From Actinocrinis puniceicyclus (GTDB lineage: Bacteria; Actinomycetota; Actinomycetes; Streptomycetales; Catenulisporaceae): a stretch of DNA of 51,783 nt. The DNA lies in contig NZ_JAGSXH010000037.1 of assembly GCF_018283645.1 (NCBI RefSeq), forward strand, positions 1 to 51,783. The letters run 5' to 3'. The notes beneath the pieces were generated by a model. That model did no database searches, was not told the DNA's origin, and saw only the letters and a program-made list of their open reading frames with translations. Positions 1-51,783 of the stretch are shown one piece after another. A program made the translations under genes and the position numbers. Numbering within the stretch: position 1 is the stretch's first letter; each line of letters begins with the position of its first letter.

Positions 1-867
1 CCGCCGTACACTCCGCCGTACACTCCGCCCGTCACGGTCGTACCCCCTGGTGATACGCAGACCGGCTTCCCCTACGTCGACACGCCCCCTGGCAACACCT
101 CCACGCGGTACCCCCACGGTTCGATAGCCCGGGCCCAGATCCTGCTGCGCACGCAGTCCTGGCTCAGCGAACACGTGCCCTACAGCCAGAGCTCGTGGTG
201 GAAGGACGGCAACGGCGACTACCGGCAGGACTGCTCCGGCTACGTCTCCATGGCCTGGGCGCTGGACCCGAAAATCGACTTCTGGACCGGCAATCTGAAC
301 ACCGTCTCGCACGTGGTCGACGCGAGCGCGCTGCTGCCCGGCGACATCCTGCTCTCGGCCAGCCACACCGTGATCTTCGCGGGCTGGTCCGATTCCGCCC
401 ACACCACCTTCGACTACTACGAAGAATCGCGTCCGGGCACTGACGCGCGCTTCGTCGTGAGCGCGCCGCTGCAGGACTTCCTCGACAGCGGCTTCGCGCC
501 GTTCCGCTACGACGGCGTGGTCGATACGGCGGGCGAGCAACTGCCGCAGAACCCGGCGACCGGGCTGGACTTCTCCGCGCTGCAGGGGGGATCCAACGAG
601 CTGGCGCCCAACGGCAACGACACCGCGCAGCCGCCGCCGGCCCCGTGGCAGTCCGGCTTCCTGCCGTCCTCCAGCGCCAGCCTGGCCGCCGCGAGCCACG
701 GTAAGGACACGTCCATACAGGCGGCCGCGGCCGCGGAGAACGTGCAGCCGCCGCTGGGATTCGTCCTCGGTGCGTCAGGGACCGTGTTCCTGGTCGGCGG
801 AGTGGTGCTCGCGCGCGGTTACCCACAGCTGGCCTCCACGCGCAAGCGTCCCCGCCGCCGGCACTGA
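1..867 (+). CDS. NlpC/P60-like cell-wall hydrolase, 5' end missing
   Basis: The reading frame is open from the first base, so the N-terminus lies outside the window. The visible part starts with a Pro/Thr-rich stretch, then a papain-like NlpC/P60-type core: the catalytic-Cys motif DCSGYVSMAW, followed about 45 residues later by GDILLSASHTVIFAGW, which carries the expected catalytic His. Such enzymes cut peptide stems of peptidoglycan outside the membrane. After the core comes a Pro/Ser-rich spacer, a hydrophobic stretch (roughly GFVLGASGTVFLVGGVVLA) and a short Arg/Lys tail ending RKRPRRRH. This reads as a C-terminal membrane anchor, so the enzyme is probably tethered rather than released. 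The match is to the catalytic motifs only; substrate is unknown. A hairpin follows the stop codon. Confidence 0.75.
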   Translation, partial: PPYTPPYTPPVTVVPPGDTQTGFPYVDTPPGNTSTRYPHGSIARAQILLRTQSWLSEHVPYSQSSWWKDGNGDYRQDCSGYVSMAWALDPKIDFWTGNLNTVSHVVDASALLPGDILLSASHTVIFAGWSDSAHTTFDYYEESRPGTDARFVVSAPLQDFLDSGFAPFRYDGVVDTAGEQLPQNPATGLDFSALQGGSNELAPNGNDTAQPPPAPWQSGFLPSSSASLAAASHGKDTSIQAAAAAENVQPPLGFVLGASGTVFLVGGVVLARGYPQLASTRKRPRRRH

Positions 868-917
868 GCCACCGCCGGATCCAGGGGCGTATCAGCATTC
901 GTCTGGTACCTGTGATG

Positions 918-942
918 CCGGCGGTGCAAGAGGCACCGCCGG
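918..942 (+). terminator. Hairpin after the NlpC/P60-like gene
   Basis: A perfect 10-bp stem (CCGGCGGTGC / GCACCGCCGG) with a 5-nt loop lies 51 bp after the stop codon. There is no T-run, as is common in actinobacteria. It likely separates the hydrolase transcript from the chitinase promoter. Confidence 0.6.
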
Positions 943-973
943 GGTGATTCGCGTCGCCCCTTGCCCGTGAGCC

Positions 974-1017
974 GGGATTGGACTATACCTGTCGCCAGCA
1001 TGGTCTAGTCCAATCCC
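974..1017 (+). promoter_or_regulatory. Paired DasR-type (dre-like) operators of the chitinase promoter
   Basis: Two copies of a TGG-N5-CC(A/T)-type box occur: GATTGGACTATACCTG (976-991) and CATGGTCTAGTCCAAT (999-1014). Each resembles the dre box (AGTGGTCTAGACCACT-like) and the repeats long known in streptomycete chitinase promoters. In addition the outer sequences form a 16-bp inverted repeat (974-989 against 1002-1017) with one mismatch and a 12-nt centre. Known biology: DasR represses chitinase genes and is released by amino-sugar phosphates. TTGGAC at 978-983 may serve as a -35 element. Regulation by DasR is inferred. Confidence 0.65.
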
Positions 1018-1107
1018 GCAGTCGCGCCTGCTTCGCGCCGCTGCCCGCGCCAGTTCACCCGGACGGCCGTGCATTGCGTTCTCACATCCCGTCGTTGAGG
1101 AGAGCAC

Positions 1108-2445
1108 ATGCGCGAGAGCACCACCGGTACCACCGCGAGGCCGAGGCCCGGCAGAGGCCGGCGCCGGCTCGCGGGGATCGCCGCGGCGGGCGCGCTGCTC
1201 GCGGCGTCGGCTCCGGCCGCACAGGCCGCCGGCGTCACCGCGGACCACCGCGGCACCCCGGGCGGCGGAAAGGTGGCTATCGGGTTCTTCACCCAGTGGG
1301 GCATCTACTCCGGCTTCTTCGAGAAGAACCTGATCGCCGACGGGGCCGCCGCCCGGCTGACCGAGATCAACTACGCGTTCTCCAGCGTCTCCGCCGACGG
1401 CCAGTGCGTCTCCGGCGACAGCTGGGCCGACTACCAGCGGCCGTTCGCCGCCACCGAGGCGGTCAGCGGTGTCGCCGACGCCCCGGGCCAGGCGCTGGCC
1501 GGCAACTTCAACCAGCTCAGGGAGCTGAAGGCCGCCTACCCCGGCCTCAAGATCGTGATCTCCGTCGGCGGCTGGAGCTGGTCGAGCCACTTCTCCGCGC
1601 TGGCGGCGACCGAGGCCGGGCGGCAGAAGTTCGTGCGGTCCTGCGTTGCCCAGTACATCGACGGCGACATCCCGGGCCTGCCCGCGGGCGCCGCCAAGGG
1701 CGTCTTCGACGGCATCGACCTCGACTGGGAGTACCCGAACGAGCCCGGCGACAACAACCCGTACGGCCCGCAGGACACCGCTGACTTCACCGCGCTGCTC
1801 CAGGACTTGCGCGGTGCGCTGGACACCGCCGGCGAGGCGAGCCACCGGCACTACCTGCTGACCGCGGACACCTCCCCGAACCAGTACGCCGCCGCGCGGC
1901 AGCTTCAGCTCAAGAACGCGTCCAGGAGCGTGGACTGGTACAACGCCATGACCCTGGACTTCCACGGTGGCTGGGACTCCACCACCGACTTCGCCGCCAA
2001 CCTCTTCCCGGACCCGAACGACCCGCAGCCGGCCGACGCCAGGTTCTCGGTCGCGCAGAGCGTGGCCTATTACGAGTCCCAGGGCGTCCCGGCGAGCAAG
2101 ATCGCGCTTGAGCTGCCTTACTACGCGCACGCCTGGACCGGCGTGGGAGCGACCGGCGACGGGCTCTACCAGAGCGCGACGGGCCCGGCTGCGAGTGATC
2201 AGGCCGGGTACAAGACGGTGGTCACCGAACCCGGTACGGTGCACTTCGACCCGGTGACCGCGTCGGTCTGGAAGTACGATCCCGCCTCGCAGACGTTCTG
2301 GACCTATGACGACCCGCGCACGGTGTTCGCCAAGGGTCTCTACATCGATCTCAAGGGCCTGCGCGGCGCGTCGGTGTGGTCGCTCGACGGCGACGACGCG
2401 AACGGCTCGCTCACCGCGGCGCTGGCCACCGCCCTGCGGCGCTGA
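1108..2445 (+). CDS. Secreted GH18 chitinase
   Basis: The 445-residue product begins with an Arg-rich n-region and an Ala-rich signal peptide ending near AQA|AGV. The mature protein is a single GH18 barrel starting at GKVAIGFFTQWG. The catalytic motif DGIDLDWE fits DxxDxDxE, with Glu208 as the acid and Asp201, Asp204 and Asp206 alongside. It should hydrolyse beta-1,4-GlcNAc links in chitin outside the cell. No separate carbohydrate-binding module is visible, so it is a short, catalytic-domain-only chitinase. The start ATG follows GAGGAG at a good distance. Dre-like boxes upstream suggest induction by chitin breakdown products. Confidence 0.92.
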   Translation: MRESTTGTTARPRPGRGRRRLAGIAAAGALLAASAPAAQAAGVTADHRGTPGGGKVAIGFFTQWGIYSGFFEKNLIADGAAARLTEINYAFSSVSADGQCVSGDSWADYQRPFAATEAVSGVADAPGQALAGNFNQLRELKAAYPGLKIVISVGGWSWSSHFSALAATEAGRQKFVRSCVAQYIDGDIPGLPAGAAKGVFDGIDLDWEYPNEPGDNNPYGPQDTADFTALLQDLRGALDTAGEASHRHYLLTADTSPNQYAAARQLQLKNASRSVDWYNAMTLDFHGGWDSTTDFAANLFPDPNDPQPADARFSVAQSVAYYESQGVPASKIALELPYYAHAWTGVGATGDGLYQSATGPAASDQAGYKTVVTEPGTVHFDPVTASVWKYDPASQTFWTYDDPRTVFAKGLYIDLKGLRGASVWSLDGDDANGSLTAALATALRR

Positions 2446-2481
2446 GAGAGTCCCTGTAGCCGCCAAGAAGGCAGGTCGGCC

Positions 2482-2522
2482 GTGTTCGCCCCGGCGGGGG
2501 AAGCTTCCGCAGGGGCGAACAC
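2482..2522. terminator. Bidirectional hairpin between chitinase and L,D-transpeptidase
   Basis: GTGTTCGCCCC (2482-2492) pairs perfectly with GGGGCGAACAC (2512-2522); the 19-nt centre contains the palindrome GGAAGCTTCC and can fold further. It lies between two converging genes and can serve both. Confidence 0.7.
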
Positions 2523-2539
2523 GCATCAGAGAGCCGAGC

Positions 2540-2564
2540 GGTCCGGTCCGGTCCGGTCCGGTCC
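2540..2564. repeat. Five tandem copies of GGTCC
   Basis: Five uninterrupted GGTCC pentamers lie between the terminator hairpin and the stop codon of the L,D-transpeptidase gene. They look like slippage-type repeats; no function is evident. Confidence 0.8.
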
Positions 2565-2567
2565 GGG

Positions 2568-3788
2568 TCAGCTCGTGGCGGAGCCGGCGAGCCAATGCGA
2601 CCAGGACTCCTGCCAATCGGCGAAGCCGTTGCCGGGGGAGACCTGCCGTGGCGAGTTGATCACCCGCACGACGTCTCCCGGCAGCGTGTTGGCGAAGAAC
2701 CATTCGGCGTTGACCGGCGAAGCGCCTACGCAGCCGTGGCTGACGTTACGCACGCCCTGTGCGTATACCGACCACGGCGCCGAGTGCACGTACGTGCCCG
2801 AATACGTTATGTGCACGTCCCACTTGACATCCGGGATGTCATAAGCGTCGCCGAGCCCTGCGGTACGCGAGTCCATCCGCACGTCCGGCGACTTGTCGAT
2901 CACCGCGAATGTGCCACCCCAGGTGTCCAGACCGGGCATACCGCCGGTGACCGCGAACGTACGGACCACTTGCCCGGACCGTCGCACGGCGGCCTCATGC
3001 GTCTTCAGATCGATCGTCGTCTCCTGATCCCGGCTGACGGTGAAACTGACGCCGTGGTCCGCGGCCACGTAATGTCCGTACCCGTCACCGAGACCGTTGA
3101 GCTCCATCCGCACGCTGACCCTGGTGCCGGGCCGCCAGAAGCTCTGCGGCCGGTAGTCGACGCGGCTGGCCGACAGCCAACTCCAGCGCCCAGGCTGCGG
3201 CGGGTCCGAGGCGACGGTCAGCGCCCGCTCGATCGACTCGCGGGCCCGCGGCGCGATCGGCCGGGCGAAGGAGAGCACCACCGGCTGGCCCACCCCGACC
3301 ACGGCGCCGTCACCCGGGGCGATCAGGGCGATCTTCAGCGGATCGTTCGGGCGGCCGGTGCTGAACTCGGATTCCTGCAGGCCGGTGCGGCCCGCCGCGT
3401 TCAAGGTCACCGCGCTCAGTTCATACGACACGCCGGCGCGCAGCGGGCCGCAGGAGCTCCAGGTGCGGCGGTCGGCGCTGAAGACACCCGGCACGCTCTC
3501 GGTCCGGTAGGCCAGTTCCACGGCTCCGACCCGCTCGCCGGGCGGCGCGGTGACCGTCACAGGGCCCTCGGGGGAGACGTCCGTGGCTCCGTCGGGCACG
3601 GAGAGCGCCGCCGGAGCGACATCCGCAGGTCCCGCCTGCCGGGCGGAGGCCGCCTGGTTTTCTGCGGCCGCGCGGGCCTCGTCGTCCCCGGGACCTGTGG
3701 CGAACCCGACCCAGCCGGCCGCGACGACGGTGGCACCGGCGACGCCCAGGGCCGCCGGTGACAACCATCGTCTGCGTGTTGCATCCAC
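2568..3788 (-). CDS. L,D-transpeptidase (YkuD family) with Ig-like region
   Basis: The 406-residue protein has a short basic N-terminus followed by a hydrophobic segment (about residues 12-30), so it is exported and probably membrane-anchored or a lipid-free secreted enzyme. Residues about 60-240 resemble the beta-sandwich (Ig-like) domains of actinobacterial L,D-transpeptidases. The catalytic YkuD domain at the C-terminus carries SHGCVGASP with the nucleophile Cys353, preceded by a conserved His in TYVHSAPWS. It should make 3-3 cross-links in peptidoglycan using tetrapeptide donors. The start is GTG; a GGGAG lies about 13 nt upstream, so spacing is not ideal, but no better in-frame start is present. 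It faces the chitinase gene across a shared terminator. Confidence 0.9.
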   Translation of the reverse strand: MDATRRRWLSPAALGVAGATVVAAGWVGFATGPGDDEARAAAENQAASARQAGPADVAPAALSVPDGATDVSPEGPVTVTAPPGERVGAVELAYRTESVPGVFSADRRTWSSCGPLRAGVSYELSAVTLNAAGRTGLQESEFSTGRPNDPLKIALIAPGDGAVVGVGQPVVLSFARPIAPRARESIERALTVASDPPQPGRWSWLSASRVDYRPQSFWRPGTRVSVRMELNGLGDGYGHYVAADHGVSFTVSRDQETTIDLKTHEAAVRRSGQVVRTFAVTGGMPGLDTWGGTFAVIDKSPDVRMDSRTAGLGDAYDIPDVKWDVHITYSGTYVHSAPWSVYAQGVRNVSHGCVGASPVNAEWFFANTLPGDVVRVINSPRQVSPGNGFADWQESWSHWLAGSATS

Positions 3789-3899
3789 AACAGAATATTT
3801 ACTCCCAAGCTCGCCGAGTCACCCGGCGGGCTGGGCCGAACGAGTGGAGCCCGGTCGGCTTGTCACTCCGGTCGTGCCGCGCCTGATCGCAGCGTTGGC

Positions 3900-6005
3900 T
3901 CAGCTCACCGGCACCGGCACGCGTACTGTCGTCTCGTCGAAGTCGTCGCTGCGGATCGTGATCGACACCTGCCACTGGCCGGCGACGCTCAGGACGACCG
4001 ACTGGTCGATGTAATGACCGGGACCGGTGGCGATCACCTTCGCGTCAATCGGCCCGAGCTTGCGCGCGGGCAGCGAGTATGCGATGGACACCGCCACCGG
4101 GCTGTACGGCTCGCCCTTGGTGTTCTCGATCAGCACGTGCGTCTGGTTCGGGCCGACCTTCCCGGGCTCGACCAACACCAGCATCGTGCCCGAGGCGGTG
4201 CCGGTGTCGAACGGCAGCGAGATGTCCGTGGAGCCGGGCTGATTCGACAGGCCGTTCGCGCCGCGCCCCGGCACCGACGCCACCACGACAGCCGTCACCG
4301 CCAGCACGACGAGCACGACGGCGCTTTCCGCGGCCACGGAGCGCCGCAGCCGACGCAGGATCGCCAGCGTCGCGGAGGACTCGGAGACGGTGCCGCCGGG
4401 CCGCGGTACGCCGCCGACGCGTGCGGTGCGCCTACCAGGCTTGTTCATCCCCGGCCGACGCGCCGGACGCCCGGAGGCCCGCGAGCCGGCGACCGCAGCC
4501 GAGACCCGCGTTAGCGCCGCCGGTTCCCTGATCGTCCCGGAGCCATCGCGGGTGTCGATCGAGCTCGTCAGGACCTCATCGCGGTCCTTGGCGGCTGCGA
4601 CTGCGGGACCCGGCGTACCCGCCGAGCGCGTCGCTGCTGACTCGCTGGTCGTGCCAGCCGTGCCAGTCGTGCCCGATGCGGATGGCGCGGCCGGCGCGGT
4701 TGCCGAGAGCGATGCGTTGACCCCCGAGGCGATCAGCCGGCGTGCCAAGTACCCGAACCCGACCAGCACCAGAAGCCCAGCGATCTTGACGAGGATAAGG
4801 CGCCCGTACGTCTCCCCGAACAGGATGTGCAACGAGCCGACGTCCCGCCACGCCTGATATGTACCGGTCGAGATCATTACGCACACGCAGGCCAGCGCGA
4901 CGGTCGAGAATCGGTTGACCGCGGACGCCGCCTGCTTGACCCGCACCGGAGCGTGCGGTTCCGGTATGCGCAGCGCCACGAGGGACAGCATCGCCAGCCC
5001 GCCGAGCCAGACCGACATGGCGGTCAGGTGCAGGATGTCCGAAGCCACGGAGAGCGGCACCTGGATGCCGGTCGAGGCGTGTCCCGTCCCGGCCCACGTC
5101 GCCGCGAGACCCATCGTGACGACGAGCGCGATCGACGCGGACCGCAGCCGCGCCGCGAGGCCCGCCTCGGTGAGCCGCTGCACGCCGATCGCCGCCGCGG
5201 GCGCGGCGAGGGCCAGGGCAAGCACCCTGATCTCGATCAACGTGCCGAAACGGGTGGCCGCGGTGGACTGGATCACGGAAGGGTCGAAGATCCGCGACAG
5301 CGGCAGCCCGCTCGCATAGACGCCCTGCAGCAGAAGTTCCAGCACGCTCGACGCGACCAGCGCCGTCCAGCCGGCGATGATCAGCCGGAGCGCGCCTCGC
5401 GCCACCGCACCCGCCGGCCAACACAGCGCAAGGAACACGACAGCGCCGGCCAGCAGCGCGAACGACAGGTAAGCGGCCCACCGCGCGACGCCATAGGCGA
5501 CGCCCGCGAACGCGCCGGCCCGGGTGACGATCGCGTTCGGATCCACCGTCGTCCTGCTCGGTGCGCCGATCGAGAACGAGAACGCGCCGGAGACCGGGTG
5601 CGAGTCGGCGGAGATCACGTGCCAGGCGACGGTGTAGGTGCCGTTGCCCAGCCCGGAGCGCAGCGCGATCGTGACGATGTCGTCCTGGGCGCCGTGCGCG
5701 GTGTTGCCGTTGTCGACCCGCTGCCCGCTCGGGCTGAACACCCGCAGGCTGTCGGCGCTCACCCCGACCGATTCGTCGAACTGCGCCGCGATGACGGCGG
5801 GCTGCGCCGCGAGAACCGACCCGTCCGAGGGGTCCGTGCGCACGAGGGTGGCGTGCGCGGCGGCGGGGCCCGCCGCGGCGAGCACGAGCGCGAGCGCGGC
5901 GACGACGCCCGCGAGCAGGCGGCGCGCCCGGGACGGGCCGCTTCTGCTTTCGGCGGTGAGTGTTCCCGAGCCCGGGCGGGAAGCGGCGGCTTGATGATCG
6001 GTCAC
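3900..6005 (-). CDS. CopC-CopD fusion copper-uptake protein
   Basis: The 701-residue protein joins a CopC domain to a CopD membrane domain. A signal peptide ends AAA|HATL, which would leave His51 as the mature N-terminus, the usual Cu(II) ligand of CopC; a second likely ligand is in DSHPVSG (about residue 135). Several membrane helices follow (from about residue 165 to 430), then a long Thr/Ser/Ala/Arg-rich cytoplasmic or linker segment (about 430-550), another helix (VVLVVLAVTAVVVASV) and a C-terminal beta-rich domain resembling the YcnJ C-terminal region. Function: binding copper outside and moving it inwards, known for CopCD/YcnJ families. The GTG start is 6 bp after the stop of the upstream YcnI-like gene, so the two are almost certainly cotranscribed. 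Confidence 0.88.
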   Translation of the reverse strand: MTDHQAAASRPGSGTLTAESRSGPSRARRLLAGVVAALALVLAAAGPAAAHATLVRTDPSDGSVLAAQPAVIAAQFDESVGVSADSLRVFSPSGQRVDNGNTAHGAQDDIVTIALRSGLGNGTYTVAWHVISADSHPVSGAFSFSIGAPSRTTVDPNAIVTRAGAFAGVAYGVARWAAYLSFALLAGAVVFLALCWPAGAVARGALRLIIAGWTALVASSVLELLLQGVYASGLPLSRIFDPSVIQSTAATRFGTLIEIRVLALALAAPAAAIGVQRLTEAGLAARLRSASIALVVTMGLAATWAGTGHASTGIQVPLSVASDILHLTAMSVWLGGLAMLSLVALRIPEPHAPVRVKQAASAVNRFSTVALACVCVMISTGTYQAWRDVGSLHILFGETYGRLILVKIAGLLVLVGFGYLARRLIASGVNASLSATAPAAPSASGTTGTAGTTSESAATRSAGTPGPAVAAAKDRDEVLTSSIDTRDGSGTIREPAALTRVSAAVAGSRASGRPARRPGMNKPGRRTARVGGVPRPGGTVSESSATLAILRRLRRSVAAESAVVLVVLAVTAVVVASVPGRGANGLSNQPGSTDISLPFDTGTASGTMLVLVEPGKVGPNQTHVLIENTKGEPYSPVAVSIAYSLPARKLGPIDAKVIATGPGHYIDQSVVLSVAGQWQVSITIRSDDFDETTVRVPVPVS

Positions 6006-6011
6006 GTCGGC

Positions 6012-6836
6012 TCAGGATTCCGTGCGTCGCCGCGACAGCAGGGTGAGCGCGAGAGCGGCGAGGCCCGCGGCCAGACCGAGCGCGCCGAGCACGATACCCG
6101 CAGTATCGGACCCCGAGCCGCCTGAGGAGCGCGCGGCAGCCGCCGCCGCGCTGTCAGCGGCCGCAGCGGCGCCCGAGCCGGTGCTGCTCGTTCCCGCACC
6201 GGCGCTCTCGGCAGCGGTCAGCGTGAGCACGGGTGCCGGGTGGTCCGGACCCGGCTGGCCGGCCTCGGGCAGGTCGATCCAGCGCACGATCGTGCCGTCG
6301 GAATACGTCTGCACCGCCTTGAACACCAGCCGACCGGTGTCCTTCGGCAGCGGGTCGACCGAGATCTGGAAGTCCTCGTACTGGCCGACCGGGATGTTCC
6401 CACCGGTCCAGTCGACCTCGCTGACCGCGGTGGTGAAGGTGCCGTCGTCGGTCTTGAGCGGTGTGGCCAGGGTCGTGGTCTTCACCGTGACCGTCCAGCC
6501 GGGAATCTGTTTCGGCAGCACCTGCGCGATCGGGTGGTCGGTCGGAATCTGGACTCGCACCTGGGTGGTCGTGGCGCTCGACCCCTCGTTGGGCACCCGG
6601 AAGGTCAGCTCGGCCGTGGCGCCTTTCGGCAGCGAGTCGGGCGAGACGGACACGTGCGCCGCGGCCGGCAGCGCGGTCGCCGCGACGAGGGCAATCGCGG
6701 TGATGGCCGCGGCGGCGGTTCTACGAGGCGTGGCTTTACGGGGCGTGGCCTTACGAGGCGTGGCTTTACGATGCGTGGTTTTACGATGCGTGGTTTTGCG
6801 GCGCGCGGACGAGCTGGGCACGTCGAGGTGAAGCAT
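6012..6836 (-). CDS. YcnI-like (DUF1775) copper-binding membrane protein
   Basis: The start used is the ATG at 6836 (274 residues); an in-frame GTG at 6854 is an alternative and neither has a convincing ribosome site. After a strongly basic leader and a hydrophobic stretch the likely cleavage is PAAA|HVSVSP, which would expose a His at the mature N-terminus. In YcnI proteins this His forms a one-histidine copper site. The DUF1775 domain (about residues 61-190) is followed by a Ser/Gly/Ala linker and a C-terminal helix (IVLGALGLAAGLAALALTLL) with RRR after it, giving an outward-facing, membrane-anchored protein. It is the upstream partner of the CopC-CopD fusion. The leader carries five tandem RK[TA]T[HP] pentapeptides, which is unusual. 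Confidence 0.85.
   Translation of the reverse strand: MLHLDVPSSSARRKTTHRKTTHRKATPRKATPRKATPRRTAAAAITAIALVAATALPAAAHVSVSPDSLPKGATAELTFRVPNEGSSATTTQVRVQIPTDHPIAQVLPKQIPGWTVTVKTTTLATPLKTDDGTFTTAVSEVDWTGGNIPVGQYEDFQISVDPLPKDTGRLVFKAVQTYSDGTIVRWIDLPEAGQPGPDHPAPVLTLTAAESAGAGTSSTGSGAAAAADSAAAAAARSSGGSGSDTAGIVLGALGLAAGLAALALTLLSRRRTES
6726..6800 (-). repeat. Five tandem 15-bp units coding RK[TA]T[HP]
   Basis: Five in-frame 15-bp units encode RKTTH, RKTTH, RKATP, RKATP and RKATP just before the hydrophobic core of the YcnI-like signal peptide. Two units end in His, three in Pro. Copy number could vary by slippage without breaking the frame. Confidence 0.9.
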
Positions 6837-6913
6837 GCGATTGGTCCGTTCCACGGAGAGGCCTGATACACCGGTAAGTGGGTGGTGACTACCTGCGCGA
6901 TGTGTTGCGGGTA

Positions 6914-7552
6914 CTACGCGATGACAGGCGGCCCGCGGAACGTGATAGTCGTCAGCAGCGGCGCGGGAGGCCGCCTAAAGCCCCTGTCCTGTGCTGCACA
7001 GCAGATGCGCGGCATCTCGTCCAGGCGGAAGCACAACACGGTGGCGAGCACCGCGAGCGCGCGCCGCAGCGACCGGCACGGTGCCGCGGTGATCACACCG
7101 GCGGCGCGGCAGAGCGCGAAGAAGTCCCGTTCCCCCAGACCGAGCCACCAGCCGCACACCACGACCGCCAGAGCATGCGCGGTGATCATGGTGAGCGCGG
7201 CGGTGTAGCCGTTCGGCTGGGCCATGGTCATACCCGGCATGCCGTCAGCAGGAGCCGGCGCGGAAGCCGTGACGTGCGCTGCGGCCGCGTCGAAGTGGGC
7301 GAAGAGGCAATGCAGGGCCAGCTGGGCGGCCCCGAGCGCGGCGGTCAGCGCCGGCCATGAGCGCTCCCGTGCCAGACCGGCCCACGCCGCGACCCAGGCC
7401 GCGGGCAGGCTCAGGCCGATCGCGGCCCAGGCGGCGTGACAGCCGCCGGCCGCCTCGTGCAGGGTCGCGCCCACGCCGACGCAGACCAGCGCGACAAGCG
7501 CGGCGCGCAGCGAACGGTGCGGCGAATACGAGGCGGACGACACGTCAGTCAT
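6914..7552 (-). CDS. Integral membrane protein of the copper cluster
   Basis: The 212-residue protein has four to five predicted membrane helices (for example SLRAALVALVCVGVGATL near the start and TAALTMITAHALAVVVCGWW later). Between helices is the loop DGMPGMTMAQPNG, with three Met, plus several His residues (GATLHEA, ALHCLF, AHFDAAAAH); Met/His loops are common in copper-handling membrane proteins. A C-terminal segment has Cys pairs (RICCAAQ). I do not recognise a named family. The ATG start has only a weak ribosome site. It is followed 59-77 bp later by the YcnI-like and CopCD genes on the same strand, and a palindrome lies 24 bp upstream. A copper role is inferred from composition and position. 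Confidence 0.7.
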   Translation of the reverse strand: MTDVSSASYSPHRSLRAALVALVCVGVGATLHEAAGGCHAAWAAIGLSLPAAWVAAWAGLARERSWPALTAALGAAQLALHCLFAHFDAAAAHVTASAPAPADGMPGMTMAQPNGYTAALTMITAHALAVVVCGWWLGLGERDFFALCRAAGVITAAPCRSLRRALAVLATVLCFRLDEMPRICCAAQDRGFRRPPAPLLTTITFRGPPVIA

Positions 7553-7575
7553 CGTTTCGCATCCGTGCCGGGAGA

Positions 7576-7590
7576 CATACGCGGCGTATG
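7576..7590. promoter_or_regulatory. 15-bp palindrome upstream of the copper cluster
   Basis: CATACGC-G-GCGTATG is a perfect 7+1+7 palindrome 24 bp upstream of the membrane-protein start. Its position fits an operator controlling the minus-strand copper genes. It does not match a CsoR consensus that I know, so the regulator is unknown. Confidence 0.45.
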
Positions 7591-7630
7591 CACTACTGTC
7601 ACCGGCGCGCCTAACACTGTCGACCGGCTG

Positions 7631-8653
7631 TCAGGCGATCGGCGCGATCGGGTTTTCCGCCGCGGTGACGTGCTGCTCCCGCGCCGCCAGCCCCGCGAGG
7701 TACGCGTTGTAGTCGGAAAGCTCCAGGTCGCCGTCCCGGTCCGCCTTGCGGTCATTGCGCCGCGCCTCGCGCTCGTCCGAGCGGGACCACTGGATGAACA
7801 GCACCAACAGCACGATCAGCGTCGGCACTTCGCCGAAGGCCCAGGCCAGCCCGCCTCCGGTGGACTGGTCCGAAGCCGGGTCGACGCCCCAGGACGCCGG
7901 CGGGTGCGCGAAGGTCCGCGTGATCAGAGACGAGGACATCATCACCGCGACGCCGAAGAACGCGTGGAAAGGCATCGCCGCGAAAAGTTCCAGGATCCGG
8001 ATCACGTACGGGCTGCGATGCGGCGCCGGGTCCACCCCCATGATCGGCCAGAAGAAGAGCAGTCCGACCGCCAGGAAATGCACCAGCATGAAGTCGTGCC
8101 CGGCAGCGCTGCGCATGAGCACGTCGAACAACGTCGTGAAGTAAAGCCCGTAGAGGCTGGCGACGAACAGCGGCAGGGTGAACAGCGGCGAGGAGACGAC
8201 GCGGGCGAAGCGGCTGTGCAGCAGGCCGAGCAGAAGCTCACGCGGGCCGGTGTGCCCCGCCGCGGCCGGGCGCAGCGCGCGCAGCATCAGCGTGATCGGC
8301 GCTCCGAGCAGCAGGAACAGCGGCACCGCCATGGAAAGCACCATGTGCTGAAGCATGTGGGCGCTGAAGAGGTACATCCCGTACTCGGCCAGGCCGGTGC
8401 AGGTCATCGCGAACAGCAGTACGAGCCCCGCCAGGAAGCTGACCGCGCGCGCGATCGGCCAGCCGTCCCCGCGGCGCAGCATCCGGGTCATCCCGGCCGC
8501 GTAGAGCGCGAGCAGCACCACGATCACAACGAGGAAGAACGGGCTCGGCGCGAGCGTCCACATCCGGGCGAAGCTCGGCGGTGGCGGCGGTCCGCCCATG
8601 CCCGGCATGCCCGGCATCCCGGACAGCGAAAGCGCCGCCGAAAGTCCTGTCAT
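7631..8653 (-). CDS. ctaG: CtaG-type cytochrome c oxidase assembly factor
   Basis: The protein has about seven hydrophobic helices and His/Met-rich motifs typical of the caa3-type CtaG family (for example LAEYGMYLFSAHMLQHMVLSM and AAGHDFMLVHFLAVG). These proteins assist copper insertion into cytochrome oxidase. The N-terminus has a Met/Pro-rich stretch (GMPGMPGMGGPPPPP) that could bind copper. The ATG at 8653 is chosen because GAGGAGGTGG lies 6 nt before it; the in-frame GTG at 8662 overlaps that ribosome site. From this start the protein is 340 residues. It lies just upstream of the copper cluster on the same strand, which supports a joint role in copper supply. Confidence 0.88.
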   Translation of the reverse strand: MTGLSAALSLSGMPGMPGMGGPPPPPSFARMWTLAPSPFFLVVIVVLLALYAAGMTRMLRRGDGWPIARAVSFLAGLVLLFAMTCTGLAEYGMYLFSAHMLQHMVLSMAVPLFLLLGAPITLMLRALRPAAAGHTGPRELLLGLLHSRFARVVSSPLFTLPLFVASLYGLYFTTLFDVLMRSAAGHDFMLVHFLAVGLLFFWPIMGVDPAPHRSPYVIRILELFAAMPFHAFFGVAVMMSSSLITRTFAHPPASWGVDPASDQSTGGGLAWAFGEVPTLIVLLVLFIQWSRSDEREARRNDRKADRDGDLELSDYNAYLAGLAAREQHVTAAENPIAPIA

Positions 8654-8803
8654 GACCGCCACCTCCTCACGCGGTGTCCGGCGCGCGCGACCCGAATCCG
8701 ACTCGTCCGCGTTCGTCCGCCGGCCAGCTTACGCGCCGGGAACACGCCCGCTCCGGTCGGGTGCCGCGGGCGCGAGCCGCCCTCGACCCGGCCAGAGCAG
8801 AAC

Positions 8804-9691
8804 TCAGAACAAGAGCAACTGGCACAGATCGCTGCTCCCGGAGTGCGACGCCACCAGCCGCGTTACGGGAGCGACCACCGGAGAGGGAGAGGGTTTCACG
8901 GGCGTGCCGAATCCGCTGAAGTCGACCTCATAGCCCGCCATGCTGTGCCCGGTCGGCGTCGCATCGACGGATACCTGAAGTCCCAGCCGGTACGTGAGCT
9001 GCACCAGCGCGCCCGTGCCCAGGTCGGTGTACAGGTCGATCGAGACCTTGGTCGTCCCCGCCTTCTGCACGATCAACGATTGCGGCAGTACGTCGGTTAC
9101 CGCAGGGATCTTCGCCAGATCAACCGTGCCGGTGTATTCCACGGCCGATTTCGTGTCCACCTCGCTGGCCCCGTCCAAGTGCACCTTGTCGAGCCCCTGA
9201 AGCGCCAGCCACCAGATCGAGTGCGGGGAACCGGCCGCGCGCGCGACGGAGAGGTCGTCCACGAACCAGGTGCGACCCGGGAACCGGTGCAGATCGCCGG
9301 GCGGGATCGACGAGAACACCTTTCCGCCCGCCACGATCACGCTCATCGGGTCCTGCACGGCCGGACCGCTGCCCAGCACGTTCAGTGTCCCCGTCAGCGA
9401 GGCGGTGCCGCGGGTCGGATCGAGCCGGCCGGTGAGCTGGCGGCTGGTCACGATCTTCTTCGCGCTGTCCGTTTCGACGCTGCTGAGCGTCAGCGTCCCG
9501 GGCAGCGGCTTGTCCAGCCACGTGCGCAGTGCCTCGACCGCCCTGGCCTCGGACACCGCCGCCGTGTCCGTTTCGGACGCCTGCGCGGCCGGCGCGGTCG
9601 AGCGCGCGACCGTGGGACCGGAATGGCAGGACGACACCAGGAAACAGCCCAGCAGCACCGCGACCGCCGCCGCGACCGCCCGCTTGCCCAT
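8804..9691 (-). CDS. Exported lipoprotein, LppX/LprG-like fold possible
   Basis: The start ATG at 9691 has AGAGGA 6-7 nt upstream; an upstream GTG at 9724 in the same frame is less likely. The signal peptide ends in a lipobox LVSSC with Cys22 as the lipidation site. The remaining 270 residues form alternating beta strands with no recognised catalytic motif. Pattern and length are like the many actinobacterial lipoproteins related to LppX/LprAFG/LolA, which bind lipids, but this is a fold-level guess. It stands alone between ctaG and the tRNA-Arg gene and its partner is unknown. The C-terminus is hydrophobic (CQLLLF). Confidence 0.72.
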   Translation of the reverse strand: MGKRAVAAAVAVLLGCFLVSSCHSGPTVARSTAPAAQASETDTAAVSEARAVEALRTWLDKPLPGTLTLSSVETDSAKKIVTSRQLTGRLDPTRGTASLTGTLNVLGSGPAVQDPMSVIVAGGKVFSSIPPGDLHRFPGRTWFVDDLSVARAAGSPHSIWWLALQGLDKVHLDGASEVDTKSAVEYTGTVDLAKIPAVTDVLPQSLIVQKAGTTKVSIDLYTDLGTGALVQLTYRLGLQVSVDATPTGHSMAGYEVDFSGFGTPVKPSPSPVVAPVTRLVASHSGSSDLCQLLLF

Positions 9692-10104
9692 CGTCGTCCT
9701 CTCGTCGTCCCAAAGAGCGGGCACCTTCCAGGTGCCAGTTCTCTCCCCCTGTGGACCCGCCGCCCCGTGACTGTCCGCCCTGTTCCCGCCGGGATTTCCG
9801 CTCTGGCGGTGTTCGAGGTATGACCAGCCACCGGAAAGCCTAGCGGACGGCGTCTCCAGATGACTTGCGGACGGGACGCGGGTTCGCAGACGCCTCGCGG
9901 TGAGCGCCGCCTGTCCGTCCCGGCGTACGCGTTACGCGCCACACGCTGCGCAAACAGTGCTCATCGCGCCGCACCGGATCAAGATCGCTTACTGCGCGTA
10001 GGCGGAGGTACTTGCCCCGCGAGGGCTTCTTCTGGTGCCCCGCGCCCTGCGCCCGTGCCCGATGCCGTGCCGCGGGCAGCAGCGCTCCCGCACTTCAGAG
10101 CCAG
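9692..10104. other. 413-bp intergenic region
   Basis: No convincing gene. In the 5' leader of the lipoprotein gene is a tight hairpin, GGCACCT / AGGTGCC (9720-9736), with a 3-nt loop. The rest, up to the tRNA, shows only short open frames without ribosome sites. Confidence 0.6.
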
Positions 10105-10177
10105 TGCCCCCAGCAGGACTCGAACCTGCGACCAAGTGCTTAGAAGGCACCTGCTCTATCCGCTGAGCTATGGGGGC
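10105..10177 (-). tRNA. tRNA-Arg, anticodon TCT
   Basis: On the minus strand a 73-nt cloverleaf is complete: acceptor GCCCCCA / TGGGGGC with discriminator A, D-arm TAGCTCAGCGGATAGAGCA, anticodon loop CTTCTAA (anticodon TCT) and T-arm GCAGGTTCGAGTCCTGC. The CCA end is not encoded. TCT reads the rare AGA codon, expected to be little used at this GC content. Confidence 0.97.
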
Positions 10178-10470
10178 GGCATCGCGGGAACCAGGGTAGT
10201 AGAAGCCGCCGTTACTGCGTCGCGCCATTCCGTGCGCCCCGTGGTCCGCCGCGTGCCTCACGCGGCCTGCCAGGCAGAGGCTCGCGGACACCCGTGAAAA
10301 CAAGCGAATCCGCGGCGCGCGACGAAGGTCAGGCGCAAAAGTACCGCCGGACCTCCCGGCTTGATAGCGTCTTGGCACCGCGGCGGCGCACACCGCCCGC
10401 TGCGGATCCGCAACTGAGACGTTATAAACAATCCTGACCCCGGTGTTCCCTTGTCCCCAGGGGCTGCGGC

Positions 10471-12153
10471 ATGCTCACGGCTGTGACGATCACAGGCCCG
10501 GACGCGGACCTGCTGGGCGCGGTGGGCGCGCTCCGCGAAAGCGTGGCCGCCCCCCGGCTCCCCTTGGCCGCGGACGGCGTCGTCGCCACGCGCAGAATCC
10601 AGGCCGAGCTGGTCCGGCGCCTCGACGACTATCTGATACCCAGGCTGCGCCGACCGGACGGGCCGGTCCACATCGTCGTCGGCGGCTCCACCGGCGTCGG
10701 CAAGTCCACGCTGGTCAACTCACTGGTCCGGCAGGAGGTCAGCAAGGCCGGAGTGCTGCGCCCGACCACCCGCTCAGCCGTGCTGTGCGTGAATCCCGCC
10801 GAGATCGCTGCGGTCACCGGTCCCGAACGGCTGCTGCCGGCCTTCCTGCGCGCCCCCGGGCCGACCGAGCGGCCCGACGCGTTCACCCTCGCGCCCCATC
10901 CGGCCATCCCCGCAGGTGTCGCGCTCGTCGACGCCCCCGACGTCAACTCCGTGGTCGCCGCCAACCGGGACGCCGGCGAACGACTGCTCGGCGCCGCCGA
11001 CGCGTGGCTGCTGGTCACCACCGCCGAGCGATACGCCGACGCGGTCCCCTGGCGGCTGCTCCAGGCGGCCCGGGAGCGGCGGGTCACCGTCGCGATCGTG
11101 CTCAACCGGGTGCCGCCGGAAAGCCTCCAGGATGTGCGCGAGGCGGGGCAGGCGCTGCTGGCCGTCAACGGTCTCGGCGACCTGCCGCTGTTCACCGTTC
11201 CGGAATCGGTGCTCACCGGTGGCCTGCTCCCCGAATACCTGCTGGACCCGCTGATGACCTGGCTGCGCTCCACGGCGCACGATCCGACGATGCGCCAGGC
11301 GACCATCGCCGCCACGGTCAACGGCATGTTCGACGATTTACCGCGCCGCCTCGGTGCGGTAGCCGAGGGGCTGGCGGCGCAGGCGGATGCAGCTGACAGG
11401 CTGCGCACCCAGGCGGATCTCGCTTATGCGGCCGAACGCGCCAGCCTGCACGACGCCGTCGCGCAGGGCGAGCTGCTGCGCGGTACGCCGCTGCTGGAGT
11501 GGCAGGCGATGATCGCTCCCGACCGCGCTCCGGCGCTTTTCACCGCTGGCGACCAGGCTCCGGAAACCGCCCGCAGGCTGCTGCTCGGCTCCGCCGCGGA
11601 CCAGGTCGCCGCCGCCGCGTCGCGAGCCGCCGAACAGGTCGCGGCGGCCTGGCGGGAGGCCCTGGCCGAACAGGACGCGGCCGAGGCGCTCGTCTCCGCC
11701 GGCACCCGCGCCGGCGCGGTCCCGCCCGAGTTGGACGAATGGGCCGAGAGCCTGCTCGACCTGCTGGCCAGGGAACCGCACCGCAAGCGCTCCGACGCGC
11801 AGTTCTTCGCCGCGGGCCGCGGCGGACCCGCCGCGCTGCTGGCCGCCGTCGTGTTCACCGGCCGCCGCGGCGCGTCCCCGCCCAGGCGCCGGCGCGCCCT
11901 GCGCTCGGCCTCCGGCGAACCGGCCGTGCATCCGGTCGCCGCCGCCACCCGCCGACTCGCCGACGCGGTGTTCGGCCCGGACGAGGCCGACCGGCTCGCG
12001 GAACTCGCCGCCACCTCGCTCGACACGGCGCTCGGCGCCCTGTTCGACCGGCTCGCCTTCCGCCACCACCGGGCGCTGAGCGACCTCGGCGTCGAGGCGG
12101 GCGCGGGCAAGGCGCTGCTGGAAGCAGGGCAGGCGGTGCAGCGCGCCCGATGA
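10471..12153 (+). CDS. Dynamin-like GTPase, first of a coupled pair
   Basis: The 560-residue protein has a P-loop GGSTGVGKST at residues 71-80 and a switch-I-like RPTTRSAV. The G3 position reads LVDAPD (Asp154) instead of DxxG, and the G4 position reads NRVPP (Asn212) instead of NKxD, so guanine recognition looks weakened. After the GTPase domain (to about residue 290) come long Ala/Glu/Arg-rich helices, as in the stalk of bacterial dynamins. There is no clear membrane helix. The stop codon overlaps the start of the next gene (ATGA), so the two are translated together. Streptomycete DynA/DynB, which stabilise sporulation septa, are the closest model I know, and YfjP-like GTPases are an alternative. 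A possible -10 box TATAAA lies at 10423-10428. Confidence 0.8.
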   Translation: MLTAVTITGPDADLLGAVGALRESVAAPRLPLAADGVVATRRIQAELVRRLDDYLIPRLRRPDGPVHIVVGGSTGVGKSTLVNSLVRQEVSKAGVLRPTTRSAVLCVNPAEIAAVTGPERLLPAFLRAPGPTERPDAFTLAPHPAIPAGVALVDAPDVNSVVAANRDAGERLLGAADAWLLVTTAERYADAVPWRLLQAARERRVTVAIVLNRVPPESLQDVREAGQALLAVNGLGDLPLFTVPESVLTGGLLPEYLLDPLMTWLRSTAHDPTMRQATIAATVNGMFDDLPRRLGAVAEGLAAQADAADRLRTQADLAYAAERASLHDAVAQGELLRGTPLLEWQAMIAPDRAPALFTAGDQAPETARRLLLGSAADQVAAAASRAAEQVAAAWREALAEQDAAEALVSAGTRAGAVPPELDEWAESLLDLLAREPHRKRSDAQFFAAGRGGPAALLAAVVFTGRRGASPPRRRRALRSASGEPAVHPVAAATRRLADAVFGPDEADRLAELAATSLDTALGALFDRLAFRHHRALSDLGVEAGAGKALLEAGQAVQRAR

Positions 12154-13820
12154 GAGTCATCCGCGGCAATCAGCGCACCCTCGGGGTCGGCGCCCGGCTC
12201 GACGCGCTGGCCAGGCTCGTCGCCACCGCCGAGGGCCGGCTGCCCGCACCCGCGCTGGAACCCGCGCGCGAGGTGCTGCGCCGCGCCGCCGCCCGGTTCG
12301 GCATGTCCGCGGAGCACACCGTCGTGATCCTCGGCGGAGCCACCGGAGTCGGCAAGTCCTCGCTGTTCAACGCCCTGGTCGGGATCGGGCTTTCCCCGGT
12401 CGCGGTGCGCCGCCCCACCACGACGCAGGCGATCGCCTGCGTCTGGGAGGCCGACCGGCTCGCCGAGGCCAGGCCGCTGCTCGACCGCCTCGGCGTGGAG
12501 ACGCGCCGGCAACTGACCCGGGACTCGGCACTGGACCGTTCCCCGGTGCGCGACCCGCTCGGCGGGTTGGTGCTGGTGGACCTGCCGGACCACGACTCGG
12601 CGGTGCGCGAACACCAGGTCGAGGTGGATCAGGCGGTCGGTCTGGCCGACGTGCTGGTCTGGGTCACCGACCCGCAGAAGTACGCGGACGCCTCATGGCA
12701 CGACCGCTACCTCAAGGCGCTCGCGCACCACGCCGACATCATGCTGATCGTGCTCAACCAGATCGACCGGCTGCCGGCCGAGGCGGTCGCCGAGTGCACC
12801 GCGGACCTGGCCCGGCTGGTCGAGCAGGACGGGCTGACGGGTATCCCGGTCATCGCGGTGTCGGCCCGTACCCGCGAGGGACTGGACGAACTGCGCCGGG
12901 CGTTGACCAAGCGGGTCTCCGGGCGAAGGGCGGCCGCCGACCGGCTCGCGGCGGACGTGGACCGGGTCGCGGAACGGCTCTCCACGCTGCTGGTGAACCC
13001 GAGCGCGCCCGAGCAGGACGATGGCGCCGCGTCCGTCTCGGATGCGGCGCGTGCCGAAGTGATGGACGGGCTGCGCGCCGCCGCGGGTGTGGCCAGCCTC
13101 GCCGACGCGGTCAGCGAGCGGATCGCGTCACGCGGCGAGGCCGCGGTCTCCACCCCGCTGCGGGCCCTGAGCTTCCTGCGGGAATTCGGCGCGGGCGGCG
13201 CGTCTGCAGCGGCCCCCCGGGGCGCGTCCCGCCGCTCGCTCGACGGGTCGTCAGGTGGCAGCCTGCGCGAGCTGATCAGGGCGGTGGCCGATCCGGTCGG
13301 CGAGGCGCCGGCGCCGGTGCCGGTGGACCGCGCCGCCCTCGACACCGTGCTCTCCCGGCTCGCCGACGCGGCCACCGCGGCGCTGCCGCCGGACTGGGGC
13401 CGGGCGCTGCGTGCGCAGATCACCGGCAGCCGTCGCAAGGTGGCCGACAGGATCGACGCGGCGCTGGCCGCCGGCGAGATCGACGCCCGGCCGCCGGCCC
13501 GGCACATACTGGTCAGGACCGGCCACGCGGCGCTGCTCGCGCTCACGGCGCTGTTCGCGGCGCTCTGCTTCGTGCCGGGCTTCCCCTACCCGCTCGGCAT
13601 CGCGCTGGCCGCGCTCGCGCTGCTCGGATCGGTCGTCCTGGACTTCACCGCCCGCCGCGCGGCCCGCCGCAGCGCCGTGGCAGCCGGGCAGGTCGCCGTC
13701 GGGCAGCTGTCCGTGGAACTGGCCGCGGTGGCGCAGGACGAACTGTTCGGCCCGATCGCCGAGGAGCTGTCCCGCTATCGCAGTGCATTGACAGATTTCA
13801 AGGCCGTCCGCGACGGCTGA
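12150..13820 (+). CDS. Dynamin/YfjP-like GTPase with membrane anchor
   Basis: The start is the ATG that overlaps the previous stop (ATGA), giving 556 residues. The P-loop is LGGATGVGKSS (residues 61-71), followed by RRPTTTQA (switch I). G3 reads VDLPDHDS, with D for the usual G, and G4 reads NQID (Asn203), which is close to canonical, so this partner can probably bind GTP. A long helical region leads to two closely spaced hydrophobic segments at about residues 452-498 (HAALLALTALFAALCF and IALAALALLGSVVLD) with a short turn, then a basic, helical tail. This is the membrane-paddle layout of bacterial dynamins. Together with the upstream protein it is likely to form a membrane-remodelling or membrane-stabilising heteromer, in line with division or sporulation septa. 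Confidence 0.82.
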   Translation: MRVIRGNQRTLGVGARLDALARLVATAEGRLPAPALEPAREVLRRAAARFGMSAEHTVVILGGATGVGKSSLFNALVGIGLSPVAVRRPTTTQAIACVWEADRLAEARPLLDRLGVETRRQLTRDSALDRSPVRDPLGGLVLVDLPDHDSAVREHQVEVDQAVGLADVLVWVTDPQKYADASWHDRYLKALAHHADIMLIVLNQIDRLPAEAVAECTADLARLVEQDGLTGIPVIAVSARTREGLDELRRALTKRVSGRRAAADRLAADVDRVAERLSTLLVNPSAPEQDDGAASVSDAARAEVMDGLRAAAGVASLADAVSERIASRGEAAVSTPLRALSFLREFGAGGASAAAPRGASRRSLDGSSGGSLRELIRAVADPVGEAPAPVPVDRAALDTVLSRLADAATAALPPDWGRALRAQITGSRRKVADRIDAALAAGEIDARPPARHILVRTGHAALLALTALFAALCFVPGFPYPLGIALAALALLGSVVLDFTARRAARRSAVAAGQVAVGQLSVELAAVAQDELFGPIAEELSRYRSALTDFKAVRDG

Positions 13821-13886
13821 TCATCATCCGCGCGCGGCGTGAATCCCGGCCGTGGCAAGCGGTCCGGAGCCGCCTCATGCGGCCAC

Positions 13887-13892
13887 TAAGCT
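13887..13892 (+). promoter_or_regulatory. Candidate -10 box for a leaderless ettA transcript
   Basis: TAAGCT sits 7 nt before the ATG of ettA, and no ribosome site is present. The spacing puts transcription start at or next to the A of ATG. No clear -35 box is seen. Confidence 0.4.
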
Positions 13893-13899
13893 TGTAGGC

Positions 13900-15564
13900 A
13901 TGGCGGAGTTCATCTACACCCTGCGCAAGGCGCGGAAGGCACACGGCGACAAGGTCATCCTCGACGACGTGACCCTTTCGTTCCTGCCCGGCGCGAAGAT
14001 CGGCGTTGTCGGCCCCAACGGCGCGGGCAAGTCGACCGTGCTCAAGATCATGGCCGGCCTGGAACAGCCGTCCAACGGCGACGCGACGCTGACCCCCGGA
14101 TACTGCGTCGGCATCCTGCTCCAGGAGCCCGAGCTCGACGAGAGCAAGGACGTGCTGGCGAACGTGCAGGTGGGGGTGGCCGAGACCAAGGCGATGCTGG
14201 ACCGCTTCAACCAGATCGCCGAGCAGATGGCCACCGACTACTCCGACGAGCTGCTGACCGAGATGGGCACGCTGCAGGAGCAGTTGGACCACCGCAACGC
14301 CTGGGACCTCGACGCCCAGCTGGAGCAGGCCATGGACGCGCTGCGCTGCCCGCCCGGCGACGCGGACGTCAAGGTGCTCTCCGGCGGTGAGCGGCGCCGC
14401 GTGGCGCTGTGCAGGCTGCTGCTGGAGCAGCCCGACCTGCTGCTGCTCGACGAGCCCACCAACCATCTCGACGCCGAGTCCGTGCTGTGGCTGGAGCAGC
14501 ACCTGGCCAAGTACCCGGGCACCGTGGTCGCGATCACCCACGACCGGTACTTCCTGGACAACGTCGCGCAGTGGATCCTGGAACTCGACCGCGGCCGCGC
14601 CTACCCCTACGAGGGCAACTACTCCACGTACCTGGAGACCAAGTCCTCCCGTATGAAGGTGGAAGGCCAGAAGGACGCCAAGCGGGCCAAGCGGCTGCGC
14701 GAAGAACTGGAGTGGGTCCGCTCCAACGCCAAGGCCCGGCAGACCAAGTCCAAGGCCCGTCTCGCCCGCTACGAGGAGATGGCCGCGGAGGCGGAGAAGA
14801 CCCGCAAGCTCGACTTCGAGGAGATCCAGATCCCGCCGGGCCCGCGCCTCGGCAGCGTCGTGGTCGACGTCGCCAAGCTCAGCAAGGGCTTCGGCGAGCG
14901 GCTGCTGATCGACGACCTGTCCTTCACCCTGCCGCGCAACGGCATCGTCGGCGTGGTCGGCCCGAACGGCGCGGGAAAGACCACGCTGTTCAAGACCATC
15001 GTCGGGCTGGAGCAGCCGGACGCCGGCGAGGTCAAGGTCGGCGAGACGGTGCAGATCGCGTACGTGGACCAGAACCGGGCCGGCATCGACCCGAAGAAGA
15101 CGCTGTGGGAAGTGGTCTCGGACGGGCTGGACTACATTCACGTCGGCCAGGTCGAGATGCCCTCGCGCGCGTACGTGTCCGCGTTCGGGTTCAAGGGCCC
15201 GGACCAGCAGAAGCCGGCCGGGGTGCTCTCCGGCGGCGAGCGCAACCGGCTGAACCTGGCCCTCACCCTCAAGCAGGGCGGCAACCTGCTGCTGCTCGAC
15301 GAGCCGACCAACGACCTGGACGTGGAGACCCTCTCCTCGCTGGAGAACGCGCTGCTGGACTTCCCCGGCTGCGCCGTGGTGGTCTCCCACGACCGCTGGT
15401 TCCTGGACCGGGTCGCCACGCACATCCTGGCCTACGAGGGCGAATCGAAGTGGTTCTGGTTCGAGGGCAACTTCGAGTCCTACGAGAAGAACAAGGTCGA
15501 GCGGCTCGGTCCGGAGGCCGCCCGCCCGCACCGTGTCACCTACCGCAAGCTGACCCGGGGCTAG
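13900..15564 (+). CDS. ettA: Energy-dependent translational throttle EttA (ABC-F)
   Basis: The 554-residue protein has two ATP-binding cassettes and no membrane helices. Cassette 1 has Walker A GPNGAGKST, signature LSGGERRR and Walker B LLLLDEPTNHLDAES. Cassette 2 has GPNGAGKTT, LSGGERNR and LLLLDEPTNDLDVET. Between them is the charged helical linker (about residues 245-310) that reaches towards the P-site tRNA. The length and the N-terminus MAEFIYTLRKARKAHGDK are typical of EttA. It binds the ribosomal E site and gates the first elongation step according to the ATP/ADP ratio. The ATG at 13900 is chosen by family alignment. Only 4 bp separate it from the thioesterase, so they form an operon. 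Confidence 0.96.
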   Translation: MAEFIYTLRKARKAHGDKVILDDVTLSFLPGAKIGVVGPNGAGKSTVLKIMAGLEQPSNGDATLTPGYCVGILLQEPELDESKDVLANVQVGVAETKAMLDRFNQIAEQMATDYSDELLTEMGTLQEQLDHRNAWDLDAQLEQAMDALRCPPGDADVKVLSGGERRRVALCRLLLEQPDLLLLDEPTNHLDAESVLWLEQHLAKYPGTVVAITHDRYFLDNVAQWILELDRGRAYPYEGNYSTYLETKSSRMKVEGQKDAKRAKRLREELEWVRSNAKARQTKSKARLARYEEMAAEAEKTRKLDFEEIQIPPGPRLGSVVVDVAKLSKGFGERLLIDDLSFTLPRNGIVGVVGPNGAGKTTLFKTIVGLEQPDAGEVKVGETVQIAYVDQNRAGIDPKKTLWEVVSDGLDYIHVGQVEMPSRAYVSAFGFKGPDQQKPAGVLSGGERNRLNLALTLKQGGNLLLLDEPTNDLDVETLSSLENALLDFPGCAVVVSHDRWFLDRVATHILAYEGESKWFWFEGNFESYEKNKVERLGPEAARPHRVTYRKLTRG

Positions 15565-15568
15565 CCGG

Positions 15569-16024
15569 GTGGCGCCGGAGATCACCGACGAGGGGCTCAG
15601 GTACGTGTACCTGTGTCCTTTGCGGTGGGCGGACATGGATGCGTTCGGGCACGTGAACAACGTCGTCTACCTGCGTTATCTGGAACAGGCGCGGGTGGAG
15701 TGGATGTTCACCACCGCGAAGCAGGCCGGGGTGGCGCAGTTCTCCCTCGGCACCGTGGTGGCGCGCCACGAGATCGAATACCGCCGGCCGCTGGTCTACC
15801 GGCCCGAACCGGTGCGCGTGGAGACCTGGGTGACGCGGATCAGCAACGCCTCTTTCACCGTCGCCTACGAGGTGAAGGACGACGAGGCGTTGTACGCGAT
15901 CGCGGAGACGATCCTGGTGCCGTATGACCTGGGCGCCGAACGGCCTCGCCGGATCACCGCCGACGAGCGCGACTATCTCAAGCCCTATCTCGCGGCCGAG
16001 CCCGCCAAGACCCGCTACCGCTGA
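15569..16024 (+). CDS. Hot-dog acyl-CoA thioesterase (4HBT family)
   Basis: The 151-residue protein has the 4-hydroxybenzoyl-CoA thioesterase signature RWADMDAFGHVNNVVYLRYL near residue 20, with Asp in DMDAFGHVN as the likely catalytic residue, and the conserved EIEYRRPLVY strand later. It should hydrolyse an acyl-CoA in the cytoplasm; the acyl group cannot be told from sequence. The GTG start lies 4 bp after the ettA stop, so it is cotranscribed with ettA. That pairing is, from memory, common in streptomycetes. Confidence 0.9.
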   Translation: MAPEITDEGLRYVYLCPLRWADMDAFGHVNNVVYLRYLEQARVEWMFTTAKQAGVAQFSLGTVVARHEIEYRRPLVYRPEPVRVETWVTRISNASFTVAYEVKDDEALYAIAETILVPYDLGAERPRRITADERDYLKPYLAAEPAKTRYR

Positions 16025-16040
16025 ATCTGGGCTGCCGGCG

Positions 16041-16721
16041 ATGAACGACGAGTACGCATTCGCGGACGCGCATGATGCGGCCGCTCTCGGCGTGTACCTG
16101 GAGCGTCTGCTGGCGATGGATAAGAGCGCTGCGGTGCGCTTCGTCGGCATAGGCCATGCAGCAGCCGCATACAGCGCGCCGCCGCTGCATGGATCCACCG
16201 CCCGCGCAACGATTCTGACGGTGCGTACGGTGGCGCTCGGCGCTGGCACGCAGCACTCTGAGTTTGAGCACTCTGAGTTTGACCGCACGGTCTCGGCGGG
16301 TCAGTTGCTTGAGTCACTGCGCACGCGGGCGGACGGCGCGCAGGGGTTCACCCTGCCGCGCCCACTGACCGCTGGTCCGTCGTGGGCGGGCCTTCTGCCG
16401 CCGCGCACCGGCTGGTGGCTACTTGGCGAGGTGACGGTGCGCCGGCTCGCCGAGGTCGTCGCGCAGGGCAATGCGGACTTCCGTTTCAGCGCCCTGGGCC
16501 GCGATCGCGCCGCGCTCGACGATCTCGCCGAGGCGATCTGGAGCCGCGAACTCGCGCACGGTCTGCGTTGGCGCGCCGCGCACGCCGCCGCCGCGATGGG
16601 CTTCCTCGGTCCGCAACCGGAGAACTCCGTAGAGTCCGCGCGCGTCGCGGCGCACACTCGCTGGCTAAGGCTCGACACGCCATATGGCACAGTCCTGGAA
16701 CGCATCGCCGGCGCGCTCTGA
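16041..16721 (+). CDS. Conserved-looking protein of unknown function
   Basis: The likely start is ATG 16041 (226 residues), 16 bp after the thioesterase stop; an upstream GTG/ATG reading would run through that gene. I recognise no domain. The N-terminal half is Ala-rich and acidic, the middle has GWWLLGEVTVRRLAEVVAQG, and the C-terminal third is helical with AIWSRELAHGLRWRAAHAAA. No signal peptide or membrane helix is seen, so it should be cytoplasmic. A 15-bp tandem duplication encodes HSEFEHSEFD near residue 72. It probably belongs to the ettA operon by spacing. Confidence 0.6.
   Translation: MNDEYAFADAHDAAALGVYLERLLAMDKSAAVRFVGIGHAAAAYSAPPLHGSTARATILTVRTVALGAGTQHSEFEHSEFDRTVSAGQLLESLRTRADGAQGFTLPRPLTAGPSWAGLLPPRTGWWLLGEVTVRRLAEVVAQGNADFRFSALGRDRAALDDLAEAIWSRELAHGLRWRAAHAAAAMGFLGPQPENSVESARVAAHTRWLRLDTPYGTVLERIAGAL
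16253..16282 (+). repeat. Perfect 15-bp tandem duplication in the unknown gene
   Basis: GCACTCTGAGTTTGA occurs twice without a gap, duplicating the residues HSEFE/D in frame. The AT content of the unit is higher than that of its surroundings. Confidence 0.9.
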
Positions 16722-16849
16722 CCCACTGGTCGGACCAGGTTGGGGGTACTTATCTCGCGCACCGACCGCACCGGCTAGGGTGGCGCTTCGGCGTCTCGTT
16801 ACGTCGATGAGCCAGGGCCCATCACTCAGCGATTGAGGGGAGAAATCCG

Positions 16850-18205
16850 ATGAGTGAAAGTGGAACGTCAGCAGCCGCGCCGGAAGCCGCGCCTAGGATC
16901 ACAGTCCTCGGCACCGGTTATCTCGGGGCCACGCACGCGATCTGCATGGCGGTGCTGGGCTTCGAAGTGCTGGGCGTCGACGTCGACCAGGCCAAGCTCG
17001 ACCGACTGAACGCGGGACAGGTCCCCTTCTTCGAGCCTGGACTGCCCGAGCTGCTGGTCAAGGCGCTCGAGTCCGGAAAGCTGCGCTTCACGTCCGACTA
17101 CGCCGAGGCCGGCGCGTTCGGCGACGTGCACTTCCTGTGCGTCGGCACGCCGCAGCAGTCGGGGTCGAACGCCGCCGACCTGCGTTACGTCGAGAGCGCG
17201 ATCACCGCGCTCGCCCCGCATCTGGCCCGGCGGGCGCTGGTCGTCGGCAAATCGACCGTCCCGGTGGGCACCGCCGCGCGGCTGACGGGGCTGCTGAACG
17301 CGCTGGCCCCGGCGGGGGAGCAGGTGGAGCTGGCGTGGAATCCGGAGTTCCTGCGCGAGGGCTACGCAGTCGAGGACACTCTGCGTCCCGACCGCCTCGT
17401 CTTCGGCGTGCGGTCCGCGTGGGCCGAGGAGCGGCTGCGTACCGTCTTCGAGCCGGTCATCGAGCAGGGCAGCCCCGTGGTGGTCACCGACCTGAACACC
17501 GCCGAGCTGGTGAAGGTGGCCGCGAACTCCTTCCTGGCGACCAAGATCTCCTACATCAACGCGATGGCGGAGGTTTGCGAGGTCGCCGGCGCGGACGTGC
17601 ACCAGTTGGCCGACGCGCTGTCGTACGACACGCGGATCGGTGGCCGATTCCTGCGCCCCGGCCTCGGTTTCGGCGGCGGCTGCCTGCCGAAGGACATCCG
17701 CGCCTTCGCACACCGGGCCGAGGAACTGGGCGTCGGCCAGGCGGTGGCATTCCTGCACGAGGTGGACGCGATCAACCGCCGCCGCCGCTCGCGCACCGTG
17801 GACCTGGTGCGCGAACTGGCCGGCGGATCGCTGGAGGGTGCTCGTATCGCCGCGCTCGGCGCCGCGTTCAAGCCCAACTCCGACGACATCAGGGACGCGC
17901 CCGCGCTCGACGTGGCCCGCATGCTCCAGGAGGGCGGCGCGGCCGTGCGCGTGTACGACCCCGAGGCGATGGGCAATGCCCAGCGCGCCTACCCGAGCCT
18001 CGAATACGCGCAGAGCACGTTGGAGGCCGCCCGTGACGCCGACGTGGTGGTGCTGCTGACGGAATGGACCGAGTTCCGCGAGATAGACCCGGAGATGCTT
18101 GGTGCCGTGGTCGCGCAACGCAAGGTGGTCGACGGCCGTCACGCGCTCGACCCGGCCGCGTACCGCGCCGCCGGCTGGGAGTACCGCGCGCTTGGGCGCC
18201 CGTGA
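16850..18205 (+). CDS. ugd: UDP-glucose 6-dehydrogenase
   Basis: The 451-residue protein oxidises UDP-glucose to UDP-glucuronate with two NAD+. The NAD-binding fold starts at ITVLGTGYLGATHA (residue about 20); NPEFLREG and KISYINAMAEVCE are family blocks; the active-site Cys is Cys278 in GFGGGCLPKD. The C-terminal UDP-binding domain contains the usual KPNSDDIRDAPALDV block. The product feeds exopolysaccharide or wall-polymer synthesis. The ATG follows AGGGGAG. A possible -10 box TAGGGT lies at 16776-16781. It is followed by a converging gene. Confidence 0.95.
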   Translation: MSESGTSAAAPEAAPRITVLGTGYLGATHAICMAVLGFEVLGVDVDQAKLDRLNAGQVPFFEPGLPELLVKALESGKLRFTSDYAEAGAFGDVHFLCVGTPQQSGSNAADLRYVESAITALAPHLARRALVVGKSTVPVGTAARLTGLLNALAPAGEQVELAWNPEFLREGYAVEDTLRPDRLVFGVRSAWAEERLRTVFEPVIEQGSPVVVTDLNTAELVKVAANSFLATKISYINAMAEVCEVAGADVHQLADALSYDTRIGGRFLRPGLGFGGGCLPKDIRAFAHRAEELGVGQAVAFLHEVDAINRRRRSRTVDLVRELAGGSLEGARIAALGAAFKPNSDDIRDAPALDVARMLQEGGAAVRVYDPEAMGNAQRAYPSLEYAQSTLEAARDADVVVLLTEWTEFREIDPEMLGAVVAQRKVVDGRHALDPAAYRAAGWEYRALGRP

Positions 18206-18250
18206 CGCAGTGCCTTCATGCGAGATGAGGACGGTCCGGGACCGCGGCGG

Positions 18251-18270
18251 CCGGTTCGCCGCGAAACCGG
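18251..18270. terminator. Weak hairpin between ugd and glbO
   Basis: CCGGTT and AACCGG pair across 8 nt between two converging genes. It is short, so the call is tentative. Confidence 0.35.
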
Positions 18271-18304
18271 TGTCGAGACGCACTCGCAAGCCGTGAGTCT
18301 GTGG

Positions 18305-18706
18305 CTATTCGGCGTTCACCATGAAGTGCGCGGCTCGTTCCAGATACTGCCACAGCTCGGTCTCGTCCGGCTCCGGCAGTTTCAGCGAGCGCACGGCCTC
18401 GGCCATGTGGTGCAGCCAAAGGTCGCGTGCGTGCGCGTCGACGCGGAACGGCGCGTGCCGCATCCGCAGCCTGGGGTGCCCTCGGGTGTCGCTGTAGGTG
18501 CTCGGGCCGCCCCAGTACTGGATCAGGAAGAGCGTCAGCCGCTCCGCGGCCGGCCGCAGGTCTTCTTCGGGGTACATCGCCCGCAGTTCCGGGTCCTGCG
18601 CGACGCCTTCGTAGAAGCGGTGCACGAGCGTGCGGAACGTCGGCTCTCCGCCGACCCGCACGTAGAACGACTCCGGTTCGCCGCGCGGAATCCTGGCTTG
18701 TGTCAC
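18305..18706 (-). CDS. glbO: Group II truncated haemoglobin (trHbO)
   Basis: The 133-residue protein matches mycobacterial GlbO closely. Key haem-pocket residues are visible: Tyr32 (B10, in RFYEGV), Tyr45 (CD1, in AMYPEEDL), proximal His84 (F8, in RMRHAPF) and Trp97 (G8, in ARDLWLHHM). The block FLIQYWGGPSTYSDTRGHP is typical. It binds oxygen with high affinity and may take part in redox or nitric-oxide chemistry. The GTG start has no ribosome site, but TAGGAT lies 6 nt before it, suggesting a leaderless mRNA. Confidence 0.95.
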   Translation of the reverse strand: MTQARIPRGEPESFYVRVGGEPTFRTLVHRFYEGVAQDPELRAMYPEEDLRPAAERLTLFLIQYWGGPSTYSDTRGHPRLRMRHAPFRVDAHARDLWLHHMAEAVRSLKLPEPDETELWQYLERAAHFMVNAE

Positions 18707-18712
18707 CCGACC

Positions 18713-18718
18713 ATCCTA
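18713..18718 (-). promoter_or_regulatory. Candidate -10 box for leaderless glbO
   Basis: On the minus strand TAGGAT is 6 nt from the GTG start of glbO, placing transcription start at the G of GTG. The -35 region is poor. Confidence 0.45.
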
Positions 18719-18770
18719 GGCGAGGCGCCAGGCATGGCCCAGGCACCCTGAAACCGGGCCGGACACCCCG

Positions 18771-19763
18771 TCAGGTGAGCCAGCCGCGGTGGCAGGCCTG
18801 CCAGCCGAGCTGAAGGCGGGTGCTGACCCGCGCGAGATCCATCATGTGCGCCACCCGGCGCTGCACGGTGCGCAACCCGAGGCCGAGTTGCTTCGCGATC
18901 GCCGCGTCTGTCGCGCCGATCATGAGCAGCGACAGGATGCGCAGGTCGAGGCCGGTCGGGTTGGTCTGCGGCTCGTCCAGTTCGATGTTGCTCGGCTCGA
19001 CCAGACGCACCGGCACCGCCTGTTGCCACACCGACTGGTAGAGCCCGACCAGCAGCCTGATCAAACCCGGAGCCCGCACGAACAGCGCCGACGGCTCGCC
19101 CCGGTCCGGATTCGTGCCGTCGCTGAGCGGCACCAGCGCGACCGAGCGGTCGGCGATGACCAGCTTGGTCGGTACGCGATCCACCACCCGCACCAGTTGT
19201 TCGTGCTTCATGTGCGCCATCAGACCTTCGAAGGCGCCTGCGAGGTCCAGCATCGCCTGCTCGACGATGACGTGGTACCGCACGCCGCGATTGATCGCCT
19301 GCTCCTCGGCGACGCTCTCGCCGGGCGCGACCACTTCGTGGCTCGCCTCGGACATCACGTGCAACTCGGACGTTGCGCTCATCTGAACCTGCTCGAAGCG
19401 GTGTCGCACTGCGTGCGCCCCGATCACCACCTCCACCAGATCCCGGGCCGAACTGTCCGCGCTCGCGCTTCGGTACGCCTCCGCCAGCGATGCCAGACCC
19501 AGTTCCGCGCGGAAAAGTGCGTGCCGCTGCTCGGCCAGCAACGCGCCGAGCGCGACGGCCGGGGACGCGGCCAGGTATCTCTTCCGCGTCTCGGCCTGCT
19601 CAGTGACCAAGCCGAGCTCCGCCAGCAGCGCCAGCGATTTGCGCACCGCGGCCCGCGGCAGTCCGGTGCGCTCGACCAGCCCGGCGGCGCTGCTGGAACC
19701 CGCGGTGACCAGGTCCTGATAGACACACTCCGCCGCCGGATCGAGGCCGAGTATGCCGAACAC
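18771..19763 (-). CDS. LuxR-type regulator with N-terminal TrmB-like HTH
   Basis: The 330-residue protein has an N-terminal winged HTH (GLVERTGLPRAAVRKSLALLAELGLV, about residues 28-55) like TrmB/IclR-type domains, a middle sensor region, and a C-terminal LuxR-type HTH: LDLRILSLLMIGATDAAIAK followed by LGLGLRTVQRRVAHMMDLA. There is no receiver domain. Actinobacterial proteins of this layout are usually orphan transcriptional regulators with unknown ligands. The GTG start has GAGGGGG upstream at acceptable distance. It is divergent from groES; the shared 419-bp region holds two CIRCE elements. Whether it regulates groES or its own gene is unknown. Confidence 0.85.
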   Translation of the reverse strand: MFGILGLDPAAECVYQDLVTAGSSSAAGLVERTGLPRAAVRKSLALLAELGLVTEQAETRKRYLAASPAVALGALLAEQRHALFRAELGLASLAEAYRSASADSSARDLVEVVIGAHAVRHRFEQVQMSATSELHVMSEASHEVVAPGESVAEEQAINRGVRYHVIVEQAMLDLAGAFEGLMAHMKHEQLVRVVDRVPTKLVIADRSVALVPLSDGTNPDRGEPSALFVRAPGLIRLLVGLYQSVWQQAVPVRLVEPSNIELDEPQTNPTGLDLRILSLLMIGATDAAIAKQLGLGLRTVQRRVAHMMDLARVSTRLQLGWQACHRGWLT

Positions 19764-19993
19764 CGTTCATCCCCCTCGTCAGCAGGCGCGCATGGTCCAT
19801 GCCCCGCAGCACGGCACGAATGCGTCTACCTCGTGTGTCTTTGTGCGTCCATGATTATCCGCTGCCTAAGCTGATGTACGGCGTGGAGTTTTACGGGCCG
19901 AGATCGGTATTGGCCCGGGCGCTGTGGTCGCTGCCGCGCTACCGCGCACAAGCGGCCGCATCCGCCGGATCCGCCGGAACCCCCGACACGTCT

Positions 19994-20020
19994 TTGGCAC
20001 TCGGGTTGACCGAGTGCCAG
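19994..20020 (+). promoter_or_regulatory. CIRCE element 1 (HrcA operator)
   Basis: TTGGCACTC-N9-GAGTGCCAG closely fits the CIRCE consensus TTAGCACTC-N9-GAGTGCTAA. It overlaps the -35 box of the groES promoter, so bound HrcA would block polymerase. Confidence 0.92.
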
Positions 20021-20033
20021 CGCGAGTCATAAC
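20006..20033 (+). promoter_or_regulatory. groES-groEL1 promoter
   Basis: TTGACC (20006-20011) and CATAAC (20028-20033) are separated by 16 bp, a vegetative-type promoter. The -35 box lies inside CIRCE 1 and the predicted start, about 20040, is just before CIRCE 2. Confidence 0.75.
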
Positions 20034-20040
20034 CTGCGGA

Positions 20041-20067
20041 TTGGCACTCTCGCCGTGAGTGTGCCAA
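20041..20067 (+). promoter_or_regulatory. CIRCE element 2 (HrcA operator)
   Basis: TTGGCACTC-N9-GTGTGCCAA has the right spacing and one mismatch between arms. It lies at or just after the predicted transcription start, so it may also be carried on the mRNA. Confidence 0.88.
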
Positions 20068-20182
20068 TGCCACCCCGTCCCCCTGGCACCCGCGACGACA
20101 GGCGTGGACGGTGGCCCCAAGTCAATCGGCGGGAGCGGTGTTCCCGCCGTCAGTGAGTGTCTCCGAAGGAGAGGTCACGACC

Positions 20183-20479
20183 GTGGCTACCGTTGCCATC
20201 AAGCCGCTTGAGGACCGTGTCGTCGTCAAGCCGCTGGACGCCGAGCAGACCACCGCCTCCGGCCTGGTCATCCCGGACACCGCGAAGGAGAAGCCCCAGG
20301 AGGGCGTCGTCCTGGCCGTCGGCCCGGGCCGTTTCGAGGACGGCCAGCGCCTCCCGCTCGACGTCAAGGAAGGCGACGTCGTTCTGTACTCGAAGTACGG
20401 CGGCACCGAGGTCAAGTACAACGGCGAGGAGTACCTCGTCCTGTCGGCGCGCGACCTGCTCGCCGTCGTCAACAAGTAA
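20183..20479 (+). CDS. groES: Co-chaperonin GroES (10 kDa)
   Basis: The 98-residue protein caps GroEL rings during folding. It contains [16 protein letters not shown] at the N-terminus, the mobile loop [19 protein letters not shown] and the C-terminal block [20 protein letters not shown], all near-identical to streptomycete GroES. The GTG at 20183 is chosen because AAGGAGAGG precedes it and the protein then has the usual length; an upstream reading would add a poorly conserved extension. It is controlled by HrcA through two CIRCE elements and heads a two-gene operon with groEL1. Confidence 0.97.
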
Positions 20480-20521
20480 AACGGCACGCGGTAAGACGGC
20501 GCGCCCGCGCAAGTACGTCGT

Positions 20522-22266
<1,745 letters not shown>

Positions 22267-22296
22267 CCGATATGGCGGGCGCCAAGGCGCACGCAC

Positions 22297-22331
22297 GGGA
22301 CTCCCACAGTCGCGGTGACTGTGGGAGTCCC
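22297..22331 (+). terminator. Terminator of the groES-groEL1 operon
   Basis: GGGACTCCCACAGTC and GACTGTGGGAGTCCC form a perfect 15-bp stem with loop GCGGT, followed by CCTGTTT. It can also serve the converging whiD gene. Confidence 0.9.
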
Positions 22332-22372
22332 GTCCTGTTTATGCCGGCCGAGGCCGCCGTGGGACGGCGTGT

Positions 22373-22882
22373 TCACGCGGTGACGAGCGTCTTCGCCTTC
22401 TTGCCCCCGCCGGGTTTGCTCGGCGCCTTCTTCGGAGGGGCCGCCACAGGGGCGTTGGTCTTGGGCGCCGCGGCGGGTGCCGAGGCCGCAGCCGCGCGCT
22501 CGTCCTCCAGATTCTTCAGCGCCTTTTCCCGCAGCAGCTTCTCCTTCAGTTGCTGCTGGCGCGCCCGGGCATCCTTCTCCCTGGCGGCCTGCGCCCGGGC
22601 GAGCGCCTTCTGCCGGGCGTGGTGCTGCTCGCGCTCTTCCTCGGTCATCCCGCCCCACACGCCGTAGGGCTCGCGCACTCTGAGCGCGTGCTCCGCGCAC
22701 GGTATCTGCACCGGGCAGTTCATGCAGATCTCCTTCGCCGCGAGCTCTCGGCTCGACCGCGCCGCGCCGCGCTCGCCTTCCGGGTGGAAGAAGAGCGAGC
22801 TGTCCTTCCCCCGGCACAGGCCGCGCAGCTGCCAGTCCCACAGATCGGCGTTAGGGCCGGGGAGCCTTGAGAAATCGGCCAT
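22373..22882 (-). CDS. whiD: WhiB-family regulator WhiD with long basic tail
   Basis: The first 85 residues match WhiD almost word for word (MADFSRLPGPNADLWDWQL at the start). The four Fe-S cysteines are Cys23, Cys53, Cys56 and Cys62, followed by the G(V/I)WGG turn in YGVWGGMTEEER. WhiD is a [4Fe-4S] protein acting in late sporulation, probably through the principal sigma factor. Streptomycete WhiD is, as I recall, about 112 residues. Here the protein is 169 residues: after residue 85 comes a charged helix rich in Ala, Lys, Arg, Gln and Glu (about 85-130) and a Pro/Ala/Lys tail (PPKKAPSKPGGGKKAK). The start ATG is preceded by GAGGAGG. It sits next to bldM, as in streptomycetes. Confidence 0.93.
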   Translation of the reverse strand: MADFSRLPGPNADLWDWQLRGLCRGKDSSLFFHPEGERGAARSSRELAAKEICMNCPVQIPCAEHALRVREPYGVWGGMTEEEREQHHARQKALARAQAAREKDARARQQQLKEKLLREKALKNLEDERAAAASAPAAAPKTNAPVAAPPKKAPSKPGGGKKAKTLVTA

Positions 22883-23062
22883 CGCCGTTGTCCTCCTCTT
22901 GCCGAGTGGTTGCTTTGCGCGTTCGTGATATCGCTCAGTGTGTCCGTTGTAGACCGCACGTCACCCACTGATGGGACGTGTCATGACAAGGCATTCCCCG
23001 GTAAGGGTGGAGTTGCCGGTACTGACGCCTATACCCACCTATTTGTTAGGTAAGGGAGTGCT

Positions 23063-23398
23063 GTGTCTGCGACCTACGAACGGACCAGTGTGGCATCCCT
23101 GAATGGCGCATCCCCGGACGGCCTGAACAGCGAGAACACCGCACCCGACGGCCAGTGGCGAGAAGATGCCAACGGCGTGGAGGCGGCGGCCCGCTATACG
23201 CCCGAGGAACTCGCGCTGCGCACAGGCGTCCCCCGGGCCGTGCTGTGCGATCTTCGCGACCTGCATCCGTTGCCCGGCGCCGCGATCGACGTGGTGCGGC
23301 TCGCGGTGGTCGGACGGCTGTTGCGCTCCGGCGTTCCGGTGGCGCGCGCCGCCGCGCTGGTACGGGCGGCGGAAAGCCGGACCGATGAACCGATTTGA
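23063..23398 (+). CDS. Small MerR-like HTH protein between whiD and bldM
   Basis: The 111-residue protein has a disordered first 40 residues, then YTPEELALRTGVPRAVLCDL and DVVRLAVVGRLLRSGVPVARAAALVR, which line up with the helix-turn-helix and wing-adjacent helices of MerR-type domains. The usual Tyr-Tyr/Asp around the wing is missing and there is no effector domain. The GTG start has AAGGGAG 6 nt upstream. It is divergent from whiD and upstream of bldM in the same direction. A role in development is suggested only by position; the match to MerR is moderate. Confidence 0.7.
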   Translation: MSATYERTSVASLNGASPDGLNSENTAPDGQWREDANGVEAAARYTPEELALRTGVPRAVLCDLRDLHPLPGAAIDVVRLAVVGRLLRSGVPVARAAALVRAAESRTDEPI

Positions 23399-23620
23399 GC
23401 CGCTGAGGGCTTCCCAAACTCCGGCATCTGGGTCCAAACTGGGTCTGCCATGACAGATAGTCACGATAGTGTCACACATCGTCCGTGCGCCGCCGCGGGC
23501 GAGGGGCCGCGGAACGCTGCTCGCCGTTGCTGCTGGGCGGGCTGCGCCGGGCGGGTGAACGGAGGCTCTCCGAAAACTGATCTTGAGCTGGGGCGGTCGC
23601 GAAACCGCCACCCGAATGTG
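23399..23620. other. Upstream part of the 369-bp bldM leader region
   Basis: No gene is supported. TCAC-containing boxes (GATAGTCACGATAGTGTCACAC, read as AGTCAC and TGTCAC at about 23458-23474) resemble half-sites of BldD-like operators but spacing is not decisive. The sigma-BldN promoter follows directly. Confidence 0.35.
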
Positions 23621-23648
23621 CGTAACGCTTTCGGGTGATGCTCGTTGA
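23621..23648 (+). promoter_or_regulatory. Sigma-BldN-type promoter of bldM
   Basis: CGTAAC (23621-23626), exactly 16 bp, then CGTTGA (23643-23648) match the sigma-BldN consensus CGTAAC-N16-CGTTGA, as I recall it, without a mismatch. In Streptomyces coelicolor bldM p1 is known to be read by sigma-BldN. The 5' leader before bldM would be about 110 nt. Confidence 0.9.
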
Positions 23649-23767
23649 GTCAGGGCGGAGTGGACCGCAACCCCCACCCGGTGGGCCGCCCACCGGTCTG
23701 CGGTCCCGCTCGCGTCAGAATTTCCGGCTTGCCTGACAGCAGGTATCCACAGTGTGTGGAGGTACAA

Positions 23768-24379
23768 ATGACGTCCATCCTGGTCTGTGACGACTCACCG
23801 CTCGCCCGCGAGACCCTGCGCCGCGCGGTGGCGACCGTCCCCGGCGTGGACCGGGTCACCACCGCGAGCAGCGGCGAGGAGGTGCTGCGGCGCTGGACCG
23901 CCGACCGGGTCGACCTGGTTCTGATGGACGTGCGGATGCCCGGGCTCGGGGGAGTCGAGAGCGTGCGCCGGCTGGTGTCCACCGACCCGACCGCACGGGT
24001 CATCATGCTGACGATGGCCGAGGACCTGGACGGCGTCGCCCTCGCCGTCGCCTCCGGGGCTCGCGGCTACCTGCACAAGGACGCCTCCCGCGCGGAGTTG
24101 CGCGCCACCGTCTCGCAGGCCCTCGCCGACCCGACCTGGCGGCTGGCCCCGCGCCGGCTGCGCCCGGCCGAGGTCGGCTCGGCCCCGACGCTGACGGCCC
24201 GTGAGATCCAGGTGCTGGAGGGGATGAGCCACGGCCGCTCCAACGCGGAGATCGGCCGCGATCTGTTCCTGTCCGAAGACACGGTCAAGACGCACGCGCG
24301 CCGGCTGTTCAAGAAGTTGGGTGCGTCGGATCGCGCGCACGCGGTCGCGCTCGGCTTTCGCTGGGGATTGGTTCGCTGA
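23768..24379 (+). CDS. bldM: Developmental response regulator BldM
   Basis: The 203-residue protein has a receiver domain starting MTSILVCDDSPLARETLRR, with Asp8, Asp9, Asp54 (MDVRMPG) and Lys in HKDASRA, and a C-terminal LuxR-type HTH (LTAREIQVLEGMSHGRSNAE then LFLSEDTVKTHARRLFKKLG). Streptomycete BldM is exactly this size and acts as an atypical regulator; Asp54 is kept, but phosphorylation is not thought to be needed. It forms homodimers or heterodimers with WhiI to switch on aerial-growth and spore genes. The ATG at 23768 follows GTGGAGG and matches the family start; the open frame reaches further upstream without meaning. A sigma-BldN promoter lies before it. Confidence 0.97.
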   Translation: MTSILVCDDSPLARETLRRAVATVPGVDRVTTASSGEEVLRRWTADRVDLVLMDVRMPGLGGVESVRRLVSTDPTARVIMLTMAEDLDGVALAVASGARGYLHKDASRAELRATVSQALADPTWRLAPRRLRPAEVGSAPTLTAREIQVLEGMSHGRSNAEIGRDLFLSEDTVKTHARRLFKKLGASDRAHAVALGFRWGLVR

Positions 24380-26116
<1,737 letters not shown>

Positions 26117-26181
26117 TCCTGCCCGGCGGACGGTAAAGTCAGAGCAGGTATCGCCCGCCCGCGCCGGAAGAGGATCACATC

Positions 26182-27294
26182 GTGTCCGAGGTCGAGATCG
26201 GTCGCTCCAAGCGCGCCCGCCAGGCGTACGGCTTCGACGACATCGCACTGGTGCCCTCGCGGCGCACCCGTGATCCAGAGGACGTCTCGATCGACTGGCA
26301 GATCGACGCGTACCGGCTGCGGCTGCCGTTCCTGGCCGCGCCGATGGATTCGGTGGTCTCGCCGGCCTCCGCGATAGCGATCGGCCGACTCGGCGGAGTG
26401 GGCGTGCTCGACCTGGAAGGTCTGTGGACCCGGTACGCCGATCCGGAGCCGCTGCTCGCCGAGATCGCCGGGCTGCCGGCCGAGCGCGTGGTCAAGCGCC
26501 TGCGCGAGATCTACACCGAGCCGGTGAAGGAAGAACTGATCGTCTCGCGGATCAAGCAGATCCGAGACGCGGGCGTCGTCGCCGCCGGGGCGCTGTCCCC
26601 GCAGCGCACCGTGCAGTTCTACAAGACCGTGGTCAACGCGGGCGTGGACGTGTTCGTCATTCGCGGCACCACGGTCTCCGCCGAGCACGTGTCCAACCAT
26701 GCCGAGGCGCTGAACCTCAAGCAGTTCGTGTACGACCTCGACGTCCCGGTTGTGGCCGGAGGCGTGGCGACGTACAAGGCCGCGCTGCACCTGATGCGTT
26801 CGGGTGCGGCGGGCGTCCTGGTCGGCTTCGGCGGCGGGTCCTCGCACACGACGAAGAACGTCCTCGGCATCGCGGTCCCGATGGCCACCGCGATCAGCGA
26901 CGTCGCGGCGGCCCGGCGGGATTACATGGACGAATCCGGCGGCCGGTACGTGCACGTGATCGCGGACGGCGCGATGGGCGGCAGCGGCGAGATCGCGAAG
27001 GCGATCGCCTGCGGCGCGGACGGTGTGATGATCGGATCGCCGCTGGCGCGCGCGGTCGAGGCGCCGGGCCACGGCTACCACTGGGGCGCCGAGGCGTGGC
27101 ACGGCTCGGTTCCGCGCGGCGTGCGCACCCACCTGGGCACGGTCGGCACGCTGGAGGAGATCCTCGTCGGACCGTCGAACACCGCGGACGGCACGATGAA
27201 CCTCTTCGGATCGCTGCGCCGGGCGATGGCCACGACCGGCTATTCCGAGCTGAAGGAATTCCAGCGGGTCGAATTGACCGTCTCTCAGCCGTAG
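26182..27294 (+). CDS. guaB3: GuaB3 family protein, IMPDH-like without the catalytic Cys
   Basis: The 370-residue protein is an IMPDH-fold barrel lacking CBS domains. It starts EIGRSKRARQAYGFDDIAL, as in the actinobacterial GuaB-related second copy. The loop that carries the catalytic Cys in IMPDH (GSICTT) here reads GFGGGSSHTTKN, with no Cys. Recent work on cyanobacterial GuaB3 reported GMP reductase activity, so a GMP-to-IMP reaction is one possibility; the activity in actinobacteria is not settled from sequence. The GTG start has AAGAGGA upstream at 26169-26175. It is 65 bp downstream of guaB in the same direction and may be cotranscribed. Confidence 0.9.
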   Translation: MSEVEIGRSKRARQAYGFDDIALVPSRRTRDPEDVSIDWQIDAYRLRLPFLAAPMDSVVSPASAIAIGRLGGVGVLDLEGLWTRYADPEPLLAEIAGLPAERVVKRLREIYTEPVKEELIVSRIKQIRDAGVVAAGALSPQRTVQFYKTVVNAGVDVFVIRGTTVSAEHVSNHAEALNLKQFVYDLDVPVVAGGVATYKAALHLMRSGAAGVLVGFGGGSSHTTKNVLGIAVPMATAISDVAAARRDYMDESGGRYVHVIADGAMGGSGEIAKAIACGADGVMIGSPLARAVEAPGHGYHWGAEAWHGSVPRGVRTHLGTVGTLEEILVGPSNTADGTMNLFGSLRRAMATTGYSELKEFQRVELTVSQP

Positions 27295-27300
27295 CTCGCG

Positions 27301-27331
27301 ACGCTGGCTGGAGCGACCCGTCCAGTGGCGT
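27301..27331 (+). terminator. Imperfect hairpin after guaB3
   Basis: ACGC-TGG-CTGGA and TCCAG-T-GGCGT pair imperfectly across 8 nt, 6 bp after the guaB3 stop. It may end the guaB3 transcript or be part of the glpD control region. Confidence 0.4.
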
Positions 27332-27376
27332 AACTCGCATGGCGCCACGGCGGTGCGAACCGGCATCGTAGAGGTC

Positions 27377-29074
27377 ATGCGCAATGCGACGCTCGGACCC
27401 GAGCAGCGGCGGGCCGCCTTGGCCGCGCTCGCGGCGAGCGAACTGGACGTCCTGGTGGTCGGCGGCGGCGTGGTCGGCGCCGGCACCACTCTCGACGCGG
27501 TGACCCGTGGGTTCTCGGTCGGCTTGGTCGAGGCGCAGGACTGGGCCTCAGGCACATCGAGCCGGTCGTCCAAACTCATCCACGGTGGCTTGCGGTACCT
27601 GGAGATGCTGGACTTCGCGCTCGTGCGCGAAGCGCTCAAGGAACGCGGGCTGCTGATCGAGCGGCTGGCGCCGCATCTGGTGCGCCCGGTGCCGTTCCTT
27701 TACCCGCTCACCGGACGTGGCTGGGAACGCTTCTACGCGGGCTCAGGTATCGCGCTGTACGACGCGATGAGTTATTCGTCGGGACACGGCCGCGGCCTGC
27801 CCCCGCACCGCCACCTGACCCGCCGTCACGCCCTGCGCATCGCACCGTCGCTCAAGAAGAACACGCTCGTCGGCGCTATCCAGTACTACGACGCACAAGT
27901 CGACGACGCTCGCTTCGTGACGACGCTCGTGCGTACCGCGGCCTCATTCGGTGCCCACGTGGCCAACCGGGCGCGCGTCGTCGGATTCCTGCGCGAAGGC
28001 GAGCGCGTGACCGGGGCCGTCGTGCGCGACGAGGAGAGCGGCGAGCAGATCGAGGTCAGGGCATCGCAGGTGGTCAACGCCACAGGCGTGTGGACCGACG
28101 AGACGCAGGCGATGGTCGGTGAACGCGGGAAGTTCCATGTCACCGCGTCGAAGGGTGTGCACCTCGTCGTGCCCAAAGACCGCATCCAGTCGGCCTCGGG
28201 CATCATCCTGCGAACGGAAAACTCCGTGCTCTTCGTCATACCGTGGGGCCGGCACTGGATCATCGGCACGACGGACACCGCCTGGAACCTGGACAAGGCC
28301 CACCCGGCTGCGAGCGCGACAGACATCGACTATGTGCTCGGCCGCGCCAACAGAGTGCTGACGACGGAGCTGACCCGCGAGGACGTCGAAGGCGTATTCG
28401 CCGGTCTGCGGCCGCTGTTGTCCGGCGAGTCCGACGAGACCTCGAAGCTCTCGCGCGAGCACATCGTCGCGCATGCGGTCCCGGGGCTGGTCGTGGTGGC
28501 CGGTGGCAAGTACACGACGTACCGCGTCATGGCCATGGATGCGGTTGACGCGGCGCTGCACGGGCTCGATCGGCGCGGCCCGGCTTCGTGCACCGAGACG
28601 ATTCCGCTGCTCGGCGCGGACGGCTTTCCGGCGCTGTGGAACGGCCGCGCCCGGCTGGCGGTGTCCAGCGGCCTGCACGTGGCCCGGGTCGAGCATCTGC
28701 TGAGCCGGTACGGTTCGCTGGCCGAGGAGGTGATCGACCTGATCGAGAAGGACCGAACGCTCGGCCTGCCACTTGAGGGCGCGGACGACTACCTGCGCGC
28801 CGAGATCGTCTACGCCGCGTCGCACGAGGGCGCGATCCATTTGGAGGACGCGCTGGCCCGCCGGACCCGGATCGGCTTCGAGACCTTCGACCGTGGCGTC
28901 GGCTCGGCCCGGCCCGCCGCTGAACTGATGGCGCAGACCCTCGGCTGGGACGAGGGCCGGCTGGAGCGGGAGATCGCGCATTACAACGCGCATATTGCGG
29001 CTGAGCGGGCGTCACAGCTCCAGCCGGACGACCAGTCGGCGGACGCGGCGCGGATGGGTGTGCCCGAGTTCTGA
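27377..29074 (+). CDS. glpD: Glycerol-3-phosphate dehydrogenase (FAD)
   Basis: The 565-residue flavoprotein oxidises glycerol-3-phosphate to dihydroxyacetone phosphate at the membrane and passes electrons to quinone. Its FAD-binding motif is LDVLVVGGGVVGAGTTLDA, followed by SSKLIHGGLRYLE. The family block GGKYTTYRVMA is present, as is the C-terminal domain. The start is uncertain. ATG 27377 is used (MRNATLGPEQRRA), although GAGG is only 2 nt before it; GTG 27353 in frame has no ribosome site. Confidence 0.94.
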   Translation: MRNATLGPEQRRAALAALAASELDVLVVGGGVVGAGTTLDAVTRGFSVGLVEAQDWASGTSSRSSKLIHGGLRYLEMLDFALVREALKERGLLIERLAPHLVRPVPFLYPLTGRGWERFYAGSGIALYDAMSYSSGHGRGLPPHRHLTRRHALRIAPSLKKNTLVGAIQYYDAQVDDARFVTTLVRTAASFGAHVANRARVVGFLREGERVTGAVVRDEESGEQIEVRASQVVNATGVWTDETQAMVGERGKFHVTASKGVHLVVPKDRIQSASGIILRTENSVLFVIPWGRHWIIGTTDTAWNLDKAHPAASATDIDYVLGRANRVLTTELTREDVEGVFAGLRPLLSGESDETSKLSREHIVAHAVPGLVVVAGGKYTTYRVMAMDAVDAALHGLDRRGPASCTETIPLLGADGFPALWNGRARLAVSSGLHVARVEHLLSRYGSLAEEVIDLIEKDRTLGLPLEGADDYLRAEIVYAASHEGAIHLEDALARRTRIGFETFDRGVGSARPAAELMAQTLGWDEGRLEREIAHYNAHIAAERASQLQPDDQSADAARMGVPEF

Positions 29075-29096
29075 CGGAACGTCACGCCGCTGATGG

Positions 29097-29495
29097 TTAC
29101 CGCAGCAAAGCGAGCAGCAGCGCCACGGCCGCCAGCGCGCTCACGGCGGCGGCGACGGCCGGAAGCCGCAGCGCGGCGAGGTGGTGCGACGGGCGAACGC
29201 CCCAGCGGCGCGACGGCAGTTCGGCGAGCCGGGCCGCGCGAATCTGCCGGGCCAGCAGGGCGCGGTCCTCGGCCGAGGGTTCTCGCACCCGGGCGGCGGC
29301 GACGAAGGATTCGTCGAACACCGTGGTCTCCAGAACGGCGTCCAGGCTCTCGTCTTCGACATGCGCGTCGTTCCGTGTGCTGTTGTCCGGCAGGACGGTG
29401 TTCGGCTCAACGCTCGGAGCGTTCGCGGGGACCTGTGGTGCGTCTGCGCGGCGCTGCGCGGAGTGGTTGCGCTGTTCGGGGAAGCGCTCGGTCAT
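29097..29495 (-). CDS. Tail-anchored protein of unknown function
   Basis: The 132-residue protein is acidic and disordered for about 85 residues (VLPDNSTRNDAHVEDESLDA), then has a basic stretch and a single C-terminal helix (LPAVAAAVSALAAVALLLALL) ending in Arg. It has no signal peptide, so it is likely a cytoplasmic protein anchored by its tail. There is no ribosome site, but TACATT lies 6 nt before the ATG, so the transcript may be leaderless. It converges with glpD and is followed by proA on the same strand. I do not recognise the family. Confidence 0.55.
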   Translation of the reverse strand: MTERFPEQRNHSAQRRADAPQVPANAPSVEPNTVLPDNSTRNDAHVEDESLDAVLETTVFDESFVAAARVREPSAEDRALLARQIRAARLAELPSRRWGVRPSHHLAALRLPAVAAAVSALAAVALLLALLR

Positions 29496-29501
29496 TGCGG
29501 A

Positions 29502-29507
29502 AATGTA
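29502..29507 (-). promoter_or_regulatory. Candidate -10 box for the tail-anchored gene
   Basis: TACATT on the minus strand is 6 nt from the ATG at 29495, fitting a leaderless start. No good -35 is seen. Confidence 0.4.
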
Positions 29508-29580
29508 ACCGAATTATCGTGTGATCAGTAGGGGTGAGACACGGCAAATTGCGACATTCACCCACGAGTGAGGTGATCGG

Positions 29581-30864
29581 TCAGAGGGCGCTGGAGTGCC
29601 GCGCCTTGGTCTGTCCGTCGCCGACCACGATGTACTTGGTGGAGGTAAGCTCCGGCAGTCCCATCGGGCCGCGCGCGTGCAGCTTCTGGTTCGAGATCCC
29701 GATCTCGGCGCCGAACCCGAACTCTCCGCCGTCGGTGAAGCGGGTCGAGGCGTTCACGATCACCGCCGCCGAGTCCACGCGCGCGGTGAAGGTGCGGGCC
29801 GCGGCCTGTGAGCGGGTGATGATCGACTCGGTGTGGTTCGTCGAGTACTCGCGGATGTGCGCGATCGCCGCGTCCAGCGAGTCGACGACGGCGGCCGCGA
29901 TGTCGAGCGACACGTACTCCTTGTAGTAGTCGGCCTCCGTCGCGGGTACCACGTCGGCGCTGTACCCGGACACCTGCTCGTCGCCGTGCACGGTCACGCC
30001 GGCGGCGGCGAGCGCGGCGAGTGCGCGGGGGAGGAACGCCTCCGCGATGTCCCGGTGCACCAGCACGGTCTCGGCCGCGTTGCAGACGCTGGGGCGCTGC
30101 GCTTTCGAGTCGATCAGCAGCTCGACGGCGAGGTCCACGTCCGCGTCGGCGTCCACGTACACGTGGCAGTTGCCGACCCCGGTCTCGATCACGGGGACCG
30201 TCGAACCGGTCACCACCGAGCTGATCAGCGCGGCCCCGCCGCGCGGGATCAGCACGTCGACCAGGCCGCGTGCCTGCATCAGCTCCTTGACCGAGTCGTG
30301 TGTGTCGCCCGGCACCAGCTGGATCGCGTCGACCGGCAGTCCGCAACCCGCCAGCGCCTCGCGCATGATCTCGACCAGCGCGGCGTTCGAGGCGCGCGCG
30401 GAGGAGGAGCCGCGAAGCAGCACCGCGTTGCCGGACTTGAGGCAGAGACCCGCGGCGTCGACCGTCACGTTCGGCCGTGCCTCGTAGATGATGCCGACGA
30501 CGCCGAGCGGGACTCGTACCTGACGCAGTTCCAAGCCGTTCGGAAGCGTCGAGCCGCGAACCACCTCGCCGACTGGGTCGGCCAGCGTGGTCACCTTCCG
30601 CAGCGCCTCGGCGATGGCGGTGATCCGGTCGGCGGTCAGGGTCAGCCGGTCCACGATGCCGGAATCGGTGCCCGCTTCGCGTGCGCGGGCGACGTCCTCG
30701 GCGTTGGCTTCGAGGATGCGCGGCGCGTCGGCGGCTAGGGCGTCCGCGATGGCGTGCAGTGCGCGGTCCTTCTCGCCACGGGTGCGTACCGCCAGGTCTG
30801 CGGCGGCCTCGCGGGCCCGTCGCGCCGCCTGGATGACTTCCGACTCGCCAGCCACGTCCACCAT
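29581..30864 (-). CDS. proA: Gamma-glutamyl phosphate reductase
   Basis: The 427-residue enzyme makes glutamate semialdehyde from gamma-glutamyl phosphate with NADPH, the second step of proline synthesis. Family blocks are visible: [23 protein letters not shown] and the catalytic Cys in [13 protein letters not shown]. It ends ...[14 protein letters not shown], near the usual length. No ordinary ribosome site precedes the ATG, but TAACCT lies 6 nt upstream, suggesting leaderless translation from its own promoter. It lies 79 bp after proB. Confidence 0.96.
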
Positions 30865-30870
30865 GGCTCC

Positions 30871-30876
30871 AGGTTA
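30871..30876 (-). promoter_or_regulatory. Candidate -10 box for leaderless proA
   Basis: TAACCT on the minus strand is 6 nt before the proA ATG. A GGAG overlapping the gap is too close to serve as a normal ribosome site. Confidence 0.4.
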
Positions 30877-30943
30877 CGTCGGGTGGCCCTGGTCGTACGC
30901 GCCATTTCGGACGGTGAGACCGAGCGGTCGGCTGACCGGCCGG

Positions 30944-32092
30944 TCACAGCAAGGCCAGGTCGTCCCGGTGTACGACCTCACGCTCGTACTGCGGCCCGAG
31001 ATCCACGGCCAGATCGCGGGTCGAGCGCCCCAGCAGCGACGGCAGTTCGGCCGCGTCGTAGTTGACCAGCCCGCGGGCCACCGGGCGGCCGGAGGGATCG
31101 ACGAGGTCGACCGGGTCGCCCGCGACGAAGGTTCCGGACACGGCCGTGATGCCGGCCGGCAGGAGGGACAGGCGGCGGCGCACCACCGCGTCCACCGCTC
31201 CGGCGTCGAGCTTCAACTCGCCGCGCGGCGCGGTGGCGTGCGCGAGCCACAGCAGCCTCGCAGCCGAGCGTTTCCCGGTGCGGTGGAACAGGGTGCCGAC
31301 CGGGTCGCCGCGCAGCGCTCGGGCGGCGTACGCGGCCCTGGTGAGCACCACCGGGATGCCCGCCTCGGTCGCGATCCGGGCCGCCTCCACCTTCGTCACC
31401 ATGCCGCCGGTGCCGACCCCGGCCCGCCCGGCCGACCCGATCGCCACGCCGGCCAGGTCCTGCGGCCCGCGCACGTCGGAGATCAGGACACTGCCGGGCT
31501 TGCGCGGGTCGCCGTCGTAGAGCGCGTCCACGTCGGAAAGCAGCACCAGCAGGTCCGCGTTGACCAGGTGCGCGACGAGCGCCGCCAGCCGATCGTTGTC
31601 GCCGAACCGGATCTCCTGCGTGGCGACCGTGTCGTTCTCGTTGACGATCGGTACGAAGCCGAGTTCGAGCAGCCGGCTGAGCGTCTGCAGGGCATTTCGA
31701 TAGTGCGAGCGGCGCGTCACATCGTCGGCCGTGAGCAGTACCTGTCCCACACCGTGCCCGTGCCGCGCGAAGGACTGCGTGTAACGCGCTATCAGCAGGC
31801 CCTGCCCGACGCTCGCCGCGGCTTGCTGCAACGCCAGCTCGCGCGGTCGTTTCGTCAGCCCGAGCGGGGCGAGGCCGGCCGCGATCGCGCCGGAGGAGAC
31901 GAGGACGACTTCGGCCGGATCTCCCGCGGGCCGCGCGAGCGCCGATTCGTGGAGCGCGTCCACGAGGGCGTCCACCCGGCTGCCGTCGAGCCCGCCGGAC
32001 GCGGTGGTCAGCGAGGAGGAACCCACTTTCACGACGATCCGCCGCGCGGCGATGACCGCCGCGCGCCCGGCCGCCAGTTCGTCGTCGCTCAC
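30944..32092 (-). CDS. proB: Glutamate 5-kinase with PUA domain
   Basis: The 382-residue enzyme phosphorylates glutamate for proline synthesis and is normally feedback-inhibited by proline. The kinase domain begins RRIVVKVGSSSLTT and has VLVSSGAIAAG and NENDTVATQEIRFGDND. A C-terminal PUA-like domain follows from about residue 285 (GELKLDAGAVDAVV). The GTG start lacks a ribosome site; TATCCT lies 6 nt upstream. Confidence 0.96.
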   Translation of the reverse strand: MSDDELAAGRAAVIAARRIVVKVGSSSLTTASGGLDGSRVDALVDALHESALARPAGDPAEVVLVSSGAIAAGLAPLGLTKRPRELALQQAAASVGQGLLIARYTQSFARHGHGVGQVLLTADDVTRRSHYRNALQTLSRLLELGFVPIVNENDTVATQEIRFGDNDRLAALVAHLVNADLLVLLSDVDALYDGDPRKPGSVLISDVRGPQDLAGVAIGSAGRAGVGTGGMVTKVEAARIATEAGIPVVLTRAAYAARALRGDPVGTLFHRTGKRSAARLLWLAHATAPRGELKLDAGAVDAVVRRRLSLLPAGITAVSGTFVAGDPVDLVDPSGRPVARGLVNYDAAELPSLLGRSTRDLAVDLGPQYEREVVHRDDLALL

Positions 32093-32098
32093 CGGCTC

Positions 32099-32104
32099 AG
32101 GATA
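32099..32104 (-). promoter_or_regulatory. Candidate -10 box for leaderless proB
   Basis: TATCCT on the minus strand is 6 nt before the proB GTG. It would give proB its own promoter, consistent with the gene upstream (the GH87 enzyme) being unrelated. Confidence 0.45.
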
Positions 32105-32275
32105 CGTTCGGCGGCCCCCGCCCGGCCTGTTCGTTTCAGCGCGTGGACCGAAGCCGGCGTGTGGACCTGTGTCCGCGGGCAGGCCGTGCCGCGGTGCGGC
32201 AGGCCCGGACCCTGGACGGGAAGCCAGGTCCGGGCCGTATCACCGGGCCCGCGCGCCCGACGTCCCGCTATGCCG

Positions 32276-34336
32276 TCACGACCAGGGGGAGGGCGGTGGC
32301 GGCGGTACGACCGCCGGACGGTCGTCACAGGTGATCGTGTTCGGCAGCTCCCAGGGCGCCGGCCACGGACCGGTCGTGCCGCCGCCGGTGTTGCCGCCCA
32401 GGTCGAACAGCGAGAACTCCGATCCGGCGGCGGTGAAGTGGAACGAGCCGCAGTTGTTCACGCCGACCGCGCCGACGTTGCGGGCCACCACGTTGCGGAA
32501 CGAGGCCGAGCCGGCGACCCGCGCGCTGACCACGGAGGTGCCGGTGCCGTCCACCTTGATGTCCGAGAAGTGCACGTTCGAGATCGAGTACAGGTCCTTC
32601 ACGGACCAGTCGGAGACCAGCATGATCGCGTTGTACGTGTTGTCGAGGAAGTCGTCCCCGGTCACCTCGACGTCCGCGGTGATGCTGCCCTGCAGCGCGT
32701 AGAACCAGATCGCGCCGAGCCCGATGTTCCAGTTCAGCTCGTAGGTGCCGGCGCGCACCACGGTGTTGTCGCCGATCCACAGGTGGCCGGTGAACGGCAC
32801 CGCGCCGAAGCGGCTGCCGACCTGGATGCCGCTGCCCTCCCGGATCGGATCGGCGATCAGGTTGCCGGAGACCGTGTTGTCCGCGCCGCCGTAGATCGCG
32901 ATGCCGTTGGCCAGTACCGGGGTCTGCACCGTGTTGTGGTCGAAGGTGTCGTTCGCGTCGGCGGTCGTCTCCGACCACATGGCCAGGCCGTCGTCGCCGG
33001 TGTTGCGGATGAGGTTGTCGCGCACCAGCGACCCGGTCACGCCGGTGTGGAAGTTGATGCCGTCGGCGATCTGGTCGGCGATGACGTTGTTCGTGATCCG
33101 CAGGTTCGTCATCGGCCCGTCGAACCACATGCCCACCTTGGTGTGGTGGATGTAGAGGCCGTCGACGGTCGAGTCGCTCATCGCGCCGCCGATGCCGTTC
33201 ACCTGGTCGGTGTCGATGCGTTCGCGCACGTCGCCCTCGATCGCGAAGCCGGACAGGTGCACGTTGTGGCTACCGCCGGCCGAGGCGTCCTTGCCGTAGA
33301 AGCCGACCCCGGTGTGGATCGAGCCGTCCGGAGCCGGGCTGCTGAGCGTGACCTGGTGGCCCTTGACGGTCGTGTACCAGCTGCCTGCGCCTTCGATCGT
33401 CACGTTGTCGACGATGATGTGCCGATTGACCTGGTACGTACCCGGCGGGATGTACACCTTCAGATGTGTCTTCTGCGCGAAGGCGATGGCCCGGTCGAAA
33501 GCGGCGGCAGCGTCCCGGGCGCCGGTCGGGTCGGCGCCGAAGAGCAGCACGTTCGCGGCGGCGAGGTCGACCTTTGGCGGGGCGAGCAGCTGAGAGTCCA
33601 TCAGGTCGATGGTCGTGTTCGCCGCGTCGCTGCCGGCCGGGACGGTCAGCCGGATCTTCGAGCCCGCGCCGTAGGTCCGGCCGAGCAGGAGCCGCTGTTC
33701 GTCGTAGAAGTGGTTCGGGCGGAACGGGGTCGGGAACACCGGAGCCGGCGTCGTGGCGTCCGGTACGCAGGAACACTCGGTGGTCCACCAGTCCGGGTGC
33801 AGCGGCCCGGCGTTCGGGTCGTTGCTGAACGGATACTCGTTGTACAGCCATGCATACTGCGACGTAAGGGTCAGAGTGCGGTGATCGTGGCCGTTTACGC
33901 TCACGTCGAGCGGAGCGGTGATACCACCGCCGGTGGGAGCGTCGGGGATGCTGTACCGCACGGTGACCGCGTTGGCCGGGCTGGGCAATGTGAACTCTAC
34001 GTACTGACCCGGCGTCAGATTGACGGCCGATCGGCCGGACGCCTCCGCGGGCAGTGTGTAAGCGGTCGTGCTCGGACCGATGACCGTGCCATCCGTCGCA
34101 GCGTTCTCCGCTTCTTGTTCGACGATGCCGAGGCTGGCGCCGCGCCCGGCGACCAGTGCCGGGTCGATCGCGGCACGGGTGACCGCGGTCGGGGTGACGC
34201 CGCCGCCGGCGGCGAGGGCCGGGGCGGCGGAGACCATGCTCAGACCGGCGGCCGCGGCGGTCGCGGCGGCGAGTGCGGCGCTGCGCCGTGGCCGCGCGAG
34301 CGGTCGGGCCAGAGCCCGCGGGGTGCTCCGTGACAT
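32276..34336 (-). CDS. Secreted GH87-type alpha-glucanase (mycodextranase-like)
   Basis: From ATG 34336 the protein has 686 residues with an Arg-rich, Ala-rich signal peptide (Tat-like or Sec) ending near PALAAG. Residues about 65-220 form a carbohydrate-binding beta-sandwich of CBM6/35 type (QEAENAATDG and RSAVNLTPGQYVEFTL). The rest is a right-handed parallel beta-helix with repeated NVTIEGAG, DGLYIHHTKVGMWFDGP and NTGDDGLAMWS turns. Asp425 (ADGINFH) and Asp448-Asp449 (GDDG) are spaced as the three catalytic Asp of GH87 alpha-1,3-glucanases that I recall (offsets +23 and +24). It would cut alpha-1,3-glucan of fungal walls. A pectate-lyase-like role is the alternative. It lies between proB and obgE, apart from their pathways. 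Confidence 0.78.
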   Translation of the reverse strand: MSRSTPRALARPLARPRRSAALAAATAAAAGLSMVSAAPALAAGGGVTPTAVTRAAIDPALVAGRGASLGIVEQEAENAATDGTVIGPSTTAYTLPAEASGRSAVNLTPGQYVEFTLPSPANAVTVRYSIPDAPTGGGITAPLDVSVNGHDHRTLTLTSQYAWLYNEYPFSNDPNAGPLHPDWWTTECSCVPDATTPAPVFPTPFRPNHFYDEQRLLLGRTYGAGSKIRLTVPAGSDAANTTIDLMDSQLLAPPKVDLAAANVLLFGADPTGARDAAAAFDRAIAFAQKTHLKVYIPPGTYQVNRHIIVDNVTIEGAGSWYTTVKGHQVTLSSPAPDGSIHTGVGFYGKDASAGGSHNVHLSGFAIEGDVRERIDTDQVNGIGGAMSDSTVDGLYIHHTKVGMWFDGPMTNLRITNNVIADQIADGINFHTGVTGSLVRDNLIRNTGDDGLAMWSETTADANDTFDHNTVQTPVLANGIAIYGGADNTVSGNLIADPIREGSGIQVGSRFGAVPFTGHLWIGDNTVVRAGTYELNWNIGLGAIWFYALQGSITADVEVTGDDFLDNTYNAIMLVSDWSVKDLYSISNVHFSDIKVDGTGTSVVSARVAGSASFRNVVARNVGAVGVNNCGSFHFTAAGSEFSLFDLGGNTGGGTTGPWPAPWELPNTITCDDRPAVVPPPPPSPWS

Positions 34337-34410
34337 CGAATGCTCGTTTCTCTCGGGAGGCTCAACACGTGATGACGCCCACGGTGGAGCAACCACGCCA
34401 CCGCCCTGAT

Positions 34411-34442
34411 CGCGAGGGGGAACCGTCGCGAGGGGGAACCGT
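34411..34442. repeat. Two 16-bp tandem repeats in the GH87 gene leader
   Basis: CGCGAGGGGGAACCGT occurs twice in tandem and is followed by CGCGACG. The copies lie immediately after the predicted transcription start of the GH87 gene, so they could be a regulator-binding site. Confidence 0.85.
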
Positions 34443-34451
34443 CGCGACGTG

Positions 34452-34480
34452 ACACTAGGGCCGCGTATCCGGCTTCACAA
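34452..34480 (-). promoter_or_regulatory. Predicted promoter of the GH87 gene
   Basis: On the minus strand TTGTGA (34480-34475), 17 bp, then TAGTGT (34457-34452) form a reasonable vegetative promoter. Transcription would start near 34445, about 108 nt before the ATG. Confidence 0.6.
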
Positions 34481-34688
34481 GAGTCCCTGCAAAGGAATTT
34501 CGCACATCTGGTCCTTCTTTGCGCGACGAGCTATCTTTCTTGCGGTTATTGTTCCGCTTCGTTGCGTCTCATCGCCTGGCCGGCGTCGGCGATAGGGCAG
34601 GGGAGATCGGCCGGCGCCGACCGGCCGGTGATCAGTGTGAAAGGACCGATCGATCCTGCGGGCCGACCGACCTCGCGGGCCGCGCCGG
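34481..34688. other. Gene-free stretch between the GH87 gene and obgE
   Basis: The first 80 bases are T-rich on the plus strand, unlike their neighbours, and include short A/T tracts (GGTTATTGTTCC). No gene or perfect hairpin was found. Confidence 0.5.
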
Positions 34689-36119
34689 TCAGCTGTAGAG
34701 CCGATCGTCGCTGCCGCGCGGCCCGAGGTGTTCCGCGCCGCTGGAGAGGGTCGGCTGCCAGTCGAACACGACCGCGTCGTCCCCGTCGCCGATGACCACC
34801 TCGTCGCCCTCGTGCGCCCCCATCTCGAGCAGCGCCTGCTCGACGCCCAGCCGGTTGAGCCGGTCGGCCAGGTACCCGACCGCCTCGTCGACGGAGAAGT
34901 CCGTCTGCCGCACCCATCGCTCCGGCTTCGTGCCGCGCACCACGTAGTGGCCGTCCTCGAAACTGAGCGTGAACGGCGCCGCGTCCACCGCCTTGGGCCG
35001 GATCACCAGGCGGCCGGGCTCCTCGGCGGGGCGCTGCGCCCGGGCCTGCTCGACGATCCGCGCCAGCGCGAAGGCCAGCTCGCGCAGCCCCTCCCGGCTG
35101 ACCGCGGACACTTCGAAGACCCGCAGCCCGCGTGCCTCCAGGTCGGACCGCACCAGTTCGGCCAGCTCACGCGCCTCCGGCACGTCGATCTTGTTGAGCA
35201 CGACGAGCCGCGGCCGCTCGGAAAGCCTGCCGAGCGACGCGAACTGCGTTCCGGCTCCCGACCCGATCCAGGCGTCCGTCGCCGTCCGCTCCTGCGCCGC
35301 CAGCGCGTTCTCGTACGCGAGCAACTCGGCCTCGATCACGTCCAGGTCGCTGAGCGGATCGCGGTCCGGCTCCAGGGTCGCGCAGTCCAGGACGTGCACC
35401 AGCACCGCGCAGCGCTCGACGTGCCGCAGGAACTCGTGGCCCAGCCCCCTGCCCTCGCTCGCGCCCGGGATCAGTCCGGGCACGTCCGCCATGGTGAAGA
35501 CGTGGTTGTCCGCGGTGACCACGCCGAGATTCGGCACCAGGGTGGTGAACGGATAGTCCGCGATCTTCGGCTTGGCCGCGGACATCGCGGCGACCAGGGA
35601 GGATTTGCCGGCGCTCGGGTAGCCGACGAGCGCCACGTCCGCCACCGACTTGAGTTCCAGCACGAACTGCCCGGACTCGCCCGGCTCGCCGAGCAGCGCG
35701 AACCCGGGCGCCTTGCGCTTGGTGGTGGCCAGCGCCGCGTTGCCCAGGCCGCCGGGCCCGCCCTTCGCCAGCACCAGGCGGGTACCCGCGCCCACCAGGT
35801 CGGCGAGCACCTCACCGTCCTCGGTCTTGACGACGGTGCCGCTGGGCACCGGCAGGATCACGTCCGCGCCGTTCGCGCCCTGCCGCAGACCGCCCGCGCC
35901 CGGTTTGCCGTTGCCGGCGGTGCGGTGCGGCGAGTAGTGGTACTCGATCAGCGAGGTCACGTTCGGATCGACGACGAGGATGACGTCCCCGCCGCGGCCC
36001 CCGTTCGCCCCGTCCGGGCCGCCGAGCGGCTTGAACTTCTCCCGGTGCACGGAAGCGCAGCCGTGGCCGCCCTTACCGGCCGCGACGTGAAGTACCACGC
36101 GGTCCACGAAGGTGGCCAT
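34689..36119 (-). CDS. obgE: Obg GTPase
   Basis: The 476-residue protein has the Gly-rich Obg fold (about residues 1-158: [15 protein letters not shown] and [14 protein letters not shown]), a G domain with [15 protein letters not shown] and NKID, and a C-terminal OCT domain (about 345-430). Obg binds the 50S ribosomal subunit and links growth with nucleotide levels; in Streptomyces it controls the onset of sporulation. A ribosome site GAGAAGG lies about 8 nt before the ATG. It follows rpmA, with a strong hairpin between them. Confidence 0.97.
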
Positions 36120-36145
36120 GGCTTTCTACCTTCTCCCGATCATGA

Positions 36146-36182
36146 CAGTACGCCGGGTCGTTCACCGCGACCCGGCGTACTG
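36146..36182 (-). terminator. Strong hairpin between rpmA and obgE
   Basis: CAGTACGCCGGGTCG and CGACCCGGCGTACTG form a perfect 15-bp stem with a 7-nt loop. It lies after rpmA and 26 bp before the obgE ATG, so it may end the rplU-rpmA transcript or attenuate obgE. Confidence 0.8.
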
Positions 36183-36211
36183 GTGAGGCTGTGCGTAACT
36201 GGTGGAACGAC

Positions 36212-36240
36212 GCGCAGCGCGCTGCGCGTGCGCGTGCGCG
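36212..36240. repeat. 16-bp palindrome running into a TGCGCG repeat
   Basis: GCGCAGCGCGCTGCGC (36212-36227) is self-complementary; TGCGCG is repeated three times at 36223-36240. It lies just after the rpmA stop. Confidence 0.7.
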
Positions 36241-36252
36241 TGCTGACGCCTC

Positions 36253-36510
36253 TCAGGCGTCGACGGCCACGATGTTGATGACCTTGCGGCCACGGTGCGT
36301 ACCGAACTGCACCGCGCCGGTGGTCAGCGCGAACAGCGTGTCGTCCTTGCCGCGGCCGACGTTCTCACCCGGGTGGAAGTGCGTACCGCGCTGACGCAGC
36401 AGGATCTCGCCGGCGTTCACCTTCTGGCCGCCGAAGCGCTTGACGCCGAGCCGCTGCGCGTTCGAGTCCCGGCCGTTGCGGCTGGACGAGGCGCCCTTCT
36501 TGTGTGCCAT
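36253..36510 (-). CDS. rpmA: Ribosomal protein bL27
   Basis: The 85-residue protein begins [28 protein letters not shown], the classical L27 start. Its N-terminal tail reaches the peptidyl-transferase centre. There is no Firmicutes-type cleavable extension. It lies 6 bp downstream of rplU, cotranscribed. Confidence 0.98.
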
Positions 36511-36516
36511 GTCAGC

Positions 36517-36834
36517 TTACTTCTTCCCGGTGTCGATGCTGGTGACCTTGACCTGGGTGTACTTCTGCCGGTGACCCTGGCGCACCCGGTAGCCGGTCTT
36601 GTTCTTGTACTTGAGGATGTCGATCTTCTTCGCCTTGACCTCGGCGACGATCTCGGCGTGGACCTTGACACCTTCGAGCACCCAAGCGTCGGAGGTGACA
36701 GAGTCGCCGTCGACCACGAGCAGCGCCTTCATCTCCACCGATGTTCCCGGCGCGCCGACGATCCGGTCGACCTGGACGACGTCGCCGACGGCGACCTTGT
36801 GCTGCCTACCGCCGCTGCGGACGATCGCGTACAC
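36517..36834 (-). CDS. rplU: Ribosomal protein bL21
   Basis: The 105-residue protein begins [18 protein letters not shown] and contains [17 protein letters not shown], which are typical of L21. The start is GTG with TAGGAG 7 nt upstream. It is the first gene of the rplU-rpmA pair; a promoter-like sequence lies about 140 bp upstream. Confidence 0.97.
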
Positions 36835-36973
36835 CGTTGACTCCTACGGTTTGCCTACGCCTGCGCGCAGTGCGATACAAGTCGCCGCGACAAGCTGAGA
36901 CTCTCGATTGACTGGTCCGGCACGGTGCGGTCGCACCGCGGGACGTGGGCGAGCCGAAACACGCCGAAAACCA

Positions 36974-37003
36974 AGCGTACGGACCGGGTGCCGGTGAGGT
37001 CAA
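36974..37003 (-). promoter_or_regulatory. Predicted promoter of rplU-rpmA
   Basis: On the minus strand TTGACC (37003-36998), 18 bp, then TACGCT (36979-36974). The transcript would have a leader of about 130 nt, which contains a GC-rich hairpin near 36922-36938 (CGGTGCG / CGCACCG). Confidence 0.55.
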
Positions 37004-37057
37004 ACTGAAGATCACCAAGCGGGCTCGCCGGCGAACCCGGATCCGACGCGTGCGGCT

Positions 37058-37087
37058 GCCGTCGCGGTCTGCTTCGGCCGCGACGGC
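37058..37087 (-). terminator. Terminator of the RNase E/G gene
   Basis: GCCGTCGCGG and CCGCGACGGC form a perfect 10-bp stem with a 10-nt loop, 22 bp after the rne stop codon. Confidence 0.75.
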
Positions 37088-37109
37088 GGTTCAGGAAGCT
37101 ACAACAGGT

Positions 37110-40100
37110 TCAGGAGGCTTCCGCGGCCGACTGCGGAGAACCGGCGGGGCGACTGGCGGCCCGGCGGCGCTTGCGCGGCCGTCCCGTGTCGATCAGGGCC
37201 TCGTTCAGCTCGTCGCTCACGGCGGCCGCATCCGGGTCCTCCGCGTGCGCCTTGAGGCTGATCGCCGGGGTCGCGGGGGGCGGCGCAGCCGAAGCCGCGG
37301 CGCCGCCGCGCGTGTCGGCAGTGCCGGCAGTGCCGGCAGTGTCTACTGTGCCGATGTCGGTGTCCTCGGTCCACACCGGCTCGACCGCAGCGTCCAGGAG
37401 GTCTTCGCCCTCGTGGTGCTTGCCCTTACGGCGCCTGCGCCGGCTGGCCCGCGTTTCCGCAGCCCCGGGGAGGTGTCCGCCCTCGTCGGCGTCCGCGTGC
37501 TCGTGTGGCCCGTTCTCCCCGGTCACCCGGTCGATGCGCTCCACCACGGCTGCCGAACGCTCGGTGACCTTGCGGCCGTGTGGCTCCACCGGGTCCACGT
37601 GCACGATGATGCCGCGCCCGTTGCAGTGGTCGCAGGTCTCCGAGAAGGCCTCCAGCAGGCCCTGCCCGACCCGCTTGCGGGTCATCTGCACCAGCCCCAG
37701 CGAGGTCACCTCGGCCACCTGGTGCTTGGTGCGATCCCGGCCCAGGCACTCCAGCAGCCGCCGCAGCACCAGGTCCCGGTTCGACTCCAGCACCATGTCG
37801 ATGAAGTCGATCACGATGATGCCGCCGAGGTCGCGCAGCCGCAGCTGGCGGACGATCTCCTCGGCCGCCTCCAGGTTGTTGCGGGTGACCGTCTCCTCCA
37901 GGGAGTTGCTGCCCTGGCCGGTGAACTTGCCGGTGTTCACGTCGATCACGACCATCGCCTCGGTCCGGTCGATCACCAGCGAGCCGCCGCTGGGCAGCCA
38001 CACCTTCCGGTCCAGGCCCTTGGCCAACTGCTCCTCGACCCGGTACACCGTGAACACGTCCGTGGCGCCGGTCCATTGCTCCAGCCGTTCGGCCAGCTCG
38101 GGCGCGACCCCGGACAGGTAGTCGTGGATCGTCTTGTACGCCTCGTCGCCGGAGACGATCAGCTTGCTGAAGTCCTCGTTGAAGATGTCGCGGATCACGC
38201 GCACCGTCAGGTCCGGCTCGCCGTACAGCAGCGCCGGCGCGTTGGCCGTGCGCGACCGCCGCTCGATCTCCTCCCACTGCGCCACCAGGCGCTCGACGTC
38301 GCGCGCCAGTTCCTCCTCGCTCGCCCCCTCGGCCGCCGTGCGCACGATCACGCCGCCGTCCTCGGGTACGACCTTCTTGAGGATCTGCTTGAGCCGCGTG
38401 CGCTCGTTGTCCGGCAGTTTGCGGCTGATGCCCATCATCGAGCCGCCGGGGATGTACACCAGGAAGCGGCCGGGCAGCGAGATCTGGCTGGTCAGGCGCG
38501 CGCCCTTGTGTCCGATCGGGTCCTTGGTGACCTGCACCAGCACCGGCTGGCCGGACTTGAGCGCCGATTCGATCCGCTTCGGCTGCCCTTCCAGCCCGGC
38601 GGCGGAGAAGTTCACCTCACCCGCGTAAAGCACGGCGTTGCGGCCCTTGTTGATGTCGACGAACGCCGCCTCCATCGACGGCAGCACGTTCTGCACCTTG
38701 CCCAGGTACACGTTGCCGACGTACGAGACCGAGGACTCGCGGTTGACGTAGTGCTCGACCAGCACGCCGTCCTCCAGCACGCCGATCTGCATGCGGTGCG
38801 CGGCCTGGCGCACCACCATGACCCGTTCGACCGATTCCCGGCGGGCCAGGAACTCGGCCTCGCTCACGATCGGGGCGCGACGCGAGCGGGTCGAGCGCCC
38901 GTCGCGGCGGCGCTGCTGCTTGGCGGCCAGGCGCACCGAACCGCGCACACCGAGCACGTCGTCGCCGGTGCGCACCGAGTCGGGCTCGAGCAGCCGGCCG
39001 GAGCGGCGCTCGCGCGGCTCGCGGATCTTGACCACCGTGTTCGGCGGGTTGTCCTCCTCGGTCTCGGCGCCCACCGCCAGGTCCTCGGCGGTCTGGCGGC
39101 GACGTCGGCGGCGGCGCCGGCGGCTGGAGCCCTCGGACTCCGCGGCGGGAAGGAGGGTGTCTGCGGCCTCGGGCTCCCGCGTCTCGGACGGCTCGCCCTC
39201 GCCTTGCGCCGGAGCCTCGGCCCGGGCGGCGGCGACCTCTTCGAGGGCTTGCCCGCCCGCGTTACGGCTGCGGCGGCGGCGACGGCGCGACTCGCGTTCC
39301 GCGGCCGGCTCCGGCCCGGCCGTGGCGGCCGCCTGCGCCTGCGCCTGCTCCGGTTCCGGCTCAGGTTCCGGCGCGGCCGTGGCCGCGGGCTTGGCCTGGA
39401 CCTGGGCCTTGGCCGCTGTCGCGGCGCGGTCGCGGCGGACCGGTTCGGTGACCACCGGCGCCTGGAAGATCGGCATTCCGGGCCGCGACGGCGCGAGCGG
39501 CGCCGGCGCCTGCTGCGGCTGGTCGTCGGCCGGCGAATCGGTCTCGTCCGGTTCGGTCCGCGGCGCGGTGACCTCCTCGCCGGCTTCGCCCTCCGGCGGC
39601 TGCGCGGCCGTAGCCGCGGGCGCGGTTGCCCGCTTGCGCGTTCGCCGGGCGCGGCCGGTGACGGGCTGTGCCGTTTCGGTCGTTTCGGTCGCGGCGCTCG
39701 ACTCGGTTTCCGTGGCGGCGGCCGCCGCAGCTGCCGGCGGTGTGCTTTCGGTCGCCTCGGCAACCTTGGCAACCTTGGCAACCTCGGCGGCCTCGGTGGT
39801 TTCGGCTTCGGCCGTGCGTGTGCGCCGACGCGTCGTGCTCTTGCGGGCGGTCTTCTTGGCGGGCGCGCTCTCGACCGGGTCATGGCCCGCTTCGGGCTGA
39901 GCGACCACGGTCGCGGGCTCGGGCGCCGCACCGCTCTCATCGGCGTGCGCCGCGGCGGTCGCCTTCCGTGTCGCGCTCTTGCGGGCGGTCTTCTTGGCCG
40001 GGGCGCTCGTGGCCGCGCCTTCCGCGGCGGCGATCTTCTTGCTGCGGGTGCGCTTGGCCGCCGCCGGCGTGGTGTCCGGGGACGACACCCCGGCGTTCTG

Positions 40101-40283
40101 TGTCTCCGGAGTCGGTGCGTCCGCAGCCGCTGCCTCCGGTTGCGGTGCGACCTGCGCTTTCGGAGCCCCGGCGGGGCGGTTGGCCGCACGTCGGCGGCGC
40201 GTGGTCGGGTTCGGCGAGTCGGTTGTGGACTCGTGGCCGGGTTCCAGGCCGGAGCCGGAACCGGTGGGCTCGTGATCGAGCAT
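37110..40283 (-). CDS. rne: Ribonuclease E/G
   Basis: The 1057-residue endoribonuclease has an N-terminal disordered half (about residues 1-440) rich in Ala, Glu, Thr, Lys and Arg with KKTARKS-type motifs. Then come an S1 domain (about 515-590: GNVYLGKVQNVLP), a 5' sensor, and the catalytic DNase-I-like domain with DVNTGKFTG (about 780) and IIVIDFIDM (about 824). The Zn-link CDHCNGRG (about 882) joins the subunits. A shorter acidic and basic tail follows. In actinobacteria the disordered arms sit mainly before the catalytic core, as here, and serve as scaffold for a degradosome. It matures rRNA and starts mRNA decay. Confidence 0.95.
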   Translation of the reverse strand: MLDHEPTGSGSGLEPGHESTTDSPNPTTRRRRAANRPAGAPKAQVAPQPEAAAADAPTPETQNAGVSSPDTTPAAAKRTRSKKIAAAEGAATSAPAKKTARKSATRKATAAAHADESGAAPEPATVVAQPEAGHDPVESAPAKKTARKSTTRRRTRTAEAETTEAAEVAKVAKVAEATESTPPAAAAAAATETESSAATETTETAQPVTGRARRTRKRATAPAATAAQPPEGEAGEEVTAPRTEPDETDSPADDQPQQAPAPLAPSRPGMPIFQAPVVTEPVRRDRAATAAKAQVQAKPAATAAPEPEPEPEQAQAQAAATAGPEPAAERESRRRRRRSRNAGGQALEEVAAARAEAPAQGEGEPSETREPEAADTLLPAAESEGSSRRRRRRRRRQTAEDLAVGAETEEDNPPNTVVKIREPRERRSGRLLEPDSVRTGDDVLGVRGSVRLAAKQQRRRDGRSTRSRRAPIVSEAEFLARRESVERVMVVRQAAHRMQIGVLEDGVLVEHYVNRESSVSYVGNVYLGKVQNVLPSMEAAFVDINKGRNAVLYAGEVNFSAAGLEGQPKRIESALKSGQPVLVQVTKDPIGHKGARLTSQISLPGRFLVYIPGGSMMGISRKLPDNERTRLKQILKKVVPEDGGVIVRTAAEGASEEELARDVERLVAQWEEIERRSRTANAPALLYGEPDLTVRVIRDIFNEDFSKLIVSGDEAYKTIHDYLSGVAPELAERLEQWTGATDVFTVYRVEEQLAKGLDRKVWLPSGGSLVIDRTEAMVVIDVNTGKFTGQGSNSLEETVTRNNLEAAEEIVRQLRLRDLGGIIVIDFIDMVLESNRDLVLRRLLECLGRDRTKHQVAEVTSLGLVQMTRKRVGQGLLEAFSETCDHCNGRGIIVHVDPVEPHGRKVTERSAAVVERIDRVTGENGPHEHADADEGGHLPGAAETRASRRRRRKGKHHEGEDLLDAAVEPVWTEDTDIGTVDTAGTAGTADTRGGAAASAAPPPATPAISLKAHAEDPDAAAVSDELNEALIDTGRPRKRRRAASRPAGSPQSAAEAS

Positions 40284-40462
40284 GCGGGCGGTTCTCCCGT
40301 CGTGGCCGCCGGGCGCTCGGACGGCACCGGTGTCGGTGTGCGTCGGCGCCGCGCGGCGGCTCGTGTGTGCGTACTGAAGTCAGGTGAGCCGGGCCGGGCG
40401 TCTCGCCGAGCCGGGCCGTCGTGCCGGCGCCGACGCGCAATGCGCGCGGCACCCGCGAGCAC

Positions 40463-41365
40463 TCATACCCCGGAAACGGGGGTGTTGATGCTCGACGACC
40501 CGGATTTCGCCGAAGCGCTCCGGTCCAGGGCCATCGGATCGGCCACCGGCCACGCCCCGGACCCGGCCGCGGACTCGGCATTCGCCGGTGCACCGGGCGT
40601 GGCCTGTTTGGTCAGACCAGCACTGTGCAGACCGTCACCGTGCACCAGCGGACCCTGCGCCAGCCTGGTCACCCGGGGGGTGACCGGCGGCACCAGGCCG
40701 CTCACGGATCCGAGTCCGGTCAGGACATCGTCGGGGCGGACGGCCGGCGTGGCGTGCCGGACGACCACTCGCAGTATCGCACAGGCAGATGACCGCGGTT
40801 GCGGTCCCGCTTCGGCCGGGGCGCCGAGGACGTCGAGCGACACCACGGCGGATCTGGCGTCGAAACTGCGCAAACCGGTCTTCATCAGGCGTTCCACCTG
40901 GACCGTCGGCGCCGCGAGGAAGACGTCCGCGGCGCGCTGCGCTTCGGCCGGTTCCACTCCCGGCAGTTCGATCCGCCAGAGCGAAGCCTCCAGGTGCTCG
41001 GCCAGTGACGGCGTCGCGGCCTCGACGATCTCCAGGACGTCCAAGTCGGGCGGCAGCGCGGCGTCCAGCGCTGCGCGCAGCGCGGACGGGTCGACCCGGC
41101 GTGTGACGGCGATCTCGACGTATTCCGCTTCGCTGGCCGTTCCGGTCGGCGCGGCCCCGGCCCAAGAGATCTTCGGGTGCGGAGAGAACCCGGCCGAATA
41201 CGCCATCGGCACCGCCGCACGCCGCAGCGCCCGTTCGAACGCCCGCTGGATGTCGCGGTGGCTGGTGAAGCGCAGCCTGCCGCGTTTCGCGTAGCGGATC
41301 CGCAGCCGCTGGGCCACGGGGGGCGGTGCAGGGCCGTCTGGAGTGCGCTTCGGCAGCGTTCTCAC
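40463..41365 (-). CDS. TIGR03936 (DUF2344) protein, radical-SAM partner family
   Basis: The frame is open to 41473. The GTG at 41365 is preferred because the family begins just before RLRIRYAKRGRLRFTSHRD, giving 300 residues. Other blocks are RAFERALRRAAVPMAYSAGFSPHPK and APTGTASEAEYVEIAV. In many bacteria this domain is fused to, or encoded beside, a TIGR03960 radical SAM protein; its role is unresolved and has been linked with tRNA/ribosome genes. Here the gene just upstream is a lipoprotein, so the radical SAM partner is not adjacent. It sits before rne, as is common. Confidence 0.82.
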   Translation of the reverse strand: MRTLPKRTPDGPAPPPVAQRLRIRYAKRGRLRFTSHRDIQRAFERALRRAAVPMAYSAGFSPHPKISWAGAAPTGTASEAEYVEIAVTRRVDPSALRAALDAALPPDLDVLEIVEAATPSLAEHLEASLWRIELPGVEPAEAQRAADVFLAAPTVQVERLMKTGLRSFDARSAVVSLDVLGAPAEAGPQPRSSACAILRVVVRHATPAVRPDDVLTGLGSVSGLVPPVTPRVTRLAQGPLVHGDGLHSAGLTKQATPGAPANAESAAGSGAWPVADPMALDRSASAKSGSSSINTPVSGV

Positions 41366-41543
41366 CGCTTCTCGCTCGGGGACTTTCCATTCCAGGGTAA
41401 GCCTCGGCGGCGGCTGGTCCGTCCCGACGCCGACCGTGCTGACACACGACCGCGCAACCAGACAGCCGCGCAACCGTGGATGGGTAACGCCGAAACCGAG
41501 GCCCTCGCGCCCGCCCGCCTCAGTCGGTGTCTCAGTCTCAGTC

Positions 41544-42266
41544 TCAGTGCAGCGACCGGATCCGCGGCACGAGCACCCCGGCGAGTGCGGCCAAGTCGAT
41601 CTCGGTGTGCTGCCCTTGCAACTGCGAGTTGTCGATCACCGCGACCGCGGTGCCGACGCGTACGGCCGCGCCGTTCATCACCATGGTCTGGCCGCCGATC
41701 GCGACCTTCACGGTGAAACCCACCGACTCGTCCCCGAGCCGCGGGCCGGGGGTGACCTTCACCGAGGCACTCTGCGTCGCGCCGCTCGCGTCGGCGGCCT
41801 GGAACGTGCCACATCGGTTCAGAGCGGCGCCGAGCTTGTTGGTGAAAGTGGTCGCTTCCGTGCCGTGGAACTCCAGCAGCGTCTCGTCGAACTCGCCGAG
41901 CCCGGAAGGCGGCGTGAAGGCGTCGCTCGCATAGCTCGCTTCGCCGAGACTGTTCTGCCCGACCGTGTTGATCAGGTTCAGCACCGTGTTGCAGTCCGCG
42001 CTGCCGAGGTCCACCTTGGGCGGCGTGGCGGAGAGAAGCGCGCCGCTGTTCTGGGCGCCGATCGACTCCTCGTTGTAGTCCTTCGGCACGTCGGCGGCGC
42101 GCAGCAGGATGCCGGAGAGCTGCTTGCCGCTCGGTACGTCGTGCGCGGCGGACGCGGAAGAGGAAGCAGAGCTCGAACCGCCGCCGCTGCAAGCCGCCAG
42201 AGCGGCCGAGGCCACCAGCGCCGCGGCACCGGTGATGATGCCGTTGCGGTGAATCCGAGTTGCCAT
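41544..42266 (-). CDS. Secreted lipoprotein of unknown function
   Basis: The 240-residue protein has a signal peptide with lipobox LAAC and lipidated Cys26, a Ser/Gly/Ala linker (SGGGSSSASSSASAAHD), then a domain starting LSGILLRAADVPKDYN. That block (PxGY/PxDY after a short helix) is typical of PknH-sensor-like lipoproteins. Two Cys (DCNTVLN and NRCGTFQ) probably pair. The AAGGTG upstream of ATG is a weak ribosome site. It is a single gene with unknown role. Confidence 0.7.
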   Translation of the reverse strand: MATRIHRNGIITGAAALVASAALAACSGGGSSSASSSASAAHDVPSGKQLSGILLRAADVPKDYNEESIGAQNSGALLSATPPKVDLGSADCNTVLNLINTVGQNSLGEASYASDAFTPPSGLGEFDETLLEFHGTEATTFTNKLGAALNRCGTFQAADASGATQSASVKVTPGPRLGDESVGFTVKVAIGGQTMVMNGAAVRVGTAVAVIDNSQLQGQHTEIDLAALAGVLVPRIRSLH

Positions 42267-42445
42267 GCGGGCACCTTATCGCCCACTTCCCGTGCTTCCC
42301 CCTCGGGAGCATGGACCTTTACACAGGCCATACCTCGGGGTAACTCGGCGGTGCGCGTCCTCGAACCCGCAGGGTGTTCCGCCAGGTTCGCGGGTTGATC
42401 GGCCGATCGGCCGATCCTCTCGGATCAAACCGCGCGGCCGTCCGA

Positions 42446-43426
42446 TCAGCGGTCGACGCCCGCGCGGCGCGGCTTGCACAACTCTTCGTACCCGACTCCG
42501 GTCGCCGCCGCCGACGCCTGCCAGAGCCGGTCGGCCAGGACTGCGTCCCGGGCGACGTGGCTCGGCCTGACGCGCACCGGAGCCCCACGCACACCGAGCC
42601 GCGGCCCGAAGAACTCGCCGCCCGCGGCGTCCGCGCGCGTCGCCGCGTACAGCGTCGGCAACGCACCCGACGCCGTGGACTGTGAGATCACCTGCGTGGA
42701 CAGCTGCGCGATCCGGCCGATCAACGGCCGCTGTCCGATGCTGGCGCGCGCGACCAGTTCCGAGCGCGTCACGCCGGGATGCACCGCGATCGAGCGAAGA
42801 CCGGTGGCCGCATCGGTGCAGTCGCGCACCTGCCGGTCCAGTTCGAGCGCGAACAACAGGTTCGCCAGCTTCGAACGCGCATAACCCAGCCACCGCGAGC
42901 CGTGTGGCAGGGTCTTGAAATCAGTGGGCTCGCTCAGTCCCGCGCCGCCGGCGAGATGGTGCGCGATCGAGGACACGGTGATCACCCGGGCCCCGTCGGC
43001 CGCGAGCAGCAGCGGCAGTAACCGGCCGGTCAACGCGAAGTGGCCGAGATGATTCGTGCCCAGTTGTAGTTCGAAGCCCTGGTCGGTCAGTTGCGGCGGC
43101 GGAGCCATGACCCCCGCGTTGTTCACCAGCAGGTCCAGATGTCCGGCCCGATCCGCGATCTCTCGGGCCGCGTCCCGTACCGACTCCAGGTCCGCCAGAT
43201 CGACGCGCACCAGTTCGACCGACGCCGCGCCGCAACGCTCGACGATCCGTTCCTTCGCGCGCTGCCCGCGGCCCAAGTCACGGCAGCCGAGCAGAGTGCG
43301 GGCCCCACCCCGGGCCAACTGCGTCGCGGTCTCCAGGCCGATCCCGCTGGTCGCCCCGGTTACCAGGGCCACGCGGCCGGACAGGTCGGGGGCGTCGGCG
43401 GCGCGCCAAGCCTTCCACAGCACCAT
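42446..43426 (-). CDS. Short-chain dehydrogenase/reductase
   Basis: The 326-residue protein has the NAD(P) motif VTGATSGIG near residue 22, NNAGV, and the catalytic set Ser (VSSIAHH), Tyr and Lys (GYARSKLAN). It belongs to the retinol-dehydrogenase/protochlorophyllide-reductase-like branch (LGTNHLGHFALT). Substrate is unknown. The C-terminus is longer than the core fold. No normal ribosome site precedes the ATG. Confidence 0.9.
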   Translation of the reverse strand: MVLWKAWRAADAPDLSGRVALVTGATSGIGLETATQLARGGARTLLGCRDLGRGQRAKERIVERCGAASVELVRVDLADLESVRDAAREIADRAGHLDLLVNNAGVMAPPPQLTDQGFELQLGTNHLGHFALTGRLLPLLLAADGARVITVSSIAHHLAGGAGLSEPTDFKTLPHGSRWLGYARSKLANLLFALELDRQVRDCTDAATGLRSIAVHPGVTRSELVARASIGQRPLIGRIAQLSTQVISQSTASGALPTLYAATRADAAGGEFFGPRLGVRGAPVRVRPSHVARDAVLADRLWQASAAATGVGYEELCKPRRAGVDR

Positions 43427-43548
43427 ATGGAACAGTCTTGCGGAGTGCTGACGCGCCGTCCATGCTCCGCGCCGTGTGTGGCAGCAAACGGCCGTACGGC
43501 CGAGCCGTATGCCGCGACGCGCCGTGCCAGCTACGGCTACAGCTACGG

Positions 43549-44034
43549 TTACAGCAAAGCCTTGATGGCGGCGAGGACTTCCGGGGCATCCGGCGCGGTA
43601 TGCGGCTCGAACCGGGCCACCACGTTGCCCTCGGCGTCGAGCAGGAACTTCTCGAAGTTCCAGCGGATGTCGCCGGTGTAGCCTTCGGCGTCGGCGACCT
43701 TGGTCAACTCGGCGTAGACGGGGTTGCGCCGTTCGCCGTTGACGTCGGTCTTCTCGAACAGCGGGAAGGTGACCCCGTACGTGGTCGAGCAGAAGGTCCG
43801 GATCTCCTCAGCGGTACCGGGTTCCTGCCCGCCGAACTGGTTGCACGGGAAGCCGACCACGGAGAAACCCTGGCTGGAATAGGTCTTGTGCAGCTCCTCC
43901 AGCGCCATGTACTGCGGGGTCAGCCCGCACTCCGAGGCCACGTTGACCACGAGCGCCGCACGGTCGATGTGCGCGCCGAGGCTGGTCGGGCTGCCGTCCA
44001 GCGTCTTGAGCGCGATGTCCTTGATACCCACCAT
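43549..44034 (-). CDS. Glutathione-peroxidase-type thiol peroxidase
   Basis: The 161-residue protein reduces peroxides using thioredoxin-like or mycothiol partners rather than glutathione, since actinobacteria lack the latter. Catalytic Cys36 is in NVASECGLT (Cys in place of Sec), Gln70 in GFPCNQFGGQEPG and Trp in IRWNFEKF. Cys64 and Cys82 could be resolving cysteines. GGAGG lies about 10 nt before the ATG. Confidence 0.94.
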   Translation of the reverse strand: MVGIKDIALKTLDGSPTSLGAHIDRAALVVNVASECGLTPQYMALEELHKTYSSQGFSVVGFPCNQFGGQEPGTAEEIRTFCSTTYGVTFPLFEKTDVNGERRNPVYAELTKVADAEGYTGDIRWNFEKFLLDAEGNVVARFEPHTAPDAPEVLAAIKALL

Positions 44035-44091
44035 GCGGGCTGATCCTCCGGATTCGTCGTGCTTGTTCGGGTCGGCCCGTCGGTACAGGCC

Positions 44092-45192
44092 TCACTGCGC
44101 CGTGTCGTCCTCGTCCGCGTCGCGGCCCGGGTCCTCGCCGCCGGGGCGCTGACCCCATCGCCGGTACATGGCGCCGCCGATCCGGTCGCCGATTCCCGAC
44201 GCGTCGCGCGCGAAGTCGCGCAGCTTCGCCATCAGCGGATCGGCGCTGTTCTTCACCGATTCGGCGTAGGCGTCGGCGGCGGCTTTCGCGTCATCCGTGG
44301 CGGAAGCGGAGGCGTCCCCGTCCCGGCGCGGATAATCGCCGCCGAGGATCCGGTTGTACGTCCCGGACTCGACCCAGCGGGTCAGCTCAAGCGAACGCAC
44401 CGAGGGGAAGGGGTGCGTCTGGTCCCGGGTGAGCAGCAGCTTCAGTATCGAGTCACGGATGTCGCCGCCTGACTCGTACTCGCGGGCTTGGTCGATGAAG
44501 GCGAGCGCGTTCATCTCGTGCAGGTGCGCTCCGCCGGCCATCTTCATCTGGGTGCGCACCGCCGCCTCGATGTCCTGGCCGACCAGCAGCCCGGCGCGGT
44601 CGCTGGACAGCTCCGCCTTGCGGAACCACTCCAGCAGCGCGGTGATCAGCGCCTGGATGCCGAGCTGGCCGCCGGGCAGCCAGGCCACCGCGCCGCTGAG
44701 GTTCATCAGCCAGATCAGCATGGTCCGGTACACCGCGTGGCCGGAGAACGCGTGGCCGAGCTCGTGGCCGACGACGAAACGGAGTTCCTCCTCGTCCAGC
44801 AGGTCGACCAGCCCGGTGGTCAGCACGATCACCGGCTTGTCCAGTCCGATGGTCATACCGTTGACGAGCGGGGTTTGCTGGACGAATAGCTGCGGCCGGT
44901 CCGGCACGTCCAGCACGCCGCACGCGTCGGTGAGCAGCGCGTCGATCCGGGGGAACTGCCGCTCGGAGACCTGCACCGCGTTGGCCAGCAGCATCAGCCG
45001 CAGATTGCGCTCTCCGATCAGGCCGCTGAGTTTCTTGAGCAGCGTGTCGAATCCGCTCAGCTTGCGCAGCGCGGTGAGCGCGGCGCGGTCCGCGGGGTGC
45101 TCGTAAGCGCGCGAGCTGATCTGCGGGAAGTGTTGGCGGCTGCGGTCCGGCACGCGTTCGCCGGGCTCGCCGGCCCGCGGTGGCTGTGTCAT
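44092..45192 (-). CDS. M48 family zinc metalloprotease
   Basis: From ATG 45192 (366 residues) the protein has the zinc-binding HELGH at residues 143-147 in VVGHELGHAFSGH, with a third ligand expected in RKAELSSDRAG. One or two hydrophobic segments near LIWLMNLSGAVAWLPGG suggest membrane association. The C-terminal 70 residues are charged and Asp-rich. M48 proteases of this kind (HtpX/Oma1-like) act on membrane or stress proteins. The frame is open further upstream without support. It is divergent from the tiny membrane gene at 45289. Confidence 0.88.
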   Translation of the reverse strand: MTQPPRAGEPGERVPDRSRQHFPQISSRAYEHPADRAALTALRKLSGFDTLLKKLSGLIGERNLRLMLLANAVQVSERQFPRIDALLTDACGVLDVPDRPQLFVQQTPLVNGMTIGLDKPVIVLTTGLVDLLDEEELRFVVGHELGHAFSGHAVYRTMLIWLMNLSGAVAWLPGGQLGIQALITALLEWFRKAELSSDRAGLLVGQDIEAAVRTQMKMAGGAHLHEMNALAFIDQAREYESGGDIRDSILKLLLTRDQTHPFPSVRSLELTRWVESGTYNRILGGDYPRRDGDASASATDDAKAAADAYAESVKNSADPLMAKLRDFARDASGIGDRIGGAMYRRWGQRPGGEDPGRDADEDDTAQ

Positions 45193-45276
45193 CGACTCGA
45201 TACCCCTCGTGAGTGCGGGAGGTTCCCGAACTGCCACATTAGCGACCCACCGTCCGCCATGGAGTGCTGCTGCGCG

Positions 45277-45282
45277 TATGGT
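45277..45282 (+). promoter_or_regulatory. Candidate -10 box for the first tiny membrane gene
   Basis: TATGGT is 6 nt before the GTG at 45289, and there is no ribosome site; this fits a leaderless transcript. Confidence 0.45.
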
Positions 45283-45288
45283 CGATAC

Positions 45289-45453
45289 GTGCACCAGATT
45301 CTGTTGGCGGTCAACGCCCCGGACACCACCCCGCCTGGGGTCTTCCTGCGCCTGTACATCTTCGGCGGCCTCGCCCTGGTCATCCTGATCGCGTGGCTGG
45401 TGCTGCGCGGTTACCGCGATTCGGACGAGAATCGGGACAAGAACCGCGACTGA
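45289..45453 (+). CDS. 54-residue single-pass membrane protein
   Basis: From GTG 45289 the product has one helix, LYIFGGLALVILIAWLVL, followed by a basic/acidic tail ending SDENRDKNRD; the N-terminus lacks a signal peptide. ATG 45259 in frame would add 10 residues (MECCCAYGRY) and is possible. I do not recognise the family. It precedes another tiny membrane protein and nadD on the same strand. Confidence 0.6.
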   Translation: MHQILLAVNAPDTTPPGVFLRLYIFGGLALVILIAWLVLRGYRDSDENRDKNRD

Positions 45454-45567
45454 CCGACCCTCGCCGCAGCGAGCTCGGTGCGGCCCTCTATATTGGGCGC
45501 GACCGGGCACGGTGTGAGCCGCCGGTCCGCGTCGGACAGCGATCGAGCAGGATTAAGGACGGACACG

Positions 45568-45702
45568 GTGCACGCGCATACCGTTTTGGCAGAAGGCAGC
45601 GGCCGTTACGCGGGCATCAACCCGGCCCTGAACGCGACCGTCGTGATCATCATCTTCCTGGTGCTGCTGTTCCTGGTCACCCGGCTGAACCGCGACAAGT
45701 AG
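45568..45702 (+). CDS. 44-residue single-pass membrane protein
   Basis: GTG 45568 has AAGGA about 8-10 nt upstream. The product starts MHAHTVLAEGSGRYAG, has one helix (VVIIIFLVLLFLVTRL) and ends NRDK. Its C-terminal NRDK resembles the DKNRD tail of its neighbour. It lies 66 bp from nadD. Function unknown; a ribosome site and good helix support it as real. Confidence 0.62.
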   Translation: MHAHTVLAEGSGRYAGINPALNATVVIIIFLVLLFLVTRLNRDK

Positions 45703-45773
45703 ACCGCGCGTATACGGACAAGCCGCCCGACCGTCGGTGAAACCGCGGGGCGGGCCAGGTAGGGTCGGTGCGC

Positions 45774-46631
45774 ATGAGCGACCCTCAGACCCCGTTCGCC
45801 CGGAAGGCGACCGGGCGTGCGCGCCGCGTCGGCGTGATGGGCGGCACCTTCGACCCGATCCATCACGGCCACCTGGTCGCGGCCAGCGAGGTCGCGTCGC
45901 TGTTCGAGCTCGACGAGGTGGTGTTCGTTCCCACCGGCCAGTCCTGGCAGAAGGACCATCGCCGTGTCTCCGCTGCTGAGGACCGCTATCTGATGACGGT
46001 CATCGCCACCGCGTCGAATCCCCGGTTCACGGTCAGCCGGGCCGACATCGACCGCGGCGGCCCGACGTACACCGTGGACACGCTGCGCGATCTGCGTGCC
46101 GAGCGGTCCGCCAACACCGAGTTCTACTTCATCACGGGCGCCGACGCGCTGGAGCAGATCTTCACCTGGCAGAACGCCGACGAGCTTTTCGACATGGCCC
46201 ATTTCGTCGGCTGCACCCGCCCCGGCCATTCGCTCACCGATCCCGGGCTGCCGGTGGGGAAGGTCTCCCTGGTCGAGATTCCGGCCCTCGCGATTTCCTC
46301 GACGGCCTGCCGCGAGCGAGTGCGCCGCGGCGAGCCGGTGTGGTACCTGGTACCGGACGGAATCGTTCAGTACATCAACAAGCGGGGCCTTTACCGGGAT
46401 CCCGCCGACGCTGCGGCGCACCTCGGGCGCCCGCACGAGTGGGGAGCCGGCGATACCGTCGAAGCGGCACCGGCGACCCCTCACGACGCTGCAGCGGACA
46501 CAGACACCGCGGCAAGTACCGACGCCGTGACTGAAACCGACGCCGTGACTGAACCGAAGGCGGGGCGCACGACGTCGACAGACGCAGTGAGCAAGCCAGC
46601 GCCGGACACGACCGCGCAGGAGGCACCGTGA
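45774..46631 (+). CDS. nadD: Nicotinate-mononucleotide adenylyltransferase with C-terminal tail
   Basis: The 285-residue protein makes nicotinate adenine dinucleotide for NAD synthesis. It has [11 protein letters not shown] (residues 23-33), the adenylyl-binding motif near the C-terminus of the core ([12 protein letters not shown], a variant of ISSTxxR), and YINKRGLY. The core ends near residue 207. The last 75 residues are low-complexity, Thr/Asp/Ala-rich ([17 protein letters not shown]) and unusual for NadD, which is normally about 200 residues. TAGGGT lies 8 nt before the ATG (GTG 45768 is an alternative). The stop overlaps the next start (GTGA). Confidence 0.93.
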
Positions 46632-48658
46632 GCGGACCCGGACGCCGCCGGAAGCCGAGCCCGGAGGAGGGAAGCCTGCCGGCGCCGCCGAGCGCGCCCG
46701 CGGGTCACCCGCAGCAGCCGGTGCAGCCCCGATACGAGTATGAATACGGCCACGACTGGAGTCAGCCGCAGGCTGCGCAGCCTGATCCGCAGCCCGGCTC
46801 TGCGTTCGACCCGTACGCGTCCGCGGGCGCTGCGAGTGCGGCGCAGGACCAGCCGTTGTATTACAACCCGGTCGGGTACGGCCTGAGCGATCCGTATGCA
46901 CTTTCGGATCACCCGTCGCAGCCGGCTTCTCCGGCTTCCGCGGCGTATCAGGCGCCTGTTCCGCCGCCGGCGATACCGCGTCCGGACGCCGTCTGGCCCG
47001 GCGCCGCCGCGAACTCTGACCCGCCCCCGCCGCAACCGTTCTCACAGCGGGGTCCGCATCCCGATTCCGCGTCCGCACCACTGTCTTACGCGGCGCCGTA
47101 CCCGACCGATCCGGTGAGACAACCGGTCACGCCGCCTAACGGCGACGCGGAGTCCGACGGATTCTTCGACGACGCGGACTTCTTCGACTCGGGCTCGTCT
47201 CCGGCGGGTTCGAGCTCTTCCCTCGGCTCGGCCGTGAGGCCCACCGCGCCCACGGCGTTCGCGACTGCGCCCGCACCCGGCGGTCCGGCGGGTCCGGCGG
47301 GTCCGTTCGATCCGGTGGTGCCGCCTCCGGCTGACGGTGCGCCGCGCCCCAAGGACGGATACTCGGCCGCCGACTTCGCCTTCCTCGAAGAAGAAACCGG
47401 CCACGACGTCAAGGGCTGGCTCACCTTCGTCGAATCCCGGGCCGAAAGCCGCGCTGACCGGGTCAAGCAGTTTCGGCGGCGGCTGATCGCAGCCGGGGCC
47501 GCCGCCGCGCTGGTCCTGGCCGCGGTCGGCGGATATCTGCTGTTCAGCGGCGGAACGCTGGGCGGTGCCGGCGGCCCCGCCAAGTCCGTGATCCTTCTCC
47601 AAGTCAGCGACAACACAGGCAACGCGGTGGCGGACGCCCTGCTCGTGACAGACCACTCCGCGACTACAGGCACCGGCAGCGCGAAGGCCGTCAACGGAAA
47701 GGGCGCCGGCGTACTGATCCCGTCCCAGATGGTCGTCAACAGCACCGGCTTCGGGCAACAACCGTTCGGCGGCAATATGGCGCAGTCCGTGCCGGCGGCC
47801 GGGAAGGACACGGTATCCGACGTGCTGGGCGTCACCATCGACGGCGTCTGGCGTATGGACGAGATCACCTTCGCGGGGCTGATCGACGAACTCGGTGGAG
47901 TCCAGCTCAACGCGGCCGTGGCGGTGCCGGCCGCTACCGCGGCGCCCACCGCGGCGCCGATCCAGGCCGGCGCGCAGAAGCTGAACGGCGGTCAGGCAGT
48001 GGCGTACAGCACGTACACCGCCAGGGGCGACGGCCCGGACGCTCAGAGCGAGCGGTTCGGTCAGGTCGTCGACGGCCTGCTCGCCGCGCTGCCCACCGAC
48101 TCGGGCGCGATTACCGCATACCTCAACCACCTGGGCATCGTGGACGATCCGACGCTGCCGGAAAGCAAGCTCAGTCCGATCCTCGCCGCGCTCGCCGTGG
48201 AGCAGCAGGCCGGCTCTTACACGTCGAAGGCGATTCCGCTGCGTACAGACGGGTCGGACGAGATGGATGTGCAAGCCGCGGCGCCGATCGTCAGCAATCT
48301 GCTCGGCGGCGCGCTGAACACGCAGAACAACGGTCAGGTCTCCCGGATCCTGGTCGAGGACGCGACGGGTCACACGGGGATCCAGTCACGGGCGATCCGC
48401 GGAGCGGCGCAGGCACGGTTGTCGAACGGCGGCTACACGTTCATCGACGGAGCAACGGTCGCACGTCGCGGCACCAGCGTGGTCGAGGTCGGCACGGACG
48501 GCGCGAAGTCGGCCGCGGTGCAGGTCGCCGCGACGCTCGGCCTGCAGCCTGACAGCGTGCGGGTCGTGCCCGGGTTGAGCACGTTCGCGGATGTGACCGT
48601 GCTGCTCGGCGCCGACTGGCCGAAGCTGGCGAACGTCACTCTGCCTGTCGGGAACTGA
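46628..48658 (+). CDS. LytR_C-domain membrane protein with degenerate LCP region
   Basis: The 676-residue protein has a Pro/Ala/Gln/Tyr-rich cytoplasmic N-terminus (about residues 1-255), a helix-forming segment ([18 protein letters not shown]), one membrane helix (about 287-306) and an extracellular region. Residues about 315-480 resemble an LCP (LytR-CpsA-Psr) domain, but the Arg and Asp residues that bind phosphate in active LCP enzymes are not seen. The end (about 609-670) matches the LytR C-terminal domain. Active LCP proteins attach polymers to peptidoglycan; this one may be structural or regulatory. It overlaps nadD by 4 bp (GTGA), so it is translationally coupled. Confidence 0.82.
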
Positions 48659-48680
48659 TGTCCGCTGCGGCACCGCTGTT

Positions 48681-48710
48681 GAGCGCGCTGCGGCCGAGCG
48701 CGCTGCGGCC
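48681..48710. repeat. 15-bp tandem duplication after the LytR_C gene
   Basis: GAGCGCGCTGCGGCC is present twice in tandem between the LytR_C gene and rsfS. No function is evident. Confidence 0.85.
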
Positions 48711-48820
48711 GCCGCAGCACGGCGGCGGGTCCGATATGCGTTCGGACCTGTCGGCCCTCCGTGAGAACCTGGTAACCACGAGCAGGCGAACGAACCTGCC
48801 AAGTGAGAGGTGTGGCGAGA

Positions 48821-49231
48821 GTGACAGCGACCGACCGAGCCCGGGAACTCGCGATTGCGGCGGCGCAGGCGGCGTCGGACAAGCTCGCCGACGACATCGT
48901 GGTCTACGACGTGAGCGACGTGTTCGTGATCACGGACGTATTCGTGCTCGCGTCGGCGCCGAACGACCGGCAGGTCAGGGCCATCGTCGACGCCATCGAG
49001 GAGCGTCTGCTGGAACTCGGTGCGAAGCCGGCCCGGCGTGAGGGCCAGCGCGAGGGCCGGTGGGTGCTGCTCGACTACGTCGACATCGTGGTGCATGTCC
49101 AGCATGCCGAGGAGCGCACCTACTACGCGCTCGAACGGCTGTGGAAGGACTGTCCGATCATCCCCCTGCCCGACGCGATCACCAGCGGCCGTTCCGCCGG
49201 CCCGGCGGGCGACTTCGGCGGCGCGCGGTGA
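48821..49231 (+). CDS. rsfS: Ribosome silencing factor RsfS
   Basis: The 136-residue protein binds uL14 on the 50S subunit and blocks subunit joining when growth slows. Family blocks are AQAASDKLADDIVVYDVSDV, DVFVLASAPNDRQVRAIVD and EGRWVLLDYVDIVVHV. GTG 48821 is chosen: it has GAGAGGTG upstream and gives the usual TATDRARELA start. Its stop overlaps the next start (GTGA). The nadD-LytR_C-rsfS order is typical for streptomycetes. Confidence 0.95.
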   Translation: MTATDRARELAIAAAQAASDKLADDIVVYDVSDVFVITDVFVLASAPNDRQVRAIVDAIEERLLELGAKPARREGQREGRWVLLDYVDIVVHVQHAEERTYYALERLWKDCPIIPLPDAITSGRSAGPAGDFGGAR

Positions 49232-50106
49232 GCATCGGCACTGATCTCAACAGCGGCGAGGCACCGGATGCGCCCGTGCCCGGGTCCGTGTCAGTAACCG
49301 TGCCCGGGTCCGTGACGGTGCTGGCGCCGGATTCGGCGGTCGCCGGCCGGTCGGCGTTTGACCGCCATGCATACCACGCGCCGGGCCGCCGCGTGGTGGT
49401 GTGGCGGCACGGTCAGACCGAGTGGAACGTGGAGGGCCGGTTTCAGGGCCAGACCGATGTTCCGCTTGATGCGGTCGGCCGTGACCAGGCACGCCGGGCG
49501 GCTCGCCTGCTGGCCGCGTTGCGCCCACATGCGATCGTCGCGTCGGACCTGTCCCGGGCGGCGGAAACGGCCCGCGAGCTGAGCGCGTTGACCGGCTTGG
49601 GTGTCGCGCTCGATGCTGGGCTGCGGGAGACCTTCGCAGGCACGTGGCAGGGCCTGACGGACAACGAGATCCGCGAGAAGTTCCCCGAGCAGTTCGCGGC
49701 GTGGAAGCGTGACCATTCGGTCCGCCGCGGCGGCGGGGAGTTGGAAACCGAGGTCGCCGACCGGGTCGTCCCGGCGATCCTGCGCGCCCTCGACGGCGTC
49801 CCGGCCGGCGGGACGCTCGTGGTGGTCAGCCATGGCGGCTCCTCCCGGGTCGCCATCGGCCGCCTGCTCGGCCTGCCGGCTGAGCACTGGAGCAGCCTCG
49901 GCGGCCTGTCGAACTGCTGCTGGTCGGTTCTCGGCGAGGCCACCCGCGGCTGGCGCCTGCTGGAACACAACGCGGGTTCCCTGCCCGAGCCCGTCATCGG
50001 CGACGACGCGGAGGCGGAGGCTGAGGGGGAAGTCGAGACCGAGGGCGAGGGCGAGGGCGAGGGCGATTCGGAGGCCGGGTCCGAAACCGCGGCCGCGGCA
50101 GCGTGA
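49228..50106 (+). CDS. Histidine phosphatase (phosphoglycerate-mutase-like)
   Basis: The 292-residue protein carries the catalytic motif WRHGQTEWN with His61 as nucleophile, the block QGQTDVPLDAVG, and the second His in VVVSHGGSSRV. Family members include glucosyl-3-phosphoglycerate phosphatase and cobalamin-pathway phosphatases; the substrate cannot be told. The first 50 residues are a low-complexity extension and the end is an acidic tail (EGEGEGEGDSEAGSE). The start GTG overlaps the rsfS stop (GTGA), so it is coupled to rsfS. Confidence 0.88.
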   Translation: MSIGTDLNSGEAPDAPVPGSVSVTVPGSVTVLAPDSAVAGRSAFDRHAYHAPGRRVVVWRHGQTEWNVEGRFQGQTDVPLDAVGRDQARRAARLLAALRPHAIVASDLSRAAETARELSALTGLGVALDAGLRETFAGTWQGLTDNEIREKFPEQFAAWKRDHSVRRGGGELETEVADRVVPAILRALDGVPAGGTLVVVSHGGSSRVAIGRLLGLPAEHWSSLGGLSNCCWSVLGEATRGWRLLEHNAGSLPEPVIGDDAEAEAEGEVETEGEGEGEGDSEAGSETAAAAA

Positions 50107-50152
50107 CCGTCGCCGACCCGCTAAGGATTTCGTGTTTGGCCGCCGCGTTGGC

Positions 50153-50247
50153 TAGTATGGCGGAGCCCGCCCGGGAACAGAGCAGTTCCATGGAGACGTA
50201 CAACGTTTGTTCCTGGCGGGACCAAAGATCCGCCCGCGAGGGCGGAT
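50153..50247 (+). other. Structured leader upstream of tRNA-Ala with alternative hairpins
   Basis: A TAGTAT box (50153-50158) is followed by complementary segments. CCCGCC..GGGAACA (50166-50179) can pair with TGTTCC..GGCGGG (50208-50220) over about 12 bp. Alternatively GGAAC (50174-50178) can pair with GTTCC (50185-50189). A separate perfect hairpin, ATCCGCCC / GGGCGGAT with a 4-nt loop, lies at 50228-50247, 8 nt before the tRNA. The whole may be a structured pre-tRNA leader, a small RNA or a terminator-antiterminator. Confidence 0.5.
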
Positions 50248-50255
50248 TCGAATAA

Positions 50256-50328
50256 GGGGCCATAGCTCAGCTGGTAGAGCATCTGTCTGGCAGACAGAAG
50301 GTCAGGGGTTCAAGTCCCCTTGGCTCCA
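50256..50328 (+). tRNA. tRNA-Ala, anticodon GGC
   Basis: A complete 73-nt cloverleaf: acceptor GGGGCCA / TGGCTCC with one G-T pair and discriminator A, D-arm TAGCTCAGCTGGTAGAGCA, anticodon loop CTGGCAG (anticodon GGC), T-arm AGGGGTTCAAGTCCCCT. CCA is not encoded. The integrase gene converges on its 3' end, so this tRNA is the likely attachment site. Confidence 0.97.
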
Positions 50329-50335
50329 CAAGCCA

Positions 50336-50369
50336 AAACACCCCCGGTCGATCAAGGCCGGGGGTGTTT
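50336..50369. terminator. Terminator between tRNA-Ala and the integrase gene
   Basis: AAACACCCCCGG and CCGGGGGTGTTT form a perfect 12-bp stem with a 10-nt loop, and the right arm ends in TGTTT. It can stop transcription from both the tRNA and the integrase side. Confidence 0.85.
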
Positions 50370-50392
50370 GACACCCATTATTGACACCAACG

Positions 50393-51538
50393 TCAGTCAC
50401 CGCGGAGTCTCTTCTCCACCTTCTTCAGCGCACGACGCCGAGCCTCACTGCTGGCCTTCTGGTAGATCTCCAGCGTGACCGACGAGCGCGAGTGTCCGAG
50501 AATCTCCATCGCGGCGCGCGGTTCGACGCGCAGTTCGCCGAGCAGGGATGCGCAGGTGTGCCGAGCGCCATGCGGTGTCAGGTGGCGCAGGCCGGCCGCA
50601 GCCCTGATCCGATCAAACGACCGGTTGAAGTTGCGCGGCTCGACCTGCCGACCGGTGCGCGTGGTGATGACCAAGCCGGATTCGGTCCACTTGTCGCCGG
50701 CCTTGTCCCGCCACTCGTTTTGCAGGTCCTGGTGATCGGTCAGCGCGTCGCGCACGACACTGAGCAGGGGGAGCGGACGACGACCGGCGCGTGTCTTCAC
50801 GTCGGACAGGTGGAGCGAGTGGCCGGCCCGCTGGCTCTGCTTGCGGATGCGAATCTCGCGCCCCGTCCAGTCGACATCGGCCCAGCGGACGCCGAGCGCT
50901 TCCCCGCGCCGTAAGCCGAGGTAGAAGACCATGACGAACGCCGGGTAGAGCTGGTCACCCGTCGCGGTCTTCAGGAAGCGCCGTACCTCATCAGGTGTCC
51001 ACGGCTCATTCTTGTCAGCGTCCTTGTTCTCAAAGCTGAACTCGACGAGCCGCGCCACGTTGCGCTGAATGAGTTCTTCCTTCATCGCCCGAGTGAGCGC
51101 CGCACTCAGCGTCGTACGCATGTTGCGGACCTTGCTCTCACCGTCGCCCGCCGCAATGCGCTGGTTGAAGAATGTCTGGCAGTCCTTGACTGTCAGCCGG
51201 TTGAGAGGTCGCTTACCGAGGCCCGGCTTCAGGTAGAGCCGCGTCATCAGCTCATACAGGACATAGGTCGAAGGCCGCTTCGAGACCTTGACCACGTGCT
51301 CTAGCCAGTGGTCGAGCCAGTCGCCGAGCTTCCACGACTTCACCGTCTGCGGGATGCCCGCCTTCTCTTGAGCCAGTGCCTTGAGCAGTTTGTCGTGTGC
51401 CTCCTCCCACGTCTTGCCGTAGACGGTCAGGCGCTCCCGAGTGCCGTCCGGTGTGGTGACGTAGGCGCGGCCCATGTGACGACCGTCCTTGCGCTTGGTG
51501 ATCGTGCCAGCGCCGTTCGGATTGCGCTTCCGGACCAT
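50393..51538 (-). CDS. int: Tyrosine site-specific integrase
   Basis: The 381-residue recombinase has an N-terminal AP2-like arm-binding region (about residues 1-60), a SAM-like core-binding domain (about 70-165) and a catalytic domain with Arg210 (LGLRRGEALG), Lys248 (VKTRAG), His323 and Arg326 (HGARHTCA), His349 (LGHSRSSVT) and nucleophile Tyr359 (IYQKAS). All six residues are present, so it should be active. It overlaps the excisionase gene (ATGA). Confidence 0.96.
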   Translation of the reverse strand: MVRKRNPNGAGTITKRKDGRHMGRAYVTTPDGTRERLTVYGKTWEEAHDKLLKALAQEKAGIPQTVKSWKLGDWLDHWLEHVVKVSKRPSTYVLYELMTRLYLKPGLGKRPLNRLTVKDCQTFFNQRIAAGDGESKVRNMRTTLSAALTRAMKEELIQRNVARLVEFSFENKDADKNEPWTPDEVRRFLKTATGDQLYPAFVMVFYLGLRRGEALGVRWADVDWTGREIRIRKQSQRAGHSLHLSDVKTRAGRRPLPLLSVVRDALTDHQDLQNEWRDKAGDKWTESGLVITTRTGRQVEPRNFNRSFDRIRAAAGLRHLTPHGARHTCASLLGELRVEPRAAMEILGHSRSSVTLEIYQKASSEARRRALKKVEKRLRGD

Positions 51539-51738
51539 CAGTTGTCCTCCTCAAGGCGCTGAGAGAGGTACGCGGCCAGCGCGACGACCGGGATGCGACG
51601 GGCACCGCCGACCTTGATCGAGCGCAGTTGCCGGGTACGAATCAGGTCGTAGACCTTGTGCCGTCCGACGCGGAGCCGGGCCATGACTTCCGGCACGGTC
51701 AGCGCGTCGAGGTCAGTGGTGATAGTGGTCTGTGTCAT
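51538..51738 (-). CDS. xis: Excisionase-like helix-turn-helix protein
   Basis: The 66-residue protein is a MerR-like winged HTH of the excisionase/BldC type: LTVPEVMARLRVGRHKVYDL, then RSIKVGGARRIPVVALAAYL. AAGGAG precedes the ATG at 7 nt. It overlaps the integrase by the ATGA junction and is translated first. It likely directs excision of the element. Confidence 0.9.
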   Translation of the reverse strand: MTQTTITTDLDALTVPEVMARLRVGRHKVYDLIRTRQLRSIKVGGARRIPVVALAAYLSQRLEEDN

Positions 51739-51783
51739 GGGCTGACTCCTTCCTGCTCGGCGACGGGTGGGCGGGTGCTGCTG

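Follow-up and report, generated by a model that had tools for sequence, protein, structure and literature searches.

Which role, if any, is played by the hairpins encoded just upstream of the tRNA-Ala(GGC) gene of Actinocrinis puniceicyclus? The gene lies in the window (the whole stretch of 51,783 nucleotides analysed), which derives from a 6.77-Mb genome of a family including Catenulispora and Actinospica. In a preliminary description, a GGAAC sequence able to pair with either of two downstream segments, and a separate hairpin closer to the tRNA, both found behind a TAGTAT box and at the integration site of a mobile element, were taken as hints of a regulatory switch, an attenuator or a small RNA. 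All the sequence elements named there are present, at the positions given for them. The regulatory switch reading of the hairpins is not supported. We consider it reasonably probable that they belong to a 5' leader which folds on itself in a monocistronic pre-tRNA-Ala(GGC), guards the tRNA from misfolding with a GC-rich leader and keeps the RNase P site single-stranded.

The order of signals is that of a tRNA gene transcribed with a 5' leader. On the + strand, GATTTC (50126-50131) is followed after 21 bases by TAGTAT (50153-50158), a -10 box of the TAnnnT type, and then by the predicted leader (50165-50255), the tRNA-Ala(GGC) gene (50256-50329; ARAGORN; Rfam RF00005, 71.3 bits), and a terminator-like hairpin (50336-50369; 14 pairs, TTTGA around the 3' end, -28.7 kcal/mol, z -5.2). 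GATTTC-N21-TAGTAT (50126-50158) is the conserved promoter of the gene. Of 50 distinct tRNA-Ala(GGC) gene copies, the window's own left out, 48 are preceded by the pattern GATTTN-N20-22-TAnnnT, and the two copies lacking it (L050 and L051) reside in other families of the same class. All the 12 Catenulisporaceae loci carry GATTTC, 21 bases and TARTAT, with the leader next, and TAGTAT aligns with TAATAT, TAATGT or TAAAGT in relatives. The upstream, -35-region element GATTTC, which recurs at other tRNA-Ala(GGC) copies, fits GnTTnG, the -35 consensus of stable-RNA genes in Propionibacterium acnes (PMC3848588), an actinobacterium in which most tRNA genes are individually transcribed (PMC3848588). 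GATTTN-N20-22-TAnnnT may represent a stable-RNA promoter class. Spacing is unusually wide if GATTTN is taken as the -35 hexamer. The TAGTAT promoter very probably drives transcription of the region upstream of the tRNA. RNA polymerase would start around 50165, seven bases past the end of the box, a site predicted from the -10 spacing, and the transcript would be monocistronic, made of a leader of about 91 nt, the tRNA and the terminator-like hairpin.

Folded in silico from about 50165, leader and tRNA reach -76.5 kcal/mol (z -4.7), with a 5' hairpin and a second hairpin ahead of 7 unpaired bases, and with the cloverleaf left intact. Hairpin 1 (50166-50220, + strand) begins almost at the very 5' end predicted for the transcript, and its 5' arm, starting with CCCGCC-C-GGGAACA, is closed by TGTTCCTGGCGGG. 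GGAAC (50174-50178) faces TGTTCC (50208-50213), its long-pairing partner. The further pairing mentioned in the preliminary description proved stronger than it had appeared, since the GGAACA/TGTTCC helix is extended outward, and enclosed, by CCCGCC from 50166 paired with GGCGGG ending at 50220. Counted from the end of the -10 box, the 97-nt leader has a folding energy of -45.1 kcal/mol, compared with -31.5 +/- 3.7 for shuffled sequences (z -3.7; 0 of 200 as good), and the long pairing has a probability of 0.998 at equilibrium.

Conservation of hairpin 1 was assessed at 12 tRNA-Ala(GGC) loci of Catenulisporaceae, the window's own included, which represent three genera. The hairpin is present in all of them. 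The CCC/GGG base of the stem is invariant, and the distal stem varies by genus, being GAGATC/GATCTC in Catenulispora, GCAG/CTGT in Actinospica and GGGAACA/TGTTCCT in the window, with pairing kept throughout. Two-sided changes among the three genera were counted at five stem positions. Pairs were tabulated by hand on a structure-guided alignment, since MAFFT puts the 3' arm out of register. The conservation of pairing is an observation; that selection acts on it appears likely from the sequences, for which the evidence is good but of small sample, with three independent lineages aligned by hand. Leader z-scores range from -2.9 to -4.5 in the window and in Actinospica. Invariant in all 12 loci is also ACCA, directly 3' of hairpin 1 (50221-50224, + strand), and the two together look like a tRNA acceptor stem that ends in ACCA. 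In two genomes, G001 and G010, the search pattern used recovered no tRNA-Ala(GGC) gene. In a species-level genome collection a leader-shaped pattern was detected at six loci, each of them in a Catenulispora or Actinospica record and apparently corresponding to tRNA-Ala loci already found; the idea of a dispersed element was discarded, the pattern being confined to these loci.

Similar leaders occur elsewhere in the order. Most Streptomyces genomes examined carry two tRNA-Ala(GGC) copies, one of which often resides downstream of the same phosphatase gene as the tRNA-Ala(GGC) of the window, and both copies have the GATTT-spaced promoter. Most Streptomyces leaders, those of phosphatase-linked copies included, form a 5' hairpin from about 8 bases past the -10 box, and in a minority another hairpin follows ahead of the tRNA. 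We do not claim that the hairpins descend from a common ancestor, because leader sequences differ between the Streptomyces copies and from those of Catenulisporaceae. One other member of the order (L034) has a short leader only; the two outgroup loci are divided between a short leader (L050) and one with a hairpin (L051). The short leaders of L034 and L050 therefore indicate that a long folded leader is common, not obligatory. In the genome from which the window derives, the nearest matching promoter is found 7-13 nt before the gene for many other tRNAs; the distance of 97 nt at tRNA-Ala(GGC) is the longest, save one doubtful match at 148 nt. A folded leader as a feature of all tRNAs was rejected, since many leaders of this genome look short, and with leaders that appear to measure 7-13 nt at many of its tRNAs, the long folded type seems dispensable in general. 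Seemingly long and folded leaders precede also a tRNA-Glu(TTC) gene (L082) and two tRNA-Gly(GCC) genes (L083 and L084) of the same genome, and some of them carry GTCGCC or GGGGGAAACC motifs, as do Streptomyces tRNA-Ala leaders.

What a folded leader may do for the tRNA was explored in folding models. The cloverleaf of the window's tRNA reaches a probability of 0.89 with the native leader, the same value as for the tRNA alone, and 0.56 with shuffled leaders, none of 40 being as good. The spacer before the RNase P cleavage site (50249-50255, + strand) is predicted to be single-stranded, positions -6 to -1 being unpaired with a probability of 0.99 against 0.46 in shuffled leaders. Over 47 distinct leaders, the mean cloverleaf probability is 0.76 with native leaders, 0.58 with shuffled leaders and 0.51 with upstream genomic DNA, native leaders doing better than shuffles in 36 loci and better than genomic DNA in 41. 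Folding is stronger than in neighbouring DNA in 40 of the 47 loci, and openness of the cleavage site, averaged over all leaders, is 0.65 for native and 0.45 for shuffled sequences. The better sparing of the cloverleaf by native leaders in model folds is a computed result, as the letters and the conserved promoter are observed ones. Stem-loops or pairing at the cleavage site are known anti-determinants, which hinder RNase P (PMC9433436). According to the mechanism we propose, the leader would fold on itself, forming the long hairpin nearly flush with the 5' end and, in the species of the window, the second hairpin; once folded, it could not invade the GC-rich tRNA. The last seven leader bases would stay unpaired, and RNase P would reach the cleavage site and free the leader. 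We infer insulation in the same manner as transcription, its start site and the nuclease shielding considered below. The main weakness of the insulation reading is given by Catenulispora, whose leaders show neither effect in the models. Insulation is not supported there, because in most cases the cloverleaf is no better with the native leader (0.60) than with shuffles (0.57-0.73), and the cleavage site is not more open than with shuffled leaders.

RNA stabilisation by a 5' hairpin is possible (PMC3997798), and the flush hairpin may, in addition to insulating the tRNA, shield the precursor from 5'-end-dependent nucleases. Alternatively, hairpin 1 could serve mainly as a 5' cap against this type of decay, insulation being incidental. 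In all three genera the predicted transcript enters the stem at about +2 or +3, and in many Streptomyces leaders the stem begins near the predicted start; the mean pairing of positions +3 to +8 amounts to 0.77-0.80. Yet all these positions are counted from start sites deduced from promoter spacing, and many other tRNAs of the same genome apparently lack such a hairpin. We regard a role mainly as a cap as unlikely.

Hairpin 2 (50227-50248, + strand; 9 pairs, GCGA loop) has bearing on a further set of explanations. Its core, ATCCGCCC (50228-50235) paired with GGGCGGAT (50240-50247), is the perfect 8-bp hairpin of the preliminary description, located before the tRNA as reported. The hairpin was not found in the relatives, and is followed by CGAATAA, not by a T-run. 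An intrinsic terminator or attenuator was rejected because the T-run is missing and a terminator scan gave no + strand match in the leader; the attenuator hypothesis loses ground also because the hairpin was not found in relatives. A T-box was likewise rejected, Rfam giving no T-box match at gathering scores or at E values up to 10, nor any match to families other than tRNA, and a putative leader peptide, METYNVCSWRDQRSAREGGFE (ATG at 50190, stop TAA at 50253-50255), was discarded for having no counterpart in relatives, Catenulispora leaders containing no ATG ahead of the tRNA boundary. A small RNA might still arise, if the leader freed by RNase P, or ended at hairpin 2, were stable and acted on other RNAs. 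What RNase P would release is indeed a stretch of about 91 nt, strongly folded and with a promoter of its own. However, there is neither a T-run 3' of hairpin 2 nor an Rfam match, Catenulispora leaders lack hairpin 2 and lead directly to the tRNA over 7 nt, and loop sequences are not conserved across the three genera. As far as sequences tell, no terminator signal would give such an RNA a 3' end before the tRNA, and Catenulispora leaders are not spaced in this way. A separate small RNA, as proposed in the preliminary description, is not supported, and we deem it quite unlikely.

The mobile element is real. A tyrosine integrase gene (50393-51538, - strand; Pfam PF00589, 1.8e-23) adjoins the tRNA, and the tRNA 3' half has an exact 44-nt copy in the same genome (50287-50330 is identical to positions 1562-1605 of contig C118). 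The copy probably shows where the element which begins in the window has its other end; the two contigs are unjoined in the assembly. Partial copies of the tRNA 3' end occur 8.5 to 42 kb past the same gene in three other genomes, the gene and copy being found at 6667000 and 6708957 in G003 (contig C1), 256625 and 272221 in G011 (C12), and 84016 and 92557 in G015 (C18). Within the order, integration seems to have hit tRNA-Ala(GGC) repeatedly. The preliminary description was right in placing an integration site at this gene, but attachment occurs at the tRNA 3' half, not at the leader. The leader is of the same kind in genomes for which no such 3'-end copy was listed. Because of the site of attachment and of the alike leaders in genomes without a listed copy, element and hairpins are probably unrelated. 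The notion that the hairpins are a by-product, a GC-rich spacer at an integration hot spot which folds for composition with no selection on the RNA, may appeal to the ease with which GC-rich sequences fold and to the element copies found at this gene in several genomes. The two-sided stem changes, the z-scores of the window and Actinospica leaders, the 40 of 47 loci folding more strongly than neighbouring DNA, and the attachment of the element on the opposite side of the tRNA make it very unlikely.

A last idea concerns control of tRNA-Ala production. GTTCC (50185-50189) can pair with GGAAC across a 6-nt loop, to form the short hairpin GGAAC-AGAGCA-GTTCC (50174-50189, + strand). The two pairings of GGAAC exclude each other, as previously noticed, but are far from balanced, the probability at equilibrium being 0.0004 for the short and 0.998 for the long one. 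The short hairpin is a folding intermediate only: it is dominant while the growing chain measures about 25-49 nt, and gives way when the 3' arm of the long hairpin has been made. Since an equally good local competitor of some paired 5-mer occurs in 48 of 300 dinucleotide shuffles (16%), the short alternative alone is within chance. Conservation of pairing, which the preliminary description had indicated as a way to check its proposal, holds for the long hairpin and not for the short one, which has no good counterpart in Actinospica, where forcing the nearest equivalent costs 15 kcal/mol. Catenulispora has a comparable alternative, GATC-AGCAA-GATC, 3.3 kcal/mol above the best fold; it is explained by GATC being its own complement, a sequence occurring four times in the leader. 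It is highly improbable that the leader hairpin is a conserved Streptomycetales cis element controlling the supply of tRNA-Ala(GGC), either by a kinetic switch between three-way junction and long hairpin, or by a protein binding the stem and the invariant ACCA. A regulatory switch in which the three-way junction with the short hairpin competes with the long hairpin to set tRNA-Ala production or processing is hardly credible, for, although the short hairpin is the first to form during transcription and the forced three-way junction lies only 4.1 kcal/mol above the best fold, there is no terminator or ribosome site to act upon.

Structured tRNA leaders are little noticed because the mature tRNA hides them. 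A hairpin kept by compensatory changes across the family, with similar ones across the order, suggests selection on the leader. The tRNA-Ala(GGC) leader adds no new type of regulator, and offers a simple system for testing leader insulation of tRNA folding.

No direct precedent for structured tRNA leaders was found in the open literature, which is weak evidence, and comparison is best made with three known systems. T-box and leader-peptide attenuators of aminoacyl-tRNA genes, such as alaL-alaS of Streptomyces lividans (PMC8079986), share with the window alternative hairpins and the alanine tRNA theme, but the window lacks a downstream coding gene, an Rfam T-box match, a T-run and a conserved leader peptide. 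The 5'-terminal stem-loops that stabilise mRNAs, such as those of ompA or papA in E. coli, resemble the predicted hairpin of the window in being placed almost at the 5' end; the hairpin of the window precedes a stable RNA, not an mRNA. The third system is formed by the 5' leaders which RNase P cuts from bacterial pre-tRNAs, and which have their own promoter, leader, tRNA and terminator, and single-stranded bases at the cleavage site. With its approximately 91 nt, the leader described in this work is longer and more structured than most leaders predicted in the same genome, where the majority of tRNAs whose promoter matches similarly have 7-13 nt, and appears to be an ordinary but unusually well-folded tRNA leader, maintained by selection.
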